Made by a program: the position numbers and the translations under genes | In this document: piece by piece, positions 1-48,026 of the stretch | Layout: each line of letters opens with the position of its first letter | Numbering within the stretch: the stretch's first letter is position 1 | Assembly: GCA_019456305.1 (NCBI GenBank) | Contig: VRUD01000027.1 | Span: forward strand, 1-48,026 | Length of the DNA stretch: 48,026 bases | Reading direction: 5' to 3' | Origin: Cytophagales bacterium | Lineage (GTDB): Bacteria; Bacteroidota; Bacteroidia; Cytophagales; VRUD01 | Notes under the pieces: generated by a model | What the model saw: only the letters and a program-made list of their open reading frames with translations | What the model was told of the DNA's origin: nothing | The model's database searches: none

Positions 1-107
1 GGCTCTTGCCTTATTTTTTTTGCAAAGATAGTTATGTTTAATCCTAAATATTAATTGTTTTTATCGGACAACAGTGATTTTTTTTTAAAATAGCTATTTT
101 TATACTT

Positions 108-259
108 GAGTCCACTCTAAAAAGTCAATTTTCGCCACAAAAGCACAAAAACACTAAATCCTACTAAAAATTAACTAATTGATTTTCAGGGTTTTGTGGG
201 ATTTAGTGCTTTGGTGTTTTAGTGGCATTTTTTCTTTTTTAACTTTTTAGAGTGGACTC
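108..259. repeat. Palindromic miniature element
   Basis: An 18-bp perfect terminal inverted repeat (GAGTCCACTCTAAAAAGT at 108-125, its complement at 242-259) encloses a second, imperfect inversion: GCCACAAAAGCAC.. near 135 against ..GTGTTTTAGTGGC near 225. The whole 152 bp could fold into one long hairpin. No ORF lies inside. It sits just downstream of the START-like gene and could double as a terminator. MITE-like nature is inference; no target duplication was identified. Confidence 0.7.
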
Positions 260-283
260 ATACTTTAAATCTAAAATTCTATT

Positions 284-679
284 TCACCCTCCTACAAGTT
301 CCCTTAAGTTGTCAATAAAACAAGACCATAGCTCATTCAACTCCTCTAAATTATCCATTTCAGAATAATCTGTAATGCTAATATAAACTGTTTCAGTAAT
401 TTCATTTTTTAATAACTCAAGTTCTAAATAATTAGGATCGCTGTTTTGTTTTGTATTTTTAGAAATAAATTGAAATTTCACATACTGATTATGCTTAGAT
501 GATACCATTTTTGCAAAATGATCTTCACCATCCCATACAAAGTTATAAATATTATCTTCATCAACACTAACGCCATCAACAAACCATTGTGCTAATCCGT
601 CAGGACTACTAATATAAGGATATAGGATATTCGCAGATGCGTTTATCTCATACTCTTGCTGGAATTTCGTTTTACTCAT
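284..679 (-). CDS. START-like domain protein
   Basis: A 131-residue soluble protein with no signal peptide or membrane segment. The pattern EYEINASANILYPYISSP followed by LAQWF and a central beta-rich segment (NIYNFVWDG, VKFQFISK, LELELLKNEI, TVYISITDY) and a C-terminal helix (LEELNELWSCFIDNLREL) is that of the helix-grip START/SRPBCC fold, specifically the short START-like family common in Bacteroidota. Its ligand is unknown in this family. The start ATG at 679 is well placed, with the N-terminal strand beginning immediately. It precedes the thrS operon on the same strand, but the tRNA gene and repeats lie between. Confidence 0.8.
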   Translation of the reverse strand: MSKTKFQQEYEINASANILYPYISSPDGLAQWFVDGVSVDEDNIYNFVWDGEDHFAKMVSSKHNQYVKFQFISKNTKQNSDPNYLELELLKNEITETVYISITDYSEMDNLEELNELWSCFIDNLRELVGG

Positions 680-696
680 AGATTTAGCCCCAATTG

Positions 697-770
697 TAGC
701 GAGGGCGGGATTTGAACCCGCGACCTCAGGGTTATGAATCCTGCGCTCTTACCAACTGAGCTACCTCGCC
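697..770 (-). tRNA. tRNA-Met (anticodon CAU)
   Basis: Read on the minus strand, the gene begins GGCGAGGTAGCTCAGTTGG and ends in an acceptor strand CCTCGCT plus discriminator A. The T-arm GCGGGTTCAAATCCCGC is canonical and the seven-base anticodon loop is TTCATAA, giving CAU. The anticodon stem closes with an A-C mismatch at 31-39. CCA is not encoded. Elongator Met is more likely than initiator because the first acceptor pair is normal (G-U). A lysidine-modified tRNA-Ile cannot be excluded. Confidence 0.93.
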
Positions 771-803
771 AACTAGTGTAGCAACAATTTAGTTTTGCAA
801 CAT

Positions 804-978
804 TAATTAGTGTCTGTCTATAAAGTAGGGCAATTATGAAAACCGCTAAAGCGGTTATACCTTTTTAGTTCTCATTAACCCCTGACTTAAGTCAGGGGTT
901 AATGAGAAATTAGAACACACTAACCGTTTTAACGGTTTTTTTTAATAATTAACTGACTTTATAGACAGACACTAATTA
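804..978. repeat. MITE-like element with 23-bp terminal repeats
   Basis: Terminal inverted repeats at 804-826 and 956-978 match over 23 bp (core TTAGTGTCTGTCTATAAAGT). Inside are three hairpins: AACCGCTAAAGCGGTT near 841, a perfect 40-bp palindrome at 869-908 centred on CTGACTTAAGTCAG, and AACCGTTTTAACGGTT near 922. It has no ORF and lies between the tRNA and rplT. A 23-bp internal piece (905-927) recurs inverted at 46785-46807. Confidence 0.8.
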
Positions 979-1010
979 GTAATAAATAGATTCTTTCGTT
1001 ATTAATCAAC

Positions 1011-1164
1011 AAATGGTTATATGGCTATATGGTTAAATGGTTTGTGATGAGATTAGAGACGCCCAATTTGGGCGTCTCTAATCTCATAGGTTTAAACTCG
1101 CTGCTTAATTGCTGGCAATTTAGTTGCCATAAAACCATATAACCATATAACCATATAACCATTT
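1011..1164. repeat. Palindromic repeat with GAGACG hairpin core
   Basis: The outer arms at 1011-1040 and 1135-1164 are runs of ATGGTTAT/ATAACCAT units and pair over about 30 bp with few mismatches. The centre (1047-1087) is a perfect hairpin with 20-bp arms containing AGAGACGCCCAA. The element ends 4 bp from the rplT stop codon, so it may terminate the operon. The GAGACGCCCAATTT core recurs at 17321. Confidence 0.75.
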
Positions 1165-1168
1165 TTTT

Positions 1169-1513
1169 CTATTGTACTTTCTCCACAACAGCCTTGAATG
1201 TTTCAGGATTGTTCATAGCCAGATCAGCAAGTACTTTCCGGTCAATATCAATATTTGCCTGCTTAAGCTTGCCCATAAACTGTGAATAGGACATTCCATA
1301 TTCTCGTACCCCGGCATTTATTCTTTGGATCCAAAGTCTTCTAAACATTCTCTTGTTATTTTTTCTATCACGGTATGCGTACAATAGACCTTTTTCTACA
1401 GCATTTCTGGCAACGCTATATACATTTTTCCTCCTGCCCCAATAGCCTTTAGCGGCTTTTAATATTTTTTTTCTTCTTAGCTGTGAAGCGACTGCATTTA
1501 CTGATCTTGGCAT
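1169..1513 (-). CDS. rplT: 50S ribosomal protein L20
   Basis: A 114-residue basic protein with the typical L20 start [19 protein letters not shown], the [17 protein letters not shown] segment and [21 protein letters not shown]20 binds 23S rRNA early in large-subunit assembly. Length and motifs are standard. It is the last gene of thrS-infC-rpmI-rplT, 24 bp after rpmI. In other bacteria L20 represses this operon by binding its own mRNA; no L20-binding structure was identified here. Confidence 0.98.
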
Positions 1514-1537
1514 AATTCAATTAAAAAATTTGTTAAT

Positions 1538-1732
1538 TTAGATATTAAGCAAAAGTTTCACTCTCTTTTCATCAGACCTGTGCACTAAGGCCGGCATCCC
1601 TAATTTCCTTTTCCTTTTAATAGATTTTTTAGTCAGAATATGATTTTTAAAAGCGTGCTTTCTTTTAATTTTACCGGTGCCGGTTAACCTAAAGCGTTTT
1701 TTTGCTCCTGAATTTGTTTTTACTTTTGGCAT
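1538..1732 (-). CDS. rpmI: 50S ribosomal protein L35
   Basis: A 64-residue basic protein beginning [20 protein letters not shown] and ending [11 protein letters not shown]. These are family-typical L35 features, including [15 protein letters not shown]. It is part of the large ribosomal subunit. It lies between infC and rplT in the conserved order. A roughly 250-bp spacer filled by an interspersed repeat separates it from infC, which is unusual because these genes are normally tightly packed. Confidence 0.98.
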
Positions 1733-1736
1733 AATT

Positions 1737-1980
1737 TATTGTATCGGAATTTCATCCCGAGTACTCGGGATAAATGAAATTTATATTCAAACCTATCCTT
1801 TGTGCACTTAATGAACAGCTACTGGGCTCTGGTTACTGGGTTCTGGGTTATTAGTAATTCTTTCTGACAGTATTCACTCTACCAGTACCCAGCACCCAGT
1901 ACCCAGTAACTAACTTATTATTTTTACTTCGCTCAATATTTAGTAATTTCATCCCGAGTACTCGGGATCAACTTATGAAA
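1737..1980. repeat. Interspersed repeat, family CCCAGTAC, copy A
   Basis: This spacer between rpmI and infC is one copy of a roughly 200-bp repeat also found at 2735-2972 and 39460-39630. Its core inverted arms are CTACTGGGCTCTGGTTACTG (around 1819) and ACCCAGCACCCAGTACCCAG (around 1885). Both ends of this copy also carry the perfect palindrome ATCCCGAGTACTCGGGAT (1755-1772, 1952-1969). No reading frame. Confidence 0.8.
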
Positions 1981-1988
1981 TTATGTTC

Positions 1989-2540
1989 TTATTTTTTTTG
2001 TTTAGGTTCTAATATCATAATCATTCTTCTACCTTCCATCTTTGGCATATATTCAACTTTGGCCTTATCTTCCAAAGCCTGTGCAAATTTTAACAACAAT
2101 ACTTCTCCCTTTTGCTTATAGACTATTGTTCTTCCTGGAAAATGAACGTAGGCTTTAACTTTAGCGCCATGATTTAAAAAATTTATTGCGTGTTTGAGTT
2201 TAAAATCAAAATCATGAACATCTGTATTGGGTCCAAACCTGATCTCTTTAATTACTATTTTCTGAGCTTTAGCTCTTAACTCTTTCTGTTTCTTTTTGTA
2301 CTGGTATTTAAATTTAGTATATTCAATGATCCTGCAAACAGGAGGATTAGCTTTAGGCGCTATTTCTACAAGGTCTAACCCCCTTTCCTTAGCCAGCTCT
2401 ATTGCGTCCTGTATATTATATACATCCTGCTCAATATCCTCGCCCACAACCCTTACTTCCATGGCTGTTATTTTCCCATTCACCCTGAAGGGTTCTTCCA
2501 CCCTGCCACGTCTTTTAAACCTTCCTTGAAATTTACCGAT
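1989..2540 (-). CDS. infC: Translation initiation factor IF-3, AUC start
   Basis: The protein carries the IF-3 hallmarks [56 protein letters not shown] and [14 protein letters not shown], and so the N domain, helical linker and C domain. The first ordinary start is GTG at 2501, which truncates the N-terminal basic segment. Thirteen codons upstream, ATC at 2540-2538 follows a strong GGAGG (2546-2550) by five bases, with an in-frame TAA 15 nt further up and no ATG, GTG or TTG between. From ATC the protein is 183 residues, beginning (M)[19 protein letters not shown]-3 genes are known for AUU/AUC starts used in autoregulation. Confidence 0.93.
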
Positions 2541-2550
2541 TTTTACCTCC
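2538..2550 (-). promoter_or_regulatory. infC Shine-Dalgarno and AUC start
   Basis: On the minus strand GGAGG is followed by TAAAA and then ATC. This strong ribosome site decides the infC start at a non-standard codon. Discrimination against AUC by IF-3 itself would allow autogenous control, as established for E. coli infC with AUU. That it works here is inference. Confidence 0.75.
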
Positions 2551-2576
2551 TTTTTTTATTAGAAATTAGAAAATAG

Positions 2577-2635
2577 TATAGAGGAGGCATGTTGAGCGAC
2601 AGCGAAATCCCGATTCTGTCGGAGCCTCCTCTATA
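2577..2635. repeat. Hairpin in thrS-infC spacer
   Basis: Perfect 12-bp arms TATAGAGGAGGC (2577-2588) and its complement (2624-2635) flank a 35-nt loop containing GTTGAGCGACAGCGAAATC. It lies about 40 nt upstream of the infC start and could act as an attenuator or simply be another interspersed palindrome. The arms include an anti-SD-like CCTCC. Confidence 0.55.
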
Positions 2636-2734
2636 CAAAATGCCTCGTTTTTACTCGGGGTCTAACTTTTCTATTACACCAATTGGGCGTAAATATCGTA
2701 ATATTTTCAAAATATATAAAATTAAATCAATTTT

Positions 2735-2972
2735 ATTTTATCGGAATTTCAATGTTTAAATGAAATTTATATTTCAATCTATTATTTGTGTTCTTAATGA
2801 ACAGCTACTGGGCTCTGGTTACTGAGTTCTGGATTATTTGCTTTCGGCAGGCAGGTTGGTAATTCTTTCTGACGGTAATCACTACCTTTACCCAGCAACC
2901 AGTACCCAGTACCCAGTAACCAGCAATTTTATCATATTTTTTCTTCATCCCGAGTACTCGGGATCAATTTAC
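2735..2972. repeat. Interspersed repeat, family CCCAGTAC, copy B
   Basis: The second copy of the spacer repeat, immediately after the thrS stop. It shares TTAATGAACAGCTACTGGGC, AATTCTTTCTGAC and the CCCAGTACCCAGTAACCAG run with copy A. It has an extra GGCAGGCAGG-containing piece near 2848 and one ATCCCGAGTACTCGGGAT palindrome at 2947-2964. No ORF. Confidence 0.8.
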
Positions 2973-2976
2973 AACG

Positions 2977-4938
2977 TTATGTCCTAAACTCCCCCACCTT
3001 TGCTTCATCTCTGAACATTTTTTCAAATTCTTCATGGGAAAAGCTGCCTAAGTCCCCTTTTCCATGTCTTCTCACTGCTATTTTTCCTTCCTTCTCTTCT
3101 TTTTCACCAACGATTATCATGTAAGGCACTTTTTTTAATTCGGCATCACGAATTTTTTTCCCGATCTTTTCATCCCGGTTATCTATAAAACCCGTGATAT
3201 CATCTGTTTGTAAATCTGATAAGACCGTTTGAGCATAAACTTCATATTTTTCTGAAATAGGCAATACAGCTACCTGTTCGGGTGAAAGCCAAAGAGGAAA
3301 ATTTCCCTCACAATGCTCAATTAATACAGCTATAAACCTTTCTAATGACCCAAATGGCGCTCTATGAATCATCACAGGGCGATGTTTCTGATTATCTGAC
3401 CCTATGTATTCTAACCGGAACCTTTCGGGTAGTTGATAATCAACCTGTATCGTCCCTAATTGCCAGTTTCGGCCCAGTGCATCTTTGACCATAAAATCCA
3501 GTTTTGGACCGTAAAATACGGCTTCACCCAATTCAGTGACGGTGGTTAATTTTTTCTCCCGGGCTGCTTCAATAATAGCCCGTTCTGCTTTTTCCCAATC
3601 TTCATCTGTTCCAATATATTTTTCTTTTTCCTGTGGATCTCTCAAAGATATCTGGGCAGTATAATCTCTAAAATCAAGGGCGTCAAAAACGTACATGATC
3701 AGGTCAATAACTGCTAAAAATTCTTCCTTGACCTGGTCAGGGCGGCAAAAAATATGTGCATCATCAACGGTAAAACCCCGCACACGTGTCAAACCCTGTA
3801 ATTCCCCACTTTGTTCATAGCGGTAAACGGTGCCAAACTCTGCTAAACGAACAGGAAGGTCTTTATAAGAACGCGGCTTGCTTTTGTAGATTTCGCAGTG
3901 ATGGGGGCAATTCATAGGCTTTAAAAAAAACTCTTCCCCTTCGCTGGGGGTTGCAATTGGCTGGAAAGAATCCTTGCCATATTTTTCGTAATGCCCTGAA
4001 GTTATATAGAGTTCTTTATTTCCAATATGTGGGGTAGTTACAGGCAGATAGCCTGCTCTTTGCTGCGCTTTTTTCAGAAAATCCATCAAACGTTCTCTTA
4101 AAACAGTTCCTTTAGGGAGCCACAATGGTAAACCCAATCCTACTTTTTCAGAAAAAGTAAAAAGCTCCAACTCTTTTCCCAGTTTTCGATGGTCACGTTT
4201 TTTTGCCTCTTCAATTACTTCCAGGTACGCTGTCAATTCTTTTTGCCTGGGGAAGGTAATGCCATAAATCCTTGTAAGCTGTTTATTGTTTTCATCGCCC
4301 CGCCAATAGGCGCCTGCTACATTCATTAATTTAACAGCTTTAATAAATGCTGTATTTGGTATGTGTGGGCCTTTACAAAGGTCTATAAAGTTCCCTTGGG
4401 TGTAAAAGGTAATTTCACCATCCTGAAGATCCTTCAGCAGATCTAATTTATACTCATCTCCTTTTTTATTGAAATGATCTACAGCATCTTTTTTAGAAAT
4501 TTCCTTTCTCAAAAAAACGTTTTTTTGCCTTGCCAGGTCAAGCATTTTACTTTCTATCTTCTGAAAATCTTCAGACGAAAACTCTCTATCGCCAAAATCA
4601 ACATCATAGTAAAACCCATTTTCAATGGGTGGCCCGATACCGAATTTTATACCAGGATACAGCGCTTCAAGCGTTTCTGCCATTAAATGTGCTGAGGAAT
4701 GCCAGAATGCAGCTTTACCTCCCTTGTCATCCCAGGTTAACAACTGCACCACAGCATCACTATTGATGGGTCTTGTGGCGTCCAATACTTCTCCATTGAC
4801 TTTTGCTGCCAGCACGTTTCGGGCAAGTCCTTCACTAATGCCGGAAGCAATATTGAGGCCGGTTGTACCTTTTGGGAACTCTTTTATAGTTCCGTCAGGG
4901 AAGGTGATCTTTATTTTTAATTTTTGATTTTCACCCAT
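2977..4938 (-). CDS. thrS: Threonine--tRNA ligase
   Basis: A 653-residue class II aminoacyl-tRNA synthetase charging tRNA-Thr. Domains in order: TGS (about 8-70: [17 protein letters not shown]), the editing domain with [17 protein letters not shown], the catalytic core with the zinc-site segment [16 protein letters not shown] and motif 3 [16 protein letters not shown], then the anticodon-binding domain (about 555-650: [14 protein letters not shown]). HSSAH replaces the commoner HSTAH, which is conservative. The length is full. It is the first gene of thrS-infC-rpmI-rplT. Confidence 0.98.
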
Positions 4939-5027
4939 TGATTGTTGAATCGTTATTCGTTTTCAAAAAGTAAATCCCTACTTAAATAATTTAATGATCA
5001 ACGTAAAAATCACACTTAATGAGGATA

Positions 5028-5112
5028 GCGTCACGAGTTACCCGGAAGCAAAAAACTGCTTGAGCGTAGAGAATTCCGCCAACTGGCGGGGCTATTGTGC
5101 TACCCCATGCGC
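5028..5112. repeat. Composite repeat (CGAGTTACCCGG plus CCGCCAACTGGCGG)
   Basis: This spacer between thrS and the TPR gene contains GCGTCACGAGTTACCCGGAA, CTTGAGCGTAGAGAA and CCATGCGCTTTG. The same three blocks occur in the same order at about 9690-9800 inside the DUF5686 frame. A CCGCCAACTGGCGGGG palindrome (5076-5091) splits this copy, and a different palindrome-bearing piece splits the other. Nested insertion into an older repeat is the simplest reading. Confidence 0.65.
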
Positions 5113-5120
5113 TTTGTAGC

Positions 5121-6275
5121 TTACCGAATAGTATCACTTAAAACCGTTTTAACAGAATCCTGAGATACTTGCACCACCTGCTTAACCACCTTCTTCCTGT
5201 ATATTTTCCTCTTTAACTTTTTCAGCGCACCCGCTGCATCCTGGTTCAGAGAATCTAAACTAACAGCCATTTCATATTGTGGGATCGCTTCCTTTTTGCG
5301 GGCTCTATATTCATAAGTTCGTCCTAACAAATAATAAGCAGAACTCATCTGTTGATTACTCTTTACCCCGCCAGTTGGCGGGGCCCTGCCCCGCCAACTG
5401 GCGGGGCCCTGCGCATTTATTGCATTCAAAAAATATATCTCCGCATCATCATAATTTCGTTCATTGAAAGCCAATACGCCCAGATTATAATGAGCCAGAT
5501 AAAATTCAGGATCAAATTCCAATGCTTTTAAATAACACGCCTTTGAAGTATCCAATTCATTTAAGTATTGAAATGTAACTCCTTTATTATAATACAGGAA
5601 CGGGTTGGCCGCGTTGTACCTTAAACCGGAGTTAATATACTGCATGGCAATATCGTATTCTTTCCTGGCATTAAATAGTCTTACAAGGTTATTATGCGCT
5701 TCAACATATTCAGGGGTTTGCTCAATAGCTGTTTGCAGGTTTGAAATGGCTCTGGCAGTATCTCCGATTTCAGCGTATATCATCCCTTTGTAGAAATAAG
5801 CATCAGCATTGAAAGGAGTGATCCTGAGAGCTTTATTCATATAATCAAATGCTTTTTGGTATTGCATGACGATGTAATACATCTCTCCGATCAATATAAA
5901 AAGTTCCGGATTTTTTAACTGCAACAATTCTGCTTTTTCCGCTGCTTTCAAACTCAATTTAATTTTATTAATTGCCCTGTATGCTTTAGATTTAATGAAA
6001 TAATATTTTCCATTTATAGAATCCTTTTCAAGAGCAAATATAATATCATTCAAAGCCAGTGTATCTTCACCCGCTTCCAGGTATAGTTTAGCCCTTTTAT
6101 AATAAAGCTCAGGGTTTTCGGGGTTATTTTTGATGGCATCGCTTACAGCTAGTAGCTTAGCTTCTGTGGGGTTTGTTTCAAGTTGAACTTCGTGGATACT
6201 ATTATCACTATCGCTTTTGGAACCACAAGCGTTTAAGAATAAAAAAGTGCCAATTATAAATATATAAAATTTCAT
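5121..6275 (-). CDS. TPR-repeat lipoprotein
   Basis: A 384-residue predicted lipoprotein. The signal peptide MKFYIFIIGTFLFLNAC ends at lipobox Cys17. The rest is a chain of about eight tetratricopeptide repeats (PELYYKRAKLYLEAGEDTLA, PELFILIGEMYYIVMQYQKA, ADAYFYKGMIYAEIGDTARA and so on), a protein-interaction scaffold. The C-terminus is basic and Val-rich. The partner is unknown. Residues about 290-303 (QGPASWRGRAPPTGG) are foreign to the repeat pattern and come from a GC-rich palindrome inserted in frame between two TPR helices. RAYT starts upstream on the same strand, ending 5 bp away. Confidence 0.85.
   Translation of the reverse strand: MKFYIFIIGTFLFLNACGSKSDSDNSIHEVQLETNPTEAKLLAVSDAIKNNPENPELYYKRAKLYLEAGEDTLALNDIIFALEKDSINGKYYFIKSKAYRAINKIKLSLKAAEKAELLQLKNPELFILIGEMYYIVMQYQKAFDYMNKALRITPFNADAYFYKGMIYAEIGDTARAISNLQTAIEQTPEYVEAHNNLVRLFNARKEYDIAMQYINSGLRYNAANPFLYYNKGVTFQYLNELDTSKACYLKALEFDPEFYLAHYNLGVLAFNERNYDDAEIYFLNAINAQGPASWRGRAPPTGGVKSNQQMSSAYYLLGRTYEYRARKKEAIPQYEMAVSLDSLNQDAAGALKKLKRKIYRKKVVKQVVQVSQDSVKTVLSDTIR
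5366..5406. repeat. In-frame palindromic insert CCCCGCCAGTTGGCGGGG x2
   Basis: CCCCGCCAGTTGGCGGGG (5366-5383) and its exact complement (5389-5406) are separated by 5 bp inside the TPR lipoprotein gene. The surrounding gene is AT-rich. The same 18-mer forms the 3' end of the response-regulator gene at 36251-36268, and a 16-bp version lies at 5076-5091. Confidence 0.85.
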
Positions 6276-6280
6276 GTTTT

Positions 6281-7105
6281 TTAAAATATTTTATTCACAT
6301 CATCATCATCAATAATTTTATACGACATTTCATAAAACTCCTTTTTATTGCTGGGGAGATCAACTAATTCTCTAGCCAATTTTTGATTACAAAGTGTTTC
6401 ATTTCTTTTTCCTATATATTCTTTAAAAGAGGAAAACTCCCAATCTTCCATCCTTTTAACCAAACCAGCTTCCATTGGGTTTTTATGGATGTAGTTGAAA
6501 CATATAAGGGGATAATACTCATCAGATGACGCATCTAAACATTTTTCTTTTGTTTTTTGCTGAAATAAAGATCCGGTTCTTCTTTCTTGTATATTAATAG
6601 CTCTTGTATATGATCTTAATAATACACCTATAGCGTTATTGAGTTTATAGAGCTGGTTATCATCGGATGACTGGTTGGAATCAGGGTTGGCGTCATCCGA
6701 TGAATAGGTGGATTTTACCCTCCCACATTCATCGGATGACCCCTCGCCTCGTATCATCCAGTCATCAGATGATAGCTTACCCTTTACGCTTAGGCCGTCA
6801 TCGGATGACTGGTTGGGAAGAGGGTTGGCGTCATCCGATGAATAGGTGGCTTTTCCCTTCACACATTCATCGGATGACCCATCGCCTCGTATCATCCAGT
6901 CATCAGATGATTGCCAACTCTTTGTATAAATTAAAAAATGAAAATGATTTGGCATTAAACAATATGCTAATATTTCACAATAATCAAGTAAATATTCTTT
7001 AATTTTTCTCAAAAAGAAAAGATAGTTTTCCCTTCCAAAAAATATTTTCTGTTTATTATTACCTATATTGTAAATATGATAAAGTTGTTCTGATTGAAAA
7101 TACAT
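6281..7105 (-). CDS. RAYT-like Y1/HUH transposase with internal repeats
   Basis: A 274-residue IS200/REP-associated tyrosine transposase (Y1_Tnp). The fold elements are all visible: N-terminal strand and helix, HUH motif in MPNHFHFLI (His54, His56), catalytic Tyr166 in LLRSYTRAIN, and the downstream RTGSLFQQKTKEK, ICFNYIHKNPMEAGLV and DWEFSSFKEYIG typical of chromosomal RAYTs. Such enzymes cut single-stranded DNA at REP palindromes. Residues about 66-149, between the HUH strand and the Tyr helix, are an extra SSDD/SSDE repeat array. One further SSDE sits at the later loop LDASSDEYYP. Without the array the protein would be a normal 190-residue RAYT. Whether it is active is unknown. Confidence 0.88.
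   Translation of the reverse strand: MYFQSEQLYHIYNIGNNKQKIFFGRENYLFFLRKIKEYLLDYCEILAYCLMPNHFHFLIYTKSWQSSDDWMIRGDGSSDECVKGKATYSSDDANPLPNQSSDDGLSVKGKLSSDDWMIRGEGSSDECGRVKSTYSSDDANPDSNQSSDDNQLYKLNNAIGVLLRSYTRAINIQERRTGSLFQQKTKEKCLDASSDEYYPLICFNYIHKNPMEAGLVKRMEDWEFSSFKEYIGKRNETLCNQKLARELVDLPSNKKEFYEMSYKIIDDDDVNKIF
6660..6910. repeat. Regular array of TCATCSGATGA palindromes inside RAYT gene
   Basis: Eight near-palindromes TCATC-N-GATGA begin at 6660, 6693, 6729, 6762, 6798, 6831, 6867 and 6900, spaced alternately 33 and 36 bp. The centre bases run G, C, G, A twice, so the array is two copies of a 138-bp unit, the second partial. Spacers of 22 and 25 bp differ within a unit but recur between units with some substitutions, while all palindromes are intact. 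A ninth unit lies alone at 6519-6529. Every unit is in frame. Confidence 0.9.
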
Positions 7106-7156
7106 ATTTTTAATATATTGGTTTTGAGGTTTTGATCGATTCTACAAAATTAACAA

Positions 7157-9856
7157 TTACAACCTGAACTGCACCGAAAACCTAATCCCAAAATTATTAT
7201 CATGAGGATATTTAGTTTTATTATAGTATGTTAAGCGATGAAATGCTTCTACCCTGAACAATCTTAAAATATTTTCAATGCCATAGCTGACCTCAACGTA
7301 GGGAATTATAACCCCAGGTATTTTTAGTATTTTAAATTCTTGATCTAGTGTTCCAAATTGTTGATCTTCTTTTGGTATATTATCTTCTCTTACTACGCCT
7401 CCAAACAACACATTTGCTGTTGCAATCGCTCTCCATTTTAATTTCTTAAATAAAGGGATTCGATTAAATATCAGCCCGTTAAAATGATGTCTGTAATTTA
7501 GCCATACATAACTATCACTGACAAACTCAAAATAATTCATTAAATTAAAGGTCTCCCTGTTATAAAAGGGTGTTTCATTTCCCAGATGCACTGCCAGGAG
7601 CGGATAAGGCAGCACTGAAAAAATATGTCCTGCAGTAAGTGAATAGTACGAAATACCAAACTGACCTAACCTAAACTTATCGCTTATATTTAAAGTTACT
7701 TTATGATAGTCAAAATCACTAAAAAGAACGTTGCTTATACCCAATGTATATCTAATCGTTAGAATAGGCCATTTTTTAGCTCCAAGGCTAATTCTTTCAT
7801 TGTCGTTTTGTATAAAAGCCTCATCTTTTGCAAACCTTGATTCAAAGGTCACTTCGGTTGTGACAAAATCATTTATTACCGTATCCCCTCCATTTGGTTC
7901 TGGAGTAGGGTATTGAAAATCAAACTGAGGAATAAATGAATAATTTTTGAATGTGATTTTTTCTGTAATACCTTTTACAAATTCACTTTGTATCCATAAT
8001 TTCTTTTCCTCACTATAAAAAGGCTTACTCAATACGCCATAGTTTGAAAAGGCAAGAAAAAGGTTATTTTCAATTTCATCAGTCAAACCAACCTGCCTGA
8101 GGTCATACTTATACCCGAACCCCATTTCGGTACGGGGATTGAAACTTGCAATATATCTTACCTTAGCGTCATATTTCCATTTCCGGTCAAAGGTACCATA
8201 GGCAACATATCCTTTAAATATCAATTTTTTGCTGAAATCATAATTTGTTCTGAAACCTATCCGGATCCTTGAATGTTCAATATTATTATAGGTATATAAA
8301 AACGCATAAGAACCAAGATCAATCTTGCCAAGTGAGTAATACCCGTTAACGATTATATCTATAATATCAATATAAGTTTTGATCAGTGGCATGTTTCTTA
8401 GCGTATCTATCATATCATAAACATTCCTATCTGTTGCTGTAAGTGTATCATGGCGCTGTTCGGCCCAAAATTCATTATCATCCATATTTTGAAGAGCATC
8501 TTCGGCTACTACTATCTTATCTTCATAGAATTTTATATCTTTTGGTTCATTAACTTTAAAGTTCCTGTTTGATGTATAAAACTTCGCAAGCATTCCTGCC
8601 CAATCATCTTTAACTTCAGCTATATCTATCAAAACACGGTTTTTAACCGGCAGCCATGCACCAGCTTCAGTCTGTTTTAATTCCTGCTGTATCTTAATTT
8701 TTTCAATATAATTAAGATTGGCGCTTTTACCAACCGTAACATCAATCCGTTTCAATGCGAAGGAAGTATCTGCAATCCAAATAGTACCCCAGAATGCAAG
8801 GTCCTGTGGACGTTTGGGGTTGATCTCTATTTTATAGCACCACTCATTTCCAAGAAACATACTGTCTGCCAACAAATATTGGTAATAAAGTCTCCAGCCA
8901 TCGGCAATAGGAGAAACAAAATCTTTTTCCAATATACTGAGCCAGTTCTCATAAAAATTATACTGTTGAAATGAAGTACCAATTATTTGTGATACCAAAG
9001 TTCCATCATCCAAACCTACCCCGGTAATTTTTGTATGGAGTATATCTTCCCTGGATTTTTTGGGATTATCACGGTAGTGATACTTAGATATTGACTCTGA
9101 AACGAAAACCGGTAAAACAGGCCTGCCGTCCTCACCTGCTAATTGCTGAAGACTATCAAAAATTGATGTGATCTTCCGCATGATCTTTTTATTTCGGAAT
9201 TTATCAGTAATGTTATCAATATCCAATTCAATCTTATTATAACTCTCATATTCATAAGCAGACAGTGATCTTTTATCATTTTTTGATTTGTTTTTAATAA
9301 CTTTTCTCATGGTTGCAAATGCAGGATTTTCACCTGCAACCACTACTACTTCTTTCAGTTTCAGAGCGGCACTTTCCAATTGAAAATTAATTGGTTTAAT
9401 GAAACCTACTTTGGAAATTTCCATCTTCCAATCTCTCTTTTCTAACTTCACTGCTTTAACTTTTGTAATATATCCAATATAAGAGGCAACTAATGAATCG
9501 GTGGGTTTATCTGTACTCAACCTGTAATACCCTTCAAAATCTGTGGTTGTGCCAATTGTTGTACCCTTAAAATAGACATTCACAAAGGGCAAGCCATCTG
9601 CGGTTTGTGCATCAGTGATCCTGCCTTTTACAACTACAATTTTTTGTTGGGCAATAAGCAACTGAGAAAAACATAATAGCATGGCGCAAAGCGCATAGAG
9701 CATAGCATCCCGAGTAACCCGGGAGCGAAAAATGCCTGCTTGCCAGGTATAAGCCCTCGTATTGGCAGGTGGGCCTTGAGCGTAGGGAACACCATGCGCT
9801 TTACGCCATGCACCCAGCGCTTTTAGAGTAGCTGTTTGCCAAAGTTTTTTAAGCAT
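7157..9856 (-). CDS. DUF5686 / carboxypeptidase-regulatory-like outer-membrane protein
   Basis: An 899-residue envelope protein. After the signal peptide (MLLCFSQLLIAQ) comes a carboxypeptidase-regulatory-like beta-sandwich (about 73-150: VVKGRITDAQTADGLPFVNV, GTTTDFEGYYRLS), then a long DUF5686 region rich in beta-strands that ends in an aromatic-terminated barrel (NNFGIRFSVQFRL). Function is unknown; the family is Bacteroidota-specific and outer-membrane. The first 51 residues are not protein-like and derive from interspersed repeats at about 9690-9850. Starts at ATG 9703 (MLYALCAMLL) or 9682 (MLLCFSQ) would give a normal signal peptide. The upstream MLKK start may be the original one, separated by the insert. 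Confidence 0.85.
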   Translation of the reverse strand: MLKKLWQTATLKALGAWRKAHGVPYAQGPPANTRAYTWQAGIFRSRVTRDAMLYALCAMLLCFSQLLIAQQKIVVVKGRITDAQTADGLPFVNVYFKGTTIGTTTDFEGYYRLSTDKPTDSLVASYIGYITKVKAVKLEKRDWKMEISKVGFIKPINFQLESAALKLKEVVVVAGENPAFATMRKVIKNKSKNDKRSLSAYEYESYNKIELDIDNITDKFRNKKIMRKITSIFDSLQQLAGEDGRPVLPVFVSESISKYHYRDNPKKSREDILHTKITGVGLDDGTLVSQIIGTSFQQYNFYENWLSILEKDFVSPIADGWRLYYQYLLADSMFLGNEWCYKIEINPKRPQDLAFWGTIWIADTSFALKRIDVTVGKSANLNYIEKIKIQQELKQTEAGAWLPVKNRVLIDIAEVKDDWAGMLAKFYTSNRNFKVNEPKDIKFYEDKIVVAEDALQNMDDNEFWAEQRHDTLTATDRNVYDMIDTLRNMPLIKTYIDIIDIIVNGYYSLGKIDLGSYAFLYTYNNIEHSRIRIGFRTNYDFSKKLIFKGYVAYGTFDRKWKYDAKVRYIASFNPRTEMGFGYKYDLRQVGLTDEIENNLFLAFSNYGVLSKPFYSEEKKLWIQSEFVKGITEKITFKNYSFIPQFDFQYPTPEPNGGDTVINDFVTTEVTFESRFAKDEAFIQNDNERISLGAKKWPILTIRYTLGISNVLFSDFDYHKVTLNISDKFRLGQFGISYYSLTAGHIFSVLPYPLLAVHLGNETPFYNRETFNLMNYFEFVSDSYVWLNYRHHFNGLIFNRIPLFKKLKWRAIATANVLFGGVVREDNIPKEDQQFGTLDQEFKILKIPGVIIPYVEVSYGIENILRLFRVEAFHRLTYYNKTKYPHDNNFGIRFSVQFRL
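9690..9835. repeat. Repeat-derived 5' end of the DUF5686 gene
   Basis: This stretch contains GCATCCCGAGTAACCCGGGA, CTTGAGCGTAGGGAA and CCATGCGCTTTACG, matching the composite repeat at 5028-5112. A CTGCTTGCCAGG..CCTCGTATTGGCAGG inversion is set inside it. It is open in the frame of the DUF5686 gene and encodes residues lying before the signal peptide. Confidence 0.65.
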
Positions 9857-9965
9857 ATTAATTCAATATGGTAATTTGAAAATTTGTGAGGAATCTTTGA
9901 AAAACCTGCTTAAACAGAAGAAATTTTTACCACACTTGTGTCCCCCCGAGTACCCGGGAGGACTG

Positions 9966-10048
9966 ATGAAACCACGAATTACACGAATTACACAAATTAA
10001 ATTAGTGTAATTATTAATTAGTGTAATTAGTGTAATTAGTGGTTTCAT
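9966..10048. repeat. Inverted repeat of CGAATTACAC / GTGTAATTAG units
   Basis: ATGAAACCACGAATTACACG and its near-complement ending ATTAGTGGTTTCAT form an 83-bp imperfect hairpin between two divergent genes. The left arm unit recurs as two direct copies at 13590-13669. The divergent promoters of the DUF5686 and M1 genes must lie in or beside it. Confidence 0.7.
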
Positions 10049-10130
10049 TTTCATGGATCTTTCAAATCCTCCTTAAAGTGTGCAATTAATAACATTTTTT
10101 TTACTTTTGCCCAATATAAAAACAAGAATT

Positions 10131-13100
10131 ATGAAAAACCTTCTATTTTTTACCTTCTTATTGATTATTTGCCATGAACTGCTTGCACAAAATGACACGT
10201 TACCAAAAGTAGGACCCAATCCCTCTACCAGCCCCCCTACCAGCCCCCCTAAATCCCCCCGAAGGGGGGACTTTAGCCCCCCAATTGCCAAAGGCAAAAG
10301 CGATGGCAAAGTCCCCCCTTCGGGGGGATTTAGGGGGGCTGACTACTGGAAAAACAGGCCCCCTCATCCAGGCTATTGGCAGCAAGATGTACATTATGAA
10401 ATCAAAGCGACTATTGATGATAAAAAAGACATTATTGACGCTGCTTACTATAAGCTAACCTATTGGAATAATTCTCCGCATGACCTTGATGAACTCTATT
10501 TTCATCTTTACCAGAATACTTTTCAACCTGGCTCTTACTACCATAATCTCTGGCTCAATAATAACAGGGTGCCAATATTTGGCAAAAGGTATGAAGAAAA
10601 AGGACTCGGTACAGTTATTGAAAATTTAAAAATAAATCAAATTCCCGTTGAAACTGAACTGGATAATACCATTCTAAAAGTAAAATTAAACCAACCCTTA
10701 AAAAGCGGGGATTCCTTAGTCGTAACGATGCAATTCAAAACCTACTTTGACCAGGGGTCTATGCGCAGAAGAATGAAGAGATATTACTTCTTTGGAAATA
10801 AGCACTACAACGGGGTGCATTGGTATCCGGCTATCTGTGTTTATGACAGAAAATTTGGCTGGACCACCGATCAACACCTTGACAAGGAATTTTATTCCGA
10901 TTTTGGGACCTTTGACGTAACATTAACATTTCCCCATGAGTATATTGTAGAAGCAACCGGCATTCTGCAAAATCCCGGGGAAGTTCTACCAGACACATTA
11001 ATGGAACTATTAGATATTACAAATTTTAAAGATACCCCCTTAAACTCTCCACCTTCAATAGTTATTCCTAAAAAAAATGACAAAATAAAAACCTGGATCT
11101 ACCACGCAGAAAATGTACATAATTTTGCTTTTACTGCGGATCCTACTTACAGGATTGGTGAAATTGAATGGAAAGGGATCAAGGTAATAGCGCTGGCCCA
11201 GGAGCCCCATGCATCAAGATGGCAAAAATCAGCAGAATACGCAGCTAAAGTAATTCAATTATATTCACAGGATTTTGGAATGTATGCCTGGCCCAAGATC
11301 ATTGTAGCAGATGCCAGAGACGGTATGGAATATCCCATGCTGACTTTAGACGGTGGCTTGTACCCACGGCACAAAAGCCTTTTAGCCCATGAGATCGGAC
11401 ATATGTGGTTTTACGGAATGGTTGGCAACAACGAAACCTATCGTGCCTTTTTAGATGAAGGATTTACGCAATTCTTAACGGTGTGGTGTATGAATAAACT
11501 TGAACGGGACACATTACTTCCGCGCCCTCCATCTCTCAAAAATAATTACAGGTATAATCGCCTTTATTACCCCTACCTTAAAAACGTGCACGAAGGCTAT
11601 GATGAAAAACTTAATACCCATTCTGCTGCATATAATGGTGCATTAAGACACGGAGGTGGATATGGTTTGGTCTATTATAAAACAGGCGTAATGCTCTACA
11701 ATTTAGTATATGTCCTCGGTGATGAGTTGTTCTTAAAAGCAATGCAGTATTATTTCAATAAATGGAAATTTTGCCACCCATATCCCGAAGATTTCCGCAA
11801 AGCAATTATTGACTATACACAAACTGACCTTAACTGGTTCTTTGACCAATGGTTGGAAACCACTAAGTATATTGATTATGCCATTCAAAAAGTTAAAAGA
11901 AGTGGCAGTGGCAGTAAAGAAAATAAGGAGAGGTCTGAAGACCCTCCTTTTGTAGAGACGTTGCATGCAACGTCTCTACAAAAGGAACAGAGCTACGAAA
12001 TTACATTTAAAAGATTGGGTAGAATGCAAATGCCTCTTGATTTTACCGTTACTAATAAAAATGGGTTACAATATAATTATCATATCCCTAATACATGGTT
12101 TGTAAAAGAAAGGAACAAGGGACGCCTGCCTGCCGAATCCCAAAAGGCGCAGGCAAGGGGGGCGGGGGATAGTTTAGTAACTATCCTTCCAAAATGGTAT
12201 GGCTGGGACCGCTTAGCGCCCATTTATACCGCAAAAATAGCCATTGATGGCAAGATCAAAGAAATTGAGATAGACCCCAGGCATTATCTTGCCGACATTG
12301 ACCTGAGAAACAACAAATGGAACACCACCTTACCCTCCTTGTTCTCCTTGTTAGGGAGAAAAGGGATTTCTACCTGGAAATTTGACAACAGGCTGCCTTC
12401 CACCCCACAATGGACAACACAACAAAATTACTGGAGGCCTGATATCTGGTATAACAGCTATGATGGATTCCAGTTTGGATTACACGCTGAAGGAAACTAT
12501 TTCAATCAAAAAAGTTTTTATTCGGCAAATATATGGTATAATTCAAGATTACTTCAAGGCAATTTTGAAAACAGCATAGAAAATAACAATAATCCTGTTT
12601 CATTTAATTTATCCATTAAAGAAAATCTAAACAAATATTGGCGAAATGCCTGGCTTACCCAATATATTAACCACAATGCGGGCTTATTTAGTGCAGGGCT
12701 AGGCCTTGAAAAAACATTCAAAAAACAAGACCAATACAATCGTGAATTTTCAAAAATATATATAAAATTCAAATCAATGTTTAGAGCAAAGGATACAGAT
12801 ACGTTATACCTCCTGTATCCATCATATTGGTCTGTAAATTCGCTTAACAATACACTTGATATGGGTTTTCAACGCATATACAGGTATAGAAAAGGGCGTG
12901 GTGTATTTAATGCAGGAATTCGAGTTCCATTTATTGGCAGTGATTTCAATTATTCTTATCTTCAGGTTTCCTGTGTGAATTATAATTACCTGGGAAAATT
13001 TGAACTAAAAACACGATTCTTTGCCCAATACGGATATGGAGAGCCGCCACGTGAATCTTCGCTATACCTTGCCGGCGCCAATCCTGAAACATTATATAAT

Positions 13101-13592
13101 AACAACTTTACACGTGCAGTTGGTTTTATACCTGCTGAATGGGTGGGCTATGGTACAGATGTAAACCATTTCCAGCATGGAGGAGGTTTGAACCTTCGCG
13201 GATATGCCGGATATCTGTCCCCTGACGGTACAAAAGATGCCGTTATCTTAAACTATGTTGGCAAATCAGGGATCAGCGCTAACTTTGAGCTGGATTTTGA
13301 CAGATTCATAAAATTCAGGCCCAAAAAATTGAGAAAATACTTTCATTTAGATGCATACCTTTTCACTGATATGGGACTTCTAACCTATATAAACAGTAAA
13401 GGAAATCAAAAATTGGGCAGCTTTAGAATGGATGCCGGTATAGGCAGCGCGCTAACTATAAAAGCCGGCCGGTTACGTATAAAACCGTTGACAATCAGGT
13501 TTGATATGCCCCTCTTCCTGAACAGGACGCCTGCCGTCTCCCCTGAATTTGTAAAATTTAGGTATGTGGTAGGGATCAACAGGGCGTTTTGA
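10131..13592 (+). CDS. M1-family metallopeptidase with C-terminal barrel-like region
   Basis: A 1153-residue secreted zinc aminopeptidase-like protein. The signal peptide MKNLLFFTFLLIICHELLAQ sets the start at 10131 rather than the upstream in-frame ATG at 10080. The M1 core has the exopeptidase-like DGMEYPML, and HEIGH (His420, Glu421, His424) with third ligand Glu443 in AFLDEGF. About residue 790 onward is strand-rich with aromatic repeats. It contains GGGLNLRGYAGYL (Leu1022-Tyr1025), like the RGY element of Omp85/TpsB barrels, and ends in RYVVGINRAF, so an outer-membrane barrel fused to the peptidase is plausible. Three palindromic repeats sit in frame (about residues 37-71, 606-619, 665-679), all in linkers. 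Confidence 0.85.
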   Translation: MKNLLFFTFLLIICHELLAQNDTLPKVGPNPSTSPPTSPPKSPRRGDFSPPIAKGKSDGKVPPSGGFRGADYWKNRPPHPGYWQQDVHYEIKATIDDKKDIIDAAYYKLTYWNNSPHDLDELYFHLYQNTFQPGSYYHNLWLNNNRVPIFGKRYEEKGLGTVIENLKINQIPVETELDNTILKVKLNQPLKSGDSLVVTMQFKTYFDQGSMRRRMKRYYFFGNKHYNGVHWYPAICVYDRKFGWTTDQHLDKEFYSDFGTFDVTLTFPHEYIVEATGILQNPGEVLPDTLMELLDITNFKDTPLNSPPSIVIPKKNDKIKTWIYHAENVHNFAFTADPTYRIGEIEWKGIKVIALAQEPHASRWQKSAEYAAKVIQLYSQDFGMYAWPKIIVADARDGMEYPMLTLDGGLYPRHKSLLAHEIGHMWFYGMVGNNETYRAFLDEGFTQFLTVWCMNKLERDTLLPRPPSLKNNYRYNRLYYPYLKNVHEGYDEKLNTHSAAYNGALRHGGGYGLVYYKTGVMLYNLVYVLGDELFLKAMQYYFNKWKFCHPYPEDFRKAIIDYTQTDLNWFFDQWLETTKYIDYAIQKVKRSGSGSKENKERSEDPPFVETLHATSLQKEQSYEITFKRLGRMQMPLDFTVTNKNGLQYNYHIPNTWFVKERNKGRLPAESQKAQARGAGDSLVTILPKWYGWDRLAPIYTAKIAIDGKIKEIEIDPRHYLADIDLRNNKWNTTLPSLFSLLGRKGISTWKFDNRLPSTPQWTTQQNYWRPDIWYNSYDGFQFGLHAEGNYFNQKSFYSANIWYNSRLLQGNFENSIENNNNPVSFNLSIKENLNKYWRNAWLTQYINHNAGLFSAGLGLEKTFKKQDQYNREFSKIYIKFKSMFRAKDTDTLYLLYPSYWSVNSLNNTLDMGFQRIYRYRKGRGVFNAGIRVPFIGSDFNYSYLQVSCVNYNYLGKFELKTRFFAQYGYGEPPRESSLYLAGANPETLYNNNFTRAVGFIPAEWVGYGTDVNHFQHGGGLNLRGYAGYLSPDGTKDAVILNYVGKSGISANFELDFDRFIKFRPKKLRKYFHLDAYLFTDMGLLTYINSKGNQKLGSFRMDAGIGSALTIKAGRLRIKPLTIRFDMPLFLNRTPAVSPEFVKFRYVVGINRAF
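10241..10341. repeat. In-frame element with 34-bp perfect inverted arms
   Basis: The arms at 10241-10274 and 10308-10341 are exact complements (left arm starts CAGCCCCCCTAAATCCCCCC). They flank 33 bp. The element lies just after the M1 signal peptide and is translated as a Pro/Gly/Ser-rich linker (SPPKSPRRGDFSPP..VPPSGGFRG). A partial duplicate of the left edge (ACCAGCCCCCCTA) precedes it. Confidence 0.9.
11946..11985. repeat. 40-bp perfect palindrome inside the M1 gene
   Basis: The palindrome, with outer arms CCTTTTGTAGAGACGTTGCA, is translated as PFVETLHATSLQKE between the peptidase core and the following beta domain. A degenerate relative (GTAGAGATGTT..AACGTCTCTA) is at 41680-41750. A third imperfect inversion (GCCTGCCTGCC..GGCGCAGGC) follows at 12124-12157. 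Confidence 0.85.
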
Positions 13593-13884
13593 AACCACTA
13601 ATTACACGAATTACACTAATTAAGAATTTCACTAATTTTGAAACCACTAATTACACGAATTACACTAATGAATACACTAACGATGCCATCGCTCGAAAAA
13701 ACGATGCCATCGCTCAAACTATTATATTTAACGAGATCATTGCTTGAAACGGAGGCAGTATTAGCACATTGATCTTTAAATAAATAAAGCGATGGCATCG
13801 TTCAAAGAAATCATTACTTAAAACAACAACAGTATTAATTAATTGATCGTTAACTAATAAAGCGATGGCATCGTTAATTCAACC
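13593..13884. repeat. Repeat-filled intergenic region
   Basis: No gene. It contains two direct copies of AAACCACTAATTACACGAAT.. (about 13590 and 13639), then the 14-mer ACGATGCCATCGCT twice (13680, 13701) and its complement twice (13788, 13861). The last complement ends 10 bp before the GTG start of the TPR fusion gene, so the hairpins could affect its translation or transcription. Confidence 0.75.
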
Positions 13885-16800
13885 GTGAAAAAACTGATCA
13901 TATTCATCATAGCCGTTGTTGCAAGTAGTTTCCTCTTGCAACAACCTGACAACTCAAATCCTCAACTTGACTCCCTCAAAAACGCCTTTGACAATGCAAA
14001 GCACGACACCACCAAAGTCCGTCTGCTGGTTGAATTATCAGAAGAATTATATCTTTCTGATCCTGACACAATGATCTCGCTTTGCAAACAGGCACTTGAG
14101 ATTATCAATAAAAACCTCACTGCCTCCAACAAAGAGGAAAATGCATCTTTTTTAAAAACCAAAGCAGCAGCCCTTAACAACATCGGTTCTATTTACAATT
14201 TACAGGGCAACCCTGACAAGGCACTGGAATATTTCCTGCAAAGCTTAGAGATAAAAAAAGAGATCAATGTGGAACATCCCGAAGAAAGCGGGAACAAACA
14301 AGGCATCGCCATCTCATTAAATAACATAGGCGTTATCTATCGCAACCAGGGCAACCCCGACAAGGCGCTGGAATATTACCTGCAAAGCTTAGAGATGCTA
14401 AAAGAGATCAATGACAAAGAAGGTATCGCCATCTCATTAAATAACATAGGCCTTATCTATAAAAAGCAGGGTAACCCTGACAAGGCACTGGATTATTACC
14501 TGCAAAGCTTAGAGATACAAAAAGAGATCAATGACAAACAAGGTATCGCCTACTCATTAAATAACATAGGCGCTATCTATGACAACCAAGGCAACCCAGA
14601 CAAGGCGCTGGAATATTTCCTGCAAAGCTTAGAAATAAAAAAAGAGATCAATGACAAACAAGGCATCGCCATGTCATTAAATAACATAGGCTCTATCTAT
14701 AACAACCAAGGCAACCCTGACAAGGCACTTGATTATTACCTGCAAAGCTTAGAGATACAAAAAGAGATCAACGACAAACAAGGTATCGCCTACTCATTAA
14801 ATTTCATAGGGCAGATTTATCTTGAACGTAAAGACTATACCGCAGCCACAGACTACTGCACGCGCTCACTCAGAATAGCAGAGGAGCTTGGCTATCCTGA
14901 AAACATAATGAGATCTGCCGGAAGCCTGCACAAGATATACAAAGCCATGGCAAAAAAAGCCAAAAAACAGGGCTTGTGGGAGTATGGTGAGCGCTATGCA
15001 ACGGCAATAGAATACAACGAACTCTACACCCAAATGCGCGATACCGTCCACAACAACGCGATGTCAAAAGCCATTGGCAAGGTAGAAGGTAAGTTTGAGT
15101 TTAAAATGGCGCTCAAACAAAGAGAGCAGCGCGAAAAAGAGCAGGAACTAAAGAAAGCCAAAGAAACATCACACAGAAACAACCTGCAAAATGGTGCAAT
15201 CGCCATCGGTATATTTGTATTACTTACAATAATTATCTTTCTCGGTAATTTTGTAATGCCCGGGTGGCTTGTCAATGCTTTATCGTTTATACCTTTTGTA
15301 CTGCTGTTTGAGTTCATCACCGAGATCATAGAACCCTATACCGAAGCTTTCACAGGAGATCAGCCCATTTATGAAGTGCTCATCAACACCATGGTGGTAT
15401 TAGTTATATTTCCCATACAGTACATATTTGAAAAAAAGCTGAGAGGGCGGTTGTACACTGCAAAGAAAAAGCGGGCTGTAGCTCGGATTGGTAATCCGAG
15501 AAAGCGGAGTAAGGGGAGTAGTAGTAGCAGTAGCAAAAAGCAAGTCGGTAATTTTAAAGCAAGGATATTAAGAATTATAAAGAAGTTGTTTATATTTCTT
15601 ATTATCATAAATGCAGGCAGTTTTATCTTTAAGCAGTTGCAATCGCCAACTGACTCTCAATCACAAACTTACCTTCAAAACCCGCAAGGTTTTAAAAACC
15701 TTGCGGGTTTGCAAGTAGAGGCAAAATTACTCGCATATCTTTCTCAAAACTCAGCTCCCACCCAGCACCAAGCGCCCAGCACCCAAAACCGAGTCCTCGA
15801 TTCCCTCAAAAACGCCTTTAGCAATGCAAAGCACGACACCATCCGGGTACAGCTCTACCTTGAACTATCCGATGCCACCTACCTGGCATCTCCCGAAAAA
15901 TCTACAGAATACGACAAGAAAGCATTAGCCCTTGCCGAAAAAAACATTCCTCGCAGCAAAGGAGCGGTATTGCTCGCCTTTAAAAAAGCAAAAGCAGATG
16001 CGCTCAACAACATTGGTTATATTCACGAGGTACAAGGCAACCCAGACAAGGCGCTGGAATATTACCTCCAAAGCCTGGAGATAGACAAAGAAATGAATAA
16101 CAAACAAGGCATCGCCATCTCATTAAATAACATAGGTATGATCTATAAAAACCAGGGCAACCCTGACAAGGCGCTGGAATATTTCCTGCAAAGCTTAGAG
16201 ATAAAAAAAGAGATCAATGACAAACAAGGCATCGCCTACTCATTAAATAACATAGGATTTATCTATGACAACCAAGGCAACCCAGACAAGGCGCTGGAAT
16301 ATTACCTGCAAAGCTTAGAAATAAAAAAAGAGATCAATGACAAACAAGGCATAGCCAGATCATTAAATAACATAGGGACTATCTATTTTAATCAAGGTAA
16401 TTATGATAAAACACTGGAATATCAACTCCAAAGTCTTGAGATAAGAAAAAAGATCAACGACAAACAAGGCATCGCTAACTCATTAAATAACATAGGCCTT
16501 ATCTATAAAAACCAGGGTAACCCTGACATGGCGCTGGAATATTACCTGCAAAGCCTGGAGATAGGCAAAGAGATCAATGACAAACGAGGCATCGCCTACT
16601 CATTAAATAACATAGGACAGTTATATCTTGAACGTAAAGACTATACCGCAGCCACAGACTACTGCACGCGCTCACTCAGAATAGCAGAGGAGCTTGGCTA
16701 TCCTGAAAACATAATGAGATCTGCCGGAAGCCTGCACAAGATATACAAAGCCATGGCAAAAAAAGCCAAAAAACAGGGCTTGTGGGAGTATGGTGAGCGC

Positions 16801-17304
16801 TATGCAACAGCTATAGAGTACAACGAACTCTACACACAAATGCGCGATACGGTCCACAACAACGCCATGTCAAAAGCCATTGGCAAGGTAGAAGGTAAGT
16901 TTGAGTTCAAAATGGCGCTCAAACAAAGAGAGCAGCGCGAAAAAGAGCAGGAACTAAAGAAAGCCAAAGAAACATCACACAGAAACAACCTGCAAAATGG
17001 TGCAATCGCCATCGGTATATTTGTATTACTTACAATAATTATCTTTCTCGGTAATTTTGTAATGCCCGGGTGGCTTGTCAATGCTTTATCGTTTGTACCT
17101 TTTGTGCTGTTGTTTGAGTTTATCACCGAACTTATAGAGCCCTATACCGAAGCCTTCACAGGCGATCAGCCCTTATACGAAGTGCTGATCAACACCGCGG
17201 TGGTACTAATTATATTTCCCATACAGTATTTCTTTGAAAAGAAGCTGAGGCAGCGGTTGGATAAGGCAAAGAAGAAGCGGGTAGAGAAAGGGAGGAAGAA
17301 ATAA
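13885..17304 (+). CDS. Tandemly fused TPR membrane protein
   Basis: A 1139-residue protein made of two copies of one design joined head to tail. Each copy has six to seven near-identical 40-residue TPRs (for example GNPDKALEYYLQSLEI..NDKQGIAYSLNNIG), then a linker and coiled coil (LKQREQREKEQELKKAKETS). A membrane block follows (IAIGIFVLLTIIIFLGNFV, LVNALSFIPFVLLFEFITE, VLINTMVVLVIFPIQYIFEK). The first copy has a signal or anchor (GTG start, MKKLIIFIIAVVASSFLLQQ). The second keeps a relict, KKLFIFLIIINAGSFIFKQL, at about residue 568-590. The C-terminal parts are nearly identical at DNA level (14821 and 16627 onward). Such TPR modules often precede kinase or cyclase domains in Bacteroidota; none is present here. 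Confidence 0.85.
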   Translation: MKKLIIFIIAVVASSFLLQQPDNSNPQLDSLKNAFDNAKHDTTKVRLLVELSEELYLSDPDTMISLCKQALEIINKNLTASNKEENASFLKTKAAALNNIGSIYNLQGNPDKALEYFLQSLEIKKEINVEHPEESGNKQGIAISLNNIGVIYRNQGNPDKALEYYLQSLEMLKEINDKEGIAISLNNIGLIYKKQGNPDKALDYYLQSLEIQKEINDKQGIAYSLNNIGAIYDNQGNPDKALEYFLQSLEIKKEINDKQGIAMSLNNIGSIYNNQGNPDKALDYYLQSLEIQKEINDKQGIAYSLNFIGQIYLERKDYTAATDYCTRSLRIAEELGYPENIMRSAGSLHKIYKAMAKKAKKQGLWEYGERYATAIEYNELYTQMRDTVHNNAMSKAIGKVEGKFEFKMALKQREQREKEQELKKAKETSHRNNLQNGAIAIGIFVLLTIIIFLGNFVMPGWLVNALSFIPFVLLFEFITEIIEPYTEAFTGDQPIYEVLINTMVVLVIFPIQYIFEKKLRGRLYTAKKKRAVARIGNPRKRSKGSSSSSSKKQVGNFKARILRIIKKLFIFLIIINAGSFIFKQLQSPTDSQSQTYLQNPQGFKNLAGLQVEAKLLAYLSQNSAPTQHQAPSTQNRVLDSLKNAFSNAKHDTIRVQLYLELSDATYLASPEKSTEYDKKALALAEKNIPRSKGAVLLAFKKAKADALNNIGYIHEVQGNPDKALEYYLQSLEIDKEMNNKQGIAISLNNIGMIYKNQGNPDKALEYFLQSLEIKKEINDKQGIAYSLNNIGFIYDNQGNPDKALEYYLQSLEIKKEINDKQGIARSLNNIGTIYFNQGNYDKTLEYQLQSLEIRKKINDKQGIANSLNNIGLIYKNQGNPDMALEYYLQSLEIGKEINDKRGIAYSLNNIGQLYLERKDYTAATDYCTRSLRIAEELGYPENIMRSAGSLHKIYKAMAKKAKKQGLWEYGERYATAIEYNELYTQMRDTVHNNAMSKAIGKVEGKFEFKMALKQREQREKEQELKKAKETSHRNNLQNGAIAIGIFVLLTIIIFLGNFVMPGWLVNALSFVPFVLLFEFITELIEPYTEAFTGDQPLYEVLINTAVVLIIFPIQYFFEKKLRQRLDKAKKKRVEKGRKK
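15678..15710. repeat. Palindrome in TPR fusion linker
   Basis: AAACCCGCAAGGTTTT and its complement form a 33-nt hairpin, translated in frame as NPQGFKNLAGL. A related AAACCTGCGAGG hairpin lies between genes at 44493-44525. A second palindrome, CTCGGATTGGTAATCCGAG (15482-15500), is upstream in the same linker, followed by a CACCCAGCACC-type piece near 15760. Confidence 0.8.
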
Positions 17305-17308
17305 ATAG

Positions 17309-17361
17309 CACGGATTGCCCGTAGAGACGCCCAATTTGGACGTCTCTACGGGCAATCCGTG
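17309..17361. terminator. Bidirectional terminator-like hairpin
   Basis: Perfect 21-bp arms (CACGGATTGCCCGTAGAGAC.. at 17309-17329, complement at 17341-17361) flank an 11-nt loop. It lies exactly between the stop codons of two convergent genes. It shares GTAGAGACGCCCAATTT with the hairpin at 1055, so it is also a member of a repeat family. Confidence 0.7.
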
Positions 17362-17365
17362 TTAC

Positions 17366-18025
17366 CTATTCCTCCTCCCAAATCTTTTTCTTCCTCTTAA
17401 AATCCCCCCTGCGAATTGACTGGATCAATGCTATCCATGCAAATGGGTTGAGGAGTGGATTTGCATATCTTGGGTCAAATCTTTGGGTAGAAATCTTGTA
17501 GACCTCTTGGTTCATGTAGTTAGTATAATTCATGCTGGCGTCCATCTCAGAGTCATACAGGATCCGTGCGAGCACCTTTTCATCCAGGTTTTTTTGAGCA
17601 TTTGACTGATTTTCATCATCCAGCTCCAGCGCTAAAAAAGCCTGCTTAAACAATTCTACGGTCGGGTAAGGATATATCTCAACTGTCGGAAGAATGGTGG
17701 TATCTATTATTAATTCAATAATGGCCGTATAACTTTGGTTTTTTGCATCATCAGGAATAATGATATGTTGTTTTTTAAAACCTACCGCACTGATAATAAT
17801 ACTGTCGCTAATTAATACAGGCATTGAAAAATATCCATATTCATTGCTGATAGAACCTCTGCCTGAATGCGGGACATAAATATGCACACCCCAAATTCCG
17901 TACAAGCTGTCACCGCCAACCACAAGCCCGGAAAACTGAATGATCCTCTCCTTCTCCTGGGCAAATGCACCTGAAAAAATTAAAGATACAGAAAACAGAG
18001 CTATATAAAATTGTAACTTTTTCAC
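17366..18025 (-). CDS. Carboxypeptidase-regulatory-like exported protein
   Basis: Starting at GTG 18025 gives a clean signal peptide (MKKLQFYIALFSVSLIFSGAFA) and 219 residues; an upstream TTG at 18070 adds 15 residues that would bury it. The mature N-terminal half is a carboxypeptidase-regulatory-like sandwich (IIQFSGLVVGGDSLYGIWGV, SNEYGYFSMPV, SAVGFKKQHIIIP). The C-terminal half is helical and basic (IRRGDFKRKKKIWEEE). The function is not known. It converges on the TPR fusion gene with only the hairpin between. Confidence 0.75.
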   Translation of the reverse strand: MKKLQFYIALFSVSLIFSGAFAQEKERIIQFSGLVVGGDSLYGIWGVHIYVPHSGRGSISNEYGYFSMPVLISDSIIISAVGFKKQHIIIPDDAKNQSYTAIIELIIDTTILPTVEIYPYPTVELFKQAFLALELDDENQSNAQKNLDEKVLARILYDSEMDASMNYTNYMNQEVYKISTQRFDPRYANPLLNPFAWIALIQSIRRGDFKRKKKIWEEE

Positions 18026-18194
18026 TTCATAGAAATTAATCAATAACAATGATACAAAATATATTTCCAAATTTCAACCAATTTTAATAAATTTCAAAAT
18101 TTTTTACCCTAACAAGAGTTGCTTTTCCTGGTTTAATTCAATGATTATAAAACATAAAACAATTTAACAATACAACAATTTATTATATTTGCAT

Positions 18195-18569
18195 ATGAGA
18201 ATCAAACATTTTAATTTATCATCCGGTACTCAAATGTTCAAAGCGCTCAGTGATGAATCAAGGGTCAGGATCTTAAATCTGATACTGAAAAACGGAGAAA
18301 TGTGTATTTCAGACCTTGAATTGGTACTGGATTTTACACAAACCAAAACGTCACGCCACCTTACTTATTTGAAAAATGCAGGTATATTGACATTCAGGAA
18401 AATTGATCAGTGGGCATTTTATTATATCAAAGATGAAGTAACAGACATAATCAACCGGCAATTTAATTATCTTCAAAAAGATACCACATTGACAAATGAC
18501 CTGGAGACCTACCGGGAGTTATATGAGAATGAACAATTAGGGATTTGTAAGTTAAAGCATGGCGCATAG
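18195..18569 (+). CDS. ArsR/SmtB-family transcriptional regulator
   Basis: A 124-residue winged-helix repressor. MFKALSDESRVRILNLILKN and CISDLELVLDFTQTKTSRHLTYLKNAGILTFRKIDQWAFYYI give the helix-turn-helix and wing. There is no obvious CxCxD metal site in the recognition helix, so the inducer is unclear, though Cys residues occur at CISDLE and at LGICKL. ATG at 18195 is chosen over TTG two codons upstream. The last codons and stop (KHGA) fall in GCATGGCGCATAGCG, a repeat seen elsewhere (9680, 29266), so the native C-terminus may have been altered. Confidence 0.88.
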   Translation: MRIKHFNLSSGTQMFKALSDESRVRILNLILKNGEMCISDLELVLDFTQTKTSRHLTYLKNAGILTFRKIDQWAFYYIKDEVTDIINRQFNYLQKDTTLTNDLETYRELYENEQLGICKLKHGA

Positions 18570-18607
18570 CGTCATTCTCAATTTACTTAGCAATAATTAA
18601 TTTGGTA

Positions 18608-18907
18608 CCTAAAAATCTAAATTAAAAAGAAAGAAAAGTTGACCCCGTTAGATATAATCAATAAAAGCAACAAACAAGTAACATATAATGCAACATTTAT
18701 AAACATTTACCTGATAGTATAAAAATATCTAACGGGGTGAATGTAAATGTTATGATACTTCCTTAATTTAGTTGCCGTAAAAGTAAAAAATTAATAATAA
18801 TAGGGTCAACCAGCACCCAGTAACCAGCATCCAGTAACTGATAATTTGATGCATGATGTTAATAATGCTTACAATTTAAGTTGTTTTTTTTAATTTAGAT
18901 TTTTAGG
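18608..18907 (+). mobile_element. Miniature inverted-repeat element, copy 1
   Basis: The terminal inverted repeats are 21 bp and perfect: CCTAAAAATCTAAATTAAAA.. at 18608-18628, complement at 18887-18907. The 5-bp target duplication TGGTA flanks both ends (18603-18607, 18908-18912). Without the nested insert it is about 205 bp and matches the copy at 36303-36502 almost base for base. There is no ORF, so it is non-autonomous. Its right end lies 26 bp before the yjjG start codon. Confidence 0.9.
18643..18737. mobile_element. Second miniature element nested in copy 1
   Basis: This 95-bp segment is absent from the copy at 36303. It has terminal repeats CCCCGTTAGATAT / ATATCTAACGGGG and is flanked by TGA on both sides, consistent with a 3-bp target duplication; the unoccupied copy reads AAAAGTGATGTAAATG at the same point. 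No ORF. Confidence 0.8.
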
Positions 18908-18933
18908 TGGTAGTTTAATCTTGAGATTTATTT

Positions 18934-19629
18934 ATGAACAACTACAAACATATATTTTTCGACCTTGATGATACACTCTGGGATTATGATAAAAATTCAC
19001 AGGAAACCCTTGAAGAATTATATCAAAATTACAGACTTTATGACTCAGGTGATTTTACAGTGGAAAAATTTATCACTCAATTCAAGGTAAGAAATACAGA
19101 ATTATGGGAAAAATACAAAAACGGAACTGTAGATGTAGAAATTCTAAGAAAAGATAGATTTGTAGCAACCTTGAATGATCTCGGAATAAAACAAAAAGAT
19201 CTATGTACAAATATTGCTATTGATTATCTGAAGATATGTCCTAAAAAATCCAACATAATTCGATTTGCTCATGAGGTTTTAGCTTATCTCCAAAAAAAAT
19301 ATCAATTACATATTTTAACCAATGGCTTTGAGGAAACTCAGTGTATGAAGTTAGAACATTCAGGTTTGAAAAAGTATTTTACTAACATTATCACCTCCGA
19401 ACGGGCTGGTTGTCGAAAGCCCGACAAAAAGATATTTGAATATGCTTTACAAAAGGCTGATGCGATTGCCAAAGAATGTATCATGATTGGTGATGATCAT
19501 GAAACAGATATATTGGGTGCAAAAGGGGTAGGAATAAAGCAAATATTCTTTAATCCGGAAGTGCGAATAAACAATTATAACCCTACTTATGAAATAAAAG
19601 ATTTGAGCGAATTATACCGGATTCTTTAA
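18934..19629 (+). CDS. yjjG: YjjG-like noncanonical pyrimidine nucleotidase (HAD family)
   Basis: A 231-residue HAD hydrolase. Motif I is FFDLDDTLWDYDKNS, motif II LTNGFEE, the motif III lysine region RAGCRKPDKKIFEYAL, and motif IV MIGDDHETDILGAKGVG. The YjjG group dephosphorylates noncanonical pyrimidine nucleotides as house-cleaning. The helical cap between motifs I and II (about 20-95) fits. It is cytoplasmic. The miniature element ends 26 bp upstream and could supply the promoter. Confidence 0.88.
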   Translation: MNNYKHIFFDLDDTLWDYDKNSQETLEELYQNYRLYDSGDFTVEKFITQFKVRNTELWEKYKNGTVDVEILRKDRFVATLNDLGIKQKDLCTNIAIDYLKICPKKSNIIRFAHEVLAYLQKKYQLHILTNGFEETQCMKLEHSGLKKYFTNIITSERAGCRKPDKKIFEYALQKADAIAKECIMIGDDHETDILGAKGVGIKQIFFNPEVRINNYNPTYEIKDLSELYRIL

Positions 19630-19675
19630 CAATTCGGCATTGAAAACGAAATTCAAAAAAAGATTAGAGAGCAGA

Positions 19676-19846
19676 TTATCCCGCTTGAATAGTTTTTTCT
19701 TTAATAACCATATTGTATAATTGTAATAACTTATTTTTCGTAATACCTTGTCCTTCCAATTTCATAGTGGCATAAACAGAATCAATAATCATTTTTTTAA
19801 CAAATGATTGGTTTCTTAATTGCTTATATTTTTCTCTAATTGTCAT
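19676..19846 (-). CDS. Small hypothetical protein, 56 aa
   Basis: An open frame from ATG 19846 to TAA encodes MTIREKYKQLRNQSFVKKMI, then a segment with YATMKLEGQGITKNKLLQLY, ending KTIQAG. Residues look protein-like (charged and amphipathic, with Met-Lys-Leu-Glu-Gly reminiscent of short Fic-associated or antitoxin-like proteins). It lies opposite in orientation to the following TA pair. Family not recognised. It may be a small real gene or a remnant. Confidence 0.5.
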   Translation of the reverse strand: MTIREKYKQLRNQSFVKKMIIDSVYATMKLEGQGITKNKLLQLYNMVIKEKTIQAG

Positions 19847-19983
19847 TAACGCAACAAAATAAATATCTGAAAAGAAATGAGTAGTTTTAGGGAATAATTT
19901 TATAAAAGAATTTTGAGCATATAGTTTATATAGTTAGGAACATTTTGTAGTTTTACCGCAAAGAATAACACTAAAAAAATATT

Positions 19984-20190
19984 ATGAAAACAATGAAAAT
20001 TGATTTACCAAAAAAAATAGTAGTTGCCATGGGAAACTATGTAAAAACAGGTTGGTTTAACAATGAATCAGAAGTAATGCGAGCAGCTTTACAGGAATTT
20101 ATCAGAAATCATCGTATTGAATTAACGGATAAATTCATGGAAGAAGACATTAAATGGGCATTAGAAATAAAGAAAAACAGGGGAAAATGA
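19984..20190 (+). CDS. Ribbon-helix-helix antitoxin
   Basis: A 68-residue protein of ParD/CopG type. MKTMKIDLPKKIVVAMGNYV is the DNA-binding strand and first helix, and GWFNNESEVMRAALQEFI the second. The C-terminal tail (LTDKFMEEDIKWALEIKKN) would bind the toxin. Its TGA overlaps the next gene's ATG (ATGA), so the two are translationally coupled. It should neutralise the PIN-like toxin and repress the pair. Confidence 0.85.
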   Translation: MKTMKIDLPKKIVVAMGNYVKTGWFNNESEVMRAALQEFIRNHRIELTDKFMEEDIKWALEIKKNRGK

Positions 20191-20687
20191 AAAATGTGGT
20201 ATGTGATACGGGCCCTGTTTTACACTTAAAACAGTCAAATTTGTTATGGTTATTGAAAAAAGCAGGGAAAATTTTGATACCCCTTAAAGTTAATGAAGAA
20301 TTACAATATCTTGATAAATCATGGTTAGATCAAAAGCCTTCCTGGATAATTGTCAATACTTTAATAAAAGAAGACTCTGATGAAGCAAGTCTTTTGTTGA
20401 ATTCAGGGTTGCTTGATGCTGGAGAATCGGAAGCCGTAATACTTGCAAAACGAGTAAAAGCGTTATGGTTTTTAACGGATGATTCAGCGGCAAGAATATT
20501 TGCAAATTCTATAGATTTAGAGGTTCATGGTTCATTAGGCATCGTACTTTGGGGAACTGCAGTTGGACATTTAAATTATAATGAAGCAAGGTCAGCAATT
20601 TATCAGCTTGAACGGTCAACATTGTGGATGTCTCAAACTATTATTGACAAAGCATATAAATCTTTAAAAGATATTTTCATTAAATAG
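20187..20687 (+). CDS. DUF3368 PIN-like toxin
   Basis: 166 residues from the ATG that overlaps the antitoxin stop. The PIN-type acidic residues are visible in VVCDTGPVLHL, LLDAGESEAVILAKRV and LTDDSAARIFA. The DUF3368 ending GSLGIVLWGTAVGHLNYNEA is present. These proteins are predicted metal-dependent RNases of type II toxin-antitoxin systems. The pair is flanked by direct repeats, suggesting it was acquired as a unit. Confidence 0.85.
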   Translation: MKNVVCDTGPVLHLKQSNLLWLLKKAGKILIPLKVNEELQYLDKSWLDQKPSWIIVNTLIKEDSDEASLLLNSGLLDAGESEAVILAKRVKALWFLTDDSAARIFANSIDLEVHGSLGIVLWGTAVGHLNYNEARSAIYQLERSTLWMSQTIIDKAYKSLKDIFIK

Positions 20688-20949
20688 AAGAAAATATTAT
20701 TCCATTATAATAAACAAAAGTAAAGTGAGATTGTTTTTTTTATTCTTTTTAAAATTGTTCCTGTAGTTCTTTTCAGAGGAAGCAACGCAACAACTATTCC
20801 ACCAGGGATCAAAAGATTAATAGAATTGAAATAAATAGCTGAAAAGAAATGAGTGATTTTGGGTAATAATTTACTAAAAAGTTTCTTTTTACTTTTAACT
20901 ATAAGTTTGTGGCAAAGCTGAAAAATGGTAGATAAAAATCATCCAAAAA

Positions 20950-22689
20950 ATGGAAAAAGGATTACATTTAAAACTACTTGTAGAATTCAGTGCAGTATTT
21001 GACGAAGAACCTAAAGATTTAGAAACATACTTAACTGGTATAAGCCGATCAATGTTATTGAATGTAGCAGCATTCTTTTTAGGCTTTTCAAACAGAAAGT
21101 CAAAATATGAAAATTATAAAAATCTATTGGAAACCTTTTTTTGCGCAGAAAACAATTCGATAGCAAATCAAATTTATTTCAAACTTATGAAACTCGAAGA
21201 TGATAAGAGAAAAGAAATAATTATCATCCAACCTCAAAGCAGTTTGCAATTATTTGAATATTGTTTTGACAATCTTTCCAATGATGAGACACAAAAGAAA
21301 GCAGAAGCGGAAGTAAATATTTTTAAAGCATATCTCTATTTAAATGAACAAAATACAACCAAAGAGCAAACTGCATTTATTTCAACAAAGAACCTTCCTC
21401 AATGGCTCCGAATTGCAGGGATTTCATTATCGCAATCTTACCCTTATTCGGAATTAATTAATTATGATATAAAGGAAGTATTTGTAGGACAGATAATTAA
21501 ATCTATATTTCTATTTGAATTCTTAGAAACAAATCCAAAAACTCAACTTCTTCTTGTAAAATTTAATAAACATTTTAATTGTTCTGATTGGAAAGAATAT
21601 CTAAATAGGTTTTTACCGCTTACTTTTTCTTTAATTAAAGCTGAACAAGAAGCCAACATTGATCTTATCATTACAAGAGATGAAAATTTTAAAGAAAATT
21701 GCGAATTTATTGATAAACTAATTGCTCAAGAATCTGATACAATGGTTGACTATGATTTCAAGACAATTAGAAGCAAACCTTTTTATAGAGTTTCAGAAGG
21801 TGTGTATAGAATTATATATAGCTTATTCGTTGTAGAAAAAATATTTAAAGGATTGTATTTTATACTGAATGAGATAAACAAAACTTTGCCACTTGCACAT
21901 AAGATGAATAATTTTAGAGGCATTTATTGTAATGATTTTTCTGAAAAGCAACTTATATACAAACTTCTAAACAGTATTTATGAGAATAGATATATAGAGT
22001 TTAGTGGTGAAATAATAAAGCAGCATGGTATTAACGCTGAACCTGATTACTACATTAGAAAAGGCAATTATTTATTCATATTTGAATCTAAAGACATACT
22101 TATTAATTCTGTGATAAAAACTTCCTATGATTACAACAAATACGAAAGAGAGTTTAAGAAGAAGCTATATTTTGATGACAATAAAGGAAAAATTGAAAAT
22201 AAAGCAGTTCTTCAATTGCTTAATAATATAAAGAGAGTATTATCAAAACAATTTTCATTTGACACCAACTATAACGAGGGTTCATTGTATATATATCCAA
22301 TAATCATTTTACATGACCATCAATTCAATGTAGCAGGCTTAAATGTATTAGTTAATTATTGGTTTCAGGAAGAAATAAATAAATTAAACCAACTGGGGTT
22401 TAATACTGATCGTGTACGACCTATCGTCATAATTGATATTGACACATTGATTCTACACCAAGATATTTTAAGAGACCGGACAATAAAACTGGAAAATGTA
22501 TTAGATAATTATTACAAGTTTATCAAGTTTAATACAAAGAAAAAATATAGAGATGAAGAACATGCTACGGAATATAGAGAAAGAACTGTTGTTTCTTTTT
22601 CTCTATTCTTGGCAAACTATGTTTCGAAGAAAAAAATTGGACGAATTCCAAAAATGTTGAAAGAAAAAGTGTTTAGTTTGTTTAGTTAA
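20950..22689 (+). CDS. Large protein with PD-(D/E)XK nuclease motif
   Basis: A 579-residue cytoplasmic protein of no family I recognise. The N-terminal 350 residues are helical and carry no visible motif. Residues 364-384 read EPDYYIRKGNYLFIFESKD. Here Asp366, then Glu379-Ser-Lys381 after two beta-strands, fit the PD-(D/E)XK nuclease core. Conserved-looking YIYPIIILHDHQ and RVRPIVIIDIDTL could be later strands. It is AT-rich, stands alone, and is bounded by TA genes and a decaying gene, which suits a restriction or defence role, but that is inference. Confidence 0.6.
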   Translation: MEKGLHLKLLVEFSAVFDEEPKDLETYLTGISRSMLLNVAAFFLGFSNRKSKYENYKNLLETFFCAENNSIANQIYFKLMKLEDDKRKEIIIIQPQSSLQLFEYCFDNLSNDETQKKAEAEVNIFKAYLYLNEQNTTKEQTAFISTKNLPQWLRIAGISLSQSYPYSELINYDIKEVFVGQIIKSIFLFEFLETNPKTQLLLVKFNKHFNCSDWKEYLNRFLPLTFSLIKAEQEANIDLIITRDENFKENCEFIDKLIAQESDTMVDYDFKTIRSKPFYRVSEGVYRIIYSLFVVEKIFKGLYFILNEINKTLPLAHKMNNFRGIYCNDFSEKQLIYKLLNSIYENRYIEFSGEIIKQHGINAEPDYYIRKGNYLFIFESKDILINSVIKTSYDYNKYEREFKKKLYFDDNKGKIENKAVLQLLNNIKRVLSKQFSFDTNYNEGSLYIYPIIILHDHQFNVAGLNVLVNYWFQEEINKLNQLGFNTDRVRPIVIIDIDTLILHQDILRDRTIKLENVLDNYYKFIKFNTKKKYRDEEHATEYRERTVVSFSLFLANYVSKKKIGRIPKMLKEKVFSLFS

Positions 22690-22849
22690 ACGACAAATCA
22701 ACATTGGCAGATAAAAGCCAAGCCCTAACATGATGTACAAGTAAATTAGAGGTAAAAAACATTTTGAAAAATCTTTCTTTAAATTAACTTTGAAATAAGT
22801 GAATAAATAGGCTATGTTTATTATATTTGTCCAAAATAACATTTTGATC

Positions 22850-24391
22850 ATGAAAAAATTATTACTCTCATTAACCATCGCTTTGCTGATAAGCAACTCA
22901 TTTGCCCAAACCTACCAATGGGCGAAGAGCATCGGCAGCACAGCATACGATATCGGCTACAGCATCGCCACGGATGCCTCCGGCAATGCATACATAACAG
23001 GATCTTTTCAATACACAGCCGACTTTGACCCGGGCGCGGGAGTACAGAATTTAACTTCTGTTGGTAGTGCTGACATCTTCTTCGCCAAATATGACGCAAA
23101 CGGCAATTACCTCTGGGCGAAGAGCATCGGCGGCATAGCAAGCGATATCGGCTACAGCATCGCCACTGACACCTCCGGCAATGTGTACATAACAGGATTT
23201 TTCTCCGGTATTAGCGGTGACACTATCACAGCCGACTTTGACCCGGGCGCGGGAGTACAGAATTTAACTCCTGTTGGTGGTGATGACATCTTCTTCGCCA
23301 AATATGACGCAAACGGCAATTACCTCTGGGCGAAGAGCATCGGCAGCGCAGGCTACGATGTGGGCCACAGCATCGCCACGGACGCCTCCGGCAATGTATA
23401 AATAACAGGATTTTTCTCCGGCACAGCCGACTTTGACCCGGGCGCGGGAGTACAGAATTTAACTCCTGTTGGTAGTTCTGTCATCTTCTTCGCCAAATAT
23501 GACGCAAACGGCAATTACCTCTGGGCGAAGAACATCGGCGGCACATCAAGCGATGTCGGCAACAGCATCGCCATGGACGCCTCCGGCAATGCATACATAA
23601 CAGGAGATTTCTACGGCACAGCCGACTTTGACCCGGGCGCGGGAGTACAGAATTTAACTTCTGTTGGAGTTCGAGACATCTTCTTCGCCAAATATGACGC
23701 AAACGGCAATTACCTCTGGGCGAAGAGCATCGGCGGCACATCAGCCGATTTCGGCAACAGCATCGCCACTAACGCCTCCGGCAATGCATACATAACAGGA
23801 TTTTTTTACGGCACAGCCGACTTTGACCCGGGCGCGGGAGTACAGAATTTAACTCCTGTTGGTATTAATGACATCTTCTTCGCCAAATATGACGCAAACG
23901 GCAATTACCTCTGGGCGAAGAGCATCGGCAGCACATCAAACGATGCCGGCTACAGCATCGCCACGGACGCCTTCGGCAATGCATACATAACAGGATTTTT
24001 TGTAGCTACAGCCGACTTTGACCCGGGCGCGGGAGTACAGAATTTAACTCCTGTTGGTGGTAGTGACATCTTCTTCGCCAAATATCAGGATTCCGGAAGT
24101 ACAGGCATTGATGAGCTTAAAGCTCAAAGTTCAAAGCTCAAAGTTTATCCAAACCCCTACACCGGTAAAACCAACATCAGCTACACGCTGCCGGAAAAAA
24201 CCAATGTATCTTTAGAAATATACAACATTACCGGTAAAAAAATACATACATTGGTAAATAAAAACCAAAATGCAGGCAGACACCAATACGTGTTTTCTGC
24301 AAAAGACCTGGGTTATGGCAAGGGAATATATTTATTAAAGTTCAGGGTAAATGAAACCAATATCACGAAGCTGTTGTTAGAATTAAAGTAG
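22850..24391 (+). pseudogene. Beta-propeller-repeat T9SS cargo, interrupted by a stop
   Basis: From ATG 22850 (signal peptide MKKLLLSLTIALLISNSFAQ) to 24391 one frame encodes six 65-residue units of the SBBP type (ADFDPGAGVQNLTPVGG, DIFFAKYDANGNYLWAKSIG, SGNAYITG). A T9SS type A tail follows (LKVYPNPYTGKTNISYTLPE..GIYLLKFRVNETNITKLLLE). TAA at 23399-23401 (codon 184) replaces the Tyr codon found in the other units; the frame resumes unchanged. The product would be secreted and surface-attached. Either a recent pseudogene, strain variation or a consensus error. The gene is much GC-richer than its surroundings. Confidence 0.8.
22928..24095 (+). repeat. Tandem 195-bp coding repeats
   Basis: GCCGACTTTGACCCGGGCGC begins at 23018, 23231, 23426, 23621, 23816 and 24011. 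The spacing is 195 bp except for the first interval, 213 bp, caused by an 18-bp in-frame addition (SGDTIT region). High DNA identity between units implies recent expansion or ongoing gene conversion. Confidence 0.9.
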
Positions 24392-24428
24392 TTTGTTAAT
24401 TTTGTAAAAAAATAAAATATATATTAAT

Positions 24429-24671
24429 ATGAACACAGTAATTCAAAAAGTTGGAAATAATTTTGCAGTGCTAATTCCAAAAAAACTTGCAAAGACATCT
24501 CATTTAAATGAGGGAATGAAGGTAAATTTAACTTTAAAGAATAATGAGATTATCATCAACAAAGATAAACAAAGTAAATATACCCTTGACCAATTATTAT
24601 CAAAAGTCAATAAAGATAATTTGCATAAGGAAATTAGTTTTGGCAAGCCTGTTGGAAAAGAAATAATTTAA
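24429..24671 (+). CDS. mazE: MazE/AbrB-family antitoxin
   Basis: An 80-residue protein with the swapped-hairpin DNA-binding start VIQKVGNNFAVLIPKKLAKT, ..EGMKVNLTLKNNEIIINK and a toxin-binding acidic/Lys-rich tail. It ends one base into the toxin gene (TAATG), so translation is coupled. It neutralises MazF and represses the operon. Confidence 0.88.
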   Translation: MNTVIQKVGNNFAVLIPKKLAKTSHLNEGMKVNLTLKNNEIIINKDKQSKYTLDQLLSKVNKDNLHKEISFGKPVGKEII

Positions 24672-25012
24672 TGCCCTCAAAATATACCCCCGACAAAGGA
24701 GATGTAGTTTGGTTATCATTTGACCCCCAGACTGGCCATGAACAATCCGGCAGAAGGCCTGCCTTAGTGATTTCTCCTAAAAAATATAACAGCAAAGTTA
24801 GATTAGCTTTGTTTTGCCCGGTTACCGGTAAGATAAAAGGGTATCCATATGAAGTAGCAATTCCCCCAAAATTGAAAATCAAAGGTACTGTTCTGGCCGA
24901 TCAAGTCAAAAGTCTTGACTGGAAAGTGAGAAAAGCAGAGTATATCTGTAAAATTCCAGATGATATTTTAATTGAAGTATTGGAAAAAGTTAATACCTTG
25001 TTACAATATTGA
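24671..25012 (+). CDS. mazF: MazF/PemK endoribonuclease toxin
   Basis: 113 residues with the family landmarks GDVVWLSFDPQTGHEQSGRRPALVIS, a central strand LALFCPVTGKIKGYPYEV and TVLADQVKSLDWKVRKAEYI. MazF cuts mRNA at short sequences. The Arg in GRRPALV and Thr in PVTGKIKG correspond to active-site positions of the family. The length is normal and there is no sign of decay. Confidence 0.92.
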   Translation: MPSKYTPDKGDVVWLSFDPQTGHEQSGRRPALVISPKKYNSKVRLALFCPVTGKIKGYPYEVAIPPKLKIKGTVLADQVKSLDWKVRKAEYICKIPDDILIEVLEKVNTLLQY

Positions 25013-25130
25013 TAAAGTCGTTCAACATTTCTTAGAAAATATTAACGCTGCTATCACTTAAAATCCCCTCATTATATATCCTGCTTTTATTATTAAATGT
25101 TTATTTTCATTGGTATTTCAAAGCCTCCTT

Positions 25131-26921
<1,791 letters not shown>

Positions 26922-26933
26922 AACGATATTCGT

Positions 26934-27197
26934 TCACTTACTATTATTCGCTTTATTTGATTGTTTAGAGGTAGGTTTGTTACCTTTTTTAAAATCCTCA
27001 ATTGAAATATCTGCATCTTTGATAATTTGTTTCAGCAAACCTTTTCCTAAATCTTTGGAAGCATGAACTGGGACGGTAACCCGACTTCCTTCTGAATTAC
27101 GAAAAATTGCATGACTACCACTTTGGCGAACTTTAACAAAACCTTTTTTATTCAAAATTTTAATGAGCTTTTTTGCAGTTATGACAGGCAGCTTCAT
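26934..27197 (-). CDS. hicA: HicA-family mRNA interferase toxin
   Basis: An 87-residue dsRBD-fold toxin: LPVITAKKLIKILNKKGFVK, then RQSGSHAIFRN with the catalytic His, and VTVPVHASKDLGKGLLKQII. It is followed by a Lys/Asn/Ser-rich tail longer than usual. HicA cleaves mRNA. It is 2 bp downstream of hicB; the antitoxin-first order is the less usual arrangement. Confidence 0.9.
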   Translation of the reverse strand: MKLPVITAKKLIKILNKKGFVKVRQSGSHAIFRNSEGSRVTVPVHASKDLGKGLLKQIIKDADISIEDFKKGNKPTSKQSNKANNSK

Positions 27198-27199
27198 AT

Positions 27200-27424
27200 T
27201 TACACGGCAATACTTACTTGTTCTGTTCTAACTTCCTCATAAATTAGCTCACCATTTTCAATTCTATCTTCAATATGCAATTTAATTGCATCTTTTATTA
27301 ATTCAATTGCTTGTTCTACAGTTTCACCTTCACTATAACACCCCTGTAATGAAGGACAAATTGCCAAAAAGCGGCCTGACTCATCTTTTTCTATTACTAT
27401 TGTAAATGTATATGTCTTTTTCAT
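27200..27424 (-). CDS. hicB: HicB-family antitoxin
   Basis: A 74-residue partial-RNase-H-fold antitoxin: YTFTIVIEKDESGRFLAICP, SLQGCYSEGETVEQAIELIKDAIKLHIED. The family often has a C-terminal DNA-binding domain; this version is short and lacks one, so autoregulation may depend on other factors. It lies just upstream of hicA. Confidence 0.9.
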   Translation of the reverse strand: MKKTYTFTIVIEKDESGRFLAICPSLQGCYSEGETVEQAIELIKDAIKLHIEDRIENGELIYEEVRTEQVSIAV

Positions 27425-27634
27425 ACATATAGTTTGATTTTGCTTGTAATTTTTTACAAAAATAGACTTTTTTAGTTAAAACTAAAAATTATTCTTTTGA
27501 ATGCCTTCACTATTAACACAAAAAAATAAGCGGATTGTTTATACTTGCTAAAATTAATTGTTACAAGCAAAGCCTTTGGGATAGCTTTTAAAAAAAATTT
27601 CTTTAAATTTGTTCGATTTTTAATTTTAAAAGCT

Positions 27635-29263
27635 ATGTCAAAAGGATTCTTCAACGTACCAACACCCGAAAATGAACCGGTACTGTCTTATGCACCGGGA
27701 ACGACGGAAAGGGATGAGCTAAAAGCTGCATTAAAGGAAGCGAGATCAAAAGAAATTGATATCCCCATGTTCATTGGCGGAAAAGAGGTAAGAACAGGGA
27801 ATACTGTCAAAATAGCTCCACCGCATGACCACAAGCATATATTAGGTCATTATCATGCAGGTGATGCTTCGCATGTGAAAGCTGCAGTGGATGCTGCCCT
27901 GGCAGCTAAAGAAAAATGGGCATCTATTTCATGGGAACACAGGGCAAGTATATTCCTTAAAGCGGCTGACCTTCTGGCAGGACCTTACAGGGCAAAATTA
28001 AATGCTGCAACCATGCTGGGCCAGTCTAAAAATGCTTTCCAGGCAGAAATTGACGCTGTATGTGAGCTGGTAGACTTCCTGCGTTTTAATGTTGCCTACT
28101 TAACAGAGATATATAAGCAGCAGCCCGGATCAGCAGCAGGGATGTGGAACAGGATTGAACAAAGGCCTTTGGAAGGGTTTGTATTTGCGCTCACGCCTTT
28201 CAATTTCACTTCAATTGCGGGTAATCTGCCCTCAGCACCGGCTTTGATGGGCAATGTGGTGGTATGGAAGCCTTCTAAAACCCAGATATATTCTGCCCAT
28301 GTTTTGATAGAAATATTCAGAGAAGCGGGTGTGCCGGATGGCGTCATCAATTTGATCCTGGTAGATGGGCCCACTGCCGGGGAAGTTATTCTCAACCATC
28401 CTGATTTTGCCGGCTTTCATTTTACAGGCAGTACGGAAGTTTTCCAAAATATCTGGAAAACTGTGGGCGCCAATATCCAAAATTATAAAACTTATCCCCG
28501 GATTGTAGGCGAGACCGGTGGTAAGGATTTTATTATAGCGCACAGGTCTGCTGATCCCAAACAGTTAGCAACTGCAATCTCCCGGGGCGCATTTGAGTAC
28601 CAGGGACAAAAATGTTCTGCGGCTTCAAGGGCATATATTCCATCTAATCTGTGGGATAGCGTTAAAAAATCGGTACGGGAAGACGTTTCATCTTTCAAAA
28701 TGGGCGGGCCGGAGGATTTTACCAATTTTATCAATGCCGTGATTGATGAAAGCTCATTTGATAAGATCACCACCTATATTGATGGGGCTAAAAAAAGCAA
28801 TGATGCGGAGATCATTGCAGGCGGGAATTACGACAAATCAAAAGGTTATTTCATTCAGCCCACAGTTATTCTTGCCAAAGACCCCACCTACGTGACCATG
28901 TGCGAAGAGCTGTTTGGACCGGTTATGACAATTTACGTTTATGATAAAGACAAATATGAAGAAACCCTGAAACTGGTAGATAGTACTTCACCCTATGCGC
29001 TGACGGGCGCTGTTTTTGCAAAAGACAGGTATGCCATAGACTTAGCTTGTAAAATACTAACTAACGCTGCAGGTAATTTCTACATCAACGATAAGCCGTC
29101 TGGGGCAGTTGTAGGTCAGCAGCCCTTTGGAGGCTCACGTAAATCCGGAACCAATGACAAAGCCGGCAGCATGATCAATCTAATGAGGTGGGTTTCACCA
29201 AGAACCATCAAAGAGACTTTTGTACCGGCTACTGATTACAGGTATCCGTTTTTGAGTGCATAG
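27635..29263 (+). CDS. pruA: L-glutamate gamma-semialdehyde dehydrogenase
   Basis: A 542-residue aldehyde dehydrogenase that oxidises glutamate semialdehyde/pyrroline-5-carboxylate to glutamate in proline breakdown. Family-specific features include the N-terminal NEPVLSYAPGTTERDELK, TPFNFTSIAGNLPSAPALMG, GETGGKDF with the general-base Glu, and the catalytic Cys in YQGQKCSAASR. ATG at 27635 is preferred to an in-frame start 30 codons earlier because family members begin here. No PutA proline dehydrogenase is adjacent. Gene body GC is higher than in the neighbouring TA genes. Confidence 0.96.
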   Translation: MSKGFFNVPTPENEPVLSYAPGTTERDELKAALKEARSKEIDIPMFIGGKEVRTGNTVKIAPPHDHKHILGHYHAGDASHVKAAVDAALAAKEKWASISWEHRASIFLKAADLLAGPYRAKLNAATMLGQSKNAFQAEIDAVCELVDFLRFNVAYLTEIYKQQPGSAAGMWNRIEQRPLEGFVFALTPFNFTSIAGNLPSAPALMGNVVVWKPSKTQIYSAHVLIEIFREAGVPDGVINLILVDGPTAGEVILNHPDFAGFHFTGSTEVFQNIWKTVGANIQNYKTYPRIVGETGGKDFIIAHRSADPKQLATAISRGAFEYQGQKCSAASRAYIPSNLWDSVKKSVREDVSSFKMGGPEDFTNFINAVIDESSFDKITTYIDGAKKSNDAEIIAGGNYDKSKGYFIQPTVILAKDPTYVTMCEELFGPVMTIYVYDKDKYEETLKLVDSTSPYALTGAVFAKDRYAIDLACKILTNAAGNFYINDKPSGAVVGQQPFGGSRKSGTNDKAGSMINLMRWVSPRTIKETFVPATDYRYPFLSA

Positions 29264-29311
29264 TGCATGGCGCATGGCGTTGAACTCCCTCCATGCTCTT
29301 TGCTCCATGCT
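29264..29311. repeat. ATGGCGCATGG / CCATGCTCTTTG repeat between convergent genes
   Basis: GTGCATGGCGCATGGCGTTG and CCATGCTCTTTGCTCCATGC are members of a low-complexity repeat also seen at 9680-9700 and 18558-18575. It occupies the whole gap between the stops of pruA and sucD. Confidence 0.5.
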
Positions 29312-30181
29312 CTATTCAAGCACCTCCGCCATTGTCTCGCCAATATCTGCAGGCGATTCCACTACATGAATACCACATTCCTTCATTACCTTCATTTTAG
29401 CTGCAGCAGTATCATCTGCTCCTCCGATAATAGCCCCGGCATGTCCCATTCTTCTGCCCGGTGGTGCTGTCTTTCCTGCGATAAAGCCGACAACAGGTTT
29501 TTTTCCATTCTCTTTGATCCAGTGTGCTGCTTCACTTTCCATACCTCCGCCAATCTCACCGATCATAATGATGCCTGCAGTATCCGGGTCGTCCATAAAT
29601 AACTCTATGGCTTCTTTAATGGTTGTACCTATGATCGGGTCACCCCCAACACCGATACAGGTAGATTGGCCTAAACCGGCTTTTGTTACCTGGTCAACAG
29701 CTTCGTAAGTGAGTGTACCGGAACGGGAAATAATACCAACTTTTCCGGGTTTATGGATAAAACCTGGCATGATCCCAACTTTCGCCTCACCAGGTGTAAT
29801 TACACCAGGGCAATTCGGCCCGATCATCCTTACATCTTTTCCATCCAGGTATTCTTTTACCATGATCATATCCCGGGTAGGTATTCCTTCAGTAATAGTT
29901 ATGATCACCTTTATACCTGCATCAGCAGCCTCCATAATAGCATCTGCAGCAAAAGCAGGCGGTACAAATATCACCGATACATCGGCTGAGGTTTTTTCAA
30001 CAGATTCCTGCACGGTATTGAACACAGGTTTGTTGAGATGTGTTGTACCACCTTTTCCAGGCGTGACACCTCCAACGACATTCGTGCCGTATTCTATCAT
30101 CTGTTCAGCGTGAAAGGTTCCCTCTGAACCAGTAAATCCCTGCACGATTACTTTTGAATTTTTGTTTACTAATATACTCAT
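29312..30181 (-). CDS. sucD: Succinyl-CoA ligase, alpha subunit
   Basis: A 289-residue subunit of the TCA-cycle enzyme that makes ATP/GTP from succinyl-CoA. The CoA-binding Rossmann start [20 protein letters not shown], the [10 protein letters not shown] loop, [34 protein letters not shown] and the phosphorylated His in [10 protein letters not shown] are all present, with normal length. The beta subunit gene (sucC) is not in the window, a frequent arrangement in Bacteroidota. Confidence 0.97.
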
Positions 30182-30222
30182 AATGCGATATATTTCAGCC
30201 TATAAAGGTGTAATTTATTATT

Positions 30223-30639
30223 CTATCGTATCCAAAAAAATTTAATTTTTTCTTTTTTTTCTATAATATCAAACTCGTGATGGTCTGCTGTTACAATTTC
30301 TGCTTTTTTTGTTTTTGCTTCTGCCAGAGCTATTGAGTCAGCTAAAGAGATTCTGTATGTTGCTTTTAGTCTACCTGCTTCTTTAAATACTTTATCTTCC
30401 AATTGTTCAATAATGGTTATTGGCAGATCATTAACAGTTATGAGAATATCATTAGCTTTCTTTTTGCTCTCTCTCCGGTAAGAATCATAATATACTTCAA
30501 ACAAATTTATTTTGTGAATAAATACTAAACAATCTTCTTTTTCGGATCTTCTTAAAATATCATCTACTTTTTCTGACCCTTTTTCATTGCCGAAAAATGC
30601 TATCAATGAGCACGCATCTAAAATATATGTATCTTTCAC
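30223..30639 (-). CDS. vapC: VapC-type PIN-domain toxin
   Basis: 138 residues from GTG 30639, which overlaps the antitoxin stop (GTGA). PIN acidic residues are seen in YILDACSLIAFFGNE, INLFEVYYDSYRR, ISLADSIALAEA and IVTADHHEFDII. It is a predicted tRNA/rRNA-cutting ribonuclease. The in-frame start 12 codons upstream would duplicate antitoxin coding sequence, so GTG is preferred. Confidence 0.88.
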   Translation of the reverse strand: MKDTYILDACSLIAFFGNEKGSEKVDDILRRSEKEDCLVFIHKINLFEVYYDSYRRESKKKANDILITVNDLPITIIEQLEDKVFKEAGRLKATYRISLADSIALAEAKTKKAEIVTADHHEFDIIEKKEKIKFFWIR

Positions 30640-30857
30640 CGTTCTAATTCCTTTTCTTTTTCTTTTAATTTGCAAAAACTTTCAGATGTTATTGCTGTTC
30701 CTTTTAAAATACCTCTCGCCTTTGTAATTATATCCTCTACAGGCTTTACCAATATCCCTTCCTTAGTTTCATAAAATTCAACTTTCTTTCCATTCAATTT
30801 ATCGGCAATTTTTTTAGGGAGATTCAAAATCCCTGATTTTACAATTATTTGTTTCAT
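30636..30857 (-). CDS. vapB: AbrB/VapB-family antitoxin
   Basis: 73 residues: KQIIVKSGILNLPKKIADKL is the AbrB-type DNA-binding hairpin, KVEFYETKEGILVKPVEDI completes it, and the tail SESFCKLKEKEKELER binds the toxin. ATG 30857 is chosen over the ATG nine codons earlier because the AbrB fold begins at MKQI. It is translationally coupled to vapC. Confidence 0.83.
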   Translation of the reverse strand: MKQIIVKSGILNLPKKIADKLNGKKVEFYETKEGILVKPVEDIITKARGILKGTAITSESFCKLKEKEKELER

Positions 30858-30904
30858 CTTTTCTAATGAATTTAGTAAATTCAAATAAAAATTTTAGTTG
30901 CAAA

Positions 30905-30968
30905 GCCCCGCATATAAATCATTATATGTTGTACAAATTTATGTGGTGATAAAATTTATGTGCGGGGC
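30905..30968. repeat. Short inverted-repeat element GCCCCGCATATAAAT
   Basis: GCCCCGCATATAAAT (30905-30919) and ATTTATGTGCGGGGC (30954-30968) form a 64-bp near-perfect hairpin upstream of vapB. The flanks GCAAA and AAAGA extend the symmetry a little. No ORF. It may hold or disturb the vapBC promoter. Confidence 0.6.
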
Positions 30969-31008
30969 AAAGATAATACAAATTAATGACATAATAAATC
31001 ACTTATAA

Positions 31009-31245
31009 TATAAAAATAAACATTTAGGTAAGGAAGAATATGATTTATCAGTCTCTTTGATTGGAAAAAAGCAAACTGATAAGATTATAAAGGAGGTTTT
31101 AATTTCTTCAAAACAAAATGGATCTATCAAAGATAATGAATCAAACAAAAAAGAAGATTTAGGTTTAACTCAAAATGAAATAGATAAGTGGAATGTAAAA
31201 TTTAAAAAGCTAAAAGAAGCTAACAGGGAATTAAAACCCGCTTAA
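31009..31245 (+). pseudogene. Truncated reading frame of unknown origin
   Basis: An open frame without any ATG encodes a Lys-rich segment: HLGKEEYDLSVSLIGKKQTD, KIIKEVLISSKQNG, LTQNEIDKWNVKFKKLKEAN. TTG at 31057 is the only possible start and cuts the frame. It looks like the C-terminal end of a lost gene next to the VapBC pair and repeat element. Family not recognised. Confidence 0.4.
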
Positions 31246-31257
31246 TTCCACTATTTC

Positions 31258-32535
31258 TTAATATTCATATTTTTTCTCCCAGAGTTTTTTTAACCTTGCC
31301 CTCAGCTCATTCTCCCGTGAATTCTTACCTGGGTTATAAATGAGTGTCCCTTTAATTTCATCAGGTAAATATTGCTGTTCGACAAAGTTATTCTCAAAAT
31401 CATGGGCATATTTATAATCCATTCCATAACCAATATTTTTCATAAGTTTTGTGGGGGCATTTCTTAGATGCAGCGGAACCGGCAGGTCTCCGGATTCTTT
31501 TACTATACCCTTTGCCTTTTTTATTGCTTTATAGGAAGCGTTGCTTTTGGGTGATGAAGCAAGGTAAGCAGCAGTTTGGGACAGGATAAGTTCAGCTTCG
31601 GGTAAGCCAATGAAATTAATGCCATGGAAACAGTTTACTGCCAACACCAGCGCCATAGGATTTGCATTGCCAATGTCTTCCGATGCTAAAATGATCATTC
31701 TTCTTGCAATGAATTTAGGCTCCTCTCCTCCTTCCAACATTCTTGCCAGCCAATAAACTGCTGCATTGGGGTCGCTCCCTCTCATTGATTTTATGAATGC
31801 TGAAATAATATCATAATGCTGCTCTCCTTTTTTGTCGTATAAAGCAATTTTTTGCTGGGCGATATTTATGACGATATCATCCGAAATTGTTACTGTCCCG
31901 GCATCCCGGGTACTCGGGGCCGCAGAATCAACAGCTAATTCAAGGAGGTTTAATAATTTCCTGGCGTCTCCACCTGAAATGCGAAGTAAAGCCTGGTGTT
32001 CCTTGAGCTGAATACCTTTCTTTTTAAGAACCACATCGTTTTTAATAACATATTTGAGCAATGATACCAGCTCTTCTTCCTCCAATGGTTTTAAAATATA
32101 AACCTGGCAGCGGGAGAGCAGCGGGGAAATCACTTCAAAAGATGGATTTTCAGTGGTAGCGCCTATCAAAGTAATAATTCCCTTTTCTACCGCACCCAGC
32201 AGGGCATCCTGCTGGGTTTTGTTGAAACGGTGGATCTCGTCAATAAACAGCGCTGTTTTGGAGTTAAAGCGGGCTTTCTCAATAATGGCTTTGACATCTT
32301 TTACCCCTGAACTCACTGCGCTGATCTTAATGAAAGGGATAGATAATTTGTTTGAAATGATATTCGCCAAAGTGGTCTTACCTGAACCGGGAGGCCCCCA
32401 AAAGATCATGGAAGGTATCACACCTGCCTCAAGAGCATTTCTCAATATGGCATCTTTGCCGACAAGATGTTTTTGACCGATAAAGGTATCAAGTGAATCG
32501 GGACGGATCCGTTCGGCTAATGGGGGGGTTGGCAT
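31258..32535 (-). CDS. rarA: Replication-associated recombination protein RarA (MgsA)
   Basis: A 425-residue AAA+ ATPase related to clamp loaders that acts at stalled replication forks. Start MPTPPLAERIRPDSLDTFIG, Walker A FWGPPGSGKTTLANII, Walker B and sensor ALFIDEIHRFNKTQQDALL, ATTENPSFEV, and the C-terminal tetramerisation part GGEEPKFIARRMIILASEDI. Near residue 206-212 the linker SAAPSTRDAGTVTISD contains a GC-rich palindrome (31905-31919) inserted in frame between the lid domain and the next helix. Confidence 0.96.
   Translation of the reverse strand: MPTPPLAERIRPDSLDTFIGQKHLVGKDAILRNALEAGVIPSMIFWGPPGSGKTTLANIISNKLSIPFIKISAVSSGVKDVKAIIEKARFNSKTALFIDEIHRFNKTQQDALLGAVEKGIITLIGATTENPSFEVISPLLSRCQVYILKPLEEEELVSLLKYVIKNDVVLKKKGIQLKEHQALLRISGGDARKLLNLLELAVDSAAPSTRDAGTVTISDDIVINIAQQKIALYDKKGEQHYDIISAFIKSMRGSDPNAAVYWLARMLEGGEEPKFIARRMIILASEDIGNANPMALVLAVNCFHGINFIGLPEAELILSQTAAYLASSPKSNASYKAIKKAKGIVKESGDLPVPLHLRNAPTKLMKNIGYGMDYKYAHDFENNFVEQQYLPDEIKGTLIYNPGKNSRENELRARLKKLWEKKYEY
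31905..31919. repeat. In-frame CCCGGGTACTCGGGG palindrome in rarA
   Basis: This variant of the ATCCCGAGTACTCGGGAT repeat (1755, 1952, 2947) sits inside rarA and is translated as PSTRDAG. It shows that the same family occurs both between genes and inside an essential-type gene. Confidence 0.75.
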
Positions 32536-32597
32536 AGTTTACAAATATAAAGTATATCCGGTATTACAGTACATCAATTTTTCAAATGTTACTCCTG

Positions 32598-33404
32598 TCA
32601 TCCACCTGTTCTCTTACGCTGAAATTCGGTTATGCCCATCACATTGATAAACCAGTTGGAGAATCTTGGGAAGAGCGCGCTAATTGCTAACAATGGGCGT
32701 ATAGGCAGAGAGTTGACTATGACTTCGGGTTGATTACGCTTGATAGCCCTTACTGTAGCGTTTGCTACTTGTTGTGGAGTACAAGATCCTACCGTTTTTG
32801 GTGGCTTCATACCACATTTAGCAAACATCCCTTCACCTGTAACAAAACCAGGACAAATAACTGAAAGACTTACGCCTGTGCCTTCCAGTTCGATACGTAG
32901 CGCACTTGTCCACTCAATGAGTGCAGCTTTGGTACCGCCATATACTGCTTCGTAGGGAGGGCTTTTTTTGCCTGCGATAGAGCTTATATTTACGATGTGT
33001 CCTTCACCATTCTTCAGCATTTGCGGGAGCACCAGGTGTGTGAGGTGCATGGGAGCTAACACATTTGTTTGCACAGTCATGTCAATAATCTCCGGATCAA
33101 GTTTGATGAAAGCTCCTTCAGATTCCACACCGGCATTGTTGATGAGAATATCGATTGATCCAAGAAAGTCTATGGTTTTCTTAACAAGCACTTTACGTTC
33201 TTCTGAATTTTTGATGTCAACCGGAATGGCAGCGGAACGCACACCCATCTCCTCAATTGAAGCGGCCATTTTTTGTAAAAGTTCTGCCGAACGTGCAGTA
33301 ACCACAACGTTTACACCTTTACTTGCCAGGGCACGAGCAATGTGTGGTCCGATTCCTCTTGAACCCCCGGTAACAAGAGCATTTTTATTTCTTAACTTAT
33401 TCAT
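32598..33404 (-). CDS. Short-chain dehydrogenase/reductase
   Basis: 268 residues of the classical SDR fold. Cofactor motif ALVTGGSRGIG, NNAG in ILINNAGVES, catalytic Ser in IVNISSIAGKK, Tyr and Lys in YEAVYGGTKAAL. The VVVTARSAELL strand end with Arg suggests NADP(H). The C-terminus (FPRFSNWFINVMGITEF) is amphipathic and may touch the membrane, as in the lipid-related SDRs. Substrate unknown. It starts about 20 bp from the stop of the lipoprotein gene upstream and may be cotranscribed with it. Confidence 0.88.
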   Translation of the reverse strand: MNKLRNKNALVTGGSRGIGPHIARALASKGVNVVVTARSAELLQKMAASIEEMGVRSAAIPVDIKNSEERKVLVKKTIDFLGSIDILINNAGVESEGAFIKLDPEIIDMTVQTNVLAPMHLTHLVLPQMLKNGEGHIVNISSIAGKKSPPYEAVYGGTKAALIEWTSALRIELEGTGVSLSVICPGFVTGEGMFAKCGMKPPKTVGSCTPQQVANATVRAIKRNQPEVIVNSLPIRPLLAISALFPRFSNWFINVMGITEFQRKRTGG

Positions 33405-33422
33405 ATTGAAAACAGAGATATA

Positions 33423-34052
33423 TTAATTTCCCTTCCCCTTCTTCACTGGCGGTTTGTTACCTTTACTTCCTTTATCAGCGCCTTTTCCGCCTCCTTTATT
33501 ACTTTTAACATTTCCGGATTTTGTTGATTGAGATTTTACAGTTCCCGGTTTCCCTGTCTGCTGTTTTTCCGTTTGTGGTTTTACAGTTCCTGGTCTTCCT
33601 GGTTGCTGTTTTACAGCTCCCGATTTCTCTGTTTGCGGCCTTCCCGCTCCTTGTTTTCCAGGTTTAGGCCCCTGTTTTCCGCCACCTTTATACCCTTTCG
33701 GATATTTTTGCTTGTGTACATGGTGGTGGCTGTAATGATGTTGTACCTGTATTTTATAACCGGTATGAAGGTCATAGCCATGGCAATGTGCAGGCAGTTG
33801 AGCAGCATATAACCATTGAACCCCACTGTAATAAATATACTGCCCGGTTTTAATAACATAATAAACTTCTATTTCCGGGAAATAATAATATTGTAAATGG
33901 CTTTGATACCCATGTGCCGGTGCCCAGGGTGGCGGTCCATGGTGCTGATGCTGTACGGTTGTTGTTGGTCGTGGACTTGGGGTAGTGTATACTACGCATG
34001 ATGATATGATCATACAATATACCAGCGATACGGTAATAGCTGTCTTTTTCAT
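33423..34052 (-). CDS. His/Tyr-rich lipoprotein with basic low-complexity tail
   Basis: 209 residues. The signal peptide ends in a lipobox-like IISSC (Cys19). Then come a Pro/His-rich stretch (TTTVQHQHHGPPPWAPAHGY), a Tyr-rich beta segment (YYYFPEIEVYYVIKTGQYIYYSGVQWLY) resembling small Bacteroidota envelope proteins, and a Lys/Gly/Pro/Gln tail of degenerate repeats (KPGTVKPQTEKQQTGKPGTV). The tail could bind peptidoglycan or nucleic acid nonspecifically. No function is known. Confidence 0.65.
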   Translation of the reverse strand: MKKTAITVSLVYCMIISSCVVYTTPSPRPTTTVQHQHHGPPPWAPAHGYQSHLQYYYFPEIEVYYVIKTGQYIYYSGVQWLYAAQLPAHCHGYDLHTGYKIQVQHHYSHHHVHKQKYPKGYKGGGKQGPKPGKQGAGRPQTEKSGAVKQQPGRPGTVKPQTEKQQTGKPGTVKSQSTKSGNVKSNKGGGKGADKGSKGNKPPVKKGKGN

Positions 34053-34324
34053 TTTTTAAGTTTTTAATTTATTCATAATAATCAATTATCTTGCCACAAA
34101 ATTAACAACTTATAACTAATTTTTATACGATTTATAGAAGAAAGATATTAGAAAGTTGTAAGTTGCGGGTAAAGGTTAGAACATGAAACATGCAACAGCT
34201 ACCTTAGTTTATGCGTAATTAATACAATTTACGTATATTGTCACCGGAGTCTCACGCTAAGTGGAGCTCAGAATGTGTATCATGGGAGCCCAGGATACAC
34301 TATCATTACCAGAACAACTAACAA

Positions 34325-35836
34325 ATGGATACAGTTACCCGGTCATTAAAGCCCCGCACCAATCCCTCCGTGATCCCGGGAGGAGGTACAGGTGTAAAGG
34401 ATAAAAGAATTGATCAGATCTATGATATTATCATGCAATTAGCCTCCGGTAATGTGAAGGTAAAACCCAACCTTTCCAATAAAAGCGACAGGTTTGGCGG
34501 CATTATTAAAGGTCTCAGTTTACTTCGCAAGGAGATCATTGAAATGCAGCTTGAACGTATTGGAGCTAAACAGGAGATAAGCGAGATTTTAAAGGTTGTT
34601 GAGTCTTTTGCATCTCTGGATTACTCAAAAAAAGCTAAGCTCAGAGCAGATACAGACCTTTTTAATACACTGGCTAAAGGAATAAATAAATTAGGCGAAG
34701 AATTGCAGTCTTCCACTGTATCACGTGATTACTTCGAAAATGTTCTTCAAAGCATGATCAATATGCTGATCGTGGTCAACCCGGATGGAACGATTAGAAC
34801 TGTTAACTCAACGGCACTTGAACTTTTGGGATATCAGGAAAATGAGTTAATTGGAAAATCTATTAGTATTATATTTTCGCAAGACACCCCCTCCAAAAAA
34901 GGCAGAGGTAAAGTAATTGAGGAACTTATTAAAAAAGGAACAGTTCACAATGTTGAGAAGATCTTTCTGTCCAAAAGTGGTAATAAGATCCCGGTTTTAT
35001 TTTCAGGCTCGCTCATGAGTGATGATAATTGTAAACTTCAGGGAATCGTTTGCGCTGCTCAGGATATTACCAGGCGCAAACAGGTTGAAGAAGAAAGAAA
35101 AAAACGTGCCGAAGCAACAGCAGCAGTCAGAGCCGGGAAAAAGCGTGCTGAAGAGTTAGAACAAATCAACGCTGAACTTAAAAAGGCAGATGAACATATC
35201 AAAGCATCACTTAAAGAAAAGGAGATTTTGTTAAAAGAAATCCATCATAGGGTAAAAAATAATATGCAGGTAATTTCAGGTTTGCTTGATCTTCAGGCCG
35301 ACAAAAGTAAAGACCCGGCAATCAAAGATTTTTCAACAAAAGCCAAAGACCGTATCAGGTCCATGGCGCTTTTACATGAAAAAATATATCTATCAAAAGA
35401 CCTGGCAAATATTGAAATTTCTGACTATATTGAAACCCTTACTGATGAACTGGTCTATAATTATAATATTAATAATAATATCAAACTAAAAAGGGAGATT
35501 GATGAAGTATTTTTGGATATTGATAAGGCAATACCGTTGGGTTTAATAATCAATGAACTTGTGTCTAATTCGCTAAAATATGCTTTCCCTAAAGACAGAA
35601 AAGGAGAAATTTTCATAAGTCTTAAGTCCCTGTCCAGACAAAGTCGGAGTAAAAAAAATAATGGAATTATATTGGAAGTTGGCGATAATGGATTAGGTTT
35701 GCCTAAAAATTTTGATATTCAAAATACAGAAACTTTGGGTTTAGAGCTTGTAAAATCTTTAACCCAGCAGCTTAAGGGTAGTCTTAAGATTATCAGGCAT
35801 AACGGCACAAAATTTAATATAGCATTTGCAGAATGA
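34325..35836 (+). CDS. Soluble PAS sensor histidine kinase (HisKA_2)
   Basis: A 503-residue kinase with no membrane segment. The N-terminal 130 residues are helical and HAMP-like. A PAS domain follows at about 135-255 (MLIVVNPDGTIRTVNSTALELLGY, FSGSLMSDDNCKLQGIVCAAQDIT). A coiled coil (about 255-300) leads to LLKEIHHRVKNNMQVISGLL, the HisKA_2 phosphoacceptor box (His307 or 308). An HATPase domain completes it: NELVSNSLKYAFP (N box), DNGLGLP (G1), LGLELVKSL (G2). It is followed by a CheY-like regulator 38 bp downstream, its probable partner. An imperfect GTGTATC..GATACAC inversion (34275-34300) lies just upstream. Confidence 0.9.
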   Translation: MDTVTRSLKPRTNPSVIPGGGTGVKDKRIDQIYDIIMQLASGNVKVKPNLSNKSDRFGGIIKGLSLLRKEIIEMQLERIGAKQEISEILKVVESFASLDYSKKAKLRADTDLFNTLAKGINKLGEELQSSTVSRDYFENVLQSMINMLIVVNPDGTIRTVNSTALELLGYQENELIGKSISIIFSQDTPSKKGRGKVIEELIKKGTVHNVEKIFLSKSGNKIPVLFSGSLMSDDNCKLQGIVCAAQDITRRKQVEEERKKRAEATAAVRAGKKRAEELEQINAELKKADEHIKASLKEKEILLKEIHHRVKNNMQVISGLLDLQADKSKDPAIKDFSTKAKDRIRSMALLHEKIYLSKDLANIEISDYIETLTDELVYNYNINNNIKLKREIDEVFLDIDKAIPLGLIINELVSNSLKYAFPKDRKGEIFISLKSLSRQSRSKKNNGIILEVGDNGLGLPKNFDIQNTETLGLELVKSLTQQLKGSLKIIRHNGTKFNIAFAE

Positions 35837-35874
35837 CAAAAAACTAATACCTAATTCCGTAAATCATAGTAATT

Positions 35875-36273
35875 ATGAAACTTAGTACTAAGCCACATAT
35901 ATTAATAGTCGAAGATGAAATGGTAATTGGGATGACTATAAGAAATAAGCTCCAAAATATGGGATATGCTGTTTGCGGACTGGTAGATTCGTGGGAGGAT
36001 GCTGCTGATATATTAGAACGGTCTCAGACAGATCTGGTTCTCCTGGACATCAGAATAAAGGGGCAAATAGATGGCATTGAATTAGGCAGACAAATTATTG
36101 AGGTGATGAAAATACCAGTGATCTTTCTTACAGCCCATTCTGATAACATAACTATACAGCGCGCAGCTCAAATTCAACATTCAGGTTATATTGTAAAACC
36201 TTTTAGGGATGAAGAATTGAAAACAACGATTGAAAAGGCATTGCGCATAGCCCCGCCAGTTGGCGGGGCATAG
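35875..36273 (+). CDS. CheY-like response regulator
   Basis: 132 residues, receiver domain only. Acidic pocket IVEDE, phosphoacceptor Asp58 in LVLLDIRIKG, switch Thr in FLTAHSD and Lys in YIVKPFRDEE. It has no output domain, so it works by interaction or phosphotransfer. The last residues RIAPPVGGA and the TAG stop are encoded by the CCCCGCCAGTTGGCGGGG palindrome (36251-36268), which appears to have replaced the natural end of the gene. Confidence 0.92.
   Translation: MKLSTKPHILIVEDEMVIGMTIRNKLQNMGYAVCGLVDSWEDAADILERSQTDLVLLDIRIKGQIDGIELGRQIIEVMKIPVIFLTAHSDNITIQRAAQIQHSGYIVKPFRDEELKTTIEKALRIAPPVGGA
36251..36268. repeat. Palindrome forming the 3' end of the response-regulator gene
   Basis: CCCCGCCAGTTGGCGGGG lies within a wider symmetric block TTGCGCATAG..CATAGTGCAA (36241-36279). 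It supplies six codons and the stop. It is identical to the repeat inside the TPR lipoprotein gene at 5366. Confidence 0.85.
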
Positions 36274-36302
36274 TGCAAGACATTATGCCTGCAAGGCTGT
36301 TA

Positions 36303-36502
36303 CCTGAAAATCTAAATTAAAAAGAAAGAAAAGTGATGTAAATGTTATGATTTATGTTTAATTTAGTTGCCGTAAAAGTAAAAAATTAATAATAATAGGG
36401 TCAACCAGCACCCAGTAACCAGCATCCAGTAACTGATAATTTGATGCATGATGTTAATAATGATTACAATTTAAGTTGTTTTTTTTAATTTAGATTTTTA
36501 GG
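36303..36502 (+). mobile_element. Miniature inverted-repeat element, copy 2
   Basis: 200 bp with 21-bp terminal repeats (left CCTGAAAATCTAAATTAAAA.., one mismatch; right 36482-36502) and a 5-bp target duplication TGTTA (36298-36302 and 36503-36507). It is near-identical to 18608-18907 minus the nested insert. No ORF. It ends 21 bp before the start codon of the NarL-type regulator, in the same orientation relative to the gene as copy 1. Confidence 0.92.
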
Positions 36503-36523
36503 TGTTATTTAAAATATTTAAAG

Positions 36524-37183
36524 ATGAATAAAATCACAGTTCTTTTAGCCGATGACCATGTATTAATTCGTGCTGGTTTTAAAGTGTTAATGCAAGATAC
36601 TGATGATATAGAAGTATTAGGTGAAGCAGGTAATGCGCAGGAAGCTATTGCTAAAACAGAAGAATTATCACCTGATGTAGTAGTTATGGATATTTCTATG
36701 GGAGAGAAGGAAGATGGTTTAGAAGCAACTCAAATCATAAGTGAAAAATTCCCAGATACAAAAGTGCTTATACTTTCCATGCACGATGAAGAAGAATATG
36801 TCTATAAAAGCATTAAATGCGGTGCGCATGGCTATTTACTTAAAAGTGCAGAAAAAGAGCTTATAAGGGGCATAAAAGCAATCGCAAAAGGAGAAAAATA
36901 TTTTGGCGCCAGTGTTTCCAAAATTATGACAGAGGGCTACATCCAGAGAGCAAAAAGGCAACAGAAATCCCCTGGTGAGAAAAATGACCAATTAACAAAA
37001 CGGGAAATAGAAATATTAGAGCTTATAGTACAGGGACTTAGTAGTACTGATATTGCTGAAAAACTCTCCCCAATCATTAGCCCACGAACTGTGGAAACTC
37101 ATAAATCCAATATGATGAAAAAATTAAACCTAAAAAATACTCCGGAGCTTGTAAAATATGCTCTTGAAAATAAACTTGTTTAA
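36524..37183 (+). CDS. NarL/FixJ-family response regulator
   Basis: 219 residues. The receiver domain has VLLADDHVLIRAGF, phosphoacceptor Asp56 in VVVMDISMG, LSMHDEEEYVYKSIKCGAHGYLLKS. The LuxR-type helix-turn-helix is at about 155-215 (LTKREIEILELIVQGLSSTD, SPRTVETHKSNMMKKLNLKN). It is a DNA-binding output partner for a histidine kinase, possibly the PAS kinase upstream. A miniature element separates it from that pair, so its original promoter may have been displaced or replaced. The stop overlaps the convergent RRM gene by 4 bp. Confidence 0.93.
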   Translation: MNKITVLLADDHVLIRAGFKVLMQDTDDIEVLGEAGNAQEAIAKTEELSPDVVVMDISMGEKEDGLEATQIISEKFPDTKVLILSMHDEEEYVYKSIKCGAHGYLLKSAEKELIRGIKAIAKGEKYFGASVSKIMTEGYIQRAKRQQKSPGEKNDQLTKREIEILELIVQGLSSTDIAEKLSPIISPRTVETHKSNMMKKLNLKNTPELVKYALENKLV

Positions 37184-37431
37184 TATTCTTTTTTAGGATA
37201 CGCTTTATTCACCTTAACATTTCTACCATCCATATCTTTACCATTTAAAGCTTCAACAGCAGCATCACCTTCACCATCATTCTCCATATCTACAAATGCA
37301 AAGCCTTTGGACTTACCACTATACTTGTCTGTGATTACCTTGACCGATGTAACTTTGCCAAATTCAGCAAAAGTTTTTTCTAATTCTTCCTCGGTCATTG
37401 TGAAAGAAATATTACCTATGTAAATTGTCAT
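37180..37431 (-). CDS. RRM-domain RNA-binding protein
   Basis: 83 residues, a single RNA-recognition motif. RNP2 is IYIGNISF and RNP1 KGFAFVDM, with the usual TEEELEKTFAEFGKVTSVKVI between. Such small RRM proteins in Bacteroidota and cyanobacteria are cold- or stress-related RNA chaperones. The C-terminus is a short basic tail (NKAYPKKEY). It is convergent with the NarL-type gene with a 4-bp tail overlap. Confidence 0.93.
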   Translation of the reverse strand: MTIYIGNISFTMTEEELEKTFAEFGKVTSVKVITDKYSGKSKGFAFVDMENDGEGDAAVEALNGKDMDGRNVKVNKAYPKKEY

Positions 37432-37535
37432 AATAAAAATTTAATTGTATTTTGTGTTTTTATCCCTCAAACCTGGGATTGAACAATTCTCCACAAAATG
37501 TTAAAAACGCTGCAAGTTAAACAAAATTATTAACA

Positions 37536-38156
37536 ATGAAAATAATTTTAAAAAAAATCGGAAAAAGATTTAATAAGGAATGGGTTTTCCGGAATGTTAA
37601 TTTAGAATTTGAGCTCAACAATTCCTACGCTATTATTGGACCAAACGGTTCAGGGAAATCTACATTATTGCAAATTGTTGCAGGCATAATGAGCCCGACT
37701 GAAGGCAGCATCACCTATTATTCTTCTAATAAAATCGAAAGAGAGAATATTTATAGGCATGTAGCTCTATCAGCTCCATTTTTAGAACTAATTGAAGAAT
37801 TTACACTCTTTGAAACGTTGAAATTTCATCAACAGTTCAAACCATTCAAAGCTGGTATAAATACGCAGGACATTATAGAAATATTTTCGTCCGGAGGTCT
37901 ATGGACAAAACACAAACCGGTACAGTACTTTTCTTCAGGGATGAAACAGCGATTGAAATTAGCGCTTGCCATATTTTCCAGCGCACCTATCCTGCTGCTT
38001 GATGAACCAACCTCAAACCTCGATAAGAACGGCCGGGTTTGGTATCATGATGAACTAATAAAAAACAAGGAAAACAAAATTGTAATTATCTGCTCTAACC
38101 AGCCTGCTGAATTTGAGTTTTGCGAGAATATTATTGACATTTCACAATATAAATAA
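37536..38156 (+). CDS. ABC transporter ATP-binding protein
   Basis: 206 residues. Walker A GPNGSGKST, signature YFSSGMKQRLKLALA, Walker B ILLLDEPTSNLD, switch His region replaced by IVIICSNQ (Asn in place of the usual His), which may lower ATPase activity. Short for the family, and no permease gene is adjacent. It resembles CcmA/gliding-type ATPases in size, but the assignment is not secure. Confidence 0.85.
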   Translation: MKIILKKIGKRFNKEWVFRNVNLEFELNNSYAIIGPNGSGKSTLLQIVAGIMSPTEGSITYYSSNKIERENIYRHVALSAPFLELIEEFTLFETLKFHQQFKPFKAGINTQDIIEIFSSGGLWTKHKPVQYFSSGMKQRLKLALAIFSSAPILLLDEPTSNLDKNGRVWYHDELIKNKENKIVIICSNQPAEFEFCENIIDISQYK

Positions 38157-38160
38157 ACTT

Positions 38161-38499
38161 TCAATTTTTTCTTTTTAAAAGCGCATTTCTCACGCTCAAA
38201 CTATCTACTACAGCAGTATAAATATCATCAAGTATATTGATATTACGCAAATAATAGTTATAGCTTTCGTCAAAGTTTTCTTTTTCGATCCCATGTTTTT
38301 TGAAGATTGCCAAATCCTTAAATATTGCTATGGATGAATCTTTTGACAGATGCGCTTCATCAACCATAGCCTCGGCAATATGAATATCAACTAAAATGTT
38401 GATCATTTGTTCTTTACTGATTATATTTGCAGGAGGTTCTTCTTGTTGTACGCATGCAAAAACAAGCAGTGTAATTAATATACAATATAGTTTTTTCAT
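38161..38499 (-). CDS. DUF4296 lipoprotein
   Basis: 112 residues with lipobox ending LLVFAC (Cys16) and the family core KEQMINILVDIHIAEAMVDE, FKKHGIEKENFDESYNYYLR. It is a Bacteroidota-specific periplasmic or outer-membrane lipoprotein of unknown role. It converges on the ABC ATPase gene, with 4 bp between the stop codons. Confidence 0.85.
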   Translation of the reverse strand: MKKLYCILITLLVFACVQQEEPPANIISKEQMINILVDIHIAEAMVDEAHLSKDSSIAIFKDLAIFKKHGIEKENFDESYNYYLRNINILDDIYTAVVDSLSVRNALLKRKN

Positions 38500-38564
38500 A
38501 ACCGATGATACTAATAAAAAATGCTAATATACGATTATACCCTATTAGTATTGGATAAATAACC

Positions 38565-39449
38565 ATGGAAATACATGACCTTATAAAAAAACTCCGTAAA
38601 TACGAAATTCGTATCCGTAAAGCAATCAATCACCAAATGCAGGGTGATTTTCATTCGGTTTTTAAAGGTTCAGGGCTTGAATTTGATGATGTAAGACTGT
38701 ATCAATATGGAGATGATGTGAGAGCCATCAATTGGAATGTATCTGCTAAAGGCCATGGTACTTATATAAAAACCTTTAAAGAGGAAAAAGAACAAATCAT
38801 TTTCTTTATCCTTGACGTGAGTGCATCACAGGAAATAGGGCAAATGGGTCAGCAAAAAATCGATATTGGAAAGGAAATTTGTGGCGTTCTAACATTATCG
38901 GCCATCAAAGAAAGCAGTCAGGTAGGACTTATTTGCTTTAGTGATCAGAAAGAAAAATATATAGAACCCGGTAAAGGAACGAATCATGCACTTCAACTAA
39001 TTTCCGACTTGTATCGCCTCACACCAAAGTCTGTAAAAACAAATCTTAAAAGATCATTGGGCTTTGCACTAAACATTCTAAAAAGAAAAAGTATTATTAT
39101 ACTGATCTCGGATTTTATTGATATTGAATACGAAAAAAATTTAAGAGCCATGTCAAACCGGCATGACCTGGTAGTGATCCATCTCCGAGACCTTCGTGAA
39201 ACAAACTTCCCCAGATTAGGCATTATCCCGATTTTCGATAAAGAAACCAAAAAAACGAAGTGGGTGAATACTTCTTCAGCCAGATTCAGAAAAAAAATTA
39301 CTGATGAATTAGATGAAAATAAATTACGTCTGGAGCAGCTTTGCAGAAAGTATCAGGCTGACTACCTGGCCATTAATACCAATGAAGATTATATACCTTC
39401 GCTGATTAGATTATTTAACGTAAGAAAAGCAAGTAAAAAAATATCATAA
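38565..39449 (+). CDS. DUF58 domain protein
   Basis: 294 residues with the DUF58 signature GSGLEFDDVRLYQYGDDVRAINWNVSAK and a von Willebrand A-like region (IIFFILDVSASQEIG.., ILISDFIDIEYEKNL) including a MIDAS-like DVSAS. DUF58 genes accompany MoxR ATPases and Bat proteins in Bacteroidota. The next gene fits, but no moxR or batA is in the window. Confidence 0.9.
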   Translation: MEIHDLIKKLRKYEIRIRKAINHQMQGDFHSVFKGSGLEFDDVRLYQYGDDVRAINWNVSAKGHGTYIKTFKEEKEQIIFFILDVSASQEIGQMGQQKIDIGKEICGVLTLSAIKESSQVGLICFSDQKEKYIEPGKGTNHALQLISDLYRLTPKSVKTNLKRSLGFALNILKRKSIIILISDFIDIEYEKNLRAMSNRHDLVVIHLRDLRETNFPRLGIIPIFDKETKKTKWVNTSSARFRKKITDELDENKLRLEQLCRKYQADYLAINTNEDYIPSLIRLFNVRKASKKIS

Positions 39450-39459
39450 TTTATAGTAA

Positions 39460-39630
39460 TGGAATTTAGTTTGTTTTAAATGAAACTTATATTCAATTAT
39501 ATTATTTATGCTCTTAATGGACAGTTTCTGGGCTCTGGTTTCTGGGCTCTGGGTTATTATAATTCTTTCTGACAGTATTTACTCTACCAGCACCCAGTAC
39601 CCAGTACCCAGTTACTTTATATTATTATAA
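39460..39630. repeat. Interspersed repeat, family CCCAGTAC, copy C
   Basis: The third copy of the repeat at 1737 and 2735, in the same orientation. GGAATTT.., AATGAAACTTATATTCAA, CTTAATGGACAGTTTCTGGG, TAATTCTTTCTGACAGTAT and CCAGCACCCAGTACCCAGTA. It splits DUF58 from the Bat-like gene, which are normally adjacent. Confidence 0.8.
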
Positions 39631-39632
39631 CT

Positions 39633-40571
39633 ATGACAAAAAATATATTATCAATTCTCCTAATATTTATTATTCCATTCTCAACCAACAGTCAGGATTA
39701 TCGTCCAAAAGGTAAATTTCTAACAGACAGCATAAAAATTGGCGAGCCTGTTCATTTCAGTCTTAGTTACACGCATCCCCGGGATATGGAATTGATCTTC
39801 CCTGACTCAAACTATAATTTTTCTCCTTTTGAATTTATAGCAAAAAAATATGTTTCCCCAACAAAAACGGACAGCGCTGCAAGCAAAGATAGTGTAGTCT
39901 ATACGCTGATCTCCTTTGAAATTGATAAAATACAGTATCTTACTTTACCTGTTTTCCTTTTCCAGGATAACCGGGATGACACGGTCCGGATCTTCTCAAA
40001 TATTGATTCGGTTTTCTTAAAGGAGCTTATCAAAATATTGCCTGATACTGTCGTATTAAAGGAGAACACTAATTTTCAGGAAGTTGCCCTCTGGTTTAAT
40101 TATCCCCGCCTGATAATTGGCATAGGAATATTTCTGGTAGTTGCCATTGTTATATGGTTAATATTCGGCAAACAGTTCAGGAGAAAATACCGTATGTATA
40201 AACTCAAAAAGAATTACAGGAAATTTGTAGAAAACTTTGACCAAATGAGAAGTGATATTCTTTCAGGCCTGCCTGCCCTGCGTAAGCCTGATAATTGGCA
40301 GGCAGGTAAATCTGAAAAAGATATTGAAAAGCTGATCATTCTTTGGAAACATTATCTTTCTAAATTAGAGCGCCAGCATTATATCACATTCACTACCAAA
40401 GAGCTGCTGAAAATATTCAAAGATGAAGTACTCAACCAGGCGCTTATGGATTTTGATAAAGCCATTTATGGAGATAAAATACCAGATACAATTGAAAAGC
40501 CTTTATATATTTTGCAGGATTTTGCTGAAGACAGATATGACAGGAGGGTGCAGCAGATACTTGTTGAATAA
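39633..40571 (+). CDS. Bat-operon-type membrane protein
   Basis: 312 residues. Signal peptide (MTKNILSILLIFIIPFSTNS), periplasmic beta region of about 150 residues (KIGEPVHFSLSYTHPRDMEL, VVYTLISFEIDKIQYLTLPV), one membrane segment (RLIIGIGIFLVVAIVIWLIFG), then a basic cytoplasmic helical domain. This is the usual companion of DUF58 in Bacteroidota aerotolerance-type (Bat) clusters. Residues 213-225 (LPALRKPDNWQAG) correspond to a CCTGCCTGCC..GGCAGGCAGG inversion (40268-40306) inserted in frame in the cytoplasmic part. Confidence 0.7.
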   Translation: MTKNILSILLIFIIPFSTNSQDYRPKGKFLTDSIKIGEPVHFSLSYTHPRDMELIFPDSNYNFSPFEFIAKKYVSPTKTDSAASKDSVVYTLISFEIDKIQYLTLPVFLFQDNRDDTVRIFSNIDSVFLKELIKILPDTVVLKENTNFQEVALWFNYPRLIIGIGIFLVVAIVIWLIFGKQFRRKYRMYKLKKNYRKFVENFDQMRSDILSGLPALRKPDNWQAGKSEKDIEKLIILWKHYLSKLERQHYITFTTKELLKIFKDEVLNQALMDFDKAIYGDKIPDTIEKPLYILQDFAEDRYDRRVQQILVE

Positions 40572-40641
40572 AAGGTGAAAGCTGGTTACACGTTTGTAAC
40601 AGAACGTATCAAGTATCAAACATCAAGTATCAGGCAATAAT

Positions 40642-41679
40642 ATGCGATACCCCATTTATTTATTAATATCTATTCTTGCTGTATCTCGTTTCTCTTTCTC
40701 ACAAGAAAGCATTTATCATAAAGACGAATATGTCATTAAAAATATCCAACTGTTAGAAATACACCCTTTTTGGATCGTGTATGAGAAAAAATGCCGCTCT
40801 TATGAGCTTGAAATTGATAAGATAGATAAAATTGAAACCGAAAACTATGAAATAATTGATTTTGACGATCATTATAAACCTGTTTTCCAAAATTCTGATA
40901 TAAGATCCAGGTATCTAATATATGAAAATCCTGCCGATGAAGCATATCTGGGAGGTAAAGTTATTTTTGTAAGTGAGGCAGTTGGAGCAACAATAGACCT
41001 CAGCGAGAAGATGGAATATTATCTTTTCCCGTTTTGGGATAATGGGAAATTCCTTTCTGCCCAATTTATAAAGTTACCGGATGGCTCAATTATCCTTAGA
41101 GGTATTATGGTTGATAGTTTAACAGATATTGTTGATTATTCGAAGGAAGATTTTTGGCTGACCAAAAATTTGATTGAAGGGCAAACAATTGCCAATGCAA
41201 GAATAATTATTACATCTAAAAGTGGTTATAAATATAAAGGGACGTTATTACATGCAGCGGACAGTGTGCTTATCCTTTGGAATACCAAACAGCCCTATAG
41301 TATTAATGCAATAGATAAGTACGCAAAATCGCTTTATTACTCAGATATGAAGCGTATCACTATTGACAGAAAAAGTAAAATTATCAGGGGCATGAGTATT
41401 GGTTCTTTGATTGGCGCCAGCATAGGATTGGGAACAGGTATTGCGCTTCCGTTAGCTGGTATTCCGATAATAGTTTTAGGTGCAGTGGTTTCAGGGCCCT
41501 TAGAAGGATTGGTATTTGTAGGTATAACGGCAACTGGCATAGGCTTCGGAATTGGCGCTTTGCATCGCTATAATATCAATGAAAATATAAGCGCCTATAA
41601 AGCATTATTACCCCACTTAAAAAAAAGAGCTATATTTCAGTCTATCCTGCCCGCTGAACTTAAGAATTTGGAAATTTGA
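40642..41679 (+). CDS. Exported protein of the SLHDLLI-type family (divergent member)
   Basis: 345 residues. Signal peptide MRYPIYLLISILAVSRFSFS. The N-terminal domain IKNIQLLEIHPFWIVYEKKC, ..YELEIDKIDKIETENYEIID matches in layout the domain repeated in the genes at 44563 and 46840 (KDAKLYFIYPDLIEYEKNGS..). It is followed by a second beta region and a Gly-rich hydrophobic segment (GMSIGSLIGASIGLGTGIAL, SGPLEGLVFVGITATGIGFG) of glycine-zipper type. It may be envelope-anchored. No known function. Confidence 0.6.
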   Translation: MRYPIYLLISILAVSRFSFSQESIYHKDEYVIKNIQLLEIHPFWIVYEKKCRSYELEIDKIDKIETENYEIIDFDDHYKPVFQNSDIRSRYLIYENPADEAYLGGKVIFVSEAVGATIDLSEKMEYYLFPFWDNGKFLSAQFIKLPDGSIILRGIMVDSLTDIVDYSKEDFWLTKNLIEGQTIANARIIITSKSGYKYKGTLLHAADSVLILWNTKQPYSINAIDKYAKSLYYSDMKRITIDRKSKIIRGMSIGSLIGASIGLGTGIALPLAGIPIIVLGAVVSGPLEGLVFVGITATGIGFGIGALHRYNINENISAYKALLPHLKKRAIFQSILPAELKNLEI

Positions 41680-41769
41680 TTTTGTAGAGATGTTACATGT
41701 TGGAGCACAAGGGAAATCCCGAACACAACGTATCGGGGCAACGTCTCTAAAAAATCCAATTTCCAAATT
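41665..41769. terminator. Long hairpin between convergent genes
   Basis: AATTTGGAAATTTGATTTTG.. (41665-41692) pairs with ..AAAAAATCCAATTTCCAAATT (41741-41769) with a few mismatches. The loop holds a GTAGAGATGTT / AACGTCTCTA repeat member. The hairpin arms include both stop codons, as in a bidirectional terminator. Confidence 0.6.
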
Positions 41770-42815
41770 TATAAAATTTCCATTCTCTTTCTAAAATCAC
41801 TGATCTTATTCTGAAACTTTAAAAAAACCTTGTTTCTTTCTTTTTCAGAAGTACCGCTGATCAGGGTGGATTTTCTCAATAATATCTTGAGAGAATTATA
41901 AGTATCCTCATAAAAATCATGATTTGTTGTTGTCAGCAAATTAAGTGAATTATTGGCCAGGTAAGTTACCAGGGTATTGTCCATCCTGGCAAGTATAGTA
42001 GTATCAGTGTGTAAAACTTCATTGTAGTACACTTTGTAATTACCCTCACTGACAAGCCGCTGCCCTTTGGGTGGTTCTTTTACCTCCCCGGGTTTATCAG
42101 GGTTTTTCTCATACTTAAATTTAAACCCATGTGCTGCCTGGTTTTGAATATGAGATAACAGCTCAGACAATTTGTCACATAATATTACAGCACAGTTGCT
42201 ATCCTCAAACAATCCGCTGACATGGTAATACTCTATCTGTTTTAAAGTGACATCGAGTGCTTCTGCATTATAAATCTCAATGGTAGGTATTTTAATATAT
42301 ATGTCCCTGATCTTTCGGGATACTTCATTGCCATTTTCTTCTTTTTGATCAAGTGCAAATTTTTTATCTGCAAGTTCTGAATAATCTAATATAGTTTTCT
42401 TCCAGAAGAACATCTTAAAGGAAGCAATTTCAGGTACGTGCAAAAGATGGGGCAATGGGATGTCGTTTGCAAGGTATATGACCTCTTTGTTTTCAGCCGC
42501 TTCGATCTGTACAAGATCCTGAAGCTTAGCATCCATGAACATCTGAAAGCTAAAATCCTTTTCGTTTAACGGCCTGTAATTAAAAGCGATCACATCAGTA
42601 GTATTGTTAAATATCTCATCAACAGAAATTCCAAACCGTACAGATAGAGTTTTAATTTCGGTAAAGGTGAAAGATGTTTCTCCGCGGATTCTGCGGTATG
42701 CACTATCCTGGCTAATATCCAATATATCTGCAACTTCATCCACTAAGGCCAGGTGTACTGGCAGCTTTTCCTTAACACATTCTAAAAACCTGTTTTGTAT
42801 TATTTTGGTGTCCAT
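41769..42815 (-). CDS. Helix-turn-helix regulator-like protein
   Basis: 348 residues. The N-terminal 75 contain a lambda-repressor-type helix-turn-helix (VDEVADILDISQDSAYRRIR, TFTEIKTLSVRFGISVDEIF). The remainder is a helical/beta domain with no motif I can name (YYHVSGLFEDSNCAVILCDK, LARMDNTLVTYLANNSLNLL). Such proteins are common and uncharacterised in Bacteroidota. The ATG overlaps the stop of the DUF433 remnant (TAATG), so it was once the downstream partner in an operon. Confidence 0.7.
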   Translation of the reverse strand: MDTKIIQNRFLECVKEKLPVHLALVDEVADILDISQDSAYRRIRGETSFTFTEIKTLSVRFGISVDEIFNNTTDVIAFNYRPLNEKDFSFQMFMDAKLQDLVQIEAAENKEVIYLANDIPLPHLLHVPEIASFKMFFWKKTILDYSELADKKFALDQKEENGNEVSRKIRDIYIKIPTIEIYNAEALDVTLKQIEYYHVSGLFEDSNCAVILCDKLSELLSHIQNQAAHGFKFKYEKNPDKPGEVKEPPKGQRLVSEGNYKVYYNEVLHTDTTILARMDNTLVTYLANNSLNLLTTTNHDFYEDTYNSLKILLRKSTLISGTSEKERNKVFLKFQNKISDFRKRMEIL

Positions 42816-42946
42816 TATTTATAAACAGTATCTAAATATACTTTTTCCTCTTCTACTAATTTGGCAGCATATAGCATACAAGCTAAAATATCCTCTGTTT
42901 CAAGTTCGGGAAAGTTTTCAAGCAAATCACTATTATTTATACAAAT
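42815..42946 (-). pseudogene. Remnant of a DUF433 antitoxin-like gene
   Basis: 43 codons in frame, ending at a TAA that overlaps the next ATG. Residues SDLLENFPELETEDILACML and YAAKLVEEE match the C-terminal part of the DUF433 family (short HTH antitoxin-like proteins). In-frame stops precede it and no start codon exists, so the N-terminal half is missing. The homologous upstream part was probably lost to the repeat-rich sequence beyond 42950. Confidence 0.55.
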
Positions 42947-43214
42947 TTAGTAAAATTTACTAAAACCACCTCTTTTAACAAACAAATTTTTGCAAAATAC
43001 ACAAATCTGCCAATCCCATTTGCAAAATCTGCCAAAAATAAGCCCTTTCCAGAAAAAGTCAGCCAATTATTAGTAAAATCTGCAAATTCCTGCAGACCAC
43101 TTGCGAAAATCCGTTTTAGCGCCTGCGTACAAGCAGTTAGATTTGTCCCGAACATAAAGTTTTGTGCGAGACAAAAAAATTAAACTTTATTAAACATTTT
43201 AAATTTAAAAAATC
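42947..43214. repeat. Intergenic region with AAATCTGC repeats
   Basis: 268 bp between divergent genes. AAATCTGCCAA occurs at 43003 and 43025 and a variant AAATCTGCAAA at 43076, with TTTGCAAAAT between. No supported gene; an open frame across 42937-43155 on the minus strand has no family resemblance. The direct repeats could be a regulator site for the HTH gene, which is inference. Confidence 0.4.
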
Positions 43215-44483
43215 ATGAAAACAAAAAACACACCCCAGTACGGTTGTTCCAACCTACGGGGTATAGTTGTAGAAGCTCAAGGAGCCAAAACAACATCTGT
43301 AATGCGAACTTTGGTTCGCACAGTATTTATAGCATCTATGCTATTAATACTCTTAAAAAATGCTTATGCACAGCACAAAGCCACACTTGGTATATTAAAC
43401 ATTGATACCAAAGGCGTGCTGCACGACCCGGCTGCCATGAGCAACATGGTTCGCCTGGAGTTAGATAAAACCAATGTCTATTCAGTCATAGACAAATACG
43501 ACCAGACAGACATCATTGAAAAAAATGAAGTGAACATTGCCAACTGTTATGGTAAATCATGCGTGGTGAATGTGGGTGAGCTGCTGCATGCTGGCAAAAT
43601 GGTTACCGGCAGTGTGGAGCGGTTAGGTGAGAAGATCATCATTACCCTCAGATTGATTGATGTAAAATCAGCCACGGTTGAAAAAACAGATGCAACCGAA
43701 TATCTGAACCTTCAGCCGGAGATCCAGAGAATGATCAGGATCTCTGTCAAGAATCTTCTGGGTATTGAAAATGACCCGACCGAGGTGAATTCTTTGGTTC
43801 ATTATGAAGTGCCTGTTGTAAGCCCAAAATCTAAAATAAAAGCAAGCGGGCCAAGAATGGGGATGGCATATATAGCGGGTGATAACGGACGAAGATTACA
43901 AGCTAGTGATGAAGGTGGGCTTGATCTGCTGCCCCTTCTTACTCAAATAGGTTACCAATATGAAGTGCAGTACCTAAGTGCAGGCAATTTTCAGGCGCTG
44001 ATTGAATTTTTAGGAATAATAACCGGAATGGATCAGAGCATCTTTAGGCCATCTTTATCATTTTTAAACGGATTCAGAAGCACTAAAACCGGGTGGGAAG
44101 TTGCCTTTGGCCCAGTCTTTTCGTTTGGTAAAGGAAAAGACGGATTTTTTGAAGATTACGTACCAAATAATGGAATAAAAGGTAATACAGGGGACTGGCA
44201 TTCAGAGACCATCTATGATGAGAGCACTGGGACTATTACTACTTATAAAGACAACGATGTTTATGTAGACAAAAATGGTAAATCCCATAATGTAACAATT
44301 ATCACTAGATTGGATGATCGGGGAACTCCTAAATTAAATAGCAGTTGGATTTGGGCTATCGGGAAAACATTCCAGTCAGGGTACTTAAATATACCTGTGA
44401 ATGTGTACATAGCGCCTAGTAAATCAGGGTGGTTTATAGGAGCATCTTTTGGGTTTAATCTGAATAAACAACCGAAAAGATAA
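43215..44483 (+). CDS. CsgG/LpoB-like exported protein with barrel-like C-terminus
   Basis: 422 residues. A CsgG/LpoB-type TolB-N fold lies at about 52-165: TLGILNIDTKGVLHDPAAMS, LDKTNVYSVIDKYDQTDI, CYGKSCVVNVGELLHAGKMV, GSVERLGEKIIITLRLIDVK. The C-terminal half is strand-rich and ends GWFIGASFGFNLNKQPKR, an outer-membrane barrel-like ending. The first 29 residues (GCSNLRGIVVEAQGAKTTSV) are repeat-like, with TGCGAACTTTGGTTCGCA at 43303. ATG 43302 (MRTLVRTVFIASMLLIL..YAQ) would start directly at the signal peptide. The role is perhaps envelope lipoprotein or porin assembly. Confidence 0.65.
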   Translation: MKTKNTPQYGCSNLRGIVVEAQGAKTTSVMRTLVRTVFIASMLLILLKNAYAQHKATLGILNIDTKGVLHDPAAMSNMVRLELDKTNVYSVIDKYDQTDIIEKNEVNIANCYGKSCVVNVGELLHAGKMVTGSVERLGEKIIITLRLIDVKSATVEKTDATEYLNLQPEIQRMIRISVKNLLGIENDPTEVNSLVHYEVPVVSPKSKIKASGPRMGMAYIAGDNGRRLQASDEGGLDLLPLLTQIGYQYEVQYLSAGNFQALIEFLGIITGMDQSIFRPSLSFLNGFRSTKTGWEVAFGPVFSFGKGKDGFFEDYVPNNGIKGNTGDWHSETIYDESTGTITTYKDNDVYVDKNGKSHNVTIITRLDDRGTPKLNSSWIWAIGKTFQSGYLNIPVNVYIAPSKSGWFIGASFGFNLNKQPKR

Positions 44484-44492
44484 TAATAAATC

Positions 44493-44525
44493 AAACCTGC
44501 GAGGTTTATAAAACCTCGCAGGTTT
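44493..44525 (+). terminator. Terminator-like hairpin AAACCTGCGAGG
   Basis: Perfect 15-bp arms AAACCTGCGAGGTTT and complement with a 3-nt loop, 10 bp after the stop of the CsgG-like gene. The family also occurs in a coding linker at 15678, so a terminator role is possible but not exclusive. Confidence 0.6.
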
Positions 44526-44562
44526 TAAAATGACTAATAACTAAAAACGAAAGGAGATTATC

Positions 44563-46311
44563 ATGAAAACATATCTAACAATATTCGCCCTGTGCGTCTT
44601 ATCATCATTATCCATTGCACAGGATCCAGATCATAAAGCACCTGCCCGCCATTCGCAAATCCAACAAGAGGCAGGCGGGGAGGTGATTAGAATTATATTA
44701 AAAGACGGAAGCGTGATAAAAGATGCTAAATTATATTTTATTTATCCTGATCTGATTGAATACGAAAAAAACGGCAGCTTACACGATCTTTTAATTAACG
44801 AAATTGACTGGATAGTATCAAACAAGCAGGTAATAGTGTTTGATAAAAATAATAAGCCACACGAGAGCAAACGACTCGACTTGCTTATTGATAATACATC
44901 AATGAGCTCTTTTGTAAGTGTTTTGAGCAACTATGTTGGAGAAGATATTGACAAAAGCGAACGGGATTATTATTGGCTCTTCCCCGGTATAAAAGGCTTT
45001 ATCTCAGCAAGATTGAATGGCAATAGATACGTAGTTTATAATCAATATGGCTATGCACCTTACGCCTATACTTTTAAGATAAAACACATTTCTGCAGGAT
45101 CGGTCAAGGATACTGTTATTACTATCAAATATACTGAACAAGATTATCTTATCTTACATTTTCTTGAATTCAACAAAATTTTAAATAAAGAAAAAAAGGT
45201 CAACAGGCGTTTAATAAAAACAGGTTTGGCGGGAAGCCGGCCGATTGTTAATCAGCAGCCAGTAAATAGTCCTCGTCAGGCCACTAAGGGTGAGACATCA
45301 GGGAAGGCAAGTGGTCAGACGAGTATGCCGGAAAACAAGACGCAAACTCTCGTCCGGCCACTAAGGGATGGCGCCAGTGAAGGCAGGCGGTCAGACGAGT
45401 CTGCTGCACAAAACAAGGAAAATGATAACATATCAAATAAAAACCAACCTGCGGTTATCACATTAAAAAATAAAAAAGCAATAAAAGATGTCCGCTTATA
45501 TGAAATACAGCCAAATGTGATTGTTTATGAAAAAGAAGGCAGCCTGCACGACCTTTTGATACAGGATATTAAAAGAATAGAAACGGACAAAGAGATCATT
45601 GCCTTTGATAAAAATAATAAGCCGCTGCGTTTGCAAAAGAAACCCCTGGATGCGATAGATTATAACTGGCAGTCTCCTCGTCAGACCACTAAGGGCAAGG
45701 CAGTAGGGAAGGTAAGTGGTCAGACAAGTAACGACAAAATAGACAAATATGTCATATTAAAGATCTCCCCACTTGCTTTGCTTGAACCGGAAGGGTCTAT
45801 ACAGGGTGGAATAGAGCTTATGCTTGATAAAAATATCAGTATTCAGCAGGATCTTGGATATGTTTTTAATAGTTATGGATCTGAATTAGGCTTGTTCTAT
45901 CCGGAGATCAAACAGGGCTTGATCTCAAAAACCGAATTAAGATTTTATAATAAAAATTTCAACAAATCAGATTTAAAACCATCTATGAAAAGAAAAAGAA
46001 ATTATATAGCGCCACAATTTTTATATAAACATATTCAATACAGGGGTTATGATTACTCCTATCGCAATAATAAAAATAAAGACATTTACGCAGCACATTT
46101 AAAATTTGGCCGTCAATTTATCTATAAAAACAACACTGTGTTGGATATATTTTTGGGATTTGGTTTTAGACATAAAGTAGATTCCTGGACTTATACATAT
46201 ACTAGTTATGATTCCTGGACTAAAAAATCAACTACAGAAACCAGGAACTATAGAAACGAAATTACTTTACCAGGTATAAGTGCCGGCTTCAAAATTGGTT
46301 TAGCTTTATAA
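44563..46311 (+). CDS. Outer-membrane protein with two SLHDLLI domains
   Basis: 582 residues. Signal peptide MKTYLTIFALCVLSSLSIAQ, with AGGAG 8 nt upstream. Domain 1 (about 45-110: IILKDGSVIKDAKLYFIYPD, NGSLHDLLINEIDWIVSNKQ) recurs as domain 2 (about 295-355: VITLKNKKAIKDVRLYEIQP, EGSLHDLLIQDIKRIETDKE). The last 180 residues form a barrel-like region (LGFGFRHKVDSWTYTYTSYD..GISAGFKIGLAL). Linkers hold palindrome-derived inserts: APARHSQIQQEAGG (44641-44680), PRQATKGETSGKASGQTS (45272-45323, then to 45399) and PRQTTKGKAVGKVSGQTS (45677-45728), all in frame. Function unknown. Confidence 0.7.
   Translation: MKTYLTIFALCVLSSLSIAQDPDHKAPARHSQIQQEAGGEVIRIILKDGSVIKDAKLYFIYPDLIEYEKNGSLHDLLINEIDWIVSNKQVIVFDKNNKPHESKRLDLLIDNTSMSSFVSVLSNYVGEDIDKSERDYYWLFPGIKGFISARLNGNRYVVYNQYGYAPYAYTFKIKHISAGSVKDTVITIKYTEQDYLILHFLEFNKILNKEKKVNRRLIKTGLAGSRPIVNQQPVNSPRQATKGETSGKASGQTSMPENKTQTLVRPLRDGASEGRRSDESAAQNKENDNISNKNQPAVITLKNKKAIKDVRLYEIQPNVIVYEKEGSLHDLLIQDIKRIETDKEIIAFDKNNKPLRLQKKPLDAIDYNWQSPRQTTKGKAVGKVSGQTSNDKIDKYVILKISPLALLEPEGSIQGGIELMLDKNISIQQDLGYVFNSYGSELGLFYPEIKQGLISKTELRFYNKNFNKSDLKPSMKRKRNYIAPQFLYKHIQYRGYDYSYRNNKNKDIYAAHLKFGRQFIYKNNTVLDIFLGFGFRHKVDSWTYTYTSYDSWTKKSTTETRNYRNEITLPGISAGFKIGLAL
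45272..45728. repeat. In-frame CTCGTCAGACCACT inverted pairs
   Basis: CTCGTCAGGCCACT (45272) pairs with AGTGGTCAGACGAG (45310-45323), a further CTCGTCCGGCCACT starts at 45349 with ..GGTCAGACGAG near 45399, and CTCGTCAGACCACT (45677-45690) pairs with AGTGGTCAGACAAG (45715-45728). All three lie in linkers of one gene. Confidence 0.75.
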
Positions 46312-46329
46312 TGTAAAAAAATAGTTGAG

Positions 46330-46695
46330 ATGAACTCAAATAACAAAATATCGCCATCTATATCAGAAAATGAACATCTGGAAGCAGGGAATAATTACTT
46401 GCGCACAGAAATCGAATACCTGAAGTCTAAAACAAACCACCTCAGCGCTGAAAAAGAGTATCTGAATTCAGAAAAGGAGCATCTCAAATCAGGGGATGAC
46501 TACCTGAAGCCTGAAAATGTACATCTGAGATCAGGCAAAGATTACCTGAAATCAGAAATAGGTTATCTGAAGTCAGAAAGAAAGCTCCTGGAATTAGAAA
46601 GGACATTCCTGCAATCAGCAGTTAAATATCTTAAGCATGGTAACAGATGCCTGGGATCAGGAAATGAATATTTGAAATCGAAGTTTGCATATTAA
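46330..46695 (+). CDS. Leucine-heptad repeat protein
   Basis: 121 residues made almost wholly of about 15 seven-residue units of the form x-Y/H-L-K/R-S-E/G-x (EYLKSKT, EYLNSEK, DYLKPEN, GYLKSER, KYLKHGN). A leucine at every seventh position predicts a parallel coiled coil with an unusually strict register. There is no signal peptide. It starts 18 bp after the SLHDLLI gene and may be cotranscribed. No family recognised; the 21-bp DNA period suggests origin by tandem duplication. Confidence 0.65.
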   Translation: MNSNNKISPSISENEHLEAGNNYLRTEIEYLKSKTNHLSAEKEYLNSEKEHLKSGDDYLKPENVHLRSGKDYLKSEIGYLKSERKLLELERTFLQSAVKYLKHGNRCLGSGNEYLKSKFAY

Positions 46696-46784
46696 TAACC
46701 AATAATAAGGAAATAGGGAAATAAAGGGAATAGAGGAAATAAGGAAGAATGAAGAAGGGAATAAGGAAATAAGGAAGAATGAAG

Positions 46785-46807
46785 ACGGTTAGTGTGTTCT
46801 AATTTCT
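46785..46807. repeat. 23-bp inverted match to element at 804-978
   Basis: ACGGTTAGTGTGTTCTAATT.. is the complement of 905-927. It is preceded by AAGGAAGAATGAAG direct repeats (46741-46784). It is probably a decayed end of the same MITE-like family. Confidence 0.6.
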
Positions 46808-46839
46808 AATTAATTGAACAATCAAAAAAGGAGGCAATC

Positions 46840-48026
46840 ATAAAAAAGTTAATCAACATATTATGCGTAACATCTCTGCTGCTTCAGGGATGCGCGGCCA
46901 TGATCTCCGGCTCAAAAGCCAAGATAGAAATATCCGGCAAACCAGCAAGGGCTAAAGTATTCTACCGGGGATATTATGAAGGCGCTTCTCCCATGGTATT
47001 AAAAGTTCCAAAAAAAGACATCAATAAAAATACTAATAGAAATAAAATTGAAATTAAAACAGCAGGATACGAAACAAAAACAGTATTACTGAAAGGATAT
47101 TTTGAAGCATCACCCTTTATAGTATTAGATGTACTTACCGGTATTCCATTAATATTACCTGGTATCATTGCTCTATTAGTTGATGGTATTACATACAGTT
47201 GGTTAAATACCTCACCCAAAAAAATACATTATAATTTAAAAGAGCTTTCATCTCCTTTGGCTCAGAAAACAACAGTTGCTAAAAAGGAGACTATACAGTC
47301 AATAGGTGGTATGCCTGTGACTATAACATTTTCACCGAAAAAAACCAACAATTATAATAATACTGACAAAACCAAACTTGAAACAATAGAAAAAATATCG
47401 GCTAAAGAGGTACAGAAACCAGAAAAACAAAAACCATTAGTAGTAAAGAGAAAAAATTATCAGGAGGAGAGGAAGGTATTCAGTATGAATGAAGAAAGTC
47501 TCCCTTACCTGGTAAGAGACTCCTGTTTGATTGTGCTTAAAAATAAACAGGTTATACTATGTAACATTTACGATCTGAAAAGAGACCTGATTGTTTTTGA
47601 GAAGGAGAATAGCCTGCACGATCTACTCATTGAAGACATAGACTGGATAGTACCACATAAAAAAACAGGTGGATATTTTTATTTTGATAAAAATGGAAAG
47701 CCTGTCTATCTGAAAAAACGGGATGATAAATCAAAAAAAGTTATGAATTATAAAAATGCTTCTGTTACCGCTATTTTATATCATTACCTGGGAAAACAAA
47801 TTGATAAAAATGAACGGGATTACTATTGGCTCTTTCCTGGTATTGATGGATTCATTTCAGCTAAATTTATTGAAAAAAACCTTTATGAATATTTCTTTAA
47901 AATAAAATTCAAACCACAGCATGTTGTAAAAGATACAATTATTTATATTAGTTATTCCAGATTGGAATTAATAAAAAAACATTTTACAACATTTGAAACA
48001 ATTATAAATAAAAAAAGAAAAGTAAA
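46840..48026 (+). CDS. Lipoprotein with SLHDLLI domain, partial, AUA start
   Basis: The frame runs off the window (about 395 codons). It begins (M)KKLINILCVTSLLLQGC, a clear lipobox, then a Lys/Asn-rich linker and a PEGA-like region (AKVFYRGYYEGASPMVLKVP). The shared domain is CLIVLKNKQVILCNIYDLKR, ENSLHDLLIEDIDWIVPHKK, and then NERDYYWLFPGIDGFISAKF as in the gene at 44563. No ATG, GTG or TTG precedes the signal peptide in frame. ATA at 46840 stands five bases after AGGAGG (46829-46834). Either AUA is used, or the start has been lost by mutation. Confidence 0.65.
   Translation, partial: MKKLINILCVTSLLLQGCAAMISGSKAKIEISGKPARAKVFYRGYYEGASPMVLKVPKKDINKNTNRNKIEIKTAGYETKTVLLKGYFEASPFIVLDVLTGIPLILPGIIALLVDGITYSWLNTSPKKIHYNLKELSSPLAQKTTVAKKETIQSIGGMPVTITFSPKKTNNYNNTDKTKLETIEKISAKEVQKPEKQKPLVVKRKNYQEERKVFSMNEESLPYLVRDSCLIVLKNKQVILCNIYDLKRDLIVFEKENSLHDLLIEDIDWIVPHKKTGGYFYFDKNGKPVYLKKRDDKSKKVMNYKNASVTAILYHYLGKQIDKNERDYYWLFPGIDGFISAKFIEKNLYEYFFKIKFKPQHVVKDTIIYISYSRLELIKKHFTTFETIINKKRKV

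Follow-up and report, generated by a model that had tools for sequence, protein, structure and literature searches.

A RAYT (TnpA-REP) tyrosine HUH transposase gene of a Cytophagales bacterium carries, within its own reading frame, four abutting copies of a REPIN-like element that is dispersed through the same genome. This arrangement is most probably the result of an in-frame REP element insertion at a permissive loop, followed by tandem duplication. The gene lies in the window that we analyzed, a stretch of 48,026 nt (assembly GCA_019456305.1, contig VRUD01000027.1, hereafter C27), at positions 6281–7105 on the minus strand, and encodes an intact protein of 274 amino acids that we characterized by profiles, alignment, AF2 modeling, and Foldseek. 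The product matches Pfam Y1_Tnp (E 9e-5) and NCBIfam REP_Tyr_transpos (E 4e-13; its 49.5 bits do not reach the curated cut-off of 80), and the closest solved fold to its AF2 model is 4ER8 (Foldseek, E 9.7e-6). The HUH motif, NHFH (residues 53–56; 6938–6949, minus strand), and the Y motif, YIHKNP (6476–6493, minus strand; assigned with the motif table of Quentin 2018), which contains the presumed catalytic Tyr205, are both intact, and N, H, and H of the former and Y, H, N, and P of the latter are invariant in our alignment (A1). The protein combines the HUH and YIxxNP tyrosine motifs in a Y1 fold that characterize RAYTs. In the model, the HUH strand spans residues 54–61, helix αC residues 147–174, and the helix bearing the presumed Tyr205 residues 198–212; the array is disordered (residues 67–142) and the core ordered and confident. 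The initial annotation had placed the array between the HUH strand and the tyrosine helix. More precisely, it lies between the HUH strand and αC; the presumed Tyr205 sits on a later helix.

Exact matches to the palindrome, TCATCNGATGA, occur nine times in the window, every one inside the transposase ORF (starts at 6519, 6660, 6693, 6729, 6762, 6798, 6831, 6867, and 6900). Permitting one mismatch yields 10 sites against 1.45 expected, a count reached by no shuffle of the window; chance palindromes are ruled out by these shuffles. The rest of the window holds no further exact site, so this RAYT stands without the flanking REP copies that mark a REPtron. Eight of the nine palindromes (TCATC-N-GATGA, spaced 33/36 bp) make up two tandem 138-bp (46-codon) repeats, at 6786–6923 and 6648–6785. 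The two copies are 90% identical over 126 nt, and all of their 12 differences (21 over the full 138 nt) lie outside the palindromes, which together account for 44 bases (P = 0.004 and 0.0001). Exact sites and repeat comparison thus agree with the earlier description of a duplicated unit plus a lone ninth palindrome, in which the spacers have drifted and the palindromes remain intact.

The reading frame is open throughout, and all palindromes share one phase. The array (6648–6922, minus strand; ~90 amino acids in the β3-αC loop) resolves into element 1 (6854–6922, minus strand; palindromes 6867–6877 and 6900–6910), element 2 in the opposite orientation (6786–6854, plus strand; 6798–6808 and 6831–6841), element 3 (6716–6784, minus strand; 6729–6739 and 6762–6772), and element 4, again opposite (6648–6716, plus strand; 6660–6670 and 6693–6703). 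The lone ninth palindrome (6519–6529) reads as DASSDEYY in the segment ahead of the Y motif and may be an element remnant or chance. The peptide encoded by the array is acidic and rich in Ser and Asp (SSDD/SSDE). As ssDNA, the array is predicted to fold into hairpins (z −9.4), and as RNA it is predicted to adopt a very stable fold (z −11.5). Because nine sites lie in one ORF together with 138-bp repeats, intact motifs, and profile and fold matches, we take the array's anatomy, including its in-frame position in a Y1/RAYT gene, to be real.

The same palindrome is abundant elsewhere in the genome, with 94 occurrences of the TCATCNGATGA type and 44 adjacent pairs 33–36 bp apart from start to start; the reversed-pattern control gave zero for both. 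Three of the 44 pairs lie between neighboring units of the RAYT array. The underlying element is a ~69-bp unit with two 11-bp palindromes 33 bp apart, present at ~39 loci, and its copies yield the consensus AnAAGnGnTGGCTA-TCATCGGATGA-CTnnnnnGnTTGTGCGTTGGGG-TCATCCGATGA-ATnTGnnGG. All four RAYT units fit this consensus in alternating orientation, flanks included, and hence beyond the palindromes alone. The nearest dispersed match of element 1 (C22:38172-38252) is 96% identical to the array over 81 bp, and a composite tail-to-tail pair at C22:225-353 resembles half of it. Single dispersed copies are predicted to form ssDNA hairpins with a 12-bp stem, in which the two palindromes of a unit pair with each other (z −4.6 to −5.1 for two copies). 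Inverted halves, a single-stranded hairpin, and a short, multi-copy, mostly extragenic palindromic sequence are the hallmarks of REPs and REPINs, and the element displays all of them. Its consensus, which reads GGTTGGCTA-TCATC, lacks the 5' GT[AG]G foot. ORF inspection, made without annotation, found no convincing host gene at 38 of the 39 loci: where copies fall within ORFs of at least 100 amino acids, the ORF looks like a spurious one that runs through simple repeats, or the copy precedes a probable signal peptide. The sole convincing host is the RAYT gene, which amounts to ~0.02% of coding DNA. Many copies (L011, L013, L015, L017, L038, and others) sit beside short tandem repeats of GGAATAA, TTGTCA, or ACTGCCA.

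Pairs of TCATC-GATGA palindromes also occur in many Bacteroidota among the matches listed. RAYTs of this type (E ≤ 1e-40) are present in 20 of the 35 genomes reached through the listed pair loci, compared with 35 of 395 sampled from the whole phylum (Fisher p 4e-11), and in Pedobacter the same palindrome lies in the flanks of RAYT genes, several of which have the flanking repeats of a REPtron; GTAG-TCATC is present in Pedobacter frigiditerrae. This association, together with the identity of the array units as copies of a dispersed two-palindrome element, bears out the link to REPs that the initial annotation had proposed. TCATC-GATGA palindromes furthermore occupy the same loop of four other RAYTs, from the Flavobacteriaceae MAG CSMAG_2370 (L237), a Bacteroidetes MAG (L241), Alkaliflexus (L249), and Cfx3-09 (L250), all of which read the palindrome in another phase, as H-x-M and not as SSDD. 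The array itself is absent from the paralogue on contig C61 (which matches in two parts, at 63% and 65% identity; Y motif YIHQNP) and from the nearest relatives among those drawn, all from outside the family (the RAYTs of G018, G020, and G036), which have a short loop at that site. Across an order-level sample of 390 genomes, the palindrome pair turned up in just one genome besides this one, and there a single time. Since other RAYTs carry hairpins in this loop and four of them read the same palindrome in another frame, it is the DNA and not the peptide that is shared. In the Prolixibacteraceae MAG PL24a_bin.47 (L115, L117, L158, and others), the listed pairs often lie within a few dozen bases of contig ends, as if the assembly had broken at the repeat. 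In the Bacteroidetes MAG Cfx3-09, a RAYT gene (L222, 6693-7628) is seemingly split: a small ORF similar to a GIY-YIG protein stands between its N-terminal part (7479-7628) and the remainder (6693-7202).

The loop between the HUH strand and αC proved to be a recurrent site of such inserts. In an inverted-repeat search with shuffles, used in place of manual curation, 15 of 53 sampled RAYTs carry a long hairpin there, and the remaining 38, including the paralogue and the Pedobacter RAYTs, do not. Several of these hairpins match the RAYT's own flanking REPs, for example repeats of the CTCAC type in L240 and L244 and of the GATAGCCTCAC type in L262. On a tree of the 53 RAYTs, the hairpin label requires seven changes, at least four of them forced by well-supported branches. 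The clade of the C27 gene contains 30 members and only two carriers; this placement among non-carriers makes an independent gain likely. On a distant branch, four RAYTs (L092, L093, L094, and L095) likewise have long perfect hairpins, of unrelated sequence, in the loop that follows the HUH motif.

We propose that a tail-to-tail pair of ~69-bp units would have entered the RAYT gene in frame, at the surface loop that joins the HUH strand to αC, and that the resulting 138-bp pair would later have been duplicated in tandem. RAYT enzymes cleave and join single-stranded REP hairpins. From this family chemistry, and since the array units are copies of a dispersed element and RAYTs are enriched in genomes with palindrome pairs, it is plausible that the element is a substrate of this RAYT. 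We infer that the C27 RAYT or a close relative would mobilize the element by cutting and rejoining ssDNA, that RAYT genes may be frequent targets owing to proximity or to ssDNA exposed in replication or transcription, and that insertions would survive in this loop as it tolerates extra residues. Some features weigh against this account: in contrast to a classical REPtron, the RAYT has no flanking REPs anywhere in the 48-kb window; the element has no GT[AG]G foot; and further RAYT-like genes reside in the same genome (on C61, C47, and C84).

The recurrence of insertion at one loop could instead reflect selection for an autoregulatory site, with the RAYT binding REP hairpins in its own gene or mRNA, or the large mRNA hairpin limiting translation; cognate REPs inside the gene would then persist because they hold a harmful nuclease in check. 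The match of several inserts to the RAYT's own flanking REPs, the drift of spacers beside unchanged palindromes, and the stability of the RNA fold would all be in line with this idea. Nevertheless, a permissive loop by itself explains the position of the insert, and the absence of such a hairpin from most of the sampled RAYTs, the paralogue and those of Pedobacter among them, argues against it; we regard autoregulation as rather unlikely. The broader proposition that Bacteroidota RAYTs repeatedly gain their cognate REP at one loop as a selected self-limiting switch, of which the four-element array would be an amplified form outside the described subclass, strikes us as distinctly unlikely. Such a switch could possibly act through autoregulated cutting of the gene or through mRNA structure.

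A different question is whether the C27 enzyme moves the element at all. Its gene might be a passive host, one tolerated in-frame landing site for an element mobilized by a paralogous RAYT or another HUH nuclease, and the additional RAYT-like genes and the lack of flanking REPs at C27 are compatible with that. So is a second palindromic family in the neighboring gene: a TPR-type ORF (5121-6275, minus strand) contains two in-frame GC-rich palindromes, CCCCGCCAACTGGCGGGGC, at 5366-5410 of the window, and the stretch with this palindrome has 87 matches listed across the genome, which makes it a second family that also enters coding sequence. Two observations speak against a passive host: of all 39 loci, the RAYT alone offers a convincing host gene despite its minute share of coding DNA, and TCATC palindromes flank or enter this RAYT type in other genera. 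We consider this account rather unlikely.

The initial annotation had also raised the option of a protein module, that is, an SSDD/SSDE linker selected at the peptide level. A regular in-frame array, an acidic Ser/Asp-rich peptide, and units in multiples of three are what one would expect of such a module. The substitution pattern points elsewhere. Between C27 and C61, the core has a dN of 0.25 and a dS of 1.68, with 51, 25, and 86 changes by codon position, and this third-position excess shows that the RAYT core is under purifying selection. Between the array copies, by contrast, the eight changes compared fall 3, 4, and 1 by codon position, with no third-position bias, and the copies differ by 11 nonsynonymous and one synonymous codon, small numbers that suggest the absence of strong constraint on the putative array peptide. 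The other phase of the palindrome in other lineages (H-x-M), identical DNA outside genes, and the disorder predicted for the array all weigh against a functional linker, and the pattern expected of an ordinary protein repeat, in which the peptide is conserved and the palindrome lost, was not seen; we deem this option very improbable. Finally, although repeats can confuse the assembly of a draft genome such as this one (159 contigs), an assembly or chance artefact is extremely unlikely: the two copies have drifted apart, the frame is open, further copies are dispersed over other contigs, and other species show the same arrangement.

In-frame insertion followed by tandem duplication therefore remains our preferred reading, and it has precedent. 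The initial annotation knew of no described RAYT with this arrangement; however, REP insertions inside tnpAREP genes have been reported for subclass 2.4 (RAYT group 4 of Bertels), Bacteroidetes included, which is defined by a variable β3-αC insertion with a REP within the gene and the frame kept (Quentin et al. 2018, PMC6006769). The C27 RAYT shares this insertion, being in β3-αC, in frame, and with a REP inside the gene, but it differs in that its insert comprises four bipartite units (~90 amino acids) with a tandem duplication, the GT[AG]G foot is missing, and the window contains no REPs flanking the gene. Of the subclass 2.4 motifs NH[IFV]H, WQ, and YIxNNP, its NHFH fits, whereas FQ in place of WQ and YIHKNP depart. 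Subclass 2.6, also from Bacteroidetes, combines NH[LIV]H and YIH[QN]NP with a 21-amino-acid αC-β4 insertion and an atypical REP without the GTAG foot (PMC6006769); here the atypical REP fits and YIHKNP nearly so, but NHFH does not, and the αC-β4 insertion is not seen. Judged by its motifs, the C27 host appears to fall between subclasses 2.4 and 2.6.

Like REPINs and BIMEs (Bertels and Rainey 2011, PMC3116915), the element is dispersed, mostly extragenic, composed of inverted palindromic halves, hairpin-forming, and RAYT-linked; unlike them, it has odd 11-bp palindromes without a GTAG foot in this genome, at ~40 loci. Palindromic mobile repeats tolerated in frame are likewise known from Rickettsia palindromic elements (RPEs) and from intragenic REPs, clusters of which code for 43–82 amino acids in a survey of GTAG/CGTC-tagged repeats (PMC3733652). 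RPE-like elements enter many unrelated genes, whereas the one convincing host of the present element, across 39 loci, is the RAYT, which sets it apart from that class. Escherichia coli TnpA-REP, whose structure bound to a REP hairpin is 4ER8, shares the HUH and Tyr core, but it has no loop array, recognizes GTAG REPs, and is 13% identical in the match.

RAYT self-insertions have thus been reported previously, and the C27 case stands out for its size. New to the picture are the four-unit array, an element that lacks the GT[AG]G foot, and host motifs between subclasses 2.4 and 2.6. It also brings to light a TCATC-N-GATGA class of REPs spread across Bacteroidota, for which we found no description by sequence in the open-licence PMC literature, where the text matches were unrelated judging by titles and abstracts. 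The gene offers a clear case, open to dissection, in which a domesticated ssDNA transposase bears its own probable substrate, and copies within RAYT genes are direct records of enzyme-repeat pairing. With recurrent gains at one loop and inserts that often match the flanking REPs, the issue of whether REPs are moved by RAYTs, and to which targets, becomes a comparative and biochemical question.
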